Shown here in pieces: positions 1 through 64,000 of a DNA stretch of 64,000 nt (position 1 is its first letter; every line of letters begins with the position of its first letter). Source of the stretch: a bacterium (GTDB taxonomy: Bacteria > UBA8248); contig JAJEJD010000022.1 in NCBI GenBank assembly GCA_022828125.1, positions 1 to 64,000 of the forward strand, written 5' to 3'. The translations under genes were made by a program, and so were the position numbers. The notes beneath the pieces were generated by a model that did no database searches, had not been told where the DNA came from, and saw only the letters and a program-made list of their open reading frames with translations.

Positions 1-358
1 GCGACAGTTAAAATGAAGATAAGCAGAATTCTTGATTTCATAGTTGGCCCCCTGTTCTCGTTGTGTGTGTCGGTCGATTCGGAATAAGTGTCGGGGCCTT
101 CCCTCAAGAGAGAGTCCAACCCCTCTCCCAAGGCCCCTGCGAGTTCGCTGCGGTTTGGATTTATGGCGAACATCGCACAACCGGACTGGTTCTTGGGTCG
201 CATGAATTCTAATGCGGAACAGCGCGATGACGCAAACCGGAGTTTCTCTTGGTCGTCCCCGGCCTGTGCGCTTCGCCAATGTCTCTTTTTTCTTCCAATG
301 CTCACCAGTCATGCTACATTGTTTCGGTATCTATATCCATAAAAAAAGCGAGGCGCTC
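1..358. other. left-edge region without a supported gene
   Basis: No convincing coding sequence was seen on either strand before galT. Open frames that extend galT upstream are an N-terminal run-on without family similarity. The segment is more AT-rich near both ends and probably carries the galT promoter, but no -35/-10 pair stands out enough to report. Confidence 0.4.
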
Positions 359-1417
359 ATGCCCGAATCGAGATATGACATACATCGCGGCGAATGGACG
401 CTCATCGCGCCCGACAGGCGCGCACGGCCTCATCCCGCGCATTACGCGAACGCCACGCCCGCAGAAGAAGACCCGGCTTGTCCTTTCTGTCCGGGCAACG
501 AGAGCGCGACGCCGCCCGAGATCGCAGCCATCAGGGACGAAGGCGAGGAGAGAGCGCCCGGCTGGCGCGCGCGCTGCGTGGCGAACAAATACCCCGCCGT
601 CGGCAGCGGAGAACCCATGCGCGCGAGTGAGGGCGTCTTTTCGTCACTCCTCGGCGGAGGACGCCACGAGGTGCTCATCGATTCGCCCCGTCACACGAAG
701 GGCCTGGCCGATCTGGGCGAAGCGCACGCGGGCGACGTTCTGGCCCTGCTGCAGGAAAGAGCGCGGGCACTCGCCGATGCCCCGGGCGCGCGCTTCGTCT
801 ACGCCTTCAAGAATCATGGCGCGCAGGCGGGTGCATCCATCCTCCATTCGCACTTTCAGATACTCGGCCTGCCGGTCCACGCCGGAATCTTCGAGAAGAA
901 GCTGGAAAACGAGGCCGCATTTTATAGAGAACGAAACAGCGCGCTGTTGGATCATATGCTGGAAGCTGAACGCGAAGGCGGAGAGCGGATGGTGGAAACA
1001 GGCGAAGAGGGCGCCGCCGTTTTCTGCCCGTGGGCGTCGCGCTTTCCCTATCTCGCCTATATCACCCCCTGGCCGACTGAAAGCTGCTTCACCCGAAGCG
1101 CGCCCGAGACGCTCGTCGCCGTCGGAGCCGCGCTGGCGCGGACCTTAAAGCGCTACAAGGAGCTTCTCGGCGATCCGCCCGTCAACCTCTCTTTTCTGCT
1201 CGCGGCGGATGAGAAGGAGGAAAACCTTACGGCGCACCGCTGGCACATCGAGCTTTTCCCGCGCCTCACGCCGCAGGCTGCCCTGGAGACGGGTTTGGGC
1301 GCGCACATCAATGAAGCGGCTCCAGAGCGCGCCGCCGAGAAACTAAGAAGCGTTGCCCCCAGGGCGCACGCCGCAATATCTTCTGCCTGTTTTCACAGAG
1401 GACCCGACGATGAGTAA
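359..1417 (+). CDS. galT: galactose-1-phosphate uridylyltransferase
   Basis: A 352-residue GalT of the HIT-like fold. It exchanges UMP between UDP-glucose and galactose-1-phosphate in the cytosolic Leloir pathway. Visible marks are the N-terminal metal-site motif CPFCPGNE, the nucleophile region HSHFQILG (HxHxQ-like) and a C-terminal HRWHIELFPR block. The frame is open further upstream to 212, but that extension has no family similarity. The ATG at 359 has a GCGAGG ribosome site just before it and gives the usual family length. The stop overlaps the start of the next gene by 8 bases, so the two are probably co-translated. No other Leloir genes are adjacent, so the true substrate could be another sugar phosphate. 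Confidence 0.9.
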   Translation: MPESRYDIHRGEWTLIAPDRRARPHPAHYANATPAEEDPACPFCPGNESATPPEIAAIRDEGEERAPGWRARCVANKYPAVGSGEPMRASEGVFSSLLGGGRHEVLIDSPRHTKGLADLGEAHAGDVLALLQERARALADAPGARFVYAFKNHGAQAGASILHSHFQILGLPVHAGIFEKKLENEAAFYRERNSALLDHMLEAEREGGERMVETGEEGAAVFCPWASRFPYLAYITPWPTESCFTRSAPETLVAVGAALARTLKRYKELLGDPPVNLSFLLAADEKEENLTAHRWHIELFPRLTPQAALETGLGAHINEAAPERAAEKLRSVAPRAHAAISSACFHRGPDDE

Positions 1418-2465
1418 AAAGAACTCTCCCTCCACCGCTTCATTTCTCACGGGCGGCGACATCGCGCCCGACAGGGCTTCCGCCAAGGGAATGTTCGGCC
1501 AACTGGGAAAACTGTTCCGCAGCGCCGATTTTTCCTTCGCGAATCTCGAGAACGCGCTATCGACGCGCGGCGAACTCATGAAGGGAAAAGCGACCAAGCA
1601 CCGGGGACACCCCTCTCTGGTGGCGGGACTCGTGGACGCCGGCTTCGACGCGGTGGGAATCGCGAACAACCACCTGCTCGATTTCGGCGTTCCCTCTCTC
1701 GAAGAAACCATGGTGACGCTGCGACGCGCGAGGATCCCTTTCACGGGCGCGGGAATGGACCTGGAAGACGCGGGAGCCCCCGTTGTGCTCGAGCGTGGCG
1801 GGCTGAGGGTGGGCCTGCTCGCCTACTCGTCCGTGCTGCCGCAGGGCCACGCGGCCGGCGCGGATGAGCCCGGCGTGAACCCCCTGCGTGTCAGGACGTC
1901 CTACACGCCGCTCAGAAACCTGGACGAGTACCCGGCCTCCGAACCCGTCATCCACTCCTGGGCGGTGGCGGAAGACCTCGCGCGGATGAAAGAAGAGGTC
2001 GCCCGGCTCAAGGCCGGGGTCGACCTCGTCTTCGTCTACCAGCACTGGGGGGCGAGCATGCGTCACGAGGTGCACGAGCATCAAAGGGAGATCGGGCAAG
2101 CGGCGATCGACGCGGGCGCGTGCGCCGTCTTCGGCGGACACCAGCACGTGCTCTCCGCCATCGAGTTCTACAATGGCCGGCCCATCGTCCACTGCAGCGG
2201 GAATCTGATTTTCGACGAGGTCGAGCCTTTCTTCACGGATGCGACGCTTCAGTCGTTTCTGCTGGGCGGACGTATGGACAAAGAGGGGTTAAGCGACCTC
2301 TATCTCATCCCCTGCCGCTGCGGCGTGGGCGGCGCGCCGAAAGCCCTCTCGCCGAGGCGCGGTGAGGGCCGCGCAATGGTGGACATGATGCAAAGGTTCT
2401 CCGCTCCTTACGGAACGGAAATTGCCGTAAGGGACGGAGAGGTGGCCGTATCGCCGCTCGGGTGA
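1410..2465 (+). CDS. CapA-family metallophosphatase-like protein
   Basis: A 351-residue protein of the bacterial capsule synthesis CapA family, which has a calcineurin-like metallophosphoesterase fold. Seen in order: TGGDIA near the N-terminus, FANLENAL, GIANNHLLDFG, a central FVYQHWG and a distal GGHQHV, matching the Asp/Asn/His metal ligands of the fold. Family members act in poly-gamma-glutamate or capsule assembly, but no such genes lie nearby, so the substrate is unknown. The start ATGAGTAA overlaps the galT stop and follows an AGAGGA site. There is no signal peptide, so it should be cytosolic. Confidence 0.8.
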   Translation: MSKKNSPSTASFLTGGDIAPDRASAKGMFGQLGKLFRSADFSFANLENALSTRGELMKGKATKHRGHPSLVAGLVDAGFDAVGIANNHLLDFGVPSLEETMVTLRRARIPFTGAGMDLEDAGAPVVLERGGLRVGLLAYSSVLPQGHAAGADEPGVNPLRVRTSYTPLRNLDEYPASEPVIHSWAVAEDLARMKEEVARLKAGVDLVFVYQHWGASMRHEVHEHQREIGQAAIDAGACAVFGGHQHVLSAIEFYNGRPIVHCSGNLIFDEVEPFFTDATLQSFLLGGRMDKEGLSDLYLIPCRCGVGGAPKALSPRRGEGRAMVDMMQRFSAPYGTEIAVRDGEVAVSPLG

Positions 2466-2474
2466 TACGCGAAA

Positions 2475-2492
2475 GGCCCGCCGAAGCGGGCC
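2475..2492. terminator. convergent-gene stem-loop
   Basis: Perfect 7-bp stem GGCCCGC/GCGGGCC with a CGAA loop, lying between the stop of the CapA-like gene and the stop of the minus-strand thioredoxin-like gene. No T-tract follows on either strand, so a terminator role is inferred from position only. Confidence 0.45.
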
Positions 2493-2516
2493 CATGATGC
2501 GCCGGAACCGCTCGTA

Positions 2517-2915
2517 CTACAGCGCGCGCTCCATGAGGCTCCGGATGCTCGCAATGTCCACGTCGCCCGTCGAGCGGCCCTTCTCCTGCGCGCCCTTGAA
2601 GACGACGATCGTCGACTGCCAGCGAACGCCGTGTTCTTTCAGGAAATCGCGCTGGGTGTCGTAGTCCACCTCGAACGCGGCGGCGTTTGCGAACTTCTTC
2701 TCTTTAACCAGGGACTGAAGCAGCGGAACCTGCTGCCTGCACGTCCCTCACCACTCGGTGTGGACGGCCACGAAAATCGTCCTTCCGTCCTTTTGGGCCC
2801 GGGCGAACGCCTTGGCGTCATAGGGCTTCCACCCTTCCAGGGCGAGCGCGGTCTGCGGCAAAACCAGGGCGGCGGCGAGCAACAACACGGCGATCACAAG
2901 TATGGGGCGTCGCAT
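2517..2915 (-). CDS. periplasmic thioredoxin-like selenoprotein (in-frame UGA at codon 56)
   Basis: Read through one TGA (2748-2750) this is a complete 132-residue thioredoxin-fold protein. It has a hydrophobic signal peptide at about residues 4-25 (ending ALA), the strand TIFVAVHTEW, then Sec56-G-T-C59 in place of the expected CxxC, and a typical second half with STIVVFKG and a C-terminal helix ending at TAG. The start ATG at 2915 has a GAGGAG site. The UGA sits exactly at the first redox cysteine, and a SECIS-like hairpin follows. I read it as an exported thiol-disulfide or selenol reductase. The alternative, a nonsense mutant of a Cys-type thioredoxin, is less likely because the rest of the frame is intact and the same pattern recurs near 50.4 kb. 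Confidence 0.8.
2711..2747 (-). promoter_or_regulatory. SECIS-like hairpin of the thioredoxin-like selenoprotein
   Basis: Directly after the UGA on the minus strand, GGGAC pairs with GTCCC (outer stem) and AGCAG pairs with CTGCT (apical stem), enclosing a GTTCCG loop. The loop begins with G and lies 18 nt after the UGA. That agrees with the bacterial SelB-binding SECIS pattern: small apical loop, G in its first two bases, 16-37 nt from the UGA. Folding was done by eye. Confidence 0.65.
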
Positions 2916-3034
2916 TTGCTTGGCTCCTCTGATGTTCAGACGGCTTCAATATCCCTCGCTGCCGGAGATGATACCACGAATCCACGCGCTTTCGGCGGCT
3001 TCGCGGCGCGCCGGCTGAAATTTCCCAAAGCCCG

Positions 3035-3793
3035 CTAGTTCACGTACTGACCGCCGTTCACGTCGATGGTCGCGCCCGTGACGTAGCCCGAACCGGGGGT
3101 GGAGAAATACCATATCGCGTCGGCGATGTCCTCGGGCTCTCCGCCGAAGCCCACGGGCAGGTTCGCCACTATCTGCGGCACGCGCTCTCCGTGTACCAGG
3201 CGAAAGCGTTTGGTGAGCGTCACGCCCGGGGCCACGGCGTTCACCGCGATGCCGTGGGGGGCGAGTTCCACCGCGAGCCTCCTCGTGAAGCCCTGCATGG
3301 CGGATTTCGCGGCGCTGTAGACCAGGGATACGTTCGCCAGGGCGTCGCGCGCGGAGATGGAGGAGACGTTCACGATGCGGCCATAGCCCCTCTCTTTCAT
3401 CGGAGCCGCCGCCGCCCGGGTGGCGAGATAACAACTCGTGAGGTTCCAGTCCACGATCTTCTCCCACTCCGCCTCGTCGAGTTCCTCGATGTCGGACACC
3501 TCCACGAAACCGCCCGCGCAGTTCACCAGAATGTCGAGGCGCCCCCACGTTCCGAGCGTGCGGGCGAAGAGAAGGTCGACATCTTCTTTTCGCGCGGCGT
3601 CGCCCTGGACGAATATGGCGTCGCCGTGCGCGCTCACCGTGGCCAGAGCCGCCGAGCCGCGGTCCGGGTCGCGCCCCGTAATCACCACCTTCGCGCCCTC
3701 GTCCGCGAAGCGTATCGCCGTCGCCAGGCCGATGCCGTCGGTCGCGCCGGTGACGATGGCGACGTGATCTTTTATCGAGGATCGCTCATGCAC
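3035..3793 (-). CDS. short-chain dehydrogenase/reductase (SDR)
   Basis: A 252-residue classical SDR. The NAD(P)-binding motif TGATDGIG is near residue 16, NCAGG near 90, the catalytic Ser in NVSS, the YSAAK Tyr/Lys pair, and AVAPG after it. The C-terminal end VTGATIDVNGGQYV is typical of 3-oxoacyl-ACP-reductase-like and glucose-dehydrogenase-like SDRs. The start is GTG (3793); an ATG four bases further in is out of frame. It lies 13 bp downstream of a second SDR of similar length and sequence, suggesting tandem duplication or a two-step oxidation. The substrate cannot be inferred. Confidence 0.85.
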   Translation of the reverse strand: MHERSSIKDHVAIVTGATDGIGLATAIRFADEGAKVVITGRDPDRGSAALATVSAHGDAIFVQGDAARKEDVDLLFARTLGTWGRLDILVNCAGGFVEVSDIEELDEAEWEKIVDWNLTSCYLATRAAAAPMKERGYGRIVNVSSISARDALANVSLVYSAAKSAMQGFTRRLAVELAPHGIAVNAVAPGVTLTKRFRLVHGERVPQIVANLPVGFGGEPEDIADAIWYFSTPGSGYVTGATIDVNGGQYVN

Positions 3794-3806
3794 GCGATTG
3801 TCCCTT

Positions 3807-4568
3807 CTAGTGAACGTACCTGCCGCCGTTGACGTCGAGCGTCACGCCCGTGACGTAACGCGCCTCGGGCCTGGCGAGATACCACACGGCGTCGGCGATG
3901 TCCGCGGCGTCCGCCACGCGGCCCGCCGGTATTTTAGCGACTATCTCGGGCAGTCTGTCCTTGTGGACCACGGCCGTCCTCGGGGTAAGCACCACGCCCG
4001 GGGCCACCGTGTTCACCGTGACGCCGTGGGGAGCGGCTTCCACCGCCAGCCGCCTGCCAAAGCCGAAAAGGCCCGCCTTGGCGGCGCCGTAGGCGAGGCC
4101 CGTTTCGATAACGGAGTCACGGCCCGCCTGGGAGGAGATGCTCACGATGCGGCCATAGCGTCTTTTCTTCATGACGGGCATTACTTCGCGCGCGCACAGG
4201 TAGGCGCTTTTGAGGTTCAAGTCCACGGCCCTGCGCCACTGCGCCTCATCCAAATCTTCGATGAGCGGATTCTCCATGAAACCGCCTGCGCAGTTCACCA
4301 GAATGTCGATACGCGCCCACTCGTGAAGCGCCCCGGCCACGGCCGCTTTGACCTCGCTCGCCGAGGTGGCGTCGGTATTGACGAAGCGGGCCTCGCCACC
4401 CGCCTCGCGTATCCGCTGCGCGGTCGCCTCGCCCTGCGCCTGGTCGAGATCCAACAACACGACGCGCGCGCCCTCATACGCGAGGCGCTCGGCTATCGCC
4501 TCGCCGATGCCCACCGCGCCCGCCGTCACGAGCGCCACGTGTCCTTGAATCGAGGATTTGCCTTCCAT
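3807..4568 (-). CDS. short-chain dehydrogenase/reductase (SDR), paralogue of its neighbour
   Basis: A 253-residue classical SDR with TAGAVGIG cofactor motif, NCAGGF, catalytic Ser in SISS, YGAAK Tyr/Lys and NTVAPG. It resembles the next gene closely along its length, including NCAGGF and the C-terminal VTLDVNGG block. I chose the ATG at 4568 because GGAGGT lies 10 bases upstream and the product then starts at family length; an in-frame ATG at 4586 is possible. It is transcribed with the following SDR. Specific substrate unknown. Confidence 0.85.
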   Translation of the reverse strand: MEGKSSIQGHVALVTAGAVGIGEAIAERLAYEGARVVLLDLDQAQGEATAQRIREAGGEARFVNTDATSASEVKAAVAGALHEWARIDILVNCAGGFMENPLIEDLDEAQWRRAVDLNLKSAYLCAREVMPVMKKRRYGRIVSISSQAGRDSVIETGLAYGAAKAGLFGFGRRLAVEAAPHGVTVNTVAPGVVLTPRTAVVHKDRLPEIVAKIPAGRVADAADIADAVWYLARPEARYVTGVTLDVNGGRYVH

Positions 4569-4627
4569 CTGGCTTGCCACCTCCATGAAGGCCGGATTAT
4601 AGCGTATCGCTTGTGCCTTGACAGCCG

Positions 4628-5224
4628 TCAGGGGGCTTGCGCGGCAACGAAATAAGTGTTGCCGTCGAAATCCCACCACCGGGCTTTGCGAAAGCCCGCA
4701 TCGCGCAACTCATTCACGAGTTCTTCGGGCTCGAAGCGCGCCTCAAGGGGCGGCCCCATATCCATGGGCTTCTTGTGCCAGTCGATGAGCGCGATGGCGG
4801 CGCCTTTTCTCATCGCGCGCCGTGACTCGGCGAGCATGGGCTGGACGTCGGACACTCCGTGGAGCACGAACGCGATAAGGGCGAAGTCCGCGCACGCATC
4901 CGGAAAGGGAATTCGGGAGCCCTGGTTTCGCTTCGCCGTCAGGTTGCCGTAGCCGCGCTCTTTGGCTGACGTTTTGAGTTCCCTGATCATCACCGGGGAG
5001 ATGTCGCAGGCGAACACGCGACCGTTCTTTCCCACCACCCGGCAGGCGGGAACCGAGAAATAACCGGGTCCGCACCCGATGTCGAGGAAACTCATGCCGC
5101 GCTGAAGGCCCAGGACGCGCAGCGTCTTGACGGGGGGCATGGCCCGGCGCCTTCCCCTCGTGAGCAGGAGGTGGCGGTTTCGGACGGGAAGGGTCCACTG
5201 CTTGCGTGCGGCGGCCTCACTCAA
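4628..5224 (-). CDS. class I SAM-dependent methyltransferase
   Basis: A 198-residue methyltransferase with the SAM motif FLDIGCGPGYFS, followed by FACDISPVMI (acidic residue for the ribose) and FALIAFVLHGV. The N-terminal stretch with the PVRNRHLLL-RGRR-MPP pattern corresponds to the lead-in of small UbiE/COQ5-like methyltransferases, which supports a start upstream of the internal Met. The only in-frame candidate is TTG at 5224, overlapping the TGA of the preceding gene by three bases (TTGA), which implies translational coupling. Target unknown; arsenite- or quinone-type methylation cannot be told apart here. Confidence 0.75.
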   Translation of the reverse strand: MSEAAARKQWTLPVRNRHLLLTRGRRRAMPPVKTLRVLGLQRGMSFLDIGCGPGYFSVPACRVVGKNGRVFACDISPVMIRELKTSAKERGYGNLTAKRNQGSRIPFPDACADFALIAFVLHGVSDVQPMLAESRRAMRKGAAIALIDWHKKPMDMGPPLEARFEPEELVNELRDAGFRKARWWDFDGNTYFVAAQAP

Positions 5225-6312
5225 GCCTCGTCCTCGATATAGCCGCCGAGCGCCTCTCGTATGAAATCCAGGGGATGCCCCTCTCTGATAAGCATGAAGC
5301 CCTCCGCCAGGCATTCGAGCTTCCTGCGCTCCCTGTCGAGGCGCGTCTGCCCCTTTCGGCTGAGAAGCCTTTCGACGTCTTCTATCCTGGCGCCCTCGAT
5401 CGCCCATTTGAGCCCCGTCTTGAGGAGCGGTTCCTGAATCCATTCGAGGCGCTCGGCGATCACGCCGCCCTCATCGCGCGACGCCAGGCCTGCGAGTTCC
5501 ACGCACAGGCTGATGATGTCGACCGCCGACTGTGTCGAGGGAGAAAACCGGACGCCGGGCAGGCGCTCGTAATCCGCCTCGCCCTCGGGCAGGAAAGCGA
5601 CGAGCCTCGCCCGCGCGCGACCCTCGCTCACGCCTTCGAGTATCGCCAGCGCGCCCTCGATGGCTATCTCATTATTCCTGACCATCGCGCCGAGGGAAGA
5701 TTCGATTTGCCGGGCCAGAATCATCTCGGCCTCATCCCAGGGCGCCTGATCCACCAGCATCCGAAGCCCGGTGGAGAATATCCCGTCCGGGCTCCTCTCG
5801 AGAGCCGGCTCCAGTGAGAGCAGCCCGTACCGCTCCGCCCGCACGGCCAGAGCGACGATGAGCGACACGGCGTGTTCCGCCTTGCTCTCCGTGGCGTGAT
5901 ACCCGGCGAGCCTCTCTTCGAGCGCCCGATCCAGCGGGGGAATGGAATCGTCAGCAGGGCCGTCGAACGTAATGTCGCCGTGGTTTTTCATGGCGTAGGC
6001 GGTCTGCATCAACATCTGGCGCGCCTCGACGCTCCGCTCGCTTTCCCCGGAGCCTGCGCGCTCGATTTCCTCGCGCATGTGGACTGCGTTCTTGGAAGAT
6101 ACGTTCCTGAGCACACGCTCGACCACACGCGAATCGGCATCGCGAAGCGCCAGAACGAGGATTTCTGGATCCATGCGTTCGATGACGCGCCTGAGCGCGC
6201 GGCCCGACATCTCCGCGAAGGGGGTCAGGTCGGGATTCTCGCCGGGAGGAAAGTAGTGAAAGCCGGGGCCTTCCAACCCGCCGTCGCCCCAGCCGTCGCC
6301 GCTAAAATTCAT
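5221..6312 (-). CDS. soluble protein with FliG-C-like and MotA-cytoplasmic-like domains
   Basis: A 363-residue protein with no signal peptide or membrane segment. Residues of about 35-115 follow the FliG C-terminal pattern: ALRRVIERMDPEIL-ALRDAD, a VSSKNAVHMREEIE block and a closing EARQMLM-AMKNHGDI. Two later segments (about 150-235 and 265-355) each resemble the cytoplasmic loop of MotA, with RYGLLSLE, then GIFSTGLRMLVDQ and a second version EPLLKTGLKWAIEG. Rotor-like and stator-like modules thus seem to be joined in one soluble chain. No flagellar genes are in the window, so a flagellar role is doubtful. It occupies the place after yidC where jag and mnmE often lie. The assignment is by motif eye-matching only. 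Confidence 0.6.
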   Translation of the reverse strand: MNFSGDGWGDGGLEGPGFHYFPPGENPDLTPFAEMSGRALRRVIERMDPEILVLALRDADSRVVERVLRNVSSKNAVHMREEIERAGSGESERSVEARQMLMQTAYAMKNHGDITFDGPADDSIPPLDRALEERLAGYHATESKAEHAVSLIVALAVRAERYGLLSLEPALERSPDGIFSTGLRMLVDQAPWDEAEMILARQIESSLGAMVRNNEIAIEGALAILEGVSEGRARARLVAFLPEGEADYERLPGVRFSPSTQSAVDIISLCVELAGLASRDEGGVIAERLEWIQEPLLKTGLKWAIEGARIEDVERLLSRKGQTRLDRERRKLECLAEGFMLIREGHPLDFIREALGGYIEDEA

Positions 6313-6397
6313 TCTTTCATCTCCCGGACTTTCGTGTGGCGGTGCGCCGCGGAAGCCGGCCGGATCTCTTCAAGGGGTCGCAAGCGCATTTTCCGCG

Positions 6398-8041
6398 TCA
6401 ATTCTCCTCGGCCAGCTTGGGCGGCTGCACGGAACGGTTCACGTAGAATTGCTGGGCGATGGAGAGCAGGTTGTTCACCAGCCAGTAGATCACCAGCCCC
6501 ACCGGCACGGGATAGAAGATGAACATGCCCGTGAAGACGACGGGCATGAGCATCATCATCTTCGCCTGGGTGGGGTCGCCCGCGGTGGGCGTCATCTTCT
6601 GCTGCAGGAACATCGAAGCGCCCATGAGTATCGTATAGACGTGGTAGGGGTCCTGCACCGAGAGGTCCTGCACCCAGCCGAAAAAGGGCGCGTTGCGCAA
6701 CTCTATCGACACCAGGAGCGCTTCGTACAGCCCGAAGAAGACGGGTATCTGTATCAGCATGGGCAGGCAGCCCATCATCGGGTTGACCTTGTGCTCCTTG
6801 TACAGGGCCATGGTCTGCTCGTTCAGCCTGTTCTTGTCGTCTTTATATATCTCGCGGAGCTGCGTGATGCGCGGCTGGAGTTTTTGCATCTCCTTCATGT
6901 TGCGCATGCTGACGTGGGTGAGGGGGTAGAAGATAATCTTCACCAGGATGGTCAGCAGGATGATGGCCACGCCCCAGTTGCCCACGAACCCGTGGAAGAA
7001 GCGCAGTATGGACATGAGCGGCTTGGCGATGAAGGAGAACATTCCGTAGTCCAGGGAATCCTCGAGGCTGACCTTGAGTTTTTCGAGGTGCTCCACCGCC
7101 TTCGGCCCCACGTAGACGTCGAAGGACGCATCGACGTCCTTTCCCCGCGAGAAGGGCACGATGGCGGCGTACTCGCTCAGGTCGTCCGTCTGGGAGAGAA
7201 GGCGAACCTCCGCTCCGCCCGCCCCGCCTCGGGGGATGAGCGCCGCGATGAAGTGCTTCGACTGGAGCGATGTCCACTTGAGGCTCTCGCCGTGCGTGAC
7301 GGGCTTGGCTTCCTCGGGATAGTCATATTCGAGTTCTTCGCCCACGAAGCTCATGGGGCCCTCGATGACGCCGCCGTAGGTGTTGCCGTCGCTCCCGCCG
7401 ACGCGCGGCCCCCAGACGACGCCAATCGCCTCGGCCCCGGAGGGACGGGTGACGCGGATTCTCGTGCGGATGTTGTATTCGTTGTGGCGGAAGGTGAGCG
7501 TCTTCTCCGCCGAGAGGCCGTCGGCGCCGCGGTAGACGAAGCGAACCGTCCCTTCCGGATTCGCCTTCGAGAGCGAGAGGTCGCCGCCCTCGACCTGGTA
7601 GGAGGCCTCGTTGAGCCGCTGCGCCGTCTTTCCGCCCCAGAAGAAAAGAGGCCGCACGTCCGGGCGGCCCGGAGGCACGAGCTGGACGGAATTCTTTTCG
7701 CCCTGTTTGTATTTCAGGAGCCGCGCGGACAAAAACCCCGCGCCCCGGTTGGTCAACTCATACACCGCGTCGCCCACGTCCACGCGAACGCGCCGACCGG
7801 GAGCGGCTTCCGTCGGCGCAGACGGAGCGGCGGGCGCGGACGGCTGGCCGGCGACGGAAGCGGGCGCTCTGAGCGGCGTGCTCGCGGCGCTCCCTCGTCC
7901 CTCGTTCCGGGCCGCCGCGCGCTCCCTGGCCACCTTCTGCTTCTGGGCCTGTTCGTCTTCCATGGGCTTCACGACGAGATATTGCCAGCCGATCAGTATC
8001 GCCATCGATAAGACGGCGGCGAGAATCGCGTTTCTTTCCAT
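6398..8041 (-). CDS. yidC: membrane protein insertase YidC
   Basis: A 547-residue YidC of the Gram-negative type, which inserts and folds inner-membrane proteins alone or with SecYEG. It has an N-terminal membrane anchor (AILAAVLSMAILIGW), a Pro/Ala-rich linker, a large periplasmic beta-sandwich domain (about residues 95-330) and the C-terminal five-helix insertase core with LTHVSMRNMKEMQKLQP and MGCLPMLIQIPVFFGLY. An upstream in-frame extension lacks family similarity; the ATG at 8041 (MERNAIL) is the normal start. It follows yidD by 26 bp in the conserved rpmH-rnpA-yidD-yidC order. Confidence 0.96.
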   Translation of the reverse strand: MERNAILAAVLSMAILIGWQYLVVKPMEDEQAQKQKVARERAAARNEGRGSAASTPLRAPASVAGQPSAPAAPSAPTEAAPGRRVRVDVGDAVYELTNRGAGFLSARLLKYKQGEKNSVQLVPPGRPDVRPLFFWGGKTAQRLNEASYQVEGGDLSLSKANPEGTVRFVYRGADGLSAEKTLTFRHNEYNIRTRIRVTRPSGAEAIGVVWGPRVGGSDGNTYGGVIEGPMSFVGEELEYDYPEEAKPVTHGESLKWTSLQSKHFIAALIPRGGAGGAEVRLLSQTDDLSEYAAIVPFSRGKDVDASFDVYVGPKAVEHLEKLKVSLEDSLDYGMFSFIAKPLMSILRFFHGFVGNWGVAIILLTILVKIIFYPLTHVSMRNMKEMQKLQPRITQLREIYKDDKNRLNEQTMALYKEHKVNPMMGCLPMLIQIPVFFGLYEALLVSIELRNAPFFGWVQDLSVQDPYHVYTILMGASMFLQQKMTPTAGDPTQAKMMMLMPVVFTGMFIFYPVPVGLVIYWLVNNLLSIAQQFYVNRSVQPPKLAEEN

Positions 8042-8067
8042 GATGTAAGACGCCTCCGCCGGACCCC

Positions 8068-8355
8068 TCAGGGAACCGGATCGTTTCCCCCGGGGTGAAA
8101 TGGATGGCAGCGCACGATGCGGTGCGCGGTGAGCCACAAAGCCCGTGCGGGCGCGTGGCGCCTGAACGCCTCGAGCGCATAATGAGAACAAGAGGGTGAA
8201 AAGCGGCAACTGCCCGGCATCACGGGAGACAAAACGAGTTGATACCCCCGAACCAGAACCATCGCCAGAGCACGGATCGCCCGAGAGACGGGGCCGAGCT
8301 CTTTTTCAGGAATTCGTTTTCCCGTGGAAAGCGTTGCGGAACGCCCTTTCAACAT
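8068..8355 (-). CDS. yidD: membrane protein insertion efficiency factor YidD
   Basis: A 95-residue YidD-family protein, an amphipathic inner-membrane-associated helper of YidC. The hallmark CRFSPSCSHYALEA and the C-terminal RCHPFHPGGNDPVP are intact. The ATG at 8355 lies inside the end of rnpA (50-base overlap) and gives about 20 extra N-terminal residues compared with short homologues. No better in-frame start is visible, so the overlap is probably real. Confidence 0.92.
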   Translation of the reverse strand: MLKGRSATLSTGKRIPEKELGPVSRAIRALAMVLVRGYQLVLSPVMPGSCRFSPSCSHYALEAFRRHAPARALWLTAHRIVRCHPFHPGGNDPVP

Positions 8356-8653
8356 CCTCTAGCCTCGCCTTGGCGATCGAGTTCCTCGCCACGGCCACAA
8401 GGTCCACTCCTGGGGGGAGCCGGGAGCCGTGACGCCGAAACACCTCGCGGAGGAGCCGTTTGGCGCGATTCCTCTGGACGGCGCCGCCCACCCGGCGCGA
8501 CGCGATGATGCCGAGGCGCGCGCAATCCCGCGAAGGAGTCGGCAGGATATGCAGCGTGAAATACGGACACCTGCGCTTGCGTCCTTTTCTGAGAACGGCG
8601 GCGAAGTCGCTCCCCTTGCGGATTCGCCGCTCCGGCGGGAAGCTCTCGTCCAT
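8306..8653 (-). CDS. rnpA: ribonuclease P protein component
   Basis: A 115-residue basic protein, the protein subunit of RNase P that helps process the 5' ends of tRNAs. It shows the family signature with RNRAKRLLREVFR, the preceding GIIASRRVGGAVQRN and an N-terminal IRKGSDFAAVL-KG. The ATG at 8653 is 44 bp after rpmH. It overlaps yidD at its 3' end. Confidence 0.95.
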   Translation of the reverse strand: MDESFPPERRIRKGSDFAAVLRKGRKRRCPYFTLHILPTPSRDCARLGIIASRRVGGAVQRNRAKRLLREVFRRHGSRLPPGVDLVAVARNSIAKARLEDVERAFRNAFHGKTNS

Positions 8654-8697
8654 GCCCGCGCCCTCCCGGTCGAGGGTCGGCAGGCCCGGCGCGCCGT

Positions 8698-8838
8698 CTA
8701 GGCGGAAACGCCGAGCCGCTTGCGGCCCTTGGCCCGTCGACGCCTTATGATTGCGCGTCCGCCGGTGGTCTTCATCCGGCGGCGAAATCCGTGCGTCTTC
8801 GCTCGTTTTCTTCTGTTCGGCTGGTAAGTTCGTTTCAC
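8698..8838 (-). CDS. rpmH: 50S ribosomal protein L34
   Basis: A 46-residue, very basic L34. It begins KRTYQPN after a GTG start, contains the [13 protein letters not shown] core and ends in an [14 protein letters not shown] tail. It is the first gene of the rpmH-rnpA-yidD-yidC cluster that classically flanks the bacterial origin and diverges from dnaA. Confidence 0.97.
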
Positions 8839-9218
8839 CAACTACTCCGTCTGCCGGCCCAAAAGCCGAGCGTTAAACCCGACATATAACGCTAAAGAGA
8901 GGCTTCCCCAAGAAGCCGAGCGTAAAGTAGCCACCAAAACCCCGATTGTCAAGAACCTCCTGCGGGGGTGCGCGAACTTACCGGCCCCGGATGGACGGGG
9001 GGTCGGCTTCGCAAGCCTTTCGTTGCTCCTCTGGAGGAGAAATACCTTCGTTCGCCAAAGAAAATTTGCGCTTTCTGTGGAAAACTCTTGCTTTTTGAGG
9101 CGTTTTGTGGAAAAGTGTTCTCTCGGGTCAAGTTTTACCTCGGTTTGTGGAAAACCATGCTCCTGCGCGGCGCAAAAGACCCCCGTCGCGCATTGCATTT
9201 TGTGGATTGGTGCCCCGT
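8839..9218. other. rpmH-dnaA intergenic region with a DnaA-box array
   Basis: This region is flanked by divergent rpmH and dnaA. Three identical TGTGGAAAA nonamers (reverse complement TTTTCCACA, fitting TTWTNCACA) occur at 9076-9084, 9106-9114 and 9146-9154. A degenerate TGTGGATTG lies at 9201-9209, just before the dnaA start. All four face the same way. A direct repeat of AAGCCGAGCGT appears near 8868 and 8911. The array is likely to bind DnaA for dnaA autoregulation and as one half of the origin. Confidence 0.65.
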
Positions 9219-10550
9219 ATGGCGACTCTTTGGCAACGCTGCACGGAAAAAATCGAGCAAGAAGTCTCCCCCCAGACGTTCTCCCGCTGGTTTGCCGGCA
9301 TCGAAGAACTGGACTCGAGCGAGAACACGCTGGCGATTCGGGCCCCCGATCCGTTCACGGCGGAGACGCTGCGCTCGCGCTACTGGGGAATCATCAGGGA
9401 CGTCCTCGAACAAGAGGCCGGGCCGAACGTGATGATCGCTCTCTCGGCGAGCGATGCGCCGGCAAACGGAACGATCGTCCCGCGCGCGCCGGCTCCAGAC
9501 GAGAAAGAAGCGGAGCCTCCGGAGAGGCCGGCCTTTCTCAATCCCAAGTATCGCTTCGAGAGCTTCGTGGTCGGGAACTCGAATCAATTCGCCCACGCCT
9601 GCAGCCTTCGCCTGGCGGACGGCGTGGGGATTACTCACGCTCCGCTTTTCATCTACGGTGGCGTGGGACTCGGGAAGACCCACCTGATGCACGCCATCGG
9701 TCACCGCATTCTCGATCAGCATCCAAGGGCGCGCGTCTTTTACACTTCTTCGGAGAGCTTCACAAACGAAGTCATCGCCGCGATCAGGCAGGATCAGATG
9801 GCCGCCATCAGAAACAAATACAGGAAAGTCGACATACTGATGATAGACGACATCCAATTCCTCGCCGGAAAGGATCGCACCCGAGAGGAATTCTTCTTCA
9901 CTTTTGAGGCTCTACAACGGAACAAAAAACAGATCGTCATTACATGCGATAAAATGCCGAAGGACACGCCAGGGCTGGAAGATCGGCTCAGGTCTCGTTT
10001 CTCATCAGGAATGATAGCGGACATCGGTGCACCGGATTTTGAGACCAAGGTGGCCATCCTGCAAAAAAAAGCCGCTGAGCAAGGCCACTTCCTTAACAGG
10101 GAGGTCGCCCACTACGTTGCCGAGAAGGTTCGCTCCAATGTCCGGGAACTCGAAGGGTGCCTTATAAGGCTCAGCATACACGCCTCTTTACACAACATCG
10201 AGATCGACTTGCCGGTTGCGCAAGAGGTTTTGCGCAGCATCATCCGCGACCCCGCCCGCAACTCTTCGGTTGACAACATCCAGAAAATCGTCGCCGAGCA
10301 CTTCCAAGTCCGGGTCGCCGACCTGAAATCGAAAAACCGCTCGCGCTCGTACACCGTCCCCCGCCAGATCGCCATGTACCTTGCTAGAAAACTCACAAGC
10401 GCCTCGACAACCGATATCGGCCGCCGCTTCGGCGGGAAGGACCACTCCACGGTGATTCACTCCACCAAAAAAATCGAGAGCCTGATCAAAACAGACCCGT
10501 CTCTCTCCGCCACCATTCAAACACTCGAGCAAAAGATAGATATCTCTTGA
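9219..10550 (+). CDS. dnaA: chromosomal replication initiator protein DnaA
   Basis: A 443-residue DnaA, the AAA+ ATPase that melts the origin and loads helicase. It has domain I from residue 1 (LWQRCTEKIEQ), a short acidic/Pro-rich linker to about 105, Walker A GGVGLGKTH near 147-154, Walker B ILMIDDIQFL, and a C-terminal helix-turn-helix with the signature GGKDHSTVIHSTKKIE. The frame is open to 9105, but MATLWQRC at 9219 matches family starts. DnaA boxes lie on both sides of the gene. Confidence 0.97.
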   Translation: MATLWQRCTEKIEQEVSPQTFSRWFAGIEELDSSENTLAIRAPDPFTAETLRSRYWGIIRDVLEQEAGPNVMIALSASDAPANGTIVPRAPAPDEKEAEPPERPAFLNPKYRFESFVVGNSNQFAHACSLRLADGVGITHAPLFIYGGVGLGKTHLMHAIGHRILDQHPRARVFYTSSESFTNEVIAAIRQDQMAAIRNKYRKVDILMIDDIQFLAGKDRTREEFFFTFEALQRNKKQIVITCDKMPKDTPGLEDRLRSRFSSGMIADIGAPDFETKVAILQKKAAEQGHFLNREVAHYVAEKVRSNVRELEGCLIRLSIHASLHNIEIDLPVAQEVLRSIIRDPARNSSVDNIQKIVAEHFQVRVADLKSKNRSRSYTVPRQIAMYLARKLTSASTTDIGRRFGGKDHSTVIHSTKKIESLIKTDPSLSATIQTLEQKIDIS

Positions 10551-10785
10551 ATCACCCGTGGAAAGAATTGTGGATAACCACGTTGATTGCCCTGCGTTCC
10601 TTACGCCCAAAGAAGAAACACCCAGCCATTCGCCTCGACTCACAAAAAACTCCACACCGCCCAGGCCGGGAAAGAGCTCTTTTTTGAACATCTTGCGCGG
10701 TTATCCACAATATCACCGTTCCTGCTACTACTACTTTTTAGATGTTATATACAGATCTAAAAGGATCAGTATCTGAGGAAATCCT
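10551..10785. other. oriC unwinding segment: DnaA boxes and DnaA-trios
   Basis: The dnaA-recF gap holds two perfect DnaA boxes in opposite orientation: TGTGGATAA at 10569-10577 and TTATCCACA at 10701-10709. After the second box and a 15-base spacer comes CTACTACTACTTTTT (10725-10739). Read 3' to 5' on the complementary strand this is GAT-GAT-GAT-GAA-AAA, the DnaA-trio pattern of the basal origin unwinding system. AT-rich sequence (TTTTTAGATGTTATATA) follows. This strongly suggests the duplex-melting site. No dnaN gene is present in the gap. Confidence 0.8.
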
Positions 10786-11901
10786 TTGCGCCTCATCGAA
10801 CTCACTCTCAAAAACTTCAGGAACTATCCAAGGCTCGAACTCAGGCCTCACCCAGGATTCAACTACATTTTCGGCAACAACGGGTCGGGCAAGACGAACT
10901 TACTGGAAGCCATTTACTACCTCTCACACCTGCGTTCTTTTCGGCGGGCATCCAGGGAGAAGATGGTGCTTCACGGCGCAGGGGGAATGTATGCGTCCGG
11001 CGTGTTCTCCGAGGACGGGAGCGGTGCGGAAACAAGGCTTGAGGCTGCGGTAAGCGGGCGTGAGAGAAAATACAAGAAGGATAGGCAGGAGTTACAGGGC
11101 TTGATGCCCTATCTCGACAGCTCCCACGTCATCGTTTTTTTTCCCGAGACGACCCAGATAGTCAAGGAGGGTCCCGGAGCGAGAAGACGTTTTTTCGATC
11201 AGGCGATCGCGGCCGTCGAACCGGCCCATCTCGAAGATTCCAGGGCCTATGCGAAACTGCTCTCGGAGAGGAATCATCTTTTGAGAAACGAGTCTGAATC
11301 TGCTATGATTCAGGTGTGGCAGGAGCGATTGATCGAGGTGGCCGCCCGCATTATCGTCCGCAGGAAAAGATACATAAATTCACTGAAAAACCGGCTGAAT
11401 CACCTAGAGAGTTTATTTGGGGAAACGCAGGGGCCCAGGGTTTCGGTGGCATATGAAGCCAATGGTCTTCCGGGAGGAGACGAGGAAGCGGAGGGGGATA
11501 TACGAGAGGGCCTGCAGGCGACGGCTCAAAGGCTCGCGAGAGAGGAAGCAAGGAGAAAAACGACGCTTTGGGGTCCCCGGTTCGATGATTTCCACCTGTT
11601 TTGGGAGGAGCGCCGGGCGAAGGATGTTGCTTCCCAGGGCGAACAGCGGCTTACCACAATATTGCTGGTGTCGGCGAATGCCGAGGAATACAAGGAGAGA
11701 AGAAAGGAGACCCCCGTCATTTTACTCGATGATCTGGGTTCCGAGCTCGACGCGGACAGAAAAAAGAGAATGCTGTTGTTTCTCGGCTCCCTGGGGGCGC
11801 AAACATTCATCACGTCGACCGAAGAACCCGGCTTGAGCGCAAACGAGATTGACGGAAGAACTTTTCTGGTTCGAGACGCAATGGTTGAAAGAATAGATTG
11901 A
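10786..11901 (+). CDS. recF: DNA replication and repair protein RecF
   Basis: A 371-residue SMC-like ATPase that helps load RecA at single-strand gaps. Walker A GNNGSGKTN is at about residues 30-38. The signature-like SGEQR region is replaced by VASQGEQRL near 280, and Walker B VILLDDLGSELD is near 310. The start is TTG (MRLIELTLKNFRNY) with GAGGAA upstream. Base composition is visibly less GC-rich than in neighbours. It is followed by gyrB after 33 bp; dnaN, usually between dnaA and recF, is missing here. Confidence 0.93.
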   Translation: MRLIELTLKNFRNYPRLELRPHPGFNYIFGNNGSGKTNLLEAIYYLSHLRSFRRASREKMVLHGAGGMYASGVFSEDGSGAETRLEAAVSGRERKYKKDRQELQGLMPYLDSSHVIVFFPETTQIVKEGPGARRRFFDQAIAAVEPAHLEDSRAYAKLLSERNHLLRNESESAMIQVWQERLIEVAARIIVRRKRYINSLKNRLNHLESLFGETQGPRVSVAYEANGLPGGDEEAEGDIREGLQATAQRLAREEARRKTTLWGPRFDDFHLFWEERRAKDVASQGEQRLTTILLVSANAEEYKERRKETPVILLDDLGSELDADRKKRMLLFLGSLGAQTFITSTEEPGLSANEIDGRTFLVRDAMVERID

Positions 11902-14394
<2,493 letters not shown>

Positions 14395-14449
14395 CGTGCA
14401 AGCTCCACCCCGCGCACAAAACCCGTGACGCCCGGAATTTCCCCGGAGG

Positions 14450-14908
14450 CTAGAAGCGCGCTTCTTCGTGGCAGCGCACGCATGCGCCGTGCACCTCGAA
14501 CAACGCCTTGGCGGTCGCGGAGATATCTTCGCTCTTCGCTGCCCTGGCGAGCGCAACGGCTGCGCCCTCGAGCCTGCGTGAGAAGGTGAGCATCGAGTTG
14601 TCCCCCTGGAACTCCTCAACGGAGGGCAGGACTTTCGCCGTGGCGACGATTGATTCTGCGTGTTTTGCGATGGTTGCGTAAGGGGTTTCGTTCACGAGCT
14701 CCTGAACGGAGGCGATGAGGGCGGCCTTCACAAGCGCGCCGAAGTCCGCGTCGAGCTTCTCCATCAGGGCTCCCAATTCGTATGAGTGGGCTTCGCCGCT
14801 CCCGGCTTTGTGGCTCTCCGCCATGACGGAAGCGACGAGGAGCGACGCAAGGAAAACGACGGTCGCCAACAGACAGATGCGGCAATGCGCCGGGAGTGCG
14901 AGTCGCAT
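14450..14908 (-). CDS. class II (cytochrome c'-like) monohaem protein
   Basis: A 152-residue exported protein. It has a signal peptide (ICLLATVVFLASLLVASVMA), about 100 residues of predicted helix, and a single CVRCH haem c site at residues 143-147, four residues from the C-terminus. A C-terminal CxxCH after a helical bundle is the mark of class II cytochromes c. The ATG at 14908 has GAGGAG at good spacing; an ATG 12 bases upstream is possible. It lies on the minus strand between gyrB and gyrA with no redox partner beside it. Confidence 0.75.
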   Translation of the reverse strand: MRLALPAHCRICLLATVVFLASLLVASVMAESHKAGSGEAHSYELGALMEKLDADFGALVKAALIASVQELVNETPYATIAKHAESIVATAKVLPSVEEFQGDNSMLTFSRRLEGAAVALARAAKSEDISATAKALFEVHGACVRCHEEARF

Positions 14909-15218
14909 GATTCTCCTCATCCAAGAACAGATCGGGATATGAATTTTACCATTGTTTCCGGGCCGCCTTATTGTCCATGAATGAAAGCGCCTGGGCAATC
15001 GCTGAAAACAAAGAGGGCCGAAACCTCTAACCTTTTGAAAAAAGGGCGCTTGCAGGCTAGACAAAACCTGCGCTCGTGGTTGTCCTGGTTTGCCGACACC
15101 CCCCTTTTGTGATAAAAGATAGTGTTTATGTTTAGCCCGCCCAGATTCGCCCCTCTCCGGTTTGTGGAGCTTTTGGGACGGCCTTAGATCGCGCCGTCCA
15201 CAGGAGATTTTCGAGAGC

Positions 15219-17648
<2,430 letters not shown>

Positions 17649-17662
17649 ACACTGGGTGGGTG

Positions 17663-19228
17663 ATGCAAAAAGAGAATGAATTGGCGAGACTTCCGTCTCC
17701 ACTCCAGACGTGTATCCTCGCACTGACCGTTATGCTTGTCGGATGCGGCGGCGCGGAGCCGACCGCCCGGAAGACGATTGCGCCTGAGCAGGGAGCGGCT
17801 CGAGACGCCTCTCCCCCCGCCCAAGCCCTCAAGCGAACGCTTTCTGTGATCCCCGCGCCTCCGCCGGAGCGCAAACCACCCTCTCCGGAGGAGGTTGCGG
17901 CCCCGCCGGAACCCGAGCCGTCTCCGCCGAGCCGCGCCGAAGCCTTGAGCGCAAAGGGAGAATCGGCCTATCGGCAAGAGGATTACAAATTCGCCGAGAA
18001 GAACTTTCGCGAGGCGCTCATTCATGATCCCGAACGTCTCCATGCCCTCACAGGTCTCGGCTGGACCCTGTACGACTCGAATCGCCCCGATGAGGCATTT
18101 TTCTTTTTCCGGCGGGCGAAAGCGCGCTATCCCGAAAGCGGCAGCGCGCGGCGCGGTCTCGCCTATCTGCTGTATCGCTACGGGCGGCTGAAAGAGGCAA
18201 AGGCGCTGCTTGGCTCGCTCGACAAGACGAGATGGCCCGAACTCGCCAACATCGAGCATGAACTCAAGACGCGCGCCATCAAGGGCCTGCCCCCTCCCCG
18301 GCTCCCGACGGAAAAGAAGGAGGAAGCAAAAGCCGGGGAACCCTCGCCCGAAACAGACGCGGCTCCGGAAGCATCATCAGCGCCTGGGCCCGAAGGACAG
18401 CGAAAGCCTGAACCGGAAACCGAAACCGCAAAACTCGCGCCCCCCGAAACAACCCCCGAGGCGTTGAAGCCATTGCCGCGGCCCGCCGAAGACGCCGCGC
18501 CGCCTCCCGTCCGCAAGCCCTCTCTCGAGGGGATGGTCGACGTTCCGGGCGGACGCTTCAGGATGGGCGTCGAGTTCACCTCCTCGAAACGCTCGAGACG
18601 CCGCCGCAGACGCGTGTTCGTCAGGGCGACGGGCGGGCGGCCCGTCGAGGTCGCATCTTTTCGTCTCGACAAGTTCGAGGTGACGAACGCGCTTTACGCG
18701 GATTTTGTGCAGGCGACAAAGGCCCCCGAGCCTCCGTTTTGGCGCAAGGTCCACTTCACGGGTCCTCACCTGCCAGTGGTCGGGATTACCTGGGAGGAGG
18801 CGCGCGCCTACTGCGCATGGGCCGGGAAGCGGCTGCCCACGGAGGCCGAATGGGAATACGCCGCCCAGGGCGCGGGCAAGGGCAGGCGGTATCCGTGGGG
18901 CAACGCGCAGCGTGACAGAAACGCCGTTTTCGGCCTGAGCCCGGACGCCGGAGGGCCCAAGGCCGTGGGAAGGCGACCTGAAGGCGCCAGCGCTCACGGG
19001 GTTGAGGATTTGGCCGGAAACGTCTGGGAGTGGGTGGAGGATGAATTCAGGAATGCACCCGAAGGCGCCCGGCCGATCATGCAAAACGGCCGTGTGCTCC
19101 GAACCCTCAAGGGGGGGTCATGGGTGAACGGGTGGTGGGCGCTCGTCTCATCGCACAGAACGGGCGACGTTCCCCAACGCCGCTTGCCGGCGTATGGGTT
19201 TCGGTGCGCTGCGGATGCGGCGAAATGA
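17663..19228 (+). CDS. TPR and formylglycine-generating-enzyme-like (SUMF1) lipoprotein
   Basis: A 521-residue predicted lipoprotein with signal peptide and lipobox LVGC near residue 28. A Pro-rich stretch follows, then about three TPR-like helical repeats (residues 95-195), a low-complexity Pro/Glu/Ala linker (215-290) and a C-terminal SUMF1/FGE-sulfatase domain. That domain shows MVDVPGGRFRMG, RLPTEAEWEYAA, YPWGN, DLAGNVWEWVED, GGSWVNG and GFRCA. Only one Cys is seen at the catalytic end, so true formylglycine-generating activity is doubtful. An RRRRRR run interrupts the start of the domain (about residue 310). It probably acts in envelope assembly. Confidence 0.75.
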   Translation: MQKENELARLPSPLQTCILALTVMLVGCGGAEPTARKTIAPEQGAARDASPPAQALKRTLSVIPAPPPERKPPSPEEVAAPPEPEPSPPSRAEALSAKGESAYRQEDYKFAEKNFREALIHDPERLHALTGLGWTLYDSNRPDEAFFFFRRAKARYPESGSARRGLAYLLYRYGRLKEAKALLGSLDKTRWPELANIEHELKTRAIKGLPPPRLPTEKKEEAKAGEPSPETDAAPEASSAPGPEGQRKPEPETETAKLAPPETTPEALKPLPRPAEDAAPPPVRKPSLEGMVDVPGGRFRMGVEFTSSKRSRRRRRRVFVRATGGRPVEVASFRLDKFEVTNALYADFVQATKAPEPPFWRKVHFTGPHLPVVGITWEEARAYCAWAGKRLPTEAEWEYAAQGAGKGRRYPWGNAQRDRNAVFGLSPDAGGPKAVGRRPEGASAHGVEDLAGNVWEWVEDEFRNAPEGARPIMQNGRVLRTLKGGSWVNGWWALVSSHRTGDVPQRRLPAYGFRCAADAAK

Positions 19229-19291
19229 GGTATAATGCGCGCACATCATTCGAACACATACAAAGCGCGACTCCCTGAAAAAGGAGAGAAC

Positions 19292-19834
19292 ATGTTTTTT
19301 CTTAAGACAAGGTTCCTGAAAATGTTGTTCGCCGTGCTCGGGGTGATTCTTTTGGCGGCGGGCGCCCAGGCGCAGAGCCTGACTCCGCCGCCGCTGACTC
19401 CTCCCGAGGCGCAGCCCGCTTCGCCCGGAGTTGTTCCCGGCCAGCCTCAAGCGGCCCCGGCCCTGTCACCGCCCGCGCCCGCGATGCCGCTGCAGGCCCC
19501 CCTTGCGCCTGCGCAACCGCAGCGTCCCCTGGACCTCATCGTCACCATCACGCTGGCGACGGGGAAATCCGAAACCTTCGCCCGCGAGATCGACCGGCTC
19601 GAACTCATCACTCGCTCAGACGGTGCGGTCGAGATGATCCACCTGCTCCTGGTCACCGGCGGAGAGCGCAACACGCACGTCTGGTACAACTACGGCCAGG
19701 TCGCCAAGCTGAGCTACCGCTTCGTCACCCCCGAGGGAAAGGCGAAGGTGTACGTGCGTCCGCTGCAGGCATCGCCCACGACGAGAGAGCTCACGGACCA
19801 GCTTGAGCCGTTAAGCCCCCGCGAGTTCAGGTAA
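19292..19834 (+). CDS. exported Pro-rich hypothetical protein
   Basis: A 180-residue protein of unknown function. It has a clear signal peptide (LFAVLGVILLAAGAQA), then a 60-residue Pro/Ala/Gln-rich linker, and a compact C-terminal part with LDLIVTITLATGKSETF and VWYNYGQVAKLSYRF that looks like a small beta-rich domain. The ATG at 19292 follows AAGGAGAG; an earlier in-frame ATG at 19235 lies before this site and is rejected. It follows the FGE-like lipoprotein by 63 bp, so the two may form an envelope unit. Confidence 0.6.
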   Translation: MFFLKTRFLKMLFAVLGVILLAAGAQAQSLTPPPLTPPEAQPASPGVVPGQPQAAPALSPPAPAMPLQAPLAPAQPQRPLDLIVTITLATGKSETFAREIDRLELITRSDGAVEMIHLLLVTGGERNTHVWYNYGQVAKLSYRFVTPEGKAKVYVRPLQASPTTRELTDQLEPLSPREFR

Positions 19835-19847
19835 AGCGAAGCTATCG

Positions 19848-20747
19848 ATGAACGAGAAGGGCTACACGAACCCGGGCCTCGCCCTCACGCCCGCGCAACT
19901 CGCAGAGCGCATCGGCGAGCGCAAGTGTGACGACCTCGTCATCATCGACACCCGTCAGGCGCCGGAGTTTTGCGCGGGCCACATCGAGGGCGCTGCGCAC
20001 CTGGACCTGTACGGAATCTCGCTGAACGACACCCGGCCCCAGGCGCTGGCCGCCTTCACCTGGATGCTCGCCTACCTCATGGAGATACGGGGCGTCGACT
20101 ACGACAAGACGGTGGTCTTCTATCAGGAGAACACGGGCTTCCGCTCGGCGCGCGGGTTCTGGTTCCTGGAATACCTGGGCCATGAGGACGCGCACGTCCT
20201 GGACGGCGGCATCGACGCGTGGAAGGCCGCAGGGCTGCCCGTAACGCGCGAGGCCTGGCCGATGGCGGGAGGCCCCTATGAGGCGGGCGTCGACGGCCAC
20301 AGGCGCATTTTAAGAACCGCGTTCGCGAGCCGTTTGAAACCGCATGAAGAAGGGCGCATCGCCACGGCGGATTACATTTTGAAGCATCTGGGCGATCCGG
20401 ATGTTGCGATTCACGATACGCGCTCGGAGGGCGAATATTTCGCCGAGAACGTCCGGGCCGCGCGCGGCGGCGCGGTTCCGGGTTCGGTCCTCCTGGAGTG
20501 GAGCGAGGCCATCGCGGCGGACGGATCGCTCAAGCCCGCCTCCGAACTCCAGGGGTTGCTCGAGCCGAGGGGCCTGACGCCCGACAAGGAGATGGTGCCG
20601 CTCTGCCAGGGCGGCTATCGCTCGGCGCACGCCTACCTCGTCTATCGCTTGCTGGGCTACCCCAGGATCAGGAACTATCTCGGCTCCTGGAAGGAATGGG
20701 GCGATCGCGAAGATTTGCCCATCGAAGTCCCCCGAAGGAACGCCTAG
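19848..20747 (+). CDS. tandem-rhodanese sulfurtransferase
   Basis: A 299-residue protein with two rhodanese domains. The first (about residues 12-140) has VIIDTRQAPEFCAGHIEGA but YQENTGFRS at the active loop, so it lacks the catalytic Cys. The second (165-290) has IHDTRSEGEYFA and the loop CQGGYRSA with the catalytic Cys, ending NYLGSWKEWG. This inactive-then-active order is typical of thiosulfate or 3-mercaptopyruvate sulfurtransferases. Its stop shares a CTAG palindrome with the convergent permease gene. Confidence 0.88.
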   Translation: MNEKGYTNPGLALTPAQLAERIGERKCDDLVIIDTRQAPEFCAGHIEGAAHLDLYGISLNDTRPQALAAFTWMLAYLMEIRGVDYDKTVVFYQENTGFRSARGFWFLEYLGHEDAHVLDGGIDAWKAAGLPVTREAWPMAGGPYEAGVDGHRRILRTAFASRLKPHEEGRIATADYILKHLGDPDVAIHDTRSEGEYFAENVRAARGGAVPGSVLLEWSEAIAADGSLKPASELQGLLEPRGLTPDKEMVPLCQGGYRSAHAYLVYRLLGYPRIRNYLGSWKEWGDREDLPIEVPRRNA

Positions 20748-21262
20748 CCGCCTTTCAGGACGCGCACGAGCGTTTGAGCGACGACGCCCGCCACGGGCGG
20801 AATCCAGAACACGGCCATTACGCGGAACATGAAGAACTCCGATCCGAGGATGGGGATTTCATACGCGAACGCGCGCACCGGGCCGATCAGGGCTGCTGAG
20901 GTGAGCATCGTAATCATCGGCCCGAACCCTGCGCCCCCCTGCAACAGACCGGCCACGAGCGGATAGAGGACGAAGGGCGCGCCCATGGGGAACATGAACC
21001 CCGCCAGCCATCCGACGAAGATGCCGCGCCAGCCGGAGCGATCGGAGAGCCAGTTCTGCAGAATTTCCTTCGGCAAAACATCGGCCACGAGCGCGCCGAT
21101 GAACATGCCGATCATGAGCTTGGGAAGAATGGTCACGATGAGGCTTCCCGCGCGGCCCGCGGGAGCCCAGGGCAGCTCGCCGGATTTCTGATACGCCAGA
21201 AACGCCAGGAGCAGCGCGATGCTCGCGAGAAAAAGAGAAGTCTTGTCGAAAATGCCGGACAT
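20744..21262 (-). CDS. YraQ/ArsP-like permease, half-length
   Basis: A 172-residue integral membrane protein with about five hydrophobic segments. The best fit is a half-length relative of the DUF318/ArsP (YraQ) permeases: an N-terminal anchor, FIGALVADVLP, then WLAGFMFPMGAPFVLYPLV and a MLTSAALIGPVRAF segment. The Cys-rich motif used by ArsP for organoarsenicals is absent, so substrate and even transport activity are open. It converges with the rhodanese gene, sharing four bases. Confidence 0.5.
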   Translation of the reverse strand: MSGIFDKTSLFLASIALLLAFLAYQKSGELPWAPAGRAGSLIVTILPKLMIGMFIGALVADVLPKEILQNWLSDRSGWRGIFVGWLAGFMFPMGAPFVLYPLVAGLLQGGAGFGPMITMLTSAALIGPVRAFAYEIPILGSEFFMFRVMAVFWIPPVAGVVAQTLVRVLKGG

Positions 21263-21420
21263 GTTCGTTCCTCTTGGAAAGTGAACCGTAAAAGACGCCA
21301 GATGGATCTGCTCAGCAGGAACCGCGAGTATAGCCCCAAGAAACGCACTGAGTGAACCGATCCGGCGGACTTCGATGAGAAACGTAGTGTCGAATTCACC
21401 AAGTTTTTAGGGAGGGAAAG

Positions 21421-22689
21421 TTGGCGGGAGCGTATCTCACCGATTCCGTGCCCGGCATAGGCGGACGACTGCGGGCCTGGCCGGAGGATTTCCGCGTGGA
21501 GGAAATCCCGCTCGCGCCACCGAGCGGCGACGGGGAACACCTCCACTTGTGGGTGGAGAAGCGTGGCGTCTCGACCATCGAGGCGTTGCGCGCCTTGTGT
21601 CGCGGACTGGACACCCCCGAGGCGGAGGCGGGTTATGCGGGACTCAAAGACGCCAATGCGGTGACGCGGCAGTGGTTTTCCTTCAGGACGAAAATACAAG
21701 AGATTCCCTGCGCCGTCCTGGGGCTGGAGCAAAACGGGATACGGGTTCTCCAGGCGGCGCGCTCCCGGAGCCGCATCAGGCGGGGGGCGCTCTCGGGCAA
21801 TCGTTTCGTCATTTTGGTTCGAGGCGTCGCGCCGGATGCGGAGGAAAGGGCGCAAGAGATTCTGGATCGTCTCGTTGCGCGGGGGCTGCCCAACGCGTTC
21901 GGCGATCAGAGATTCGGGGTTCACGGTCATACGGCGCGCGTCGGCTTCGCGCTCGCGAGGGGAGACTGGCGAGGCGTTCTCGATGCGCTCCTGGGCAGCG
22001 CGAGGTTTGCATCCATTCGAAACGATGCGGACGAGCGCTTGCTGGAGGCCGCCCGCAGGTATGAGGCAGGTGAGTTCCAGAGGGCGAGAGAACTCTATCC
22101 TCCCTCGTGGGAGGCGGAGAGGCGCTCGCTCGCCCGCCTGGAGCAAGGCGCTTCGCCCGGACAGGCGGCGGCCTCGATTCCCGCGAGAGAGCGGGTCTTG
22201 TACGGCGGCGCGTTTCAGGCTTGCTTGTTCAACCTTTGTCTCGCAAGAAGACTCGAAGCGCGCGCGCACGCTGAAATCTGGGCGGGCGACGTGGTTATTC
22301 ACCATGAAACGGGCAAAGCCAGGAGGGTGGGCGCGCCCGGGAAAGAGGCGCGCTCGCTCGAGCGCTTCGAGGTGAGCCCGGCGGGACCCCTGGTCGGCCG
22401 AAAACTCGTCGAAGCCCGCGGGGAGGCGGGAAAACTCGAGCGAAGCGTGCTAGACTCCCTCGGCGTCGGAGGCCCGGGAATGCTCGACGGGCTTGAGAAG
22501 CTGAAACTTCATGGCTCCAGGCGCCCGTATCGTGTACAAATAAAGGAACTCAGCCTGAGGCCGGAAAAGGAGGGTTTGCGCCTCGAGTTCACCTTGCCGC
22601 CGGGATCCTATGCGAGCGAGGTATTGCGGGAGTTGACGAAGAACGAACCTCCGGTGGGCGCCGTCACGCGCATCGGAGGCGATCGCTGA
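21421..22689 (+). CDS. truD: tRNA pseudouridine(13) synthase TruD
   Basis: A 422-residue TruD, which makes pseudouridine at position 13 of tRNA-Glu. It has the catalytic motif YAGLKDANAVTRQWFSF (nucleophile Asp), the N-terminal PEDFRVEEIP and the TRUD-domain NAFGDQRFG segment. It is longer than the E. coli protein by about 70 residues, as in many delta-type lineages. The start is TTG at 21421, with a GGGAGG site before it. Confidence 0.92.
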   Translation: MAGAYLTDSVPGIGGRLRAWPEDFRVEEIPLAPPSGDGEHLHLWVEKRGVSTIEALRALCRGLDTPEAEAGYAGLKDANAVTRQWFSFRTKIQEIPCAVLGLEQNGIRVLQAARSRSRIRRGALSGNRFVILVRGVAPDAEERAQEILDRLVARGLPNAFGDQRFGVHGHTARVGFALARGDWRGVLDALLGSARFASIRNDADERLLEAARRYEAGEFQRARELYPPSWEAERRSLARLEQGASPGQAAASIPARERVLYGGAFQACLFNLCLARRLEARAHAEIWAGDVVIHHETGKARRVGAPGKEARSLERFEVSPAGPLVGRKLVEARGEAGKLERSVLDSLGVGGPGMLDGLEKLKLHGSRRPYRVQIKELSLRPEKEGLRLEFTLPPGSYASEVLRELTKNEPPVGAVTRIGGDR

Positions 22690-22725
22690 GCGGAACCATC
22701 CGCTTCGTGGGGGAGGTAGTGAATC

Positions 22726-23628
22726 ATGAAGGTTTTTCTGACGGGCGGAACTGGATATGTTGGCAGTACGCTTCTGTCCCTTCTGTCGCTGGCAGGCCAT
22801 GAGACGAGGGTGCTCTCGCGCGACCCCGAACCGGCGAGACAGCGTCTCACCTCGATAAGCGGGGCCTTTCCCGTGCGAGGCGACATCACGGAATATTCTG
22901 TCGATCAGCTCGCCGAACTGATGAAAAAACAAGACGCCGTAGTCCATCTTGTGGGAATCATCATCGAGAAGGGAACGCCCGGCTTCGAGGCGGTTCACAC
23001 CGAGGGAACGCGCCGCATGGTGGCCGCCGCCGAGCAGGCGGGGGTAAAGCGCTTCGTGCACATGAGCGCCTTGGGCACACGGGAGAGCGCCGTCGCCCGG
23101 TACCATAAATCCAAATACGCCGCCGAGCAGTTCGTTCGCGAGAGCGATCTGGACTGGACGATTTTCAGGCCCTCCATCATCTTCGGCGAGAACGACGAGT
23201 TCCTGAACACCTTTGCCGGCATCGCGCGCATGGTGCCCGCACTTCCCCTCATCGGCGGAGGAAACGGCAAGCTCCAGCCCATCTGGGTAGAGGACGTGTG
23301 CCGTTGTTTCGCGCAGTGTCTGGGCATGCCCGAGACCATCGGACAGACGTACGACATGGGCGGAGACACCGCGTACCCGGTCAGGGAGATTCTCTCCATG
23401 CTGGTGAAGGCGATGGGCAAGAGGAGGCTGCTCGCGCCCCTGCCCGTCTCCATCGCGCGCTTGCAGGCCAAACTGTTCAACCTGCTCCCGATGAAGCCTC
23501 CCTTCACCGAGGACCAGATAACGATGCTTGGCGAGGACAACGTGTGCGACCCGGCACCCATGAAAGAAGCCTTCGGCCTCACGCCCAGAACGCTCGAGAA
23601 TTATCTCCAGGATCACTTCGGCAGGTAG
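22726..23628 (+). CDS. NDUFA9-like NAD(P)H-binding protein
   Basis: A 300-residue atypical SDR with the N-terminal TGGTGYVG dinucleotide motif, DAVVHLVGII and the substrate-side YHKSKYAAE. The pattern IFRPSIIFGENDEFL-FAG is typical of the complex-I NDUFA9-like subgroup of NAD-dependent epimerases. These proteins are thought to bind NADPH structurally or to act in quinone or lipid metabolism. It follows truD by 36 bp on the same strand. No complex I genes are beside it apart from the NuoI-like ferredoxin at 52.9 kb. Confidence 0.8.
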   Translation: MKVFLTGGTGYVGSTLLSLLSLAGHETRVLSRDPEPARQRLTSISGAFPVRGDITEYSVDQLAELMKKQDAVVHLVGIIIEKGTPGFEAVHTEGTRRMVAAAEQAGVKRFVHMSALGTRESAVARYHKSKYAAEQFVRESDLDWTIFRPSIIFGENDEFLNTFAGIARMVPALPLIGGGNGKLQPIWVEDVCRCFAQCLGMPETIGQTYDMGGDTAYPVREILSMLVKAMGKRRLLAPLPVSIARLQAKLFNLLPMKPPFTEDQITMLGEDNVCDPAPMKEAFGLTPRTLENYLQDHFGR

Positions 23629-23674
23629 CCTTCAAGGAACGGATCCATCAAGCGGGGGGCCGGCCTGAGCCTCA

Positions 23675-24823
23675 TCACTCGCCTTGTTTTCCTTCCAGGT
23701 TGCGGAGCGCGCTTTCAGCCGCGCGCCATGCGGCGCGTTGGGCGGTGGAGACGGCCAGCGTGCGAAAATCCTCTCCGGACGCCCAAAGGGATCCGTCTTG
23801 ATTTGCTTGCGGCGCGCTTTTCTCGAAATTTTCCGCCAGGTGTACGACGAACAGAATCTTTCTGTGGGTGAGTGTTCTGGTGATTCTGGCGAGTTCGCGT
23901 CCCGGCCGCCAGCCCGCCCCCAGAAGTTTTGCGCACTGCGCTTTCAGTCGGCGTCGGTCGGCTTTTTCCATGTGGCCCTCAACCATGAAGCCGGGCAGCT
24001 CCCACATGCCGCCGAAAAGGCCGGTTTTCTCCCTTTGGGCCAGAAGAACCAATCCGTCCCGCTCCGCCCGGAACTGAAAAAAAGTATACGGCGCGGGCGG
24101 TTTTTTGGCGGTTTTCACCGGTAGGGCATTCTGGGTTCCGGCATTGTGGCCTACGCAATGAGCGCGGACGGGGCATCGCGCGCAATCAGGGGTTTTGGGA
24201 AGGCAGATTCGGGATCCTAAGTCCATCAGCGCCTGGTTGAAGTCGCCGGGCCTTGCGCGCGGAACCAGCGCCTGCGTTTCCTCGTGGATGGTTTTTTGTG
24301 CAGGGGGCATGTCGACAGGTGTCGAGATGTTGAGAATCCGGCTCATGACCCGAAGAATGTTCCCGTCGATGGCCGCGCAACGCTCCCCGAAGGCGATGCT
24401 GGCGATGGCCCCCGCCATGTAGGGGCCGACCCCCGGCAAGGCTAGCAACGCATCGCGCGTCTCGGGCATCGCACCCCCGCCTTGACTCATCACCTCCTGT
24501 GCGGCGCGATGGAGATTTCTCGCACGGCCGTAATAGCCGAGGCCCTGCCATTCGGCCAGCACGGCGTCCAAAGGCGCGTCGGCCAGGGCGGCCAGGGTGG
24601 GAAACCGCTCGATGAAGGCGGGATAGCGAAACCGGACGGTCTCCGCGCGGGTCTGCTGGAGCATGGCCTCCGACACCCATATCCGGTAGGGGTCTTTCTC
24701 CCCGCGCCAGGGGAGTTCTCTTTTCTCCCGCTCGTACCAGCTCAGAATGCGCCTTCTGAACCTTCTGTGCTCCGGGGGAGTGAAACGCAGGCTCTCCGGT
24801 TTGCTTTTCGTTTTGTTTGACAT
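23675..24823 (-). CDS. mutY: A/G-specific adenine glycosylase
   Basis: A 382-residue MutY, which removes adenine mispaired with 8-oxoguanine. It shows the catalytic Glu in EAMLQQTRAETV, the helix-hairpin-helix LPGVGPYMAGAIASIAFG, the catalytic Asp in AIDGNILRV and the [4Fe-4S] site Cx6Cx2Cx5C (CLPKTPDCARCPVRAHC). A C-terminal Nudix-like 8-oxoG recognition domain includes GLFGGMWELPGF and TRTLTHRKI. The cluster ties it functionally to the ISC operon nearby. Confidence 0.95.
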   Translation of the reverse strand: MSNKTKSKPESLRFTPPEHRRFRRRILSWYEREKRELPWRGEKDPYRIWVSEAMLQQTRAETVRFRYPAFIERFPTLAALADAPLDAVLAEWQGLGYYGRARNLHRAAQEVMSQGGGAMPETRDALLALPGVGPYMAGAIASIAFGERCAAIDGNILRVMSRILNISTPVDMPPAQKTIHEETQALVPRARPGDFNQALMDLGSRICLPKTPDCARCPVRAHCVGHNAGTQNALPVKTAKKPPAPYTFFQFRAERDGLVLLAQREKTGLFGGMWELPGFMVEGHMEKADRRRLKAQCAKLLGAGWRPGRELARITRTLTHRKILFVVHLAENFEKSAPQANQDGSLWASGEDFRTLAVSTAQRAAWRAAESALRNLEGKQGE

Positions 24824-24898
24824 GCGTCGGGCCAGCCGTTATCAAGCGTGTTAGGGTTTCCAAAGACGGCGCTCGAAGTTTCGGGGTAATGATAGAAC

Positions 24899-26071
24899 AT
24901 GAGCGTGGCGATCAAAAACGGATGGCGCATCAGGTGGATGGCGGCGCTGGCGGCTTTTTTTTGCGTCTGCACATGGGCCGTGGATGCGGGCCCGGCTGAG
25001 AGAATCGTCGTCGGCCTCGCGCTCGATCTCTCGGGCCCGGACGCTTCCGGGGGCCGCGAGGCCCGAAACGCGCTTTTGCTTGAGATGGCGCGGATCAACC
25101 GCAGGGGCGTCGCCGGCGGGCGCATCTTTCTTCTCACCCTCGACACCAAGGGAAGCCCCGAGGGGGCGGCCGCCGTGGTCCGCGAACTCGCCCGAACGCA
25201 CAAAGCCGTCGCCGTGATAGGACCCGCCGAGCATTACGCCGCCATCGCCGCCGCCGAAGCGGCGCAGGAAGAACGGGTACCGCTTTTCACGTTGTCCGCG
25301 CCCGAGGAGATTCTCGTCCCGGTTCGTCAGTGGGTTTTCTCCACCGCAAGGCCCGCGTCTCTGCCCGTTCGCTTGATACTGGGGCACCTCAAGAGCAGGG
25401 GAATCAAGCGCGCGGCGATGCTGGGTTCCTCCGTGGGCTACGGCACGGAGGGGCGCGAGCAGATCACCGCGCTCGCGCCCGATTTCGGGGTGTCTATCCT
25501 CCTGAACGAATCCTTCAAGCCGGGCGAGCATAATTTTCTGCCCTTCTTGAAGCGAGCCTCCCGGCGCGGCGTCGGGGCCTTCTTGCACTGGGCGCGCGGG
25601 GGGTCGCGCGTGGACCTGGTGCGCGCCCGCGCGGCGCTCGATCTCGATATACCGCTCTACTTATCTTATGCATCTCCTGGAATGTTCGGCTCAGAAAGCG
25701 GGGGCCGGGCCGCCGAGGGCGTGGTGTTCCCGGCCTCGTGGATCACGGCGGCTCATCTTCTGCCCGAATCGCATCCCTCCAGGAAGGACATCGCGGCGTT
25801 TCGGGACGAGTATCTGAAAAATTACAAGAGCGCGCCGGGTGAGACGGCCGCCGCCGCCGTCGATGCGCTGCGCATTTTAGCGTGGTCCGCCCGGGGCGTG
25901 GGCGCCAACCGGGCGAGAATTCCCGCAGGCGTGGAGGGCGCACGCTATTTTACGGGGCTGAACGGAACTTACGGCTTTTCCGGAAACGACCACAACGGCT
26001 TGGGAATCGGCTCCCTCGCTCTGGTACGCATCGTGAAAGGCAAGTGGGAATTGGTGGAGAAAGGAAGATAA
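24899..26071 (+). CDS. ABC transporter substrate-binding protein, leucine-binding type
   Basis: A 390-residue exported periplasmic binding protein of the Peripla_BP_6 family. The signal peptide is WMAALAAFFCVCTWAVDA, then IVVGLALDLSGPDASGG, AVVRELARTHKAVAVIGPAEH and AAVDALRILA. The ligand class is probably an amino acid or small carboxylate. No permease or ATPase genes adjoin it, so it is either an orphan receptor or works with a transporter elsewhere. It diverges from mutY. Confidence 0.8.
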   Translation: MSVAIKNGWRIRWMAALAAFFCVCTWAVDAGPAERIVVGLALDLSGPDASGGREARNALLLEMARINRRGVAGGRIFLLTLDTKGSPEGAAAVVRELARTHKAVAVIGPAEHYAAIAAAEAAQEERVPLFTLSAPEEILVPVRQWVFSTARPASLPVRLILGHLKSRGIKRAAMLGSSVGYGTEGREQITALAPDFGVSILLNESFKPGEHNFLPFLKRASRRGVGAFLHWARGGSRVDLVRARAALDLDIPLYLSYASPGMFGSESGGRAAEGVVFPASWITAAHLLPESHPSRKDIAAFRDEYLKNYKSAPGETAAAAVDALRILAWSARGVGANRARIPAGVEGARYFTGLNGTYGFSGNDHNGLGIGSLALVRIVKGKWELVEKGR

Positions 26072-26160
26072 GAGGTGGCGCTTTTGGCCGGAAAGAACGT
26101 ATCCGCCGGCGATTACTCGGCCCTATCCCCCCTTAATCGTTGATTTTACGTTCGAAACCC

Positions 26161-26189
26161 TTGACAGAAACCCGTTTGGGGCGTATATA
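26161..26189 (+). promoter_or_regulatory. sigma-70-type promoter of the isc operon
   Basis: TTGACA (26161-26166), a 17-base spacer and TATATA (26184-26189) upstream of iscR. A second -10-like TATAAT lies at 26282-26287 without a good -35. With the first promoter, the leader would be about 105 nt long. Confidence 0.75.
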
Positions 26190-26207
26190 TGCGACTGGAT
26201 GGGTCGG

Positions 26208-26262
26208 CGACCATTTGGGTCGCATTTAGTGGGGGAAAGACGCCGCATCTTCCAAATGGTCG
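26208..26262 (+). promoter_or_regulatory. inverted repeat in the iscR leader
   Basis: CGACCATTTGG (26208-26218) and CCAAATGGTCG (26252-26262) form a perfect 11-bp inverted repeat around 33 bases, downstream of the main promoter. It could be two half-sites for a regulator such as IscR or a leader-RNA stem. It does not clearly match the E. coli IscR site. Confidence 0.5.
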
Positions 26263-26304
26263 GACTTGACCGATAATCCTCTATAATTCAAGGCGGCAAG
26301 CGGG

Positions 26305-26730
26305 ATGTTCACGATTGCGAAGCGCACGGATTACGGCTTGATGGCACTGAGCTACCTTGCGGAGTGTGAAGAGGAGGGATCCATCACCTCGCGTGCTATC
26401 GCGGAGCGGTTCCACATTCCCGCCGAATTGCTCGCGAAGACCATGCAGCTTCTGGCCAAAAACGGCCTCGTGGAGTCGAGAAACGGCCCCAAGGGCGGCT
26501 ACGTTCTCTCGCGCAGGCCCGAGAGCATCTCGGTGGCCGAAGTCATCCGCGCCATCGAAGGACCCATCGCGATGGCGACGTGCCAGATCGGCGACGCCAC
26601 GGGTTGTGAACAATACGAGAAATGCACCATTTATTATCCCATGGAAAGGATCCAGAAAAAGGTGACCGACGTGCTTGAAGGAATGACCCTTCAAGACATG
26701 GTGGGTACGCCGGCAGGAGAGATCAGATGA
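26305..26730 (+). CDS. iscR: Rrf2-family transcriptional regulator IscR
   Basis: A 141-residue winged-helix Rrf2 protein. It starts [20 protein letters not shown], has [10 protein letters not shown] in the wing, and the cluster-binding loop [15 protein letters not shown], whose three Cys (spacing x7, x5) can hold an Fe-S cluster. IscR represses the isc operon when clusters are plentiful. Its stop overlaps the iscS start (ATGA), so regulator and sulfur donor are co-translated. Confidence 0.92.
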
Positions 26731-27947
26731 GCTTGAAGTTCCCCATTTACATGGACTACCAGGCGACGACGCCCATGGACCCCCGGGTCCTCGAGGAGAT
26801 GGAGCCCTATTTCGGCGACAAGTTCGGCAACGCTGCGAGCCGCAACCACAGCTTCGGTTGGGAGGCGGAGAAGGCCGTGGACGACGCCAGAGAGAAACTC
26901 GCCGGCGTTATCGGTGCCGACCCGCGCGAGATCATCTTCACGAGCGGGGCCACGGAATCGGACAACATGGCGCTCAAGGGCGTCGCCGAGATGTACAAGA
27001 AAAAGGGCAACCACATCGTCACCTCGGCGATCGAGCACAAGGCCATCATCGACTCCGCCAAGCGCCTGGAGACGTGGGGCTTCGACGTCACCTACATCGA
27101 GCCCCCCGAGGACGGCATCACGACGGCGGAGATGGTCGAGAACGCCCTGCGCGACGACACCATCCTGGTCTCCATCATGGCGGCGAACAACGAGGTCGGC
27201 GTGCTGAACCCCATCGCCGAGATCGGCGCGCTGTGCCGGGGCCGCGGCATCCTCTTCCACACGGACGCCACGCAGGGCTACGGCAAGATTCCCATCGACG
27301 TGGACGAGATGAACATCGACCTGCTTTCGGCCTCCGCCCACAAGGTCTACGGACCCAAGGGCGTGGGGATCATTTACGTGCGCAGGCGCAGGCCGCGCGT
27401 GAGGCTGTCGGCCATCATCGACGGCGGCGGCCACGAGCGCGGAATGCGCTCCGGCACGCTGAATGTCTCGGGCATCGTCGGCTTCGGCAAGGCGGCCGAG
27501 TTGTGCATGGAGGAGATGGAAGAAGAGAACATCCGCCTGACGAACCTGCGCGACAAGTTCAAGGCCACCATGTTCGAGAGCCTGGAAGAAGTATACGTGA
27601 ACGGCCATGAGACCGAGCGCCTCTCGGGCAACCTGAACCTGAGCTTCCCCTACGTGGAGGGCGAATCGCTCATCATGGGGCTGAGCGACGTGGCCGTGTC
27701 CTCCGGTTCGGCCTGCACCTCGGCGAGCCTGGAACCAAGCTACGTGCTCAAGTCCATGGGCCGGGGCGACGAGCTGGCGCATTCGTCGATTCGCTACGGC
27801 TTCGGGCGTTTCACTACCGAGGAGGAGATAGACTACGTGGCCGAGAAGACGACGGACATCGTGAACCGGCTTCGCGAGATGAGCCCGCTTTATGAGATGG
27901 TGAAAGAGGGCGTGGACCTCTCCAAGGTGGAATGGCAGTCGCATTAA
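26727..27947 (+). CDS. iscS: cysteine desulfurase IscS
   Basis: A 406-residue PLP enzyme that takes sulfur from cysteine for cluster assembly. It begins [16 protein letters not shown], carries the PLP Lys in [10 protein letters not shown] and the mobile-loop catalytic Cys in [10 protein letters not shown]. Length and the SSGSAC-TSA loop are those of group I (IscS/NifS) enzymes. It is co-translated with iscR and followed by iscU after 84 bp, in which a small GAGC/GCTC hairpin may trim the mRNA. Confidence 0.96.
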
Positions 27948-28031
27948 AGGAGCATTGAGCTTATTTTGATATAGAGCCTGCGGCTCACGGAAATCCGGAA
28001 TCGCAGCAACTGGAAAGAGGAGAACGGGAAA

Positions 28032-28442
28032 ATGGCTTACAGCGACAAGGTGGTCGATCACTACAACAACCCGCGCAACGTCGGCTCGCTCGACAAGAAC
28101 GATCAGACGGTGGGCACAGGCATCGTTGGCGCGCCCGAATGCGGCGACGTGATGAAGCTGCAGATCAAGGTGGACGAGGGCGGCCTCATCGAGGATGCGA
28201 AGTTCAAGACCTTCGGTTGCGGAAGCGCCATCGCCTCGAGTTCCCTGGCCACGGAGTGGCTCAAGGGCAAGACGGTGGACGAGGCTGAGGAGATCAAGAA
28301 CACGCAGATCGTCGAGGAGTTGAACCTCCCGCCGGTGAAGATCCACTGTTCCGTGCTGGCCGAAGACGCCATCAAGACCGCGCTGAACGATTTTCGCGAG
28401 AAAAACGGGATGCCGGTGGTCGAGCGCAAGGGCCACCACTAG
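28032..28442 (+). CDS. iscU: iron-sulfur cluster scaffold IscU
   Basis: A 136-residue scaffold on which [2Fe-2S] and [4Fe-4S] clusters are built. The three ligand Cys are visible in PECGDVM, FGCGSAIASSS and KIHCSVLAEDA. The HscA-recognition motif LPPVK directly precedes the third Cys, matching the presence of hscA/hscB in the same operon. Confidence 0.97.
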   Translation: MAYSDKVVDHYNNPRNVGSLDKNDQTVGTGIVGAPECGDVMKLQIKVDEGGLIEDAKFKTFGCGSAIASSSLATEWLKGKTVDEAEEIKNTQIVEELNLPPVKIHCSVLAEDAIKTALNDFREKNGMPVVERKGHH

Positions 28443-28473
28443 AAGCGGGTGATTCGCATGTAAGGGGCAGGAT

Positions 28474-28830
28474 ATGGAGACTGCTGCGAAAAGATTGAGC
28501 ATCGAGATTACCGACAAGGCGGTGGAGCACGTGAACCGCTTTATGGAGAAAGAAGGGGCGCAGGGCCACGTTCTCCGCGTCGGCGTGAAGGGAGGAGGCT
28601 GCTCCGGGCTTTCCTACGTCCTTCAGTTCGAGGGCGATGAACGCATCAACCCGCTGGTGGACGAGGTGTTCGAAAAAGACGGCGTCCGCGTGGTCGTGGA
28701 CAAGAAGAGCCTCTTTTTCCTGGCGGGCACTACGCTGGATTTCGAAGACGGGCTGATGGGCAAGGGGTTTGTGTTCAAGAACCCCAACGCACGCCAGTCC
28801 TGTGGTTGCGGGGAAAGTTTTTCCGCGTAA
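28474..28830 (+). CDS. iscA: A-type iron-sulfur carrier IscA
   Basis: A 118-residue HesB/IscA-family carrier with the conserved Cys at GGGCSGLSY and the C-terminal pair SCGCGESF. It passes clusters from IscU to apo-proteins. It sits 31 bp after iscU in standard operon order. Confidence 0.95.
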   Translation: METAAKRLSIEITDKAVEHVNRFMEKEGAQGHVLRVGVKGGGCSGLSYVLQFEGDERINPLVDEVFEKDGVRVVVDKKSLFFLAGTTLDFEDGLMGKGFVFKNPNARQSCGCGESFSA

Positions 28831-28914
28831 CGCAACCGGGATGAAACGCGCCGCGCCCATGCCGTATGGGATAGCGACGCGTTTTTCTTTTGAGTTCAAA
28901 CCGCCCGGCGGTTC

Positions 28915-29577
28915 ATGCGGGCCTGGAATCGCGAGATGATCGAAGCGACGAAAGAAAAGCCTTTTTCCGTATTCAACGAAGACGGCGAAATAGAAGCCAT
29001 CCCCGCCGAGGTCGATCATTTCGCCCTGCTGGGGGTTCAGCGAAAGTTCAAGGTCGACGCCGAGGTGCTCGAGTCCAGGTTCTACGAACTGAACCGCAAG
29101 CTCCACCCCGATTTTTTCATGGATGCGCCCGTCGCGGTGCGAATCCGGAGTCTGGATGCCACGGCCCGCATCAACGAGGCGTACCAGACCCTCAAGGATC
29201 CGATTGCGCGCGTCGTCTATCTCGTGCAGCTCGAAAGCGGAAAGCTCGAGGAGAACGAGCGGACGCCTCCGCCCGAGTTGTTCGAGGAGATATTCGAGGC
29301 CCAGGAGGCGGCGGAGGAGTTTCAGTGCTGCGCGGACGAGGAAGAAGCCGAGAATTTGCGCGAGCGCCTGAACGCGGCCATGGGCTGTTTTTCCGCGCTT
29401 AAGGACGGCCAGCGCACGGCGCTCGACAGGCTGGGCGCTGCATGGGACGAAGCGGTTGAAAAAAACGAGCCCGCGCCGCCCGAAGTCGTCAGGAAAATGC
29501 GCTCCATCCTCGGGCAGAGAAACTACATCGAGAACACCCTCACGAGCCTCAGGCGCGCTCTGGAGGAGAGTGAATGA
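28915..29577 (+). CDS. hscB: Fe-S co-chaperone HscB
   Basis: A 220-residue J-domain protein that brings IscU to HscA. The J-domain has the HPD motif in RKLHPDFFM, and the C-terminal three-helix IscU-binding part follows. An N-terminal extension of about 30 residues ([15 protein letters not shown]) lacks the zinc-binding Cys seen in some homologues. The ATG at 28915 or a Met seven codons later could be the start. The stop overlaps hscA (ATGA). Confidence 0.92.
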
Positions 29578-31409
29578 GCGAGATTGTCGGAATCGACCTG
29601 GGCACGACGAACAGCCTGGTCGCTTCCGTATCGGGAGGAGAACCGGCGATACTCGCGCCCGAGGGAGAGCGCGGCATCGTGCCCTCCGTGGTGAGCTTTC
29701 ACTCCGACCGCGTTTTCACCGGCGACGAGGCGCACGATGAGCGCGTCTCCAACAGCCGGAATACGATTTTTTCCATCAAGCGGTTCATGGGCAGGGGCTA
29801 TGAGGACGTGAAAGACGAGATGCGCCACCTGCCCTTCGACGCGGACCCCGATGAACGGGAAGTCGTCCATGTGCTGGCGCAGGGGCGATCCTACAGCGCG
29901 CCTGAGGTCAGCGCCCTGGTGCTGAGGCGCCTGAAATCCCGAGCGGAGAAAACGCTCGGCCGGCCCGTTCTTCGGGCGGTGGTCACGGTACCCGCGTATT
30001 TCAACGACGCGCAGCGCCAGGCGACGAAAGACGCAGGAAAGCTCGCGGGCCTCGAAGTGCTCCGCATCATCAACGAGCCCACGGCGGCTTCTCTCGCCTA
30101 CGGTCTTCACGAGCGAAACCGGGGCGTCGTCGCGGTCTACGACCTGGGCGGCGGCACGTTCGACATATCGCTCTTAAGGATCAAGGACGGCGTGTTCGAG
30201 GTGCTCGCCACGGGCGGGGATACCCGCCTGGGCGGAGATGATTTCGATCAGGCGATCTCCCGCCGCATTCAGGAGGAAATCCTTGAACAGCACGGCGTGG
30301 ATTTGAGCGAGACGCCCGAGGCGCTGGCCGAACTGGCGCTGTTGGCCGAACACGTCAAGAAGACGCTCTCGGAAAGCGATTCCACGGAATACGTTCTCGA
30401 AAACCCCGGCGGCGTCCCGCTCTCTCATAAGGGGAGCCTCACGCGGGAAGAGATGGAGGAGCTCCTCTGGCCTATCGCCCAGCGTACGCTGGCGCCTTGT
30501 AAGCGCGTGCTCCAAGACGCGGGCCTCACGCCGCAGGAGGTGGATGAGGTCGTTCTGGTGGGCGGGTCCACCCGCATGCCCCTCATCCGCCGCATGGTGG
30601 AGGAGTTGTTCCAGAAAAAACCGCATGCGGACCTGGACCCGGACGAGGTGGTGGCCCTGGGCGCGGCGGTGCAGGCGGACATCCTCGCGGGCGGCAGAAA
30701 AGACATGCTCCTTCTCGACGTAACGCCGCTTTCTTTGGGCATCGAGACGATGGGCGGCGTGATGGGATGGATCATTCCGCGCAACACCACCATCCCCACG
30801 AGCGCCAGGGAGACCTACACCACCTTCAAGGACAACCAGACAGGCGTGGACATCCACGTGCTCCAGGGCGAGCGCGAACTGGTGAAGGACAACCGCTCGC
30901 TCGCGCGTTTCCGCCTCGCGGTCGACCCGGCGCCCGCCGGCCTCGCCCGGGTGGAGGTCACGTTTCTGCTCGACGCCAACGGCATCCTGAACGTGACGGC
31001 CCGGGATCTCAGAAGCGGCAAGGCCGCCTCGGTGGAGGTGCAGCCATCTTATGGGCTGACGGACGAGCAGGTCGAACGCATGCTCATCGAATCTTTCGAA
31101 CACGCCGAGCAGGACATCCGCTCCCGCCAGGTTCTCGACGCCAGAACCGAGGCGGAGACGATCCTCATGGCGGCGGCCCGCGCATTGAACGATTATGGAG
31201 AGGACGCCGTCTCTTCCGAGGAGCGCGCGAAGATTCAAGAAGCCGTGAGCGCGCTCGAGATGGCTTGCCGGGGCGAGGACGCGGGCTCGATTCGCGACAT
31301 GGTCGACGCCCTCAACGAAGTGACGATGCCGCTCGCGGAGCGGATGATGGATAGCGTTTTGAAATCTACCTTGGAGAACAAGAGGGTGAGCGAAGCCCTC
31401 AAAGACTAA
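29574..31409 (+). CDS. hscA: Fe-S assembly Hsp70 chaperone HscA
   Basis: A 611-residue specialised Hsp70 that uses ATP to release clusters from IscU. It starts [16 protein letters not shown], has [28 protein letters not shown] and the substrate domain with [14 protein letters not shown]. Length matches HscA, being shorter than DnaK and lacking its charged GGVDD-like tail. The operon position after hscB makes the assignment firm. Confidence 0.95.
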
Positions 31410-31447
31410 AACCGCGGGGCGACTCGAGCGGGGTGCAGGGGAAGAAA

Positions 31448-31804
31448 ATGGCGAAACTATATTTCACGGAAGAGAAACAGACGATAGAGATCCACGTGGG
31501 CGAGAACATTCTCGAAGTGGCGCTTGAAAACGGCTTCGACCTGGATCATGCCTGCGGCGGCGTGTGCGCCTGCTCGACATGCCACGTGAAGATCCGCACC
31601 GGTGCGGATTGCTTCAACGAATCCACCGAGGATGAGGAAGACCAGCTCGACGACGCGCGCGACGTGGACCTCGACAGCCGGCTGGCCTGCCAGGCGACGC
31701 TGGAGACCGACACGGACGAGGTCATCGAGATCGAGGTGCCGTTCTGGAACGTGAATCTCGTGCAGGAAGGCCCGGACGCGGCCCGGGAGCAACACGCCCA
31801 TTAG
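31448..31804 (+). CDS. fdx: [2Fe-2S] ferredoxin of the ISC system
   Basis: A 118-residue adrenodoxin-type ferredoxin that supplies electrons for cluster assembly. Ligands are seen in HACGGVCACSTCH and RLACQA. The tail is acidic. The ATG at 31448 gives MAKLYFTEEKQ; an earlier in-frame start five codons upstream is less likely. Confidence 0.93.
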   Translation: MAKLYFTEEKQTIEIHVGENILEVALENGFDLDHACGGVCACSTCHVKIRTGADCFNESTEDEEDQLDDARDVDLDSRLACQATLETDTDEVIEIEVPFWNVNLVQEGPDAAREQHAH

Positions 31805-31829
31805 AAAATTCGCTTCAGGAGAAAGACTG

Positions 31830-32048
31830 GTGGACACGTTCGGTTGGGAAGATGCCGAGGACATCGGCATCGCGCTGTATGAGAAGTTTCCGAAGATTGA
31901 CCCGCTCTCCGTCCGTTTCACGGATCTGCACGAGTGGGTGTGCGGGCTCGAGGAGTTCGACGACGAGCCGATGTCCTCGACGGAGGGCAAGCTCGAGGCC
32001 ATCCAGATGGCGTGGCTCGAAGAATACAAGGATGCGCAGGAAGCGTAA
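31830..32048 (+). CDS. iscX: Fe-S cluster assembly protein IscX
   Basis: A 72-residue acidic protein matching IscX: FGWEDAEDIGIALYEKFP, RFTDLHEWVCGLEEF and AIQMAWLEEYKDA. IscX binds IscS and iron and tunes cluster formation. The start is GTG at 31830, following AGGAGAAAG. It ends the isc operon. Confidence 0.93.
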   Translation: MDTFGWEDAEDIGIALYEKFPKIDPLSVRFTDLHEWVCGLEEFDDEPMSSTEGKLEAIQMAWLEEYKDAQEA

Positions 32049-32140
32049 GCATATCTCCCGTTTATCGAACGACGGTGTGATCTTCCGGCTAGCGCCATGA
32101 AGCGGTTCGAACCTGTAGAGGTTGATTCGAGGCGATTGAC

Positions 32141-32950
32141 GTGAGCGAAGAACGACGCGCGGACGGAAAAATACTGCTCTCCCGCAAGGACGCGGTGGCG
32201 ACGATCACCTTCAACGCGCCCGAGCGGCTGAACGCCATCGAGTATGAGATGTGGGTGGAAATCGGCAGCCTCATGCCAGAACTCGACGCGGACGATTCGG
32301 TGCGCGCCGTCGTTTTCCGGGGCAAGGGCGAGCGCGCCTTCTCGGCCGGGGCGGACATCTCGCGCTTCAAACAAGAGCGCTACAGTTCCGCGCAAGCCCA
32401 GCATTTCTCGGAAACGGGGTTCCTGCGCGGCCTGGACGCCGTGGACGCCTTCTCGAAACCCGTCATCTGCCTCATTCGCGGCGCCTGCGTGGGCGGGGGC
32501 GTGGAGCTCGCCGCCGCCACGGACCTGCGGGTCGCGGGCGAGAGTTCCCGCTTCGGGATTCCGGTGGCCAAACTCGGCCTCGTGGCGGGCTATTCCGAAC
32601 TCAGGCGTTTTGTATACTCCATCGGCCCCGCGCGCACGCTGGACATGCTGCTGACAGCCAAGCTCTTCACGGCGCAGGAGATGCTCGACGCGGGCTTTCT
32701 GGCGCGCGTCGTGCCGGACGAGGAGGTGGAGGCCGCGGCGTATGAAATGGCGGAGCGCATCGTTTCACTGGCGCCTCTCGTTCACAAGTGGCACAAGAGC
32801 TTTGTGAAGAAGGTGCTGCTGGACCCGAGCCTCTCTTCTCTCACCGAAGAGGAGAAAGCGCGCGAGGTTGCCTGTTTCGATACCGAAGATTTCCGTGAGG
32901 GCGTGGAAGCGTTTCTGAACAAGCGTGCGCCTGAATTCCGGGGAAAATAA
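32141..32950 (+). CDS. enoyl-CoA hydratase/isomerase family protein
   Basis: A 269-residue crotonase-fold protein. The oxyanion-hole motifs AFSAGADISRF and ACVGGGVELAAATDLRVA are intact. The catalytic acid positions cannot be fixed by eye, so hydration, isomerisation or another CoA-ester reaction are all possible. The start is GTG at 32141. Four bases separate it from the following CoA-transferase gene, so the two probably act on the same acyl-CoA. Confidence 0.88.
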   Translation: MSEERRADGKILLSRKDAVATITFNAPERLNAIEYEMWVEIGSLMPELDADDSVRAVVFRGKGERAFSAGADISRFKQERYSSAQAQHFSETGFLRGLDAVDAFSKPVICLIRGACVGGGVELAAATDLRVAGESSRFGIPVAKLGLVAGYSELRRFVYSIGPARTLDMLLTAKLFTAQEMLDAGFLARVVPDEEVEAAAYEMAERIVSLAPLVHKWHKSFVKKVLLDPSLSSLTEEEKAREVACFDTEDFREGVEAFLNKRAPEFRGK

Positions 32951-32954
32951 ACGG

Positions 32955-34157
32955 ATGAACCGAAAGACGGGAGGCCCGCTCGAGGGCGTTCGCGTGCTGG
33001 AGGTCTGTCAGGTGATGGCAGGCCCGTTCTGCGGGTGCCTGCTGGCGGATATGGGCGCGGACGTCATCAAGATCGAAAACCCCGACGGCGGCGACAGCGC
33101 GCGCCATCTGGGCCGCTATTTCGACGGCGGCGAGGCGCACGGCTTCATGAACCTGAACCGCAACAAGCGCAGCCTGGCGGTGAACATGAAGACGCCCGAA
33201 GGCGTCGCGCTCATGAAAGAACTTGCCCGAAAAGTCGACGTGTTCGTCGAGAACATACGGCCCGGTATCATGACGAGAATCGGTCTTGGCTATGAGGATT
33301 TGAAAGAACTGAATCCGGGACTCGTTTACGCTTCCATTTCGGGCTATGGCGACTCGGGCCCTTTTGCGGGCAAGGGCGGGTTCGACCTGGTCTCGCAGGG
33401 CCTCTCGAGCCTGATGAGCTTCACGGGCGAGCCGGGCGGCGCGCCCGCGAAAATCCCCGTGCCGATATGCGATCTGAACGCCGGCATGTACACGGCGCTC
33501 TCCATCCTCTCCGCCTACATCCACAAACAGCGCACGGGCGAGGGCCAGCGCATCGACATGGCGCTGACCGACGCAGGCCTCGGCTACACCTTCTGGCAGG
33601 CGTCGCAGTTCTTTCCTTCCGGTGAGCCGCCGGAACCGCTCGGCTCAGCCCACGAGATGACGGCGCCCTACCAGGCCTTTCAGTGCAAAGACGGCTATCT
33701 GGCCCTGGGCGCCGCCAACCAGAGGAACTGGGAGCTTTTCTGCGCGACGATAGGACGCGAAGACCTCCTGGAGCGTCCGGAATACGCCACCGACGGCTTG
33801 AGGCGCGAGAACTATCTCGCACTCGCAGGCGAACTCGAAGCGGTGTTCATCGAAAAGACGCGCGACGAATGGGTGGCGATTCTCGATTCGGGCGGAATCC
33901 CCTGCGGGCCGATTCTGAACATGGCGGAAACCTTTGCGCATCCCCAGATTCAGGCGCGGGAGATGAGCGTCGAGATGGAACACCCCGCGGCAGGCCGGAT
34001 CCGGGTGTTGGGCTTCCCGCCCAAGCTGTCTGCGACGCGCGTCGGCGTTCGGACGCCCGCGCCCTTGCTGGGAGAGCACACAGACGAGGTGCTGCGCGAG
34101 TTCGGAACGAGCGAGGATGAAATAGCAAACCTGCGGGCTGCGGGCGTCGTGGCCTGA
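32955..34157 (+). CDS. class III (CaiB/BaiF) CoA-transferase
   Basis: A 400-residue family III CoA-transferase that moves CoA between carboxylic acids. It starts GPLEGVRVLEVCQVMAGPFCG, has MGADVIKIENP and NLNRNKRSLAVNMK. The catalytic Asp is in the GGFDLVSQGLSS segment near residue 148, and the end is LGEHTDEVL. The pairing with the enoyl-CoA hydratase suggests activation and beta-oxidation of an organic acid. Confidence 0.9.
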   Translation: MNRKTGGPLEGVRVLEVCQVMAGPFCGCLLADMGADVIKIENPDGGDSARHLGRYFDGGEAHGFMNLNRNKRSLAVNMKTPEGVALMKELARKVDVFVENIRPGIMTRIGLGYEDLKELNPGLVYASISGYGDSGPFAGKGGFDLVSQGLSSLMSFTGEPGGAPAKIPVPICDLNAGMYTALSILSAYIHKQRTGEGQRIDMALTDAGLGYTFWQASQFFPSGEPPEPLGSAHEMTAPYQAFQCKDGYLALGAANQRNWELFCATIGREDLLERPEYATDGLRRENYLALAGELEAVFIEKTRDEWVAILDSGGIPCGPILNMAETFAHPQIQAREMSVEMEHPAAGRIRVLGFPPKLSATRVGVRTPAPLLGEHTDEVLREFGTSEDEIANLRAAGVVA

Positions 34158-34161
34158 GCGC

Positions 34162-34875
34162 ATGGCCAAACCGCCGCCGCCCCTCTCCCCCGGCGTCTAT
34201 CTCGTCGCCACCCCGATTGGAAATCTCGAAGACATCACCGAACGCGCTTTAAGGGTCTTGCGCGAGTGCGACCTCATCGCGTGCGAGGACACGCGTCACA
34301 CGGGCAGGCTGCTCTCACGCCTCGGCATCAAGAAACCGCTCCTGAGCTATCATGAGCACAACGAGGCGAAGCGAGCGGGCGAGTTGGCCGGGCGCGCGCT
34401 TGGGGGCGAGCGCGTCGCCGTGGTGTCCGATGCCGGCACGCCGGGCGTCTCCGATCCCGCCTACCGGGTGGTGCGCGCCGCGATAGAAGCGGGCGTCCAG
34501 GTTGTTCCCGTACCCGGGCCGTCTTCGGTTCTCGCCGCGCTCACCGCCTCGGGGCTTCCCACGGACAGCTTCGTATTCGAGGGCTTCCTTCCCCCGAAGG
34601 GCCGGAAGAGACTCCAGAAGATTGAAGCGCTGATCGATGAGGAGCGCACGGTCGTCCTGTTCGAATCCCCCCACAGAACGCCGAGGCTCGTGAACGAGAT
34701 CGCTGACATCGCTCCCGCGCGGCCCCTGGCCCTTGCGCGCGAAATCACGAAACTGCACGAGGAGATACTGCGAGGTGAGGCGCAAGGATTGGCCGATACG
34801 CTCAAGGACAAAAGAATCAAGGGCGAGTGCGTCCTCCTCATCGGGCCGAAGCGGATGGAGAAGACGGACGATTGA
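34162..34875 (+). CDS. rsmI: 16S rRNA (cytidine(1402)-2'-O)-methyltransferase
   Basis: A 237-residue RsmI of the tetrapyrrole-methylase fold. It has YLVATPIGNLEDITERAL near the N-terminus, CEDTRHTGRLLSRLGI, VSDAGTPGVSDPAY and VPGPSSVLAALTASGLP. It methylates the ribose of C1402 in the ribosomal decoding centre. It starts four bases after the CoA-transferase stop. Confidence 0.95.
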   Translation: MAKPPPPLSPGVYLVATPIGNLEDITERALRVLRECDLIACEDTRHTGRLLSRLGIKKPLLSYHEHNEAKRAGELAGRALGGERVAVVSDAGTPGVSDPAYRVVRAAIEAGVQVVPVPGPSSVLAALTASGLPTDSFVFEGFLPPKGRKRLQKIEALIDEERTVVLFESPHRTPRLVNEIADIAPARPLALAREITKLHEEILRGEAQGLADTLKDKRIKGECVLLIGPKRMEKTDD

Positions 34876-34955
34876 GGGTGGAAGGCAAGCCTGGGTCATT
34901 TGTTGTATGATCTCTCTTTCCTCATTTGCCCGCCATATTTTCAGGAGATCACGCC

Positions 34956-35825
34956 ATGACGCGCCCACCTTTTACCAGGATTGCAGCGCTCACCCTCACA
35001 ATCTTTTTCGCTTTCATTTCCACCGCTTCCGCCGCGCCCAGGAGCGGCTCGAAGGCGGTCGAGGAGAACGTCGTAGCGCATGTCGGAGATATGCCCATTA
35101 CGCTGGATGCTTTTCACGCCTTCATCCAGCAGTTGCCCGCCAACATGCAGGCGCAGGCGGATGCGAACAAGGCGGCGTTCCTGGAAGCGCTGATCCAGCG
35201 CAGGCTCATGCTCCGGCATGCGGATGAGAGCAATTTTCTGGGCACCGAGCGGGTGAAGATGCAGATTGATCGCGCGCGGCGCGAGATATTGATCGGCGAG
35301 GCGCTCCGCAGAATCGAGGAGGGCGCGCGGCCCAAGGCGTCCGATATTCGCGCGGAGTATGAGCGCAACAAGGCGAAATACACCGAGGGGGGCAAGGTCA
35401 CCGCAGCGCACATCATGGTTTCCTCCGAGAAAGAGGCGAAGGATCTGCTGGCGAAAATCGTGAAGGGAGAGGATTTCGCCGAGCTGGCGAAGAAGTATTC
35501 CCTGGCGCCCGAGCGCGCGCTCGGCGGGAGCCTGGGCGAGATGAGCCGGGGCCACAGTAAGAGGACGGGTCTTCCCGAGATAATCGAGCAGACGGCGTTT
35601 TCGCTCGATCCGGGTGCGCACAGCGGCGTGGTGCAGAGCATCTACGGCTGGCACGTCGTGAAAACCTCCAGGAAGGAGGGAGCCAGGCAACTCGACTTCT
35701 CGGAAGTGGCGCAGAAAATCACCAAGGAGATGGGCGAGCGCAACAGGCAGGAAGCGATGCGACAGAAGTTTATCGAACTCACCGAACGCTACGAGGTGAA
35801 GCGGTATCTCGAAAACCTGAAATAA
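34956..35825 (+). CDS. periplasmic peptidyl-prolyl isomerase, SurA/PpiC type
   Basis: A 289-residue exported parvulin-like chaperone. It has a signal peptide ending ASA near residue 26, a helical SurA-N-like part (about 33-130) with ALIQRRLMLRHA, and a rotamase domain (about 140-240) with VTAAHIMVSSEKEA, FAELAKKYS, GGSLGEMSRG and YGWHVVKT. The ATG at 34956 follows CAGGAG. It should help fold outer-membrane proteins such as the one encoded just downstream. Confidence 0.85.
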   Translation: MTRPPFTRIAALTLTIFFAFISTASAAPRSGSKAVEENVVAHVGDMPITLDAFHAFIQQLPANMQAQADANKAAFLEALIQRRLMLRHADESNFLGTERVKMQIDRARREILIGEALRRIEEGARPKASDIRAEYERNKAKYTEGGKVTAAHIMVSSEKEAKDLLAKIVKGEDFAELAKKYSLAPERALGGSLGEMSRGHSKRTGLPEIIEQTAFSLDPGAHSGVVQSIYGWHVVKTSRKEGARQLDFSEVAQKITKEMGERNRQEAMRQKFIELTERYEVKRYLENLK

Positions 35826-35857
35826 CGGCCCCGCGCGTATGATGGCGGGGCCGTTAT
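35822..35857. terminator. bidirectional terminator hairpin
   Basis: A perfect 13-bp inverted repeat ATAACGGCCCCGC / GCGGGGCCGTTAT with a 10-base loop lies between the convergent PPIase and outer-membrane protein genes. The A/T-ended, GC-cored stem serves both directions. Confidence 0.8.
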
Positions 35858-35881
35858 CAGGAATGTTCCACAGGCAGAGCG

Positions 35882-36940
35882 CTAGAAACTGTAACTGAGC
35901 GAAAGAACGGCCTTGGTTCCTTTGGATGCGATGAGGTTCACGCCCCCGAGGCTCACGCTCGCATCTTCATAGTTAAGACCGAAATTCGCGGACAGTCCCC
36001 GCGCCAGGTCGTATTGAACGCCCAGGGCGGCGGAGGTTTTCTCCACGTCTTCGATCCGGCCGTAGTGACCTTCGACCGATAAGCTCAGGACGCCGATTTT
36101 GATGCGAACCCCCGATGAGACGTACCATTGTTCGAGCTCCAGGCCGGGTGATGAGAGAGTTTCGTAGCCTGCGCCGAGATCGAACAAGGCGCTCCCGTAG
36201 ATAAGTTCGCCCACGCCGCTGACGGCTTTTGTGTCGAACCGCCTCGATCCGTCAGCGGAAGTGAAAGCACCCTGGGTGTATCGCGCAGTCAGGCGATAGT
36301 CCTTCTCGGCAATGGGACGCTGATACATCGCCCCGACGTCGAAATCCCCCTCCTCGTCCACCACCGCGCTCAGGACCCAGGGACCCATGCGAACCAGATA
36401 GCCGCCGCCCCAGTCAGCAAGCGACCCGAATACATCGTCGAATGACAGAGAGGATGCTCCCGCTCCCCCGGAGCGCTGTGTCTGGCCGCGAACGACTTCC
36501 GAAACATTGCCGCTCACTACCGTGCCCCAGGCGCCTCCGACCGAGAGCAAGACGTCATCCTCGTATTCTTCATCCACCCTGGAGGCGAAGCCAGCGTCGG
36601 GGCTTTCCTGCGGATCGGTGGCGTATCGGCCCGTATAGCTCAGGCGGACCCGCCAGCGGTTGGGCAACTGCGTTTGTGCGCCCGCCTGGAAGCGGCCGTT
36701 AAAGCTCTCGTCCGTGTCGTCGCTTTCGCGGCGATACGTCCACCCGCCTTCCGCCATGCCTCTCACGAGGAGCGTGACGTCACCAATCTCGGTGGCGAGA
36801 GGGGCTTCGAACAGCGACATGTCGTCGTAGTTGAGAAAGACCTCCTGCGCCCCGGTGGGCATGATGGTCCCGATAACGCAGAAGAAAAAAACCGCCGTCC
36901 CAAAAAGGCGAAACACGGGTATTGTTTTGTGGCTCTTCAT
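35882..36940 (-). CDS. outer-membrane beta-barrel protein
   Basis: A 352-residue exported protein. The signal peptide includes LFGTAVFFFCVIGTI, followed by alternating amphipathic strands (for example RLTARYTQGAF, LSLSVEGHYGRIE) and a C-terminal aromatic end LSLSYSF, the usual barrel-assembly signal. This fits a gated or non-specific porin of about 16 strands. It begins within a few bases of the end of the haloperoxidase gene, so the two share a transcript and perhaps a substrate. Function beyond porin-like is unknown. Confidence 0.7.
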   Translation of the reverse strand: MKSHKTIPVFRLFGTAVFFFCVIGTIMPTGAQEVFLNYDDMSLFEAPLATEIGDVTLLVRGMAEGGWTYRRESDDTDESFNGRFQAGAQTQLPNRWRVRLSYTGRYATDPQESPDAGFASRVDEEYEDDVLLSVGGAWGTVVSGNVSEVVRGQTQRSGGAGASSLSFDDVFGSLADWGGGYLVRMGPWVLSAVVDEEGDFDVGAMYQRPIAEKDYRLTARYTQGAFTSADGSRRFDTKAVSGVGELIYGSALFDLGAGYETLSSPGLELEQWYVSSGVRIKIGVLSLSVEGHYGRIEDVEKTSAALGVQYDLARGLSANFGLNYEDASVSLGGVNLIASKGTKAVLSLSYSF

Positions 36941-36944
36941 GTTC

Positions 36945-38321
36945 TCAAGCCTTTTTCGGGAATGTGGAGTGAAAGGCCTGGCGCGCGATGGCCTGTCCCG
37001 CCTTCATTCCCGCGGTGTGGTCGATCTCCCAGTGAACGCCGCCGTAGATGCGGCTCATGCCGTTTTCTTCCGCCATGTGGGCGAGGCTCCGCCAGTGTCT
37101 GGTGACGCCCCTCAGTTGCGGCCACAGGACTTCGTCGGGAGAGCGGCCCGAGAACGAAACGTCGTCACGGCCATAAACCAGCGCGATCAACTCTGCGGCG
37201 GCGGCGCCGAACGTGGAGTGCCCCGAAGTGTAGGAGGGAAATTCCGGGGTCGGGATGTAGCTGCGCCAGTCGGGTTGCCGAGCCACCCTCGAATCCGGGT
37301 TGCCGAACCTGGGGGCGCGCATGCGAATCGCGGTTTCCGGGCGGAGGATGTCGTGGTGGTATTTGCTGTCCCACGCGCAAATGGAGGCGTCGCACTGCGT
37401 CATGCCGACCAGGGCGATGGCGCGCGCGAGTTCGATGAAGCTGAGGTCGCGATCCTGGAGGATCTGCATGGCGATGTAGATCATGTGTCCCGGCTGCGTT
37501 ATGCCCCAGGGGCCGTCCTCCCAGAAAAGCGCGATTTGCTCCTGATCGGCGGTCCGGATGGTGCTGTCCATCCCTCCGATGCGGCGGATGCGGTCGAATT
37601 CCCCTGCAAACTCGGGACTCTTTGGATCGTAGAAGTCAGACGCCCGAAACTGCGAGCCGCTCTTCATCGTCCATGGCTTGATTCGTCCATGTCCCGGATA
37701 TAGGCCGCGATCGAACGAGGCGAACGCAGGTCCGGGCTTGGCGCCATAGAAAGGGCCGGTCGGGCGCCATCTTAACGAGTCCGTTCGCCGCTCGTACCGG
37801 CCCAGATAATAGTTGGCCTCACTGGGTTCGGCGCCGTCGTTCGTCCGCATCTTGAGGACTTTGTCGGCGGCGGCTCGGCCCCACCTGACGCCCAGGGATT
37901 TCGCCTCGCTCCCGGGAAAGCGATCCAGAAACGCCATGCGCTCGAAGAGGAAGGGCTGCTGGAACGCTTCCGCAGCCGCGTAGGCGAAGGCGACGCCGTA
38001 GGCGACTTCGGGGTCCGCGCCACGCGGGCCGGGGCCGATTCCGAAGGGTTCTTCATAAGCCTGAAGAATCCCGTTCGCAGCGAGAAAGCCTGCGGCCAGG
38101 GGCAGGCTGCAGCAGTACGCCGCCAGAGGAGCGGTGGCCCTTTGGTCGCGAACCTGTTGCAAGGCCGTATCTACCCAATGGAAAATAGTGTTCCGGTTCC
38201 GTGGCTTGATGATCTGGCTCGTATAGGAAGTTTTTTGGTCGTAAGGGCCGGCGCACCCCGTCATGAGGAGCGCGGAGGCTGCTGCTGCGTTCTTCAGAAA
38301 CTGCCTTCTCGTGTGGGTCAT
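36945..38321 (-). CDS. vanadium-dependent haloperoxidase-like lipoprotein
   Basis: A 458-residue protein of the vanadium haloperoxidase/PAP2 superfamily. The Tat-type start THTRRQFLKNAAAASALLMTGC carries both a twin-Arg motif and a lipobox. Vanadate or phosphate-site motifs are ILRPETAIR, PSYTSGHSTFGAA and SRIYGGVHWEIDHTAG, with the catalytic His in the last two. It could halogenate organic compounds with peroxide or act as an acid phosphatase. The ATG at 38321 is preferred over an upstream extension that would bury the Tat signal. Confidence 0.82.
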   Translation of the reverse strand: MTHTRRQFLKNAAAASALLMTGCAGPYDQKTSYTSQIIKPRNRNTIFHWVDTALQQVRDQRATAPLAAYCCSLPLAAGFLAANGILQAYEEPFGIGPGPRGADPEVAYGVAFAYAAAEAFQQPFLFERMAFLDRFPGSEAKSLGVRWGRAAADKVLKMRTNDGAEPSEANYYLGRYERRTDSLRWRPTGPFYGAKPGPAFASFDRGLYPGHGRIKPWTMKSGSQFRASDFYDPKSPEFAGEFDRIRRIGGMDSTIRTADQEQIALFWEDGPWGITQPGHMIYIAMQILQDRDLSFIELARAIALVGMTQCDASICAWDSKYHHDILRPETAIRMRAPRFGNPDSRVARQPDWRSYIPTPEFPSYTSGHSTFGAAAAELIALVYGRDDVSFSGRSPDEVLWPQLRGVTRHWRSLAHMAEENGMSRIYGGVHWEIDHTAGMKAGQAIARQAFHSTFPKKA

Positions 38322-38862
38322 TGATCGAGTCCTCTGTATGAAATCAATGAATAACTTTCCGGACCCGTTCGCCACGCCCCACAGCCGGAAGACGCACCTG
38401 GAACGTAAGCGCACAGTTCGCCATCCTCGCGCGCAATAACGGACTGGCCGAAAAACGCGATGGCGGCGCTTTGTTCTTGGGTTGACTTCTTCGTTTTGGG
38501 GAAGGACGAACAGGGCGGGACTTACCTTCCGTTCTTACCTGGAATTTTTCTTACCGTATTTCACCAACCCTTTCTTGCTACCCCTTGGACGAAAATCGAG
38601 AGCGAGGAAAGACGGTTGGGGGGACATGCGAACAGGAAAATGATGCCGGACTTGCGCAGCGCATCTCCAATGAATCGTCCCCTCGCTGACGACATGGTGA
38701 ATGCCTGTTATGCCATTCTCTAAATTGAGCCGGGAGGATAAATCGCATGATCCGACCAATACGTCAACCCTCAGGCGGAGCCGAGCCAGCGGTTTTCGTT
38801 CATTTTGTTGGCAGTCCCTGGAAATTATCGAAAGATGTTGCGCGGATGAGAAATCTTGCCGC
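38322..38862. other. intergenic stretch without a recognised gene
   Basis: About 540 bases between the haloperoxidase start and the MFS stop. Composition is more AT-rich than average, with short open frames on both strands that show no family motif and no good ribosome site. It may carry the haloperoxidase promoter on the minus strand; no clear -35/-10 pair was found. Confidence 0.4.
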
Positions 38863-40170
38863 CTACCTCGGCTCCAGGCCGTGTTTTTTCATGTAGGCCT
38901 GTAGCCAGAGCGCGAGGGCCAACGAGATGAACATGGAGAAGATGATCGTCAGGAAGGGAATGAGGTAGCTTTTCGTGTAATCGAACATGAAGCCCGCGAA
39001 GGGCGCGCCGACGACGCCTCCCAGGCCGTAGCAGATCTCCATGAATCCGATGATGACGCCGTATGTGCGGCCCCCGAAACAATCCCCCGCCAGGGCAGAA
39101 TAGCAAGCGCTCATGGCGCCGATTCCGATCCCGTACACCAGCGCGAAGGCGTAGCCCGGCAGGATGCCCCCGCCGAAGTAGGGGATGAGGAGCAGGAGCG
39201 TGAGGCCCGCCGCCACCACCACGGCGGCGAGCGCCACCCCGCGCCCGCGCCCGATGATGTCGCCCACCCATCCGCCGCCGATGCTGCCGAACGTCCGGAT
39301 GAAGCCGACGGAGCCGAAGATGAGGGCCGCAAGGGCGGTGCCGTATCCCACGTCGACGAGATAGAGCTGTAACTGGCTCATGATGGTGTTGTTGTTGAGC
39401 CCGATGGCGAAGACCATCAGGATGAGGCACCAGAAGCGGATGTCGCGCCTCACGACCGAGAAGACCTCCCACACGCCCTTGCCCTCGCCGCCGTGGCCGA
39501 CGCCGGCTCTCGCCAGTTCCTCGGGGCTGCGCGGCGGGCCGCCGTCCGGGCCCTGCCCGACGTCTTCGGGCACGTCGCGCAGCAGGAGAAAGCTCGCGGG
39601 AGCGACGACGCACAGGATGATCAGGCCGAAAATCACGTACGTGTAGCGCCAGCCTACAGACGCGATGAGCCGCTCGATCAGGGGCGCCAGGACGAGGATG
39701 CCGATTCCGATGCCCGATAGCGCGATACCCGTGGCGCGGCCTCTTTTCTTCACGAACCAGCGGGGCATGATGGCGCTGTGTGTGGAAAAGCCGCTCAGCG
39801 AGAGGCCGTAGCCGGCGAAAAGCCCGAACAGGATGTAGAGATGCCAGAGCGAGGAGACGAAGTAGCACGAGATGAACGTGAGGCCCAGTATCACCGAACC
39901 CCACGGCATGATGGCGCGCGGGCCTTTTTTCTCCAGAAGGGAACCCGCAAACGGCGCGCCTAAGGCGTAGGTGGCCATCGAGAGCGAGAACGCCCCGCTC
40001 AGAAGTCCCCGGCTCCAGCCGAATTCCTCGAGCAGGGGAACCTGGAAGATACCGAAGGAAAACCGCGTGACGACGTGGAAGCCCAGCGTGGCGAAAGAGA
40101 GCCAGACGATGAGCCAGCCGTAGTAGAATTTCGGTTTTTTGGCGGGGCCGCTTTGCGGGAACGTAGTCAT
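38863..40170 (-). CDS. major facilitator superfamily transporter
   Basis: A 435-residue MFS carrier with about twelve membrane segments and a central cytoplasmic loop rich in Gly/Pro (about residues 205-235). N-terminal FYYGWLIVWLSFATLG, the motif-A-like GSLLEKKGPRAIMP and GWVGDIIGRGRG resemble oxalate/formate or monocarboxylate antiporter families. The placement after CoA-transferase and deacetylase genes supports uptake of an organic acid, but the substrate is inferred only. Confidence 0.85.
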   Translation of the reverse strand: MTTFPQSGPAKKPKFYYGWLIVWLSFATLGFHVVTRFSFGIFQVPLLEEFGWSRGLLSGAFSLSMATYALGAPFAGSLLEKKGPRAIMPWGSVILGLTFISCYFVSSLWHLYILFGLFAGYGLSLSGFSTHSAIMPRWFVKKRGRATGIALSGIGIGILVLAPLIERLIASVGWRYTYVIFGLIILCVVAPASFLLLRDVPEDVGQGPDGGPPRSPEELARAGVGHGGEGKGVWEVFSVVRRDIRFWCLILMVFAIGLNNNTIMSQLQLYLVDVGYGTALAALIFGSVGFIRTFGSIGGGWVGDIIGRGRGVALAAVVVAAGLTLLLLIPYFGGGILPGYAFALVYGIGIGAMSACYSALAGDCFGGRTYGVIIGFMEICYGLGGVVGAPFAGFMFDYTKSYLIPFLTIIFSMFISLALALWLQAYMKKHGLEPR

Positions 40171-40246
40171 TCGCTTCCTTGTTCAGGTGAGCCACGGAAT
40201 TTCAGGGGAGTATACACACAGCCCCCGCTTCGGGAGAAGCGAAAAC

Positions 40247-41149
40247 TCAATTATCCCAAAAACAGGTCGCCGTCTGAAGGTGGATGTCCACCGTGTCCTC
40301 GGGGTTCAGGGCGTATCCCCCTCCCAGGGTGCCCGCGACGGGAATCCCGCGCGCCCGGCACTCCTCCAGGACGTACGCATCGCGCTGCCTCAACCCCTCT
40401 TTCGAGAGCTTGAGCGTCCCGAGCTGATCCCCCGAATACGGGTCCGCCCCCGCCTGGTACATCACCAGGTCGGGCCTGTGCTCATCGAGTATCTTCGGGA
40501 TGTGTTTTTCCAGATGCGGGAGGTATTCATCTTCCGTCGCGAGGTCGTAGAGGCCGATGTCCAAATCGCTTCTTTTCTTTTGCGGGTAGATGTTCTCCTG
40601 GTGGATGGAGAAGGTGAACACCGCCTCCTCGCGGCGGAAGATGACGGCGGTGCCGTTTCCCTGGTGCAGGTCGCAGTCGATGACGGCCGCTCTTTGGATG
40701 GCTTCCTCCTTCATCAAGACCCGCACGGCGACCGCCAAATCGTTGATATAGCAAAAACCTTCCGCCTGATCGGCGAAGGCGTGGTGGAAGCCCCCGGTGA
40801 GGTTGATGGCGCGGCCCCTTGCGAGTGCCTCGCGCGCGGCGAGGATCGTGCCGCCCGTCGCGAGAAAGCTCGCGTCCACGATCTGCCTGCTGATGGGGAG
40901 CTCGCTCGGCGCCGTGCGCGCGGTGTGCACGCCCGAGCGCAGGTCCGCCAGATACTCCTGCGTATGGACAAGGGCCAGTTCTTCTTCCGTCGCGGTGGAG
41001 GGCGCCAGAAAGACGCTATCGGGCAGTCCGGCCTCCCTCAGTCTGGCGTGGGTTTTCTGGTATTTCTCGGCTTGCAGGACGTGCTGGCCGATGTAGGCGT
41101 AGTAACCTTCGTGAAAGATGAAAACGCAGTGCTCGGGCGGCGCTCTCAT
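40247..41149 (-). CDS. histone-deacetylase-family amidohydrolase
   Basis: A 300-residue arginase/deacetylase-fold zinc enzyme. Catalytic and metal residues are visible in GGFHHAFADQAEGFCYIND (His pair), IDCDLHQGNGTA (Asp-x-His) and YQAGADPYSGDQLG (Asp). Bacterial members deacetylate acetyl-polyamines, acetoin-pathway compounds or similar small amides. It ends 76 bp before the MFS gene and starts 6 bp after the CoA-transferase, suggesting one operon. Confidence 0.88.
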   Translation of the reverse strand: MRAPPEHCVFIFHEGYYAYIGQHVLQAEKYQKTHARLREAGLPDSVFLAPSTATEEELALVHTQEYLADLRSGVHTARTAPSELPISRQIVDASFLATGGTILAAREALARGRAINLTGGFHHAFADQAEGFCYINDLAVAVRVLMKEEAIQRAAVIDCDLHQGNGTAVIFRREEAVFTFSIHQENIYPQKKRSDLDIGLYDLATEDEYLPHLEKHIPKILDEHRPDLVMYQAGADPYSGDQLGTLKLSKEGLRQRDAYVLEECRARGIPVAGTLGGGYALNPEDTVDIHLQTATCFWDN

Positions 41150-41155
41150 CGCGGG

Positions 41156-42355
41156 CTAGATGACGCCCTTGTCTCTTAAGCCGGCGATGGCCGAGGCGTC
41201 GTAGCCGATTCCTTCGAGCACCTCGTCGGTGTGCTTGCCCATCGGAGGTCCCGCCCAGCGGATGGTGCCCGGCGAGCCGTTCAGCCTCGGGATCACGTTT
41301 TGCATCTTGATGGGGCCGAGTTCCTCATCCTCTACGGTGGTGATGGTCTCGCGCGCCTGCACTTGGGGGTCGGCCATGAACTGGGCCACGTCGTAGATGG
41401 GCCCCAGGGCGCATTCGTGTTTTTCGAAATGGGCTATCGTCTCATCGAGCGTGTGCTCCCCTATCCAGAGCTGGATGGCGTCGTCGAGTTCGGCCATGTT
41501 CGCCACCCGGCCCGCCTGGGTGACCATTCTCGGGTCGTCGCCCAAGTCCTCGCGCCCCACGGCGCGCATGACGCGCTTGAAGATGTTCTCCGCACTTGCG
41601 GATATCACGACGTAGCGCCCGTCCCTGCAGCGGTAGGCGTTCCTCGGCGCGGCGAAGGGAATCGCGTTTCCGGTGCGCATCTGGACGTAGCCGAGCTGGT
41701 CGTATTCGAGGGGCTGGGGGCCGAGCACCATGGTGATGGGCTCGTATATGGCGATATCGATCTCCTGGCCCGGCGCGTCGTGGACGTCGCGGTGGTAGAG
41801 CGCCATCATCACGGCGTAGGTGCCGCAAAGCGCGCTGATGCCGTCGGCCAGGGCGAAGGGCGGCAGCGTGGGCGGCCCGTCCGGGAAGCCCGTGATGTGC
41901 GCGAAGCCGCTCATGGCTTCCGCCACCGTGCCGAAGCCGGGCCTTTGCGCGTAGGGGCCCTTTTGCCCGAAGCCGCTCGTCCGCGCGAGGATGAGCTTGG
42001 GGTTCAAGGCGTGGAGGTTCTCCCAGGAGAAGCCCCACCGCTCCATCGTGCCGGGGCGGAAGTTCTCCACCAGGACGTCCGCGCTCTCGCACAGCTTGCG
42101 GAGGATCTCCTGCCCCTCGGGCGAGGAGATGTTGCAGGTGATGGACTTCTTGTTCCGGCTCGCGAGCTTCCACCACAGCGAGACACCGTCTTTCTGGGAA
42201 GCGAAGTTTCTCAGGGAATCGCCGCGCGGGTGCTCGATCTTGATCACATCGGCTCCGAAATCCGCCATGTAGGTGGCTATCCAGGGGCCGGCGAACAGGG
42301 TGCCGATGTCGATGACACGAACGCCCTCGAGCGGCATTTTTTTGTGTTCGTTCAT
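41156..42355 (-). CDS. class III (CaiB/BaiF) CoA-transferase, variant active site
   Basis: A 399-residue family III CoA-transferase: MPLEGVRVIDIGTLFAGPWIA, FGADVIKIEHPRGD, NISSPEGQEIL and MGKHTDEVLEGIGYD. Where the family has GFD/GYD with the nucleophilic Asp, this protein reads RPGFGTVAEAMSG, so the Asp position appears to be Gly. It heads the minus-strand run with the deacetylase-like and MFS genes. Confidence 0.88.
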   Translation of the reverse strand: MNEHKKMPLEGVRVIDIGTLFAGPWIATYMADFGADVIKIEHPRGDSLRNFASQKDGVSLWWKLASRNKKSITCNISSPEGQEILRKLCESADVLVENFRPGTMERWGFSWENLHALNPKLILARTSGFGQKGPYAQRPGFGTVAEAMSGFAHITGFPDGPPTLPPFALADGISALCGTYAVMMALYHRDVHDAPGQEIDIAIYEPITMVLGPQPLEYDQLGYVQMRTGNAIPFAAPRNAYRCRDGRYVVISASAENIFKRVMRAVGREDLGDDPRMVTQAGRVANMAELDDAIQLWIGEHTLDETIAHFEKHECALGPIYDVAQFMADPQVQARETITTVEDEELGPIKMQNVIPRLNGSPGTIRWAGPPMGKHTDEVLEGIGYDASAIAGLRDKGVI

Positions 42356-42609
42356 GGAATCGGCGCTTCCTCGGGTTCAGGGGCCGACGCCTCGCGGCCC
42401 GGGATAAGTTCAAGGAATTACGTTTCGCGGGACGCCCCGATGGTAGCAAAGCGCGGATGCCCCGGCAACGATTTGCGGAGTTCCCACCGCCCCGGCCCCC
42501 ACTTCCTGCGAGCCGGGGACCTCGCCCGCCGAGGGGGTTGATTCAATCCCCCTCCCATATTCTGAATCGCCCTCATCCTGACCGGCGCGAACTTTTCCCT
42601 CCCCCTTCA

Positions 42610-42703
42610 CCCTGAGTAGCGGCGAAGCCGCGTATCGAAGGGCGCATATCATAGAGGACGGGGAGGGACATCCTTCGATACGGTGCATTCGCGCCTACTC
42701 AGG
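42610..42703. repeat. imperfect inverted repeat with CCCTGAGTAG / CTACTCAGG arms
   Basis: The left arm 42610-42641 (CCCTGAGTAGCGGCGAAGCC and on through CGTATCGAAGG) is complementary, with mismatches, to the right arm 42672-42703 (from CCTTCGATACG to CTACTCAGG), around a 30-base centre. It resembles the dispersed intergenic palindromes of many high-GC bacteria. No other copy was seen in this window. Confidence 0.6.
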
Positions 42704-42729
42704 ATGAGGAGAGCAGGCCTGCGCGTAAT

Positions 42730-42995
42730 GGGGCTGTTGAAAAAGCCCTCGTCGGGGGACATTGCCTTTAGCGGGAAGGCCGCTTTCGCGCGAACCCCCG
42801 ACTTCCTCTTTGAAAGCAACCCCCCTACCCCCCCTTGTCAGGGGGGGTATAAAAAGGCGATGCGCCCCCGCCGAGCTGAGGAGGTTTTGCTTTTTCTTGC
42901 CCCCCTGACAAGGGGGGGTAGGGGGGGTTGCTTTTATGGGATTTCCCTTTCAAGGGGGTTGCCATTGCCCTCTCAGGGGGTTTTTCAACAACCCC
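42730..42995. repeat. MITE-like element with nested inverted repeats (copy 1)
   Basis: Outer arms GGGGCTGTTGAAAAAGCCC (42730-42748) and GGGTTTTTCAACAACCCC (42978-42995) bound about 266 bases. Inside is a second palindrome with 35-base arms (42813-42847 and 42900-42934), each made of a CAACC-C-run-TACC-C-run-TTGTCAGGGG pattern. A near-identical inner palindrome recurs inverted at 62340-62463. There is no coding capacity. Confidence 0.75.
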
Positions 42996-43081
42996 GCAAT
43001 GGACTTGGACTCCCGATATTGGGATAATCAGAGCAGTAGAGATGCCCGTCTTTCGGGCCTGGCCGCATTCGGAGGTATCGC

Positions 43082-44194
43082 ATGAAGTCTTTTCTCATCG
43101 CCGTGTTGTTCGCGCTGTTGTTTCTGGCCCCCGCGCATCTGGGCGCCCCGTCTCGCACGGGCGAGGGTGTAAGTCTTGTGATTCAAGAAGCCGAGGCGAG
43201 ACGCTTCGGCGGTTTCCGCTCCTTCGGCTTTCGCGGCTCGCGCGGGTTCGGCAGCTTCGGGCGCAGGGGCTTCTCGAGGCGCTCGTTCGGCGCGCGCCCC
43301 CGGGCGCGCAGTTTCTCGCGAAGGCCGCTCCAGAGGTCCTCGTTCCTGGGGGGCGGCCTGGGCTCGGGCTTGTTCGCGGGCATCGGCGGGTTCCTGCTCG
43401 GCGGAATGCTGGGGCGCATGTTCTTCGGCGGGATGGGCGGCATGGGAATGGGCGGCGGCTTCGGTCTGCTGGAAATTCTCCTCATCGGCGGGATCATCTT
43501 CTTCGTCTTCCGGATGATGCGAAACCGCGCCTCCGCCTCCTACCGGGAGCCCCGCTATTCGGGGGACCGCTACGCCGAGGCCGACCCCTACGGCGTGGGG
43601 GGATACGAGGAGGAGCCGCATGATAGATACGAGGCCCCCGGCAGGCACGAGAGGTCGGGTGGCGTGTACCGCGGCCCGGACATCGGCGCTGCCGGCGGCG
43701 CGACCCGCTCGGCAGGAGGCTCCGGCCCCGGCCCGAGGCGTGATTCGGCGAGCGATGCCGCGCTCAAGAGAATGAGTGAGAACGACGCTTCTTTCTCGGA
43801 ACAGGCCTTCGTCGGCCTGGCGAAGGAGAACTTCATCCGCTTCCAGAACGCCTGGACGGCGCGTGATCTCTCGCCCGTACGCGACCTGATGGACAAGGAG
43901 ATTTACGGAGAAGTCCAGCGCGACGTCGAGGGTCTCAAGAGCGAGGGGAAGATCAACAAGCTCGACGACGTGGACGTTCAGAACGCCGAGATTGTCGAGG
44001 CCTGGAGCGAGGAGGGCTTCGAATTCATCACTGTGCGCTACGAGGCGAGCCTTTGCGACTACGTGGTGGACGAGCGAAGCGGGGATTTAATCGAGGGCAG
44101 CCGCACGCAGCGCGTGAATTTCGCCGAGCACTGGACGTGGGCGCGGCCCGAGGGGCCGAACCAGTGGTTCCTCTCCGCCATCGAGCAGGCGTAA
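43082..44194 (+). CDS. Tim44-domain (import inner-membrane-like) protein
   Basis: A 370-residue membrane protein. It has a signal sequence or anchor (SFLIAVLFALLFLAPAHLG), then an Arg/Ser/Phe/Gly-rich low-complexity stretch (about 40-90), a Gly/Met-rich hydrophobic segment with FGLLEILLIGGIIFFVFRMM, an acidic/Tyr-rich linker, and a C-terminal Tim44-like domain from about 225. The latter shows FIRFQNAWTARDLSPVRDLM and NFAEHWTWARPEGPNQWFLSAIEQ. Bacterial relatives are membrane-bound and of uncertain role. Confidence 0.82.
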   Translation: MKSFLIAVLFALLFLAPAHLGAPSRTGEGVSLVIQEAEARRFGGFRSFGFRGSRGFGSFGRRGFSRRSFGARPRARSFSRRPLQRSSFLGGGLGSGLFAGIGGFLLGGMLGRMFFGGMGGMGMGGGFGLLEILLIGGIIFFVFRMMRNRASASYREPRYSGDRYAEADPYGVGGYEEEPHDRYEAPGRHERSGGVYRGPDIGAAGGATRSAGGSGPGPRRDSASDAALKRMSENDASFSEQAFVGLAKENFIRFQNAWTARDLSPVRDLMDKEIYGEVQRDVEGLKSEGKINKLDDVDVQNAEIVEAWSEEGFEFITVRYEASLCDYVVDERSGDLIEGSRTQRVNFAEHWTWARPEGPNQWFLSAIEQA

Positions 44195-44207
44195 AACCCA
44201 GGAGGTC

Positions 44208-44555
44208 CTACGGAGCAGAGACCTTGTCTGGATCTGAGGCCGGTTCCTCGGTTTCTTCATCGCCGTAGCGTCTGCCGCCTTCCAGATCCTTGAGCGACCA
44301 CCAGAAATAGATGATGCTACCCAGAATCGCCGTCATGACGAGGGCGAATCCCACCAGAAAATACGTAGGCAATGCGGATCGGTAGGCGACGGGGGGAGCA
44401 TTTACGCCCGTTGCGGCTCCGGGCGCTTTCGCCTGTATCATGGCCTGTTCGGCCTGGAATGCCGTGTAGCCCCAGTAGATCATCCCGCCCAGGAGCGCGA
44501 GGATCAGGACGGTGCACACGGGCCATTTGAGGCCGCCTTTTTTCGCCTCGCTCAA
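44208..44555 (-). CDS. small hypothetical membrane protein
   Basis: A 115-residue protein with two likely membrane helices (VCTVLILALLGGMIYWGYTAF near residue 15 and TYFLVGFALVMTAILGSIIYFWW near 65) joined by an Ala/Pro-rich loop, with a charged C-terminal tail. No family was recognised. It overlaps the end of the LLM oxidoreductase gene by four bases, suggesting coupled expression. Confidence 0.6.
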   Translation of the reverse strand: MSEAKKGGLKWPVCTVLILALLGGMIYWGYTAFQAEQAMIQAKAPGAATGVNAPPVAYRSALPTYFLVGFALVMTAILGSIIYFWWSLKDLEGGRRYGDEETEEPASDPDKVSAP

Positions 44556-45502
44556 TCTCTCACCTCAGGAATCACCTCTTCCGCCAAAAGCGCCATCTGA
44601 TCCATCTCCTCATCCGCGGGGCCCGCGTGTTTGAAGATGAAATGCCTTGCGCCCGCTTCCTGAAATTCCGCTATCTGCTCCAGGCAGCGCTCGCGCGGCC
44701 CATAGAATAAATACTTTTGGGCGATGCCGTCAAAATCCATGTTGTAGCGCCTCGACAGATTCCTGATGCCCTCGCGCAGGGCGTGCTCCGCGTCCTCATG
44801 AACGTATATGAACGCATGGTGCGCGGGCGTCCACCCACCCCCTTCGATGTCGAGAGGTTTTTCCGCCTCCTCCGCCCATCGCTTCATGTCTTCGAGGCCC
44901 CTGGCGAAGCGCGGTGCCGAGAACATGTAGGAGACATAGCCCTCGCCCATGAGCGCCGCCCTTCTGCGGGCGGCGTCGCTGCGTCCACCCACCCAGATGG
45001 GCGGCCCGCCGGGCGTGAGCGGGGCGGGCGTCTGGCGCGCATCCTGAAAACGCCAGAAGCGCCCCTCATGGCTCACCGCCTCGCCGCTCCAGAGTTTCCG
45101 CACGATTTCGATGGACTCATCCGTCCGCGCGCCGCGCTCCTTGACGTTCACGCCGCAAAGCTCGAACTCGGTTTTTCCCTCACCGCCTACGCCGACGCCA
45201 AAGATGAAACGCCCTCCGCCCGTCAAGTAGTCCACCGTGGCAGCGGTCTTGGCGGCGATGGCGGGGCGTCTCAGCGGCAGGAGATATACGCCCACGCCCA
45301 GCGTGATGCGGCTGGTGCGGGCCGCGAAGGCGGCCAGCGTGGTGAGGCTCTCGGTGTAATGTCCATGGAAAGAGATATGATCCCCAATCCACAGGGAGTC
45401 ATAGCCGAGCGTTTCGGCGGATTCTCCGAACGCATACATCTCCCCGGGCGTGAAGATGCGCTCGGGGTGCATGGTGAAGCTGACGCCGAATTTCGTTTTC
45501 AT
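44552..45502 (-). CDS. LLM-class (luciferase-like) flavin/F420 oxidoreductase
   Basis: A 316-residue TIM-barrel oxidoreductase of the bacterial-luciferase superfamily. Marks are GYDSLWIGDHIS near the N-terminus, RITLGVGVYLLPLRRP, the phosphate-binding GRFIFGVGVGGEGKTEFE, and PPIWVGGRSDAARRRAA. Members use FMN or F420; the subgroup with a DH-box after the first strand is often F420-dependent. No F420 biosynthesis genes are in the window. Confidence 0.85.
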   Translation of the reverse strand: MKTKFGVSFTMHPERIFTPGEMYAFGESAETLGYDSLWIGDHISFHGHYTESLTTLAAFAARTSRITLGVGVYLLPLRRPAIAAKTAATVDYLTGGGRFIFGVGVGGEGKTEFELCGVNVKERGARTDESIEIVRKLWSGEAVSHEGRFWRFQDARQTPAPLTPGGPPIWVGGRSDAARRRAALMGEGYVSYMFSAPRFARGLEDMKRWAEEAEKPLDIEGGGWTPAHHAFIYVHEDAEHALREGIRNLSRRYNMDFDGIAQKYLFYGPRERCLEQIAEFQEAGARHFIFKHAGPADEEMDQMALLAEEVIPEVRD

Positions 45503-45660
45503 CCCTGGCTTTCCTCGTTCACGATTTCAAGTCCCGGCCCATCGGCCCCGTGGATGATGGTGAGGAAACTAGAGCACGCAACCGCCGGGGTCAACTCGCC
45601 CGCCAGGAACGCTGCAGCGTTTGCGGTGCTTTCCAAACCGGCTCATATTCCCGATATGTT

Positions 45661-45689
45661 TTGACAGCCTCGATGCGCGACCTTAATAT
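45661..45689 (+). promoter_or_regulatory. sigma-70-type promoter upstream of the DUF1015 gene
   Basis: TTGACA (45661-45666), 17-base spacer, TAATAT (45684-45689), 53 bases before the start codon at 45743. The sequence is near consensus in an otherwise GC-rich genome, suggesting steady expression of the DUF1015-engB unit. Confidence 0.75.
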
Positions 45690-45742
45690 CCCCTCGCCGC
45701 TGTTCTCATCGATTCGTATCGTTTTCTTGAAAGGGGTTTTTC

Positions 45743-47056
45743 GTGGTTGAGGTAAGGGCGTTTCGCGCGCTGAGGTATTCGAATATCGCACCCGAAGGGA
45801 TGGGAGATGTCTCCTCCCCGCCGTATGATGTCTTTACGCCCGAGATCAGGCGTTCGTTTTACGAGCGCCACCCCCTGAACATCGTGCGGCTGATTCAGGG
45901 TGAGATACTGGATGGCGAGGACGGGGACGCGGGCCGCGTGGGCCGCGCGGTCGAATATCTCAAAGACTGGCGCGCGAGCGGGGCGATGGCCCTGGACGAT
46001 ACGCCAGCGCTCTATCCCTACCGCCAGCGCTTCGTACTGCCCGACGGGACGCGCCTGGAGCGGAATGCGTTTTTCGCCGTCGTGAAGCTCGAACCCTACG
46101 GCGCGGGCGAAATCCACCCCCATGAGCAGACCTTCCCCAAGCCCAAGGGTTACCTGTTCGACCTGTGGGGGAGGAGCGGCGCGCACCTGGGGCCGATTTT
46201 CGGCTTCTACGACGAGCCCCGGGAGGCGGCGAACCGCGCCTTGAAGGGCGCGGAGAAGGGCGCGCCCATCGCCGATTTCGAAGACGACGGCGTGCGCCAT
46301 ACCCTGTGGCGGTGCGACGACCCGGCCGTCATCGCGCTCGCGCAGGAATCGCTCAGGGACAGGGAGGTGTTCATCGCCGACGGCCACCACCGCTACGAAA
46401 CCTCCCTGGATTTGAGAGACGCCGTCCGCGCGGATGGCGCTGTTGAGGGGGGCGAGGCGGACTATACGCTCATGTGCCTCGCCAACGTCGCAGACCCGGG
46501 CATGGTGATCCTGCCCACCTACCGACTCCTCAAGAAGGTCTCCGCGACGACCGAAGAAGCCCTCGCAGCACTCGCGCAGAAATACGATGTCCTGGAAGAG
46601 CCGGCGCCCGAGGCGGGAGACTGCGGCCGGGTGGCCGAGCGTCTGGCGGCGTTATCCGGAGAAAACGGCGGCGCCAGCGTTTTTTGCCTCTATGACGGCG
46701 GCGCGAACGTCCGCTATCTCATCGGGAGGCATGACGGAGATACCTCCTCCGTGGAAGAGGCCGTCGCGGCTCTCGACGTGAGCCGCCTCCACACGGAGGT
46801 CGTGGACGGCGCATTCAAGGCCTCTCACGAGGAAGGGGACATCGCCTTCACGCCCGACCCGGAACTGGCGTTCTCCTGCACCCGGAACGGGGAGTGCGCG
46901 GCGGCCGTTTTGCTGAACCCCACGCCGCTTGAGTCGGTGTGCGAGATCGCCAAGGCGGGCGGCAAGATGCCGCACAAGTCCACCTATTTTTACCCCAAGA
47001 TTCGCACCGGCCTCGTCGTTCACGCCTTCGCTCCCCCGGCGGGGGATTCCTCCTGA
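45743..47056 (+). CDS. DUF1015-family protein
   Basis: A 437-residue protein typical of DUF1015 in length. It begins VEVRAFRALRYSNI and SSPPYDVFTPE, has NIVRLIQGE, the FFAVVKLEPYG segment, HPHEQTFPKPK, a central IADGHHRYETSL and the C-terminal GGKMPHKSTYFYPKIRTGLV. The HHRYET and HEQT motifs suggest a nucleotide- or metal-binding site. No biochemical function was inferred. The start is GTG at 45743 after AAAGGGG. Confidence 0.88.
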   Translation: MVEVRAFRALRYSNIAPEGMGDVSSPPYDVFTPEIRRSFYERHPLNIVRLIQGEILDGEDGDAGRVGRAVEYLKDWRASGAMALDDTPALYPYRQRFVLPDGTRLERNAFFAVVKLEPYGAGEIHPHEQTFPKPKGYLFDLWGRSGAHLGPIFGFYDEPREAANRALKGAEKGAPIADFEDDGVRHTLWRCDDPAVIALAQESLRDREVFIADGHHRYETSLDLRDAVRADGAVEGGEADYTLMCLANVADPGMVILPTYRLLKKVSATTEEALAALAQKYDVLEEPAPEAGDCGRVAERLAALSGENGGASVFCLYDGGANVRYLIGRHDGDTSSVEEAVAALDVSRLHTEVVDGAFKASHEEGDIAFTPDPELAFSCTRNGECAAAVLLNPTPLESVCEIAKAGGKMPHKSTYFYPKIRTGLVVHAFAPPAGDSS

Positions 47057-47066
47057 CGCCCGCGCC

Positions 47067-47693
47067 ATGAGAATCCAAAACGCGCGGTTCATCAAAAGCG
47101 CCGCCGATCGTGCGGGCTGGCCGAGGGCGGATCTGCCCGAAGTCGCCTTCGCGGGCAGGAGCAACGTCGGCAAATCCTCGCTCATCAACTTCCTGACCAA
47201 CCGCAAGAGTCTCGCCAAGACGAGTGCGACGCCCGGCAAGACGCAGCTCGTCAATTTCTTCGGCGTCGATGATCGCTTCAACCTCGTGGACTTGCCGGGC
47301 TACGGATATGCGAAGGTGCCGCTTGCCGAGAGGGCCCGTTGGCGGCCCATGATCGAGACCTATCTCGAACACCGCGAGACGCTCCAGGGCGTGGTGGTGC
47401 TCATCGATTCGCGACGCGGCGCGCGGGAGATGGACTTGCACCTTTTAGAGTGGCTCGCGGCGGTGAACCTGCCGGCCTGTCTGGTGCTCACCAAGGCGGA
47501 CAAGCTGAAACAAAACGAGCGCAAAGGCGTTCTGGACGCGCTCGTCAAGACCATGGTGGACGGAGGCGGACTGTACGGCCACTGGTCCGGGCCGATTCTC
47601 TGCAGCGCGAACACGGGGCTTGGCAAGCGGGAGATTCTCGCCCAGATGGCCGAGTGGCTGAGCGAGCCGCCCCGCGACGTGCCCGCCGCCTGA
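47067..47693 (+). CDS. engB: ribosome biogenesis GTP-binding protein EngB (YsxC/YihA)
   Basis: A 208-residue GTPase needed for late ribosome assembly, with G1 AGRSNVGKSSLIN, G3 DLPGYGYAK, G4 LTKADK and G5 CSANTG. A Met at 47067 gives the family start MRIQNARFIKSA; the longer open frame upstream is the shadow of the DUF1015 gene. It is separated from DUF1015 by 10 bases. Confidence 0.96.
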   Translation: MRIQNARFIKSAADRAGWPRADLPEVAFAGRSNVGKSSLINFLTNRKSLAKTSATPGKTQLVNFFGVDDRFNLVDLPGYGYAKVPLAERARWRPMIETYLEHRETLQGVVVLIDSRRGAREMDLHLLEWLAAVNLPACLVLTKADKLKQNERKGVLDALVKTMVDGGGLYGHWSGPILCSANTGLGKREILAQMAEWLSEPPRDVPAA

Positions 47694-47815
47694 ATTCCAA
47701 GGGGAGGTTTCTCGCAGCATGCGCGCATATCTGCTAGAGTGGGCCATCGACCGCCTGAAAGAGCGATCCGACAAAAAAACAGCGCCTTCGCGCAACAAAT
47801 CTTCTGAGGACGAGC

Positions 47816-48820
47816 GTGCCGGAAAAGAAAAAAGCGGCCCCGAAAGCCGCGACGAGGAAGAAAGCGGCGAAGCCGAAAGCTGACGTTCGCGGCTGGGCGC
47901 CGGGGGTTCCGAAGGAAAAACCGAAGGGCAGAACCTATGACGGCCCCTTGAGCGTGAACGCGAAGCCCAGGCGAGCGGACAGGATTTTCTTCGGCACGGG
48001 CGGGGTCCCTCACTCCACCAAGCCGCAGACCCACCCGGCGGCGGTGCGCAGGCTTCATGAGTTGGGTCTCGGCGTCTACGAGATGGAGTTCGTCCACGGC
48101 GTGCGCATCAGGGAGGAGACCTGCGAGGAGGTGCGTGCCGCCCAGGCGGAGACGGGCGTTCAGGTCACCGCGCACGGTCCCTACTACGTGAACCTCTATT
48201 CGCTGGAAGAAGAAAAAGTGGCGGCGAGCAGAAAGCGCGTGCTCGACACCGCGCGCGCCCTGGCGAAGTGCGGGGGCGACGGCGCTTGTTTTCATCCCGG
48301 GTTCTACCAGAAGCGAGACCCGAAGGAGGTCTACGACTTCATCTGCAACCAGATAGGAGAGCTCGCCGACATCCTGGAGGAAGAGGGCTGTCCGGTTCGC
48401 CTGGATCCGGAGACGACGGGCAAGGGCACGCAGTTCGGCTCACTCGAGGAAATCGCCGACATGGGCGGCGATCTTAAAAACAAGAACGTCGGCTTCACGA
48501 TAGACTTCGCGCACATTCACGCGCGCTCGGCGGGGGCGCACAACACGTATGACGAGTTCGGCGCCCAACTGGAGCTTTTGAAGAACAAGATGGGCGACGA
48601 CGTTCTCAAGACCATGCACATCCACCTCTCGGGCATCGCGTATTCGGACAAGGGCGAGGCGCATCACCTGGAACTCGACGAGTCGGACATGAATTACAAG
48701 GACCTCTTCCGCGCGCTCATCGATTTCGGCGCCGAGGGCCGGGTGGTGTGCGAAAGTCCTGCGCTCGAATACGACGCGCTCATCATGCAGCGGGCATACA
48801 GAAAGCTGAACGGCGGCTAG
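47816..48820 (+). CDS. endonuclease-IV-like TIM-barrel protein
   Basis: A 334-residue AP-endonuclease family 2 protein (Nfo-like fold). A Lys/Ala-rich N-terminal tail of about 35 residues precedes RIFFGTGGVPHSTKP, then VTAHGPYYVNL, CFHPGFY, RLDPETTGKG, FTIDFAHIHAR and MHIHLSGIAYSDKGEAHHLEL. These give the three-metal ligand set of endonuclease IV. The basic tail may bind nucleic acid. It could repair abasic sites or be a related sugar-phosphate isomerase. The start is GTG. Confidence 0.8.
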   Translation: MPEKKKAAPKAATRKKAAKPKADVRGWAPGVPKEKPKGRTYDGPLSVNAKPRRADRIFFGTGGVPHSTKPQTHPAAVRRLHELGLGVYEMEFVHGVRIREETCEEVRAAQAETGVQVTAHGPYYVNLYSLEEEKVAASRKRVLDTARALAKCGGDGACFHPGFYQKRDPKEVYDFICNQIGELADILEEEGCPVRLDPETTGKGTQFGSLEEIADMGGDLKNKNVGFTIDFAHIHARSAGAHNTYDEFGAQLELLKNKMGDDVLKTMHIHLSGIAYSDKGEAHHLELDESDMNYKDLFRALIDFGAEGRVVCESPALEYDALIMQRAYRKLNGG

Positions 48821-48865
48821 TTCGCGCATTACCCCCAAAAACCGGATCGAAGAAGGAAAGACGAC

Positions 48866-50236
48866 ATGACGATTGTGGAACAGATTGCGGCGTTCGCTGC
48901 GAACACCAGTTTCGATAACCTCTCGGACGAGATGCGCACGCAGCTAAAGACCCTCATGGTCGACACCATCGGCTGCGCCATCGGCTCGCTGGGCGAAGGC
49001 CCCGTCCGCTACCTGCGCGAGCAGGCGGATGATTTCGGCGGCGCCCCGCACTGCACGCTCATCGGCGGCGGCAAGAGCGCGCCCGACGCCGCGGCGTTCT
49101 ACAACACCTCGCTCATCCGCTATCTCGATTTCAACGACGGCTTCATGGGCAAGCTCGCCACCTCGCACCCGAGCGACAACGCGGGCGCCGTGATGGCGGC
49201 GGCCGAATACGCGGACGCGAGCGGGGCGGAGTTCATGACGGCCCTTGCTCTGGCGTATGAAGTGCAGTGCCGCCTCTGCGACAGCGCGCCCTATGAGAAA
49301 AGGGGCTTCGACCAGCCGATGGCGGGCGCATACGCCGTGGCGGCGGGCGCCTCGCGCGCCCTGGGGCTGGATGCGGAGAAGACAGCCAACGCCATTGCGA
49401 TCAGCGGCGTGCGCCAGAACCCCCTGCTCATCACGCGCACGGGCGAGCTGTCCCACTGGAAGGGCTTCGCCTATGCGGCGGGCTGCCACACCGGAGTGCA
49501 CTCGACGTTTCTCGCCATGCGCGGGGTGACGGGGCAGCTCCAGCTGATCGAGGGTCCCCTGGGCGTGTTCGAGTCCGTGACGGGCGAGTTCGAGGTCGAC
49601 TGGTCGGATACATCCTTGACCAAGATGCTCGAGATCAGCGTGAAGCGCTACAACGCGGGGCTTCACTCCCAGACGGCCATCGAGGGCGTCATCGACATGA
49701 AGCGCGAGCACGGCTTCAGCCCGGAGGACATCGAGGACGTCGAGATCGGGATTTATGAGCGCGCCTATTTCATCATGGGCGAGGGCAAGGCGGGCGCGCG
49801 CGAGCACGTGCTGAACAAGGAGACGGCGGACCACAGCCTGCCCTACGTGCTCTCGGCCGCCATCATCGACGAGCAGGTCCTGCCCGCACAGTACGAGGAA
49901 GCGAGAATCCGCGCAGACGACGTGCAGACGCTTCTCAAGAAAGTGCGCACCACCAATTCCGACGAGATGACGGCCAGGTACCCCGCCCAGTCGCCCGTTC
50001 TCATCACCATCACGTTAAAGGACGGGAGCGTCCACAAGCTGGACAAGCCCACCTGGGAGGGGCATTTCTCCACGCCGATGAGCTGGGCGACGGTGAACGA
50101 GAAGTTCGAGGCCCTGAGCGAAGCGCACGCGGACGCCTCCTTGCGCGGGGAGATCGTGGACGCCGTATCGAGGCTCGATTCGATCCGGATCAAGGAACTG
50201 GCGGCCCTGCTCGAAAGAGTGAATACGCCGAGGTAG
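48866..50236 (+). CDS. MmgE/PrpD-family protein
   Basis: A 456-residue protein of the 2-methylcitrate dehydratase/cis-aconitate decarboxylase superfamily. It shows LKTLMVDTIGCAIGSLG, a FNDGFMGKLATSHPSDNAG segment (family RYLDFND and HPSDN), GVRQNPLLITRTGELSHWKGF and DHSLPYVLSAAIID. Members work on methylcitrate or other tricarboxylates. No prpC or prpB lies nearby, so the substrate is open. Confidence 0.88.
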   Translation: MTIVEQIAAFAANTSFDNLSDEMRTQLKTLMVDTIGCAIGSLGEGPVRYLREQADDFGGAPHCTLIGGGKSAPDAAAFYNTSLIRYLDFNDGFMGKLATSHPSDNAGAVMAAAEYADASGAEFMTALALAYEVQCRLCDSAPYEKRGFDQPMAGAYAVAAGASRALGLDAEKTANAIAISGVRQNPLLITRTGELSHWKGFAYAAGCHTGVHSTFLAMRGVTGQLQLIEGPLGVFESVTGEFEVDWSDTSLTKMLEISVKRYNAGLHSQTAIEGVIDMKREHGFSPEDIEDVEIGIYERAYFIMGEGKAGAREHVLNKETADHSLPYVLSAAIIDEQVLPAQYEEARIRADDVQTLLKKVRTTNSDEMTARYPAQSPVLITITLKDGSVHKLDKPTWEGHFSTPMSWATVNEKFEALSEAHADASLRGEIVDAVSRLDSIRIKELAALLERVNTPR

Positions 50237-50320
50237 CGCAAAACACCCCCCGGAACGATATTGATAATGGAGCGCGCCCTGCCGCCGGGACGGCTCTTGT
50301 TGGCATGAAGGGAGATTGCG

Positions 50321-50563
50321 ATGTCGAAAGAAGTGACGGTTTATTCATCCACGTTCTGAGCGCCGTGCAAGGCGGTGAAAGAGTTTCTTTCCCATCACGG
50401 CGTGGCGTATACGGAAAAACTCGTCGATCAGGACGAAGAGGCTCTCGAAGAACTCTTCCAGCGGGCGAGCATGCGGGCGACGCCCGTGATTTTCATCGGC
50501 GAGGAGAAAGTGGTCGGCTTCGACAGGGCGAAGCTCCAGGAACTTTTGGGGCTCGCCGCGTGA
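50321..50563 (+). CDS. glutaredoxin selenoprotein (in-frame UGA at codon 13)
   Basis: An 80-residue glutaredoxin-like protein when the TGA at 50357-50359 is read as Sec: TVYSSTF-Sec-APCKAVKEFL, where homologues have CxxC at the same place. The rest is complete: the HHGVAYTEKLVDQDEEA middle strand and the RATPVIFIGEEKVVGFD segment with the cis-Pro TP, ending at TGA 50561-50563. The ATG at 50321 gives the standard start. A SECIS-like hairpin follows the UGA. If UGA were a stop, only 12 residues would be made and the conserved remainder would be unexplained. Its stop overlaps the GTG of the next gene. Confidence 0.85.
50361..50402 (+). promoter_or_regulatory. SECIS-like hairpin of the glutaredoxin selenoprotein
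   Basis: CGCCGTG (50361-50367) pairs perfectly with CACGGCG (50396-50402). An apical stem GAAAG/CTTTC (50377-50381, 50387-50391) closes an AGTTT loop with G as its second base, 22 nt from the UGA. This is the expected geometry for a SelB-binding element. Confidence 0.7.
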
Positions 50564-50859
50564 GCGGGGAGCCGAGAACGCTCGCCTGTCCCGGCTGAGG
50601 GCAACGCATACCCGTCCCGTGGGACGCGAAGCCGCGAGACCTGATCGATTGCGGAAACTGAGCAGGGGTCAGGTTCCGCCTGGGCGAGGCGGAAGGAGCG
50701 GAGGTTCTCACCGTCGTGCAGATGGTCTCATGCCCGCTCTGCGGTGAACGCGTCCCGGTGGATGAGGATACCCCTGAAGGTTCCGTCCTGGAGCACGACG
50801 GAAAAACGCTTCGCCTCGAAAAAGAGTTCGGCGCGTTCATCCTGGAGCCTGTGGAATAG
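50560..50859 (+). CDS. zinc-ribbon-like protein with two in-frame UGA codons (candidate double selenoprotein)
   Basis: A 99-residue frame starting GTG at 50560, overlapping the glutaredoxin stop (GTGA), and ending TAG at 50857-50859. It has in-frame TGAs at 50596-50598 and 50659-50661. Read as Sec it gives C10-P-G-Sec13-GQRIPV, then IDC31-G-N-Sec34-AGVRFRL, and a third knuckle C58-P-L-C61-GERVPV, ending KEFGAFILEPVE. Each UGA falls at the second Cys position of a CxxC knuckle of the familiar CPxCG-type ribbon. Both UGAs have strong downstream hairpins. Function unknown; metal binding or selenol redox chemistry is inferred. The alternative is a decayed zinc-ribbon gene, but two same-type changes with SECIS-like stems argue against that. 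Confidence 0.72.
50613..50626 (+). promoter_or_regulatory. SECIS-like hairpin after the first UGA of the zinc-ribbon gene
   Basis: Stem CGTCC/GGACG (50613-50617, 50622-50626) with a CGTG loop; G is the second loop base and the loop starts 19 nt after the UGA. It is the shortest of the four hairpins. Confidence 0.5.
50674..50694 (+). promoter_or_regulatory. SECIS-like hairpin after the second UGA of the zinc-ribbon gene
   Basis: A perfect 7-bp stem TTCCGCC/GGCGGAA (50674-50680, 50688-50694) with a TGGGCGA loop; G is the second loop base, 19 nt after the UGA. This fits the bacterial SECIS pattern well. Confidence 0.65.
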
Positions 50860-50992
50860 AGGCGGTTTATGCGAGAAAACAAGCGGAGGACAAGCAATGG
50901 GGGTCTGTTTTCTTCGCAATGGATTGTTTGATAGAGTGTTATTTCGCTCATGGAGAGCGCATCCAGGTAGATGAAGCGCAAAGGAGTACCTG

Positions 50993-51385
50993 ATGGCTTC
51001 TCAACCCCAAACCGCCGTCCATCCGAAACGCGACGATACATTGAATCGGGATTTGCTCGCGCAGTTGAAGGAGTTTGAGAAAACTCCCGAGGAGGAGCGG
51101 TGGCCTGGCGCAACGTGGCCGAAACCACAAGCATTTCGGGATGCGGAGATTTTCATCCACAAACTGCCGCTGGATTCGATTCCCATGCCAAACATGGGGC
51201 TGGCGGACGACGGGGAAGTCAATTTTCTATGGAAAGAAAATGGTGTTCACGTCGATCTGGGATTTTACGGGACGGGCGCCTACTCCTATTTTGCGCGCGG
51301 AAAATCTGGGAATAAAATTTATGAAGAGGATGCTCTCGTATCGGATGATTTTCCCGGTGAAATTCTAGCATTGTTCAAGAACTGA
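50993..51385 (+). CDS. hypothetical protein, first of an AT-rich pair
   Basis: A 130-residue soluble protein of unknown function. It has a helical N-terminal half (DLLAQLKEFEKTPEEERWPG) and a beta-rich C-terminal half with SIPMPNMGLADDGEVNFLWKE, VHVDLGFYGTGAYSYFARG and an acidic end. The ATG at 50993 follows AAAGGAG. Codon use is clearly less GC-rich than the surroundings. The pattern of a small 'dG-inclW' beta protein followed by a second unknown ORF recalls paired unknown genes in cyanobacteria and other phyla, possibly toxin-antitoxin-like; that is speculation. Confidence 0.65.
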   Translation: MASQPQTAVHPKRDDTLNRDLLAQLKEFEKTPEEERWPGATWPKPQAFRDAEIFIHKLPLDSIPMPNMGLADDGEVNFLWKENGVHVDLGFYGTGAYSYFARGKSGNKIYEEDALVSDDFPGEILALFKN

Positions 51386-51392
51386 CAAGACG

Positions 51393-51896
51393 TTGCCGTC
51401 CTCGACATTGCACCTCGATGAGTCGAAAAGCGCCGCGCCTGGGATTTCTCCCGGAATCGTTGAAGACGAGGAGTTTCTGATTCGGGAAATGTTCAATCCG
51501 CAACATATCAACGAAGAAGGGAAAGTTATCGAAAGAGCAATTTCGGTGAATGAACTGGTTGCAGACGGATTTTCCGTTCATAGAATAAAGTATGTTTCAA
51601 AGGAATTCGTGGAAAAATCCATACAGACGAGATTGTCGAGAAAGAGGAAAGAACCCTGGACGAGTGAGGGCGTGTCCAGATTAAAGACTCTGGCGGTTCG
51701 CCAGATTTTTCTGGAAGACGAAAGGGCGTTTGTAGTAGTTGATACGGCCACGGAAGACAATCCCGGACATGCGAGCATCTATTTCACCACGCCTCAAAAA
51801 GGCAAGGCGTATGCGCGGGAGGCGCGTGGTTTCCTTCTGCCGCTCCTTCAAGACAGAATGACCCTTGACGAGGCGTATGACGGCGTGACCGGTTAG
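51393..51896 (+). CDS. hypothetical protein, second of an AT-rich pair
   Basis: A 167-residue protein of unknown function, starting TTG at 51393, seven bases after the first ORF's stop. An in-frame TAG at 51366 rules out a longer start. It has FLIREMFNPQHINEEGK, then AISVNELVADGFSVHR, a Lys/Arg-rich middle and an AFVVVDTATEDNPGHASIYFTTP segment. No family is recognised with confidence. Composition is AT-rich like its partner, so the pair may have been acquired together. Confidence 0.6.
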   Translation: MPSSTLHLDESKSAAPGISPGIVEDEEFLIREMFNPQHINEEGKVIERAISVNELVADGFSVHRIKYVSKEFVEKSIQTRLSRKRKEPWTSEGVSRLKTLAVRQIFLEDERAFVVVDTATEDNPGHASIYFTTPQKGKAYAREARGFLLPLLQDRMTLDEAYDGVTG

Positions 51897-51922
51897 TCAT
51901 TCGGAACAACATTGTATATAAT
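51894..51922 (+). promoter_or_regulatory. possible sigma-70 promoter of trxB
   Basis: TAGTCA (51894-51899), 17 bases, TATAAT (51917-51922), 28 bases before the trxB start. The -10 is perfect; the -35 matches four of six positions. Confidence 0.5.
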
Positions 51923-51950
51923 CCCATTTCTTTAATTCTGGAGATTCATA

Positions 51951-52907
51951 GTGGCTGAGCGGGATTTCGACATCATCATCATAGGCGCGGGGCCGGCCGG
52001 GCTGACGGCGGGGCTTTATACGGCGCGCTCGAAACTGAACGTGGTCTGCTATGAAAGGCTCGCCCCGGGCGGCGAGATTTTGAACACCGAGCACGTGGAG
52101 GACTACCCGGGCTTCGAGTTGGTCGGCGGCCAGGAGCTGGCGGCCAAGTTCACCGATCACGCCATGAAGTTCGGCCTCAAGATCGAGATGGAAGAAGTCT
52201 CGGAAGTGAGGAAGGACGGGGATGATTTCATCGTCGTCACCGACATGGGCGAGCGCCGCTGCGGGGCGGTGATCTACACCCCCGGCGGCTATCCGAGAAA
52301 ACTCGGAATCCCGGGCGAGGAGAAATACGCCGGCAAGGGCGTGAGCTACTGCGCGCTTTGCGACGGCGCGTTCTTTCAGGATGAGGTCATCACCGTCGTG
52401 GGCGGCGGGAACAGCGCCGTGGAAGAGGGACAGTTCCTCACGAAGTTCGGCACGAAGGTCTACATCATCCACCGCCGCGATCAGTTCCGCGCCCATGCGG
52501 TTTTGGTGGACAAGATTCGCGAGAACCCGAAAGTCGAGATCATCACCGACTACGTGGCCGAGGAGGTGGTGGGCGACGAGAAGGAGATGAAGAAGCTGCG
52601 CATCAAAAACGTGAAGACCGGAGAGATGAAAGAACTCGACGCCACGGGCCTGTTCGTCTTCATCGGTTTTATTCCGAACACGGATTTGATAAAAGATCAT
52701 GTGGAAAAAGACGATGTAGGCTTCATCCTCACGGACCAGAACATGGAGACCAACGTTCCGGGCCTGTTCGTGGCCGGCGACTGCAGAAGCCAGTTGATCC
52801 GCCAGATCACCAACGCGTCGGGCGATGCGACGACGGCGGCGGTGGCGGCGGAGAAATATCTCGAAGCCCAGGAAGAGGCCAAGAAGGCCGCCGCGGCGGC
52901 TTCCTAG
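51951..52907 (+). CDS. trxB: thioredoxin-disulfide reductase
   Basis: A 318-residue flavoenzyme of the low-molecular-weight thioredoxin reductase type. FAD motif IIGAGPAGLTAGLYTARSK, redox centre SYCALCDGAFF (Cys pair near residues 136-139), NADPH motif VVGGGNSAVEEG with HRRDQFRA, and the C-terminal FVAGDC motif. CALC replaces the commoner CATC. The start is GTG at 51951 after GGAGATT. Lying just after the Sec-glutaredoxin and Sec-ribbon genes, it is a plausible electron source for selenoprotein partners. Confidence 0.93.
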   Translation: MAERDFDIIIIGAGPAGLTAGLYTARSKLNVVCYERLAPGGEILNTEHVEDYPGFELVGGQELAAKFTDHAMKFGLKIEMEEVSEVRKDGDDFIVVTDMGERRCGAVIYTPGGYPRKLGIPGEEKYAGKGVSYCALCDGAFFQDEVITVVGGGNSAVEEGQFLTKFGTKVYIIHRRDQFRAHAVLVDKIRENPKVEIITDYVAEEVVGDEKEMKKLRIKNVKTGEMKELDATGLFVFIGFIPNTDLIKDHVEKDDVGFILTDQNMETNVPGLFVAGDCRSQLIRQITNASGDATTAAVAAEKYLEAQEEAKKAAAAAS

Positions 52908-52929
52908 AGCACAAGGCGAGGAGAGGGAA

Positions 52930-53484
52930 ATGGAGTTCACCAGGGGGATAAAGAAGTTCTTTCTCTGGGACATCGTGAAGGGCATGTCCGCCACGCTGCG
53001 GCACATGTTCAAAAAGCCCGTCACGCTGCAATACCCGACGGAGCGCTGGGAGCCGCCAGAGCGTTTTCGGGGATTTCTGGGCCTCACGCGCGACTTCAAG
53101 ACGGGCGAGGAGCTCTGCATCGGCTGTTTGAACTGCGAGAAGGCCTGTCCGGTCGACTGCATCACCATCGTCACGGCGGGCAAGGGCCGCGAGATGTACG
53201 CCAAGGAGTTCTACATCGACTACATGCGCTGCATGTATTGCGGGCTTTGCACCGAGGCGTGCCCCACGACGCCCAAATCCATCGTCCACACCCACCAGTA
53301 CGAGACGCCCGGCTATTTCCGCGACGATCTCGTTTACGAGAAAGAGCGCCTCTACGACGTCTGGGAGAAAGAGGTGAACTACACCGGCCCGAGGCCCTGG
53401 GGCAAGCTGTTCGGCTTGAGGAACGAGGAAGCGGACATGCGGCCCGAGCCCGAGACTCCCGCCGAGACGGCGCCCGCCGAATAG
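52930..53484 (+). CDS. NuoI-like 2[4Fe-4S] ferredoxin
   Basis: A 184-residue protein close to complex I subunit I: MEFTRGIKKFFLWDIVKGMSATLRHMFKKPVTLQYP, then two clusters CIGCLNCEKACP and CMYCGLCTEACP, and a C-terminal tail ending in Pro/Glu/Ala repeats. Both Cx2Cx2Cx3C motifs are intact. The ATG at 52930 follows AGGAGAGGG; a longer frame upstream overlaps trxB in another frame. It stands alone without other nuo genes, so it may serve complex I encoded elsewhere or feed electrons near trxB. Confidence 0.85.
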   Translation: MEFTRGIKKFFLWDIVKGMSATLRHMFKKPVTLQYPTERWEPPERFRGFLGLTRDFKTGEELCIGCLNCEKACPVDCITIVTAGKGREMYAKEFYIDYMRCMYCGLCTEACPTTPKSIVHTHQYETPGYFRDDLVYEKERLYDVWEKEVNYTGPRPWGKLFGLRNEEADMRPEPETPAETAPAE

Positions 53485-53509
53485 CGGGTCTCCCTGGCGG
53501 AATCCTCTT

Positions 53510-54682
53510 TTGCGTCTTTTCACCGCCGATTTCGACGATATCCGCTCCGGCAAGGTGACGGACGTCTATTTCGAGCGCACCCTCAAGATTCTCGAAGCAA
53601 AAGGCATCAGAAAAAACGTGCGCGCGGAATTCGCTGCAAAATCGCTTCCGAGCGGCTGGGGCGTATTCACGGGCCTGGAGGAAATCCTGCGCTTACTCGA
53701 AGGATTCTCCGTAGACGTTCGCGCCGTGCCCGAGGGAACAGTTTTCCGGCCCTCCCAGCCCGTTCTGGAAATAACGGGAACCTACAACGATTTCTGCAGG
53801 CTGGAGACGTCCATCCTGGGGCTGATGTGCCAGTCGAGCGGGGTCGCCACCAAGGCGGCCAGATGCCGCATCGCGGCCGAGGGCAGGCAGCTCGTGAGCT
53901 TCGGCGCGCGGAGGATGCACCCCGCCATCGCGCCGATGGTCGAACGCGCGGCCTACGTCGGCGGCTGCGACGGCGTCGCCCTCGTCAAGGGCGCCGAGCT
54001 TCTGGAGATTCCGGCGGCGGGCACGATGCCTCACGCGCTGGTGATTCTCATGGGCGGCCTCGTGCCCGCGGCGAAGGCGTTCGATGAGGTCATCGAGCCC
54101 GAAGTGGGCCGCGTCGCATTGGTGGACACCTTCGGGGACGAGCGGTTCGAAACCCTGGAGGCGGCGCGCGCGCTGACCGATCGCCTCTCGGCGGTGCGGG
54201 TGGATACGCCTGCTTCCAGGCGGGGGAATATCTACCAGATTCTGGAGGAAATCCGCTGGGAGCTCGACCGCGCGGGATTCCCGAACGTGAAGCTCTTCGT
54301 GAGCGGGGGATTGAGCGAGGAGAAGATTCTGGAGCTCAACCCCGTGGTGGACGGCGGCTACGGCGTGGGCACGTCCGTCAGCGCCGCGGCCACGATCGAT
54401 TTTTCGATGGACATCGTCGAGGTCGAGGGCGAGGCTATCGCCAAGCGCGGCAAGCAACCGGGCGCCAAGCATCTGCTGCGCTGCCGCGACTGCGGGGCGG
54501 AGCGTGTCATCCCCATCGACAAGCCCTACGGGGATTGCGCGTCGTGCGGCGGCGTGGTGGAGCAACTGCTCGCAGGCGTGATAACCGGCGGCGAGCGCAC
54601 CGCCCCGATCCCAACCGCTAAAGAGATCAGAAGCTACGTCCTGCGCCAGATTCACCGCGTGGGCCTGGAATCATCCACATGA
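53510..54682 (+). CDS. nicotinate phosphoribosyltransferase family enzyme with zinc knuckle
   Basis: A 390-residue NAPRTase-like enzyme, which makes nicotinate mononucleotide from nicotinate and PRPP in NAD salvage. It has FTADFDDIRSGKVTDVYFERT, ETSILGLMCQSSGVATKAA, SFGARRMHPAIAPMVERAAYVGGCDGVA, HALVILMG and KLFVSGGLSEEKI near the phosphate site. At the C-terminus a CRDC...CASC pair (about residues 324-346) forms a zinc-ribbon-like knuckle, as in the shorter PncB2-like or archaeal branch. The start is TTG at 53510. Confidence 0.85.
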   Translation: MRLFTADFDDIRSGKVTDVYFERTLKILEAKGIRKNVRAEFAAKSLPSGWGVFTGLEEILRLLEGFSVDVRAVPEGTVFRPSQPVLEITGTYNDFCRLETSILGLMCQSSGVATKAARCRIAAEGRQLVSFGARRMHPAIAPMVERAAYVGGCDGVALVKGAELLEIPAAGTMPHALVILMGGLVPAAKAFDEVIEPEVGRVALVDTFGDERFETLEAARALTDRLSAVRVDTPASRRGNIYQILEEIRWELDRAGFPNVKLFVSGGLSEEKILELNPVVDGGYGVGTSVSAAATIDFSMDIVEVEGEAIAKRGKQPGAKHLLRCRDCGAERVIPIDKPYGDCASCGGVVEQLLAGVITGGERTAPIPTAKEIRSYVLRQIHRVGLESST

Positions 54683-54695
54683 GCACGGAAAGCGC

Positions 54696-55727
54696 ATGAG
54701 CAAGGAGCAAGCGCAAAGCCCGAGCCGGTTTCAGCCCTTAAGAGATTTCCTCGCACGACACGATCGCATCTTGTTGCTCACCCACATCGGGCCGGACGGC
54801 GACGGTCTCCTCGCCTGCCTTGCGCTGAGCCGCTATCTCAAGGCGATCGGCAAACACGCCACCGTCGTCACCGAGGACAAGGTGCCCGTCTTCGTCGCGC
54901 CCTTCGATCCCGAGGGCCTTGTCCGCTCGCGGAAGGATCTTCTCGCGCAGGAAGACTGGGCGGAGCGATTCGATGCCTGCCTCATCCTCGACACGGGCAA
55001 GGCGAGCCGCCTGGGCAGGCTGGAGGAGCCGCTCATGTCCGCCGGGCTGCCCCTGGCCGTCGTCGATCACCACATCAGGGAAGAAGACAACATCGACTGC
55101 CCCTCCGTCATCGACGCGGAAGCCGCCGCGGTAGGCGAGATGATAGCCGATTACCTGGACGAGGAGGGCTACCCGTTCGATGACCTGCTCATCACCCGCG
55201 CGCTCATGGCGGCCCTCGTCTACGACACGGGCCAGTTCCGCTTCACGAACACGTCCAGGCGCACGCTGAACTGGGCGGCGCGCCTGGTGGAACGCGGCGC
55301 GAGCCCCGGGGAGGCATACTCGATCTTCTGGGAATCGAACGGCGCGGGCTCGTTGAAGCTGCTGGGCACGCTGATGAGCCGCATGGCGCTCGACTGCGGT
55401 GGACGCCTCGCCTGGTTCACCCTGAGCGCGCAGGAACTCGACAGATTCGGGGTCTCGCGCTCCGAGACGGAGGAATACATTTCGGTTCCCCGCTCGATTG
55501 AATCCGTCGAGGTCATCGCCTTTTTCTCCGAACTCGAAAACGGGCGCATCCGCGTGAGCCTGCGTTCGAAGGGCCGGGTGGAGATTCATGACGTCGCCCG
55601 CACCTTCGGCGGCGGCGGCCACGCCTTCGCCGCGGGCGCGCGCATGCGTCCCCCTTTGGAGGAGGCGGCGAGGCTCATCACGGCCGCGCTCACCGAGAAG
55701 ATCCGGGCTGTCCTCGGTCCCGACTAG
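54696..55727 (+). CDS. nrnA: DHH-family phosphoesterase NrnA (nanoRNase/pAp phosphatase)
   Basis: A 343-residue DHH/DHHA1 protein that degrades short oligoribonucleotides and pAp. It shows ILLLTHIGPDGDGLLACLAL (metal Asp), CLILDTGKASRLG, the VVDHHIREEDN signature, LVYDTGQFRFTNTS and the C-terminal FGGGGHAFAAGARM. It starts 13 bases after the previous gene. Confidence 0.93.
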   Translation: MSKEQAQSPSRFQPLRDFLARHDRILLLTHIGPDGDGLLACLALSRYLKAIGKHATVVTEDKVPVFVAPFDPEGLVRSRKDLLAQEDWAERFDACLILDTGKASRLGRLEEPLMSAGLPLAVVDHHIREEDNIDCPSVIDAEAAAVGEMIADYLDEEGYPFDDLLITRALMAALVYDTGQFRFTNTSRRTLNWAARLVERGASPGEAYSIFWESNGAGSLKLLGTLMSRMALDCGGRLAWFTLSAQELDRFGVSRSETEEYISVPRSIESVEVIAFFSELENGRIRVSLRSKGRVEIHDVARTFGGGGHAFAAGARMRPPLEEAARLITAALTEKIRAVLGPD

Positions 55728-55775
55728 GGCCCGTTCACGCCAACGCAAGACATCGCCAACGAGAAGGAATGTCCG

Positions 55776-56936
55776 ATGAGAGGCACCGATAAGCCGAAGG
55801 AGACCGAGCGTCTCGCTCCCGAATTCGACCGGCGGACCCTGCTGAAGGCAGGAGCTGCGGCGGCTGCGGCGGGCCCGCTCACCGTCTTTTCGCGCAGCGC
55901 GCGCGCCGCGGACCGGCTGCGGGTGCTGGCGTGGCCGGGCTATGAGGAGAAGGGAATCGCGCAGGAGTTCGAGGAGACGCACGGGGTCAGGGTCGATTTC
56001 AAAACCTACATCGGCGGCGATCAGATGCTCCAGCTCTTCACTCGCGCGCCGCGCGGAACCTACGACAGCGTGCTTCTCGACGCCGAATACGTGCGCAAGC
56101 TCGCCGCCGTCGACGCGCTTGAGCCCTACAATCCCGCAGAAGTCCCCGAGCTCGCCAACTACCATCCCGAGTTCACGAACATGCGCCAACTCCGGGCGGG
56201 CGGCGGGCGGGTCTGGGGCACGACCACGCGCTTCGGTTTCTACGCTATCTCCTACAACTCGGATCATATGAGCCGGGAGGAGAGCGAGGACTGGAATTCG
56301 CTGTTTCTGCCCAAATTCGCCGGCAAGATCGGCGTTCTGGACTGGTATTTGCCGAACATGGGCAATGCGAGCCTCGCGGTTCATCCCAACAAGGAGAACC
56401 CCTACGATCTGAGCGACGAGCAACTGGGCGCGGTTCGGAAGTGGCTGCTCAAGCTCAGGCCCCAGGTCGGCATATTGGGTCCCACTTCCCGGCCCGTCGT
56501 GCAGGCGATGATCGACGGCGGCGTCTCCGCCGCCATGATCGGCGATCTCGACATCGATCTGAAGATCGCCGGTCACACGAACTTCGAGGCGACGATTCCG
56601 AAGCAGGGCGGCATTCGCTGGCAGGAAGTCGCCACCGTGTGCAGGCAAAGCAGGAACAAGGAACTCGCGCTCGAGTGGGTCAGGTATCTGAGTCAGGCCC
56701 GCGTCCAGGCCAGGATCGGTTTCGCCAAGGCGTTCAAGTCCCGCGGTCCGAACCTGAAGGTCGCCGGGCACTGGACCGAGGCGCAGAACCGGCTCATGGG
56801 CTACTACCCCGACCCCGACGATAGCAGCCGGATGCGGGTGGAGACGCTGATCGAGCGCAGCGTCGCCCGCGACCTCCCCGTGCGGCAGCAGGAGAAGGCC
56901 TGGATCGATATCTTCAACGAGTTCAGGAAGGATTAG
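55776..56936 (+). CDS. spermidine/putrescine-type ABC substrate-binding protein
   Basis: A 386-residue PotD-like exported protein. A Tat-like signal FDRRTLLKAGAAAAAAGPL with cleavage at SARAA precedes RLRVLAWPGYEEKGIAQEFEE, VDFKTYIGGDQMLQLF and WGTTTRFGFYAISYN. The fold and the lead-in resemble polyamine- and iron-type binding proteins of the PotD/PotF group. No permease or ATPase genes adjoin, so the transport partner is unknown. Confidence 0.85.
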   Translation: MRGTDKPKETERLAPEFDRRTLLKAGAAAAAAGPLTVFSRSARAADRLRVLAWPGYEEKGIAQEFEETHGVRVDFKTYIGGDQMLQLFTRAPRGTYDSVLLDAEYVRKLAAVDALEPYNPAEVPELANYHPEFTNMRQLRAGGGRVWGTTTRFGFYAISYNSDHMSREESEDWNSLFLPKFAGKIGVLDWYLPNMGNASLAVHPNKENPYDLSDEQLGAVRKWLLKLRPQVGILGPTSRPVVQAMIDGGVSAAMIGDLDIDLKIAGHTNFEATIPKQGGIRWQEVATVCRQSRNKELALEWVRYLSQARVQARIGFAKAFKSRGPNLKVAGHWTEAQNRLMGYYPDPDDSSRMRVETLIERSVARDLPVRQQEKAWIDIFNEFRKD

Positions 56937-56939
56937 CGC

Positions 56940-57317
56940 CTAGACGCCGAGCTCCTTGAACACTTCCAGCGACACATCCGTCGCGCCCACGGCGTTGGGA
57001 GCGCCCGCATAGATCGCGCATATCAGGATGATCTCCTGAATCTCCTCTTTCGTCATGCCGACCCGGAGCGCCGCCTTGGCGTGGTAGCCGAACTCCCTGT
57101 CCCGGCCCTGGGCGCACAGGACGGAGAGGATAACGGTCTCGCGGGTCTTGTCGTCGATGCCGTCTCGCGCGTAGAGATCGCCGTACACGGATTCGGTGAC
57201 GAACTGCGCGAACGCGGGGCTCGCCTCCGCGAACGCCTGTCGCCTCTCTTCGCCTTCTTCGCCGAAGATTCTCGCGCGGGTTCTCAGTCCTCTCTCGAGG
57301 CGTGTTTCTTCACTCAT
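56940..57317 (-). CDS. carboxymuconolactone decarboxylase/AhpD-family protein
   Basis: A 125-residue all-helical CMD-family protein. It has AFAQFVTESVYGDLYARDGIDDKTRETVILSVLCAQG, EFGYHAKAALRVGMTKEEIQEIILICAIYAG and NAVGATDVS. The CxxC of AhpD peroxidases is absent, so a decarboxylase- or lyase-like role is likelier than peroxidase. The ATG at 57317 has a strong AGGAGGT site, which makes the longer frame unnecessary. It converges with the binding-protein gene, only 3 bases apart. Confidence 0.88.
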   Translation of the reverse strand: MSEETRLERGLRTRARIFGEEGEERRQAFAEASPAFAQFVTESVYGDLYARDGIDDKTRETVILSVLCAQGRDREFGYHAKAALRVGMTKEEIQEIILICAIYAGAPNAVGATDVSLEVFKELGV

Positions 57318-57456
57318 CAAATCGACCTCCTGTCTGGGGACGGGCGAGGCGCCCATCCAAGATGATTGCGGGCGGCCCCTCCGGGGGCTCGCGGGTGGTT
57401 TTGCCGGGATGCTTCTGTGGACTTATATTGAATAGCGTATGTAGGAGCGCATTTCC

Positions 57457-57729
57457 ATGCCGTCAGGGAGATTCGACGTGAAACTCGACGCCGTGAAATT
57501 CGGACTGGCCGCCGGAATTATTTATGGCGCCATGTTTTTCTTCTACGCCTTTCTGGGCGCGCTGTTCGGCGTGGGCGGGGATATGCTGAAGCTGATAGGC
57601 GATTTCTACCCGGGCGTTTCCCCCACCTATCCGGGCGCGATCATCGGCGCGGCCTGGGGGTTCGCGATAGGCTTTTTCTTCTTCACGATCCTGGCGTGGA
57701 TCTACAACCGCCTGCTGGGCGGGGAGTAG
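57457..57729 (+). CDS. small holin-like membrane protein
   Basis: A 90-residue protein with two strong membrane helices (FGLAAGIIYGAMFFFYAFLGALFGV and GAIIGAAWGFAIGFFFFTILAWIYN) joined by a short periplasmic or cytosolic loop. Proteins of this form are often called bacteriophage-holin-like, but no phage genes are present and the role is unknown. A short CCCC-GGC-GGGG stem followed by TGTTTTAAT just after the stop may act as a terminator. Confidence 0.6.
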   Translation: MPSGRFDVKLDAVKFGLAAGIIYGAMFFFYAFLGALFGVGGDMLKLIGDFYPGVSPTYPGAIIGAAWGFAIGFFFFTILAWIYNRLLGGE

Positions 57730-57794
57730 CCGCTCCCCGGCGGGGGTGTTTTAATAGCTGCATATATTTGCCCCCGTGGTTGACCCGGAATGAA

Positions 57795-57816
57795 GGACAG
57801 GCACGGGGGCCTGTCC
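57795..57816. repeat. 8-bp inverted repeat, dispersed-hairpin type
   Basis: GGACAGGC / GCCTGTCC with a 6-base ACGGGG loop, in the 200-base gap after the holin-like gene. A fragment TTTCAACAACCCCCTA near 57927 resembles the outer arms of the repeat element at 42730-42995. The gap otherwise shows no gene. Confidence 0.45.
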
Positions 57817-57933
57817 CTACGGAAATCGCGTAAACCGATCCGCCCCTACAAAACCCTATACCTGCCCTGCACCCCCCCTCGCCGGTTAGCAGTAAAAGTC
57901 GAATCGCGAAATGAGGTCTATTTCAACAACCCC

Positions 57934-58386
57934 CTAACCCAAAGACTTGGCGAGGGCTTCTCCCTGCGCGCGCATCTCGGGCGTCATGGACTCGTTGTGG
58001 GGCAGGAACGCCATGGCGACGTAGATGTTCTCGGTGCCGTCGCCCTTCGAGAGGTTGCGGTAGAGCGGCTGGGGGTAGTAGTCGTTCATGGGCTCCGCAT
58101 GGCCGATGCGCTCCTCGTTTCTCGCGAAGTGATAGGCCACCACCGCTCTCGGGGGCACCCACCGCACGCGCTCCTCGCCCTCCGCGTCCAGGTCGCGCAC
58201 CACGCCGCCGAAGCCGCTGGTGAACGAGTCGCCGAACACGAAGTGCGCCGTCTGCGCCTCGTCGCAGGTATCCATCTCCGCGAGCTGGATGTAGAGGATA
58301 TCGTTCGGATCATCCGAGTCGCCTAACGGCAGTTCGGTTTTTCCGCACGCGGGGCAGATGAAGGTGACGTTTTCGTTTTCAGCCAT
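57934..58386 (-). CDS. hypothetical protein with a half zinc knuckle
   Basis: A 150-residue acidic protein of unknown function. The N-terminus carries a single FICPACGK motif, followed by DDPNDILYIQLAEMDTCDEAQTAHFV, VVRDLDAEGEERVRWVPP and YPQPLYRNLSKGDGTENIYVAMAFLP. Only one Cys pair is present, so a full ribbon would need dimerisation or other ligands (C36 DTCDE, His). The ATG at 58386 is preferred to the open N-terminal extension. Confidence 0.6.
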   Translation of the reverse strand: MAENENVTFICPACGKTELPLGDSDDPNDILYIQLAEMDTCDEAQTAHFVFGDSFTSGFGGVVRDLDAEGEERVRWVPPRAVVAYHFARNEERIGHAEPMNDYYPQPLYRNLSKGDGTENIYVAMAFLPHNESMTPEMRAQGEALAKSLG

Positions 58387-58550
58387 ATCGGTGTTCCTGT
58401 TCCGAGGGCCGCCGGAGAGAGTCTCCGGGCCGGCGCGTGTCATGTTTTAGAGTGTCTCGCCGAAACCGAATCGTGCCAGAGGTCACCCTTCCGCGCAAGG
58501 ATGAAAGCGGGTTTCGGCCCGCAAGAGAGAAGGCGCAAGGGTGGCGGCGC

Positions 58551-59423
58551 TCATCCCCGCGCCCGGGGGTCGAGCGCGTCGCGCAGCCCGTCGCCCACGT
58601 AGTTGATGCTCAGCACGGTGAGCGAAATCGCGAGGCCGGGCCAGAGGACGCGCCCGGGGTATTGCTGGAGGTAGTCGGTCGAGTCGTAGAGCAGCCTCCC
58701 CCAGGTGGGGAAATCCGGCGGAAAGCCCAGCCCCAGGAACGAGAGCGCCGATTCGGTGATGATGGCGTCGCCCACCCCCAGGGCGGCCGATATCATGATG
58801 GGCGAGACGACGCCCGGCAGGATGTGGCGGAAGATGATGCGCTTCGTGGGCGCTCCCATCGCGCCCGAGGCGAGGACGAACTCGCGCTCCTTAAGAGCGA
58901 GCACCTCGCCGCGCACGATGCGGGCGGTCTTCATCCACGAGGTCGCGCCGATGACCGATGCGATGAGGATGAAGATGCCGGTCTCGGGGCCGAAGGCGGC
59001 TCTGAGCGCGTCGCGGAACAGCGCGATGATCACGAGCAGAAGGGGCAGGAGCGGAAGCGCGAGAAAAAGATCGGTCAGCCGCATGAGCGGGCCGTCGAGG
59101 CGCCTGAAGTAGCCCGACGCCACGCCGATCACGGCGCCCAGCGAGAGCGCCAGGCCCATCGCCGCGCCCGCCACCGCGAGCGAGACGCGGCCCCCCGCCA
59201 GCATGCGGGCCAGGGTGTCGCGGCCCAGCCGGTCCGCGCCGAGCGGGTGCGCGAAACTGATTCCCTGGTTGCGCGCGCGGATGTCGATGAGGTGGGGGTC
59301 GATGCTCCAAAGGTGCGGGCCGAACACCACGGCGAGCGCCGCGATGATGAGAATTCCCGCCCCTATCACCGCCCCCCGGTGGGTGCGGAACTGCGCCCAT
59401 ACCCCGCGCCTGGCGCTAGTCAT
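58551..59423 (-). CDS. dipeptide/oligopeptide ABC transporter permease, DppC type
   Basis: A 290-residue inner-membrane permease with about six helices. It has an N-terminal anchor (IGAGILIIAALAVVFG), then HPLGADRLGRDTLARMLAGGRVSLAVA, LTDLFLALPLLPLLLVIIALF and the EAA-like loop AMGAPTKRIIFRHILPGVVSPI. The ATG at 59423 overlaps the stop of the DppB-type gene, so the two subunits are co-translated. No ATPase gene (DppD/F) is next to it. Confidence 0.9.
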   Translation of the reverse strand: MTSARRGVWAQFRTHRGAVIGAGILIIAALAVVFGPHLWSIDPHLIDIRARNQGISFAHPLGADRLGRDTLARMLAGGRVSLAVAGAAMGLALSLGAVIGVASGYFRRLDGPLMRLTDLFLALPLLPLLLVIIALFRDALRAAFGPETGIFILIASVIGATSWMKTARIVRGEVLALKEREFVLASGAMGAPTKRIIFRHILPGVVSPIMISAALGVGDAIITESALSFLGLGFPPDFPTWGRLLYDSTDYLQQYPGRVLWPGLAISLTVLSINYVGDGLRDALDPRARG

Positions 59424-60423
59424 AGCGGATGGTGGGGTCCAGAACCCCGTAGAGGACGTCGGCGACGAGGTTGAACGCAACGATCAGCCCCGCGAAGATG
59501 AAGGTCAGCGTCTGCACGGTCGGTAGGTCTCCCCCCTGGATGGCGACGATGAGCAGCTGCCCCAGTCCGTTCACCTTGAAGATCTGCTCGGTGATGATCG
59601 CGCCGCCGAACACCTGCGGCACGCCGAGCGCGATGATGGTGACGACGGGGATCATCGAGTTGCGCAGGACGTGGACGAAGAGGATCCGCCGCTCGCGAAA
59701 GCCCTTGCCCCGGGCGGTGCGCACGTAGTCCTGGCTCAGGTTCTCGAGCATGGAGGCGCGCATGAAGCGGGCGATCTGCGCCGCGTTGTAGAGGGCGAGC
59801 ACGAAGACGGGCATGGCCATCTGCCGCGCCTGGACGAGAAAGCTGCTCCAGTCCGTCACGCGGTGCGTGGTGTCGTAGATGGAGGGGAACCAGCCGAGTC
59901 CCACCGAGAACACCACGATCAGCAGCACGCCGGTGAAAAACGTCGGCACCGAGAAACCCACGGTGGAGACGAAGGTGCCTATCTGGTCGAACCAGCTGTA
60001 TTGCCGGTAGGCCGAGAAGATGCCGATGGGTATCGCGATCAGGACGCCGATGACGTAGGAGAGTCCCACGACCCAGAGGGTCTGCGGCAGGCGCTCGACG
60101 ATCAAGTCCACGACCGGGGAGCGCGTCTGCCAGCTCAGCACGCGGAGCCTGTCGGAGTCGCCCGCGTATCCGAGCAGGGCGTCGAGCACGTTCAGGGGCT
60201 CGTTGATGAAAAACTGCTTGCACCACAGCAGGTAGCGGACGTGGATGGGCTGGCCGAGGCCCAAAGACTCGCGGATTTTCTGGCGCACCTCGGGCGGAAT
60301 CGTGAGGGGCAGGTTCGCCGTGGGGTCGCTGGGGGCTAAGTCGAGCAGCAGGAATATGACGAGGCTGATGAAGAGCAGCGTGGGGACGGCGAAGAGCAAC
60401 CGCCTCAGCGTGTAGGTTCCCAT
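59416..60423 (-). CDS. dipeptide/oligopeptide ABC transporter permease, DppB type
   Basis: A 335-residue permease starting TYTLRRLLFAVPTLLFISLVIFLLLDLAPSDP. It has the EAA-like loop ARGKGFRERRILFVHVLRNSMIPVV, QVFGGAIITEQIFKVNGLGQLL and an end at LVADVLYGVLDPTIRYD, typical of the DppB/OppB group. It lies 44 bp after the binding protein and overlaps the DppC-type gene. Confidence 0.92.
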   Translation of the reverse strand: MGTYTLRRLLFAVPTLLFISLVIFLLLDLAPSDPTANLPLTIPPEVRQKIRESLGLGQPIHVRYLLWCKQFFINEPLNVLDALLGYAGDSDRLRVLSWQTRSPVVDLIVERLPQTLWVVGLSYVIGVLIAIPIGIFSAYRQYSWFDQIGTFVSTVGFSVPTFFTGVLLIVVFSVGLGWFPSIYDTTHRVTDWSSFLVQARQMAMPVFVLALYNAAQIARFMRASMLENLSQDYVRTARGKGFRERRILFVHVLRNSMIPVVTIIALGVPQVFGGAIITEQIFKVNGLGQLLIVAIQGGDLPTVQTLTFIFAGLIVAFNLVADVLYGVLDPTIRYD

Positions 60424-60467
60424 CGCCTGAAGCCTCGCTCGCCGTATCCTTTAAGCGGCGCGCGGGC

Positions 60468-62165
60468 CTATTTGACGCGGCGCCAGTCGGCGATGTTCCA
60501 AAGCTCCGAATCCCAGGTGTTCAGAACCACGCCGCCCAGCGTTTTGGCGTGGGCCGATACGCGCCCGCGGTCGACCAGCGGGATGATCGCGTAGGCCTGC
60601 ACCACCATGTCGTTCATGGCCTTGGCGAGCCGCGCCCGCTCCTTGAGCGCGCCCGCGCGCGCCATTTTGGCGATGAGCGCGTCGTAGGCGGGGTCGCAGA
60701 AGCGCGGCACGTTGTTGCCCTGCCACTGCGTTTCGGGGCGCGGAGCCTCCTTGCACGCCCAGTTCGCCATGTAGGATTCGGGGTCCGTGCCGTCGAAGTT
60801 GTTGGCGTACATCTGCACGTCGGCCTGGAACTTCTGGAAGGTGTCGCCGCTCGCCGGGTCGCCGCCGAAGAACACCGAAGCGCTGATGTTGCGAAGCTCG
60901 GTCTCGACGCCGATCTTGGACCACCACTGCTTGATGAGCGCCTGGAAATCCTGGCGCACGGCGTTGGTGGAGGTCTGGTAGAGGATCGAGAGTTTCACCC
61001 CGTTCCTGGCGCGCACGCCGCCCGGCCCTCGCTTCCAGCCAGCCGCGTCGAGCAGCTTGTTGGCGCCGGGGATGTCCTGTTTCAGGCACGCGTCATTCGC
61101 CGTGGACTTGTAGATGGCGGGGGCGGGAAGAACGTTGCAGGTCGGCCTGCCGGCGGGGCCGTAGCCGATCTCGACGAGCAGCTTCCGGTCGATCGCCATC
61201 GAGAGCGCCTTGCGGACACTCGGGTCCGAGAGAAACGGATGCGGGTGCTTGGCGGTGGAGCGCTCCTTGCCGAGTCCGGGGGCCGGGTTCGTGAGGTTCA
61301 CGACGATGCGCTCGACGAGCGTGCCGAACGAGGAGATGACCACCCCCTTGCCCGCCTTTTTCATGTTCGCGAGCACGTCGGGGGCGAGTTGCAGGTTCCA
61401 GGCGTAGTCGAACTCGCCGGTCTCCAGCACCGAGCGGGCAGCCGCCGCAGCGTCGCCGCCTCCCTTGAAGGTCACCCGCGCGAAGGCGGGTTTGGCCGGG
61501 TCGCGGTAGTTGCGGTTGGCGACGAAGGAGATGACGTCGTTCGGGCGGAATTCAGCGACGGCGAAAGGCCCCGTGCCCACGGGCTTGAAGTTGGCGTCGG
61601 TGCAGCGCGGCGCCCTGGCGCCCAGGCAGTCGGCGAACTGCGCCGCCTGGATGATCGGCGCCTGCGCGCCGACGAAAGGCCCGTAGGGAAAGGGTTTCGC
61701 GATGCCGAAGGTCACGCGCACCGTTCGCGCATCGAGAGCCTCCACGCTCTTCACGTCGTTGTATTTCTCGCTCTGCGAACACCCCCCCTGGGGATGCGTG
61801 CAGTATTTCCAGGTGAAGACCACGTCCTTCGACGTGAGCGGCGTTCCGTCCGCCCATTTGAGGCCGCCCCTGAGCTTCCAGGTGATGGTGCGCAAATCCT
61901 TCGACACGCCGCCGTTTTCCAGCGTGGGGACCCGTTCGGCGAGCCAGGGCTTCATGTTCCCGTTCTGGTCGTAGCGCGCGAGGGGCTCCAGGACCAGCGA
62001 TGCGGCCTCTATCTCCTTGGTGCCGCCCGAGAGGTATGGGTTCATGGTGGAGGGCGCCTGCCAGTAGATGATGCGCAGATGCCCGTCGGCCCCGCGCGCG
62101 GCGTACGCAGCTTGCGCTGTGAGGAAAATACATAGGGTGGCGATGAGAGTCAGTGCGGTTTTCAC
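60468..62165 (-). CDS. peptide ABC transporter substrate-binding protein
   Basis: A 565-residue family 5 periplasmic binding protein. Signal peptide KTALTLIATLCIFLTAQAAYA, then HLRIIYWQAPSTMNPYLSGG, TITWKLRGGLKWADGTPLTSKDVVFTW (the family block), and VRKALSMAIDRKLLVE. It is the receptor for the DppB/DppC pair downstream. Three Cys pairs could form periplasmic disulfides. The start is GTG at 62165 after GAGGAT. Confidence 0.92.
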   Translation of the reverse strand: MKTALTLIATLCIFLTAQAAYAARGADGHLRIIYWQAPSTMNPYLSGGTKEIEAASLVLEPLARYDQNGNMKPWLAERVPTLENGGVSKDLRTITWKLRGGLKWADGTPLTSKDVVFTWKYCTHPQGGCSQSEKYNDVKSVEALDARTVRVTFGIAKPFPYGPFVGAQAPIIQAAQFADCLGARAPRCTDANFKPVGTGPFAVAEFRPNDVISFVANRNYRDPAKPAFARVTFKGGGDAAAAARSVLETGEFDYAWNLQLAPDVLANMKKAGKGVVISSFGTLVERIVVNLTNPAPGLGKERSTAKHPHPFLSDPSVRKALSMAIDRKLLVEIGYGPAGRPTCNVLPAPAIYKSTANDACLKQDIPGANKLLDAAGWKRGPGGVRARNGVKLSILYQTSTNAVRQDFQALIKQWWSKIGVETELRNISASVFFGGDPASGDTFQKFQADVQMYANNFDGTDPESYMANWACKEAPRPETQWQGNNVPRFCDPAYDALIAKMARAGALKERARLAKAMNDMVVQAYAIIPLVDRGRVSAHAKTLGGVVLNTWDSELWNIADWRRVK

Positions 62166-62339
62166 TCTTCTATCCTCGCATTTTGAAGGGTGACGAGTCT
62201 ATGGCGCGGGTGCGCTCCAGCGGGAAATATCCTAGAAGGCGGGGCGGGGAATTGCAACAAGAAAGTGGCGTTCGGCCTGCAGGGAAAAGGGTTTTGCGGG
62301 GGGCGGTCCGCCCCCGGATACGCCCGGCCCTCAGGAGAT

Positions 62340-62463
62340 AAAGGCAACCCCCCCTACCCCCCCTTGTCAGGGGGGCAAGAAAAAGCAAACCCCTTCAGCC
62401 CGGCGGGGGCGCATCGCCTTTTTATACCCCCCTGACAAGGGGGGGTAGGGGGGGTTGCTTTTT
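62340..62463. repeat. palindromic repeat (copy 2, inverted relative to copy 1)
   Basis: Arms 62340-62375 and 62427-62463 are inverted repeats of the same CAACC-C-run-TACC-C-run-TTGTCAGGGG pattern seen at 42813-42934. The 51-base centre is the reverse complement of the centre of copy 1 with few differences. The outer TTGTTGAAAAA arms are not seen here. Confidence 0.8.
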
Positions 62464-62475
62464 CAGCCGATGACA

Positions 62476-62499
62476 GGGGCGGCCCCGGAAGGCCGCCCC
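62476..62499 (-). terminator. stem-loop after the autotransporter gene
   Basis: Perfect 9-bp stem GGGGCGGCC / GGCCGCCCC with a CCGGAA loop, 18 bases past the stop on the minus strand. No U-tract follows, so termination is inferred from position and stability. Confidence 0.55.
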
Positions 62500-62516
62500 G
62501 ATAGGTTAATCCCTTT

Positions 62517-64000
62517 CTACCAGCGCATTGTTCCTCGCAGGGCCACGCCGTGAACCGGGTCGGCGTTCACGCGCTCGCGCACGTCGCCCTCGAGACTCAT
62601 GCTCAGGCGCTCGCCCATCCGGAAGCGGCTTCCCAGACGGTAGGTCCCGTTTCCGCTATCCGACACCGAAAGGCCGGCGTAGGGCGTGAGCAGGCCGCCC
62701 CAGGCGTCCAGGCCGTAGCCCACCTCCGCGCGGACGCGGGGGTCGAGGTCCTCGATTTCCTCTTTCGCGAGACGCGAGGCGTCCTTGATGCCCCACAGGC
62801 GCGCGGCGCCGCCCGAGGTCTCGCCCACTTCGGGCCGTACGGTGAGGGCGAGGCCGCGGCCCGCCTTGCCCGGTGCGATGCGGATCATGCCGCCCACGCC
62901 CCAGTCGGCCACGTCTTTTTCCTCGTGCGTCACGAGACCCCGCGCATTCAACTCGAACGTCAGGCCCATGGAGGGGCTCGTGAAGCGCAGTCTGCCGCCC
63001 ACCTCCACGCCCAGCCCCTCGTCCACGTCGCCGCCGTCGTGGCGGAGACCCGCCTCCACCGAAGGCCGGAACGTCCCGCCGCCCTCCATGGCGACCTTGC
63101 GCGAGGCCTCGAGCATCACCCGCAGGCGGCTCGACTCCGCCGAGATGGCCTCGATCCCGTCCTTCGCGTCCGAGTCCATCTGCGTGAGGAGGACATCGGA
63201 TTTGACCGCCAGGTCGAACCCGCCCATCTTCGTGAGCGCCCCGCGAACCCCGAACGCGCCCATGCGCATCTCGATGTCGGTCTCGAAGCTCTGCCCGCTC
63301 TCCTCGTCATCGAGCGTCATATCGCCCTGGCCCATGCCCAGGACCCCCCATATCGAGAGCCGCTCGCTCGCCGCGTAGCGGAGGTAGGGATGCACGCTCG
63401 TGAGTGTCGCCTCCAGTTCGCTGCGGCCCCCGTTCTGGAAGCCGCCGTCGCCGCTCGCGCGAGATAGCGCCACGCCCGCGAGGAGCTTGCCCTTCTCGTA
63501 GTCCACGCCCAGCATGGCCGTCGTCACGTCGCCCTCGATCGCGGCCTCTCCGCCGCCCTCGAACGAGCTTTGCGCGCCGCGGCCCCAGATGGACCACCTG
63601 CTGCCCGCCGCCTCCGCGGCTTCCCTGGTCGAAGCCAGCTGGAACGAAGCGCCCGAGAGAAGCTGGCTCATCGTCATCTCGCGGTAGGCCCCCGGGGAAT
63701 CCTGCTCCCCATTGGTCAGCCGGTTCGTGAGTATCGGGCGCGAGAGGCTGCGCGGGTCGATTCCATCATGCGCGAGGGAGGCGGTGAGGCCCACGTCTTC
63801 TTTCGCCAGATAGCGTTCCATATCCGCACCGAGGTTCACGGTCCGTCCGCCGAGGGTCATTTTCGCCCCGCCCTGCGCGGGAGAGTTCAGGCGGCTCGAT
63901 ATCATCTCCACCGCCTGGCTTCCCACCGCGCGGCCGAAGCGCGCGAGCCAGCCCCTCGCCGCCGCCACGCTCTCCTCCGACACGGCGCCTTCATCCCCGT
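62517..64000 (-). CDS. autotransporter-type outer-membrane beta-barrel protein (partial, 5' end outside window)
   Basis: At least 490 residues, open to the window edge, so the N-terminus is missing. The visible part has a helical lead (VAAARGWLARFGRAVGSQAVEMISSRL), a linker, then about 280 residues of barrel strands from SRWSIWGRGAQSSFEG onward (AMLGVDYEKGKLLAGVALS, LTSVHPYLRYA, SIWGVLGMGQGDM) and the end ALRGTMRW. This matches the autotransporter barrel domain. The C-terminal Trp rather than Phe is acceptable. An in-frame GTG at 63983 exists, but the frame continues, so it is probably internal. The secreted passenger would lie upstream. Confidence 0.82.
   Translation of the reverse strand, partial: GDEGAVSEESVAAARGWLARFGRAVGSQAVEMISSRLNSPAQGGAKMTLGGRTVNLGADMERYLAKEDVGLTASLAHDGIDPRSLSRPILTNRLTNGEQDSPGAYREMTMSQLLSGASFQLASTREAAEAAGSRWSIWGRGAQSSFEGGGEAAIEGDVTTAMLGVDYEKGKLLAGVALSRASGDGGFQNGGRSELEATLTSVHPYLRYAASERLSIWGVLGMGQGDMTLDDEESGQSFETDIEMRMGAFGVRGALTKMGGFDLAVKSDVLLTQMDSDAKDGIEAISAESSRLRVMLEASRKVAMEGGGTFRPSVEAGLRHDGGDVDEGLGVEVGGRLRFTSPSMGLTFELNARGLVTHEEKDVADWGVGGMIRIAPGKAGRGLALTVRPEVGETSGGAARLWGIKDASRLAKEEIEDLDPRVRAEVGYGLDAWGGLLTPYAGLSVSDSGNGTYRLGSRFRMGERLSMSLEGDVRERVNADPVHGVALRGTMRW

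Follow-up and report, generated by a model that had tools for sequence, protein, structure and literature searches.

A LysW-like double zinc-ribbon protein with two predicted selenocysteines, encoded next to a selenocysteine glutaredoxin in an uncultured bacterium

Selenocysteine (Sec) is mostly found in the active sites of thiol oxidoreductases, or at Mo, W and Ni centers. LysW/ArgW proteins are carriers with a conserved acidic C-terminus, the final Glu of which carries the substrate. They have a single-ribbon fold with CPxC...CPxC knuckles (PF21344, NF041070; PDB 3VPB chain E), to which the protein described here is similar. Unlike LysW/ArgW, it appears to consist of two tandem ribbons with Sec at two ligand positions, it contains the motifs CPN[C/U]AG..RL and [FY]G[AST][FWY], it lacks the carrier C-terminus and its gene has redox genes as neighbors.

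Zinc ribbons with Sec have been reported for the FmdB family, as CxxU in two GOS metagenome sequences (PMC2398784) and as UxxU, with two Sec, in a catalog of 2026 (PMC13188914). These Sec forms of FmdB are also small putative zinc ribbons with Sec in CxxC knuckles, but they rest on two sequences, and the consulted portions of both papers report no operon with a Sec-glutaredoxin. The dual CXXC motif small (seleno)protein NF041197 (OS_HP3) is likewise small with CxxC motifs and sometimes contains Sec; however, the catalog lists its Sec in an RxU motif (PMC13188914). With respect to gene order, the closest system is that of Clostridium pasteurianum, in which the gene of the YruB/NrdH-like redoxin Cp9 adjoins that of the thioredoxin reductase Cp34, and Cp9 reduces a peroxiredoxin (PMC3720550). 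The redoxin studied here differs from Cp9 in having Sec (UAPC) and a ribbon rather than a peroxiredoxin as the partner gene.

The first-pass annotation of this DNA stated that no family of this form had been described. This holds for the LysW-like form, for which the May 2026 catalog of 119 prokaryotic selenoprotein families (PMC13188914) has no entry, and the main text of the deep-Sep paper does not mention zinc ribbons. It does not hold for Sec in zinc ribbons as such, since the FmdB forms CxxU and UxxU had already been reported (PMC2398784, PMC13188914). Judged by its sequence, the ribbon qualifies as a new family of selenoproteins rather than as a categorically new system, and the FmdB ribbons are its nearest precedent. 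Some of the MAG proteins may already be annotated with U in GenBank.

The window, i.e., the whole stretch of DNA that was analyzed, comprises 64,000 nucleotides of contig JAJEJD010000022.1. The ribbon gene is located on the plus strand at 50560..50859 and encodes 99 amino acids between a GTG start and a TAG stop (VSGEPRTLACPGUGQRIPVPWDAKPRDLIDCGNUAGVRFRLGEAEGAEVLTVVQMVSCPLCGERVPVDEDTPEGSVLEHDGKTLRLEKEFGAFILEPVE). Translation confirmed the frame, length and stop given in the first-pass annotation, as well as the TGA codons at positions 13 (CPGU, 50596..50598, plus strand) and 34 (CGNU-AG, 50659..50661, plus strand). In total seven frames of the window, counted from start to stop on both strands, have 99 codons with exactly two TGA and no TAA or TAG; only in the ribbon frame are both TGAs placed in CxxU. 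Because of its homology and the selection acting on it, the ribbon frame is far beyond chance. Standard annotation would truncate this protein of uncultured bacteria at codon 12.

The genome encodes the machinery for Sec insertion, the absence of which the first-pass annotation had named as an argument against a selenoprotein. The scores for selA, selB, selD and tRNA-Sec (selC) were 575.9, 384.5, 334.9 and 75.9 bits, respectively, and those of selA, selB and tRNA-Sec were above the curated thresholds. The selD of this genome (L039) itself contains Sec (GGUGSK). No stop codon is more frequent in the window than TGA, which terminates 22 of the 43 non-overlapping long ORFs; therefore, reassignment of the UGA codon was ruled out.

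A protein search of 61 genomes identified homologs of the ribbon in four further genomes of the genus, nine others of the family and one unrelated genome. The relatives that carry it are Nitrospinota MAGs of the same phylum, a Candidatus Tectomicrobia MAG and Firmicutes (Clostridia MAGs); among the plasmids and viral contigs searched, no ribbon homolog was found. Internal stops in the full-length matches are limited to TGA, of which there are zero, one or two. All full-length members align with either Cys or UGA at both UGA columns, and Sec was never found at C10, C31, C58 or C61. Homologs with either residue at these two columns, which the first-pass annotation had proposed to look for, thus exist in all combinations, and they read on beyond the first UGA. 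Across 16 loci, which include related and therefore not independent sequences, UGA and Cys were exchanged at identical columns: both sites are UGA in L001, L002, L003, L005, L014 and L015, only the second is UGA in L004 and L017, only the first in L009, L010 and L012, and both are Cys in the remaining loci, including the four Firmicutes-type loci L036, L037, L065 and L067. On a tree built from concatenated glutaredoxin and ribbon sequences with the two Sec columns masked, parsimony required a minimum of five state changes at site 1 and three at site 2. As the all-Cys homologs retain the same operon, the ribbon does not depend on Sec for its function. The ribbon locus is missing in G003, G006 and G013. 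Of these genomes, G003 lacks trxB as well, and in G006 and G013 trxB is located close to the end of a contig; most likely, all three are assembly gaps.

Purifying selection continues beyond both UGAs. Within the genus, it was confined to the ribbon frame, with dN/dS values of 0.14 between the two UGAs and 0.19 beyond the second, so the lack of conservation past the UGA that would speak against the Sec reading was not observed. Taken with the Sec machinery, the ribbon gene almost certainly encodes a genuine two-selenocysteine protein.

According to the insertion-signal description in the catalog, a bacterial SECIS (bSECIS) element is a downstream hairpin with a G in the first two loop positions and a spacing of 16–37 nt (PMC13188914). 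In the ribbon gene, SECIS-like hairpin 1 is located at 50613..50626 on the plus strand (CGUCC-CGUG-GGACG, G at loop position 2) and hairpin 2 at 50674..50694 on the same strand (UUCCGCCU-GGGCG-AGGCGGAA). Their loops start 19 and 20 nt after the respective UGAs, in agreement with the spacing of 19 nt noted earlier. Isolated hairpin 1 has a folding energy of −5.7 kcal/mol, which is weak in this genus and short of the limit of −7.5 kcal/mol of the bSECIS model. An Rfam search over the ribbon region gave no match.

Hairpins were counted when the loop started 16–22 nt after the codon, contained 3–6 nt with a G in the first two bases and was closed by at least five contiguous pairs. With these limits, which had been narrowed after a broad first pass and are in this respect a weakness of the counts, a hairpin was present at 17 of 17 ribbon UGA sites, related and hence not independent, versus 4.55 expected from codon-usage-weighted synonymous shuffles, and none of 4000 shuffles reached 17. 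The corresponding number for the Cys sites was 4 of 15, versus 2.73 expected, and 17% of the other codons in the same genes passed the limits. When one site per lineage was kept, hairpins were found at 8/8 UGA sites. Indeed, the hairpins reported in the first-pass annotation track UGA and not Cys. One of the four hairpin-bearing Cys sites is site 1 of L004, a recent exchange inside the UGA-bearing genus. The broad limits (loop start 15–30 nt, loops up to 9 nt) were rejected; they gave no separation of UGA and Cys, as hairpins were then found at most GC-rich sites, including Cys ones. The hairpins at the 17 UGA sites agree with the bSECIS description, with loop starts at 16–21 nt. The stems of different lineages are unrelated while the distance is nearly identical, e.g., CCCUUC-GGUU-GAAGGG in L015 versus hairpin 2 of the window.

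The best Pfam match of the window protein is the LysW ribbon PF21344 (29.3 bits, cut-off 27), which was matched in 19 of 20 ribbon members. No NCBIfam model was passed at its cut-off by the window protein: NF041070 (LysW/ArgW carrier) scored 43.9 bits (cut-off 75), TIGR02605 (FmdB) 10.0 bits (cut-off 31.3) and NF041197 13.3 bits (cut-off 40). The AlphaFold2 model is all-beta with a pLDDT of 89.1, and its sole credible match in the PDB is LysW (3vpb_E; TM 0.75 on target, E 0.057, rmsd 1.2 Å over 47 columns). The same chain is found by the family profile at the sequence level, via the second half of the profile. A tandem of two LysW-like beta-ribbons is the best reading of the protein. Thus the earlier description as zinc-ribbon-like was supported, but the protein is no orphan: it is a LysW-like double ribbon, the gene of which adjoins those of a Sec-glutaredoxin and TrxB.

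In the N-terminal ribbon all four ligand positions (C10, C/U13, C31 and C/U34) are Cys or Sec in 20 of 20 members, and the Sec is always the second residue of the knuckle. In this putative metal-gripping site, selenium is predicted to take the place of two of the four sulfur atoms. In rubredoxin-like knuckles in general, the second Cys is the ligand that lies more exposed. In the C-terminal ribbon (C58, C61, followed by HDG) the site is only partly retained; its final two positions vary (CC, HC, HD, LC or HR), and two Firmicutes no longer have the second Cys. As the four ligands are kept while the second ribbon drifts, the site of the first ribbon is the conserved one.

Directly upstream lies the gene of a Cp9/YruB-like Sec-glutaredoxin (50321..50563, plus strand), the TGA stop of which overlaps the GTG start of the ribbon by 4 nt (GTGA, 50560–50563). 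Based on this arrangement, both proteins are predicted to be made in one operon. The glutaredoxin matched PF00462 with 56.8 bits (cut-off 22.9); its best NCBIfam match was TIGR02196 (78.6, cut-off 88.55), with Cp9/YruB as the nearest family. Its Sec UGA (50357..50359, plus strand), the third of this gene pair and one that the first-pass annotation did not report, lies in the active site TFUAPCKAVKEF and is followed by a SECIS hairpin at 50375..50393 on the plus strand (GUGAAAG-AGUUU-CUUUCCC). This hairpin shows covariation across relatives, with two-sided changes at three of seven pairs and 97.4% of cells paired, which is above slid controls and most shuffled controls. The order of Sec-glutaredoxin before ribbon was found in three phylum-level groups and, among the loci with enough flanking sequence, at all but L036. 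In the Firmicutes-type loci L065 and L067 the Sec-glutaredoxin has a UGSC motif, the first ribbon is all-Cys, the second ribbon is without its second Cys, and a gene for a YitT-like membrane protein comes after the ribbon.

Downstream of the ribbon, a thioredoxin reductase TrxB with a CALC motif is encoded at 51951..52907 on the plus strand and is kept in the phylum. It was found on the same strand at a distance of 0.1–4.5 kb at all 13 testable in-phylum loci, i.e., those whose contig reaches far enough. In G001 and G005 trxB directly follows the ribbon, and in G009, where the ribbon is absent, it directly follows the Sec-glutaredoxin. No TrxB was seen downstream in the unrelated genome G048, where the contigs end 1.1–1.6 kb after the ribbon. 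Two hypothetical ORFs without a Pfam match lie between ribbon and trxB in the window (50993–51896) and also in G006. No glutathione synthetase above the cut-off was found in 18 genomes of the phylum, which favors TrxB as the electron donor. Elsewhere in the window, at about 2519–2921 on the minus strand (TGA at 2750), there is a second likely selenoprotein of a known kind, a thioredoxin-like protein with a signal peptide, a WUGTC motif and a SECIS-like hairpin of −6.0 kcal/mol.

Sec coding, fold family, gene order and selection can be read from the sequence data; for metal binding, electron flow and the oxidant or substrate of the ribbon, we infer the following. A chain from TrxB via the Sec-glutaredoxin to the ribbon is the simplest reading of the gene neighborhood, and the ribbon is probably part of an unusual electron relay built on selenium. 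We therefore lean toward a two-Sec tandem ribbon with a reducible site in a TrxB/Sec-glutaredoxin relay as the best explanation; the specific route from NADPH via TrxB and the Sec-glutaredoxin to the CxxU/CxxU ribbon has about an even chance of being correct. With NADPH as the electron source, TrxB would reduce the Sec-glutaredoxin (UAPC), and this in turn would keep both CxxU pairs of the ribbon in the reduced state. The ribbon selenolates might attack an oxidant or electrophile and form a selenenylsulfide, which would probably free or loosen bound Zn or Fe, and the oxidized ribbon would be reset by the glutaredoxin. The ribbon would thus offer a metal or redox site that is rich in selenolate and can be reduced, and the selenol chemistry proposed in the first-pass annotation is plausible. 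More tentatively, it might be a natural S2Se2 Zn or Fe site in which the second-position Sec ligands make up a reversible redox switch or a reductase, with the Sec-redoxin chain resetting it.

Alternatively, the N-terminal S2Se2 site could use the affinity of its selenolates to bind Hg, Cd, Cu, Ag or arsenite, and glutaredoxin and TrxB would strip or reset it. The invariant Cys or Sec at its four positions is consistent with this, as is the link of many Sec proteins in the catalog to Hg and As resistance (PMC13188914); however, no gene for metal resistance, a transporter or a metalloregulator is located beside the ribbon in the window, and the conserved neighbor is trxB rather than a mer or ars gene, so metal handling is considered unlikely.

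The upkeep of all four ligand positions could equally mean a structural metal site. The site would then mainly be a structural zinc (or rubredoxin-like iron) site in which Sec is tolerated or mildly favored, and the ribbon an adaptor or electron carrier. Such a role agrees with the independent swapping of Sec and Cys at the two sites and with the fold of Zn-binding LysW, but hairpins beyond the synonymous expectation at every UGA site would be costly for a neutral swap, and the restriction of Sec to the second knuckle positions and the fact that a Sec redoxin and TrxB are constantly linked to the ribbon also argue against it; this explanation is regarded as rather improbable. That the gene does not encode a selenoprotein, with the UGAs being true stops, assembly errors, signs of a decaying gene or part of a reassigned code, is very improbable given the identical UGAs in independent MAGs, the selection past them, the Sec machinery and the use of UGA as a normal stop. 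A role as a LysW/ArgW-type amino-group carrier was rejected as extremely improbable, since the LysW domain, although the top fold match, is barely above the Pfam cut-off, NF041070 is far from its own, the C-termini vary freely in the alignment without a conserved terminal Glu tail, and no LysX/ArgX/LysZ-type gene was found among the neighbors scanned.

The ribbon adds a family that is missing from the newest selenoprotein catalog, and its locus is a case of a redoxin and a partner that both contain Sec. In the first ribbon, two of four thiolates appear to have been exchanged for selenolates, repeatedly and independently for each position, which offers a natural test of reactive versus structural Cys knuckles in zinc ribbons. 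If the reading as an S2Se2 metal site with a redox switch or reductase is true, the ribbon would represent a class of selenoproteins in which Sec residues serve as paired metal ligands and redox couples at once.
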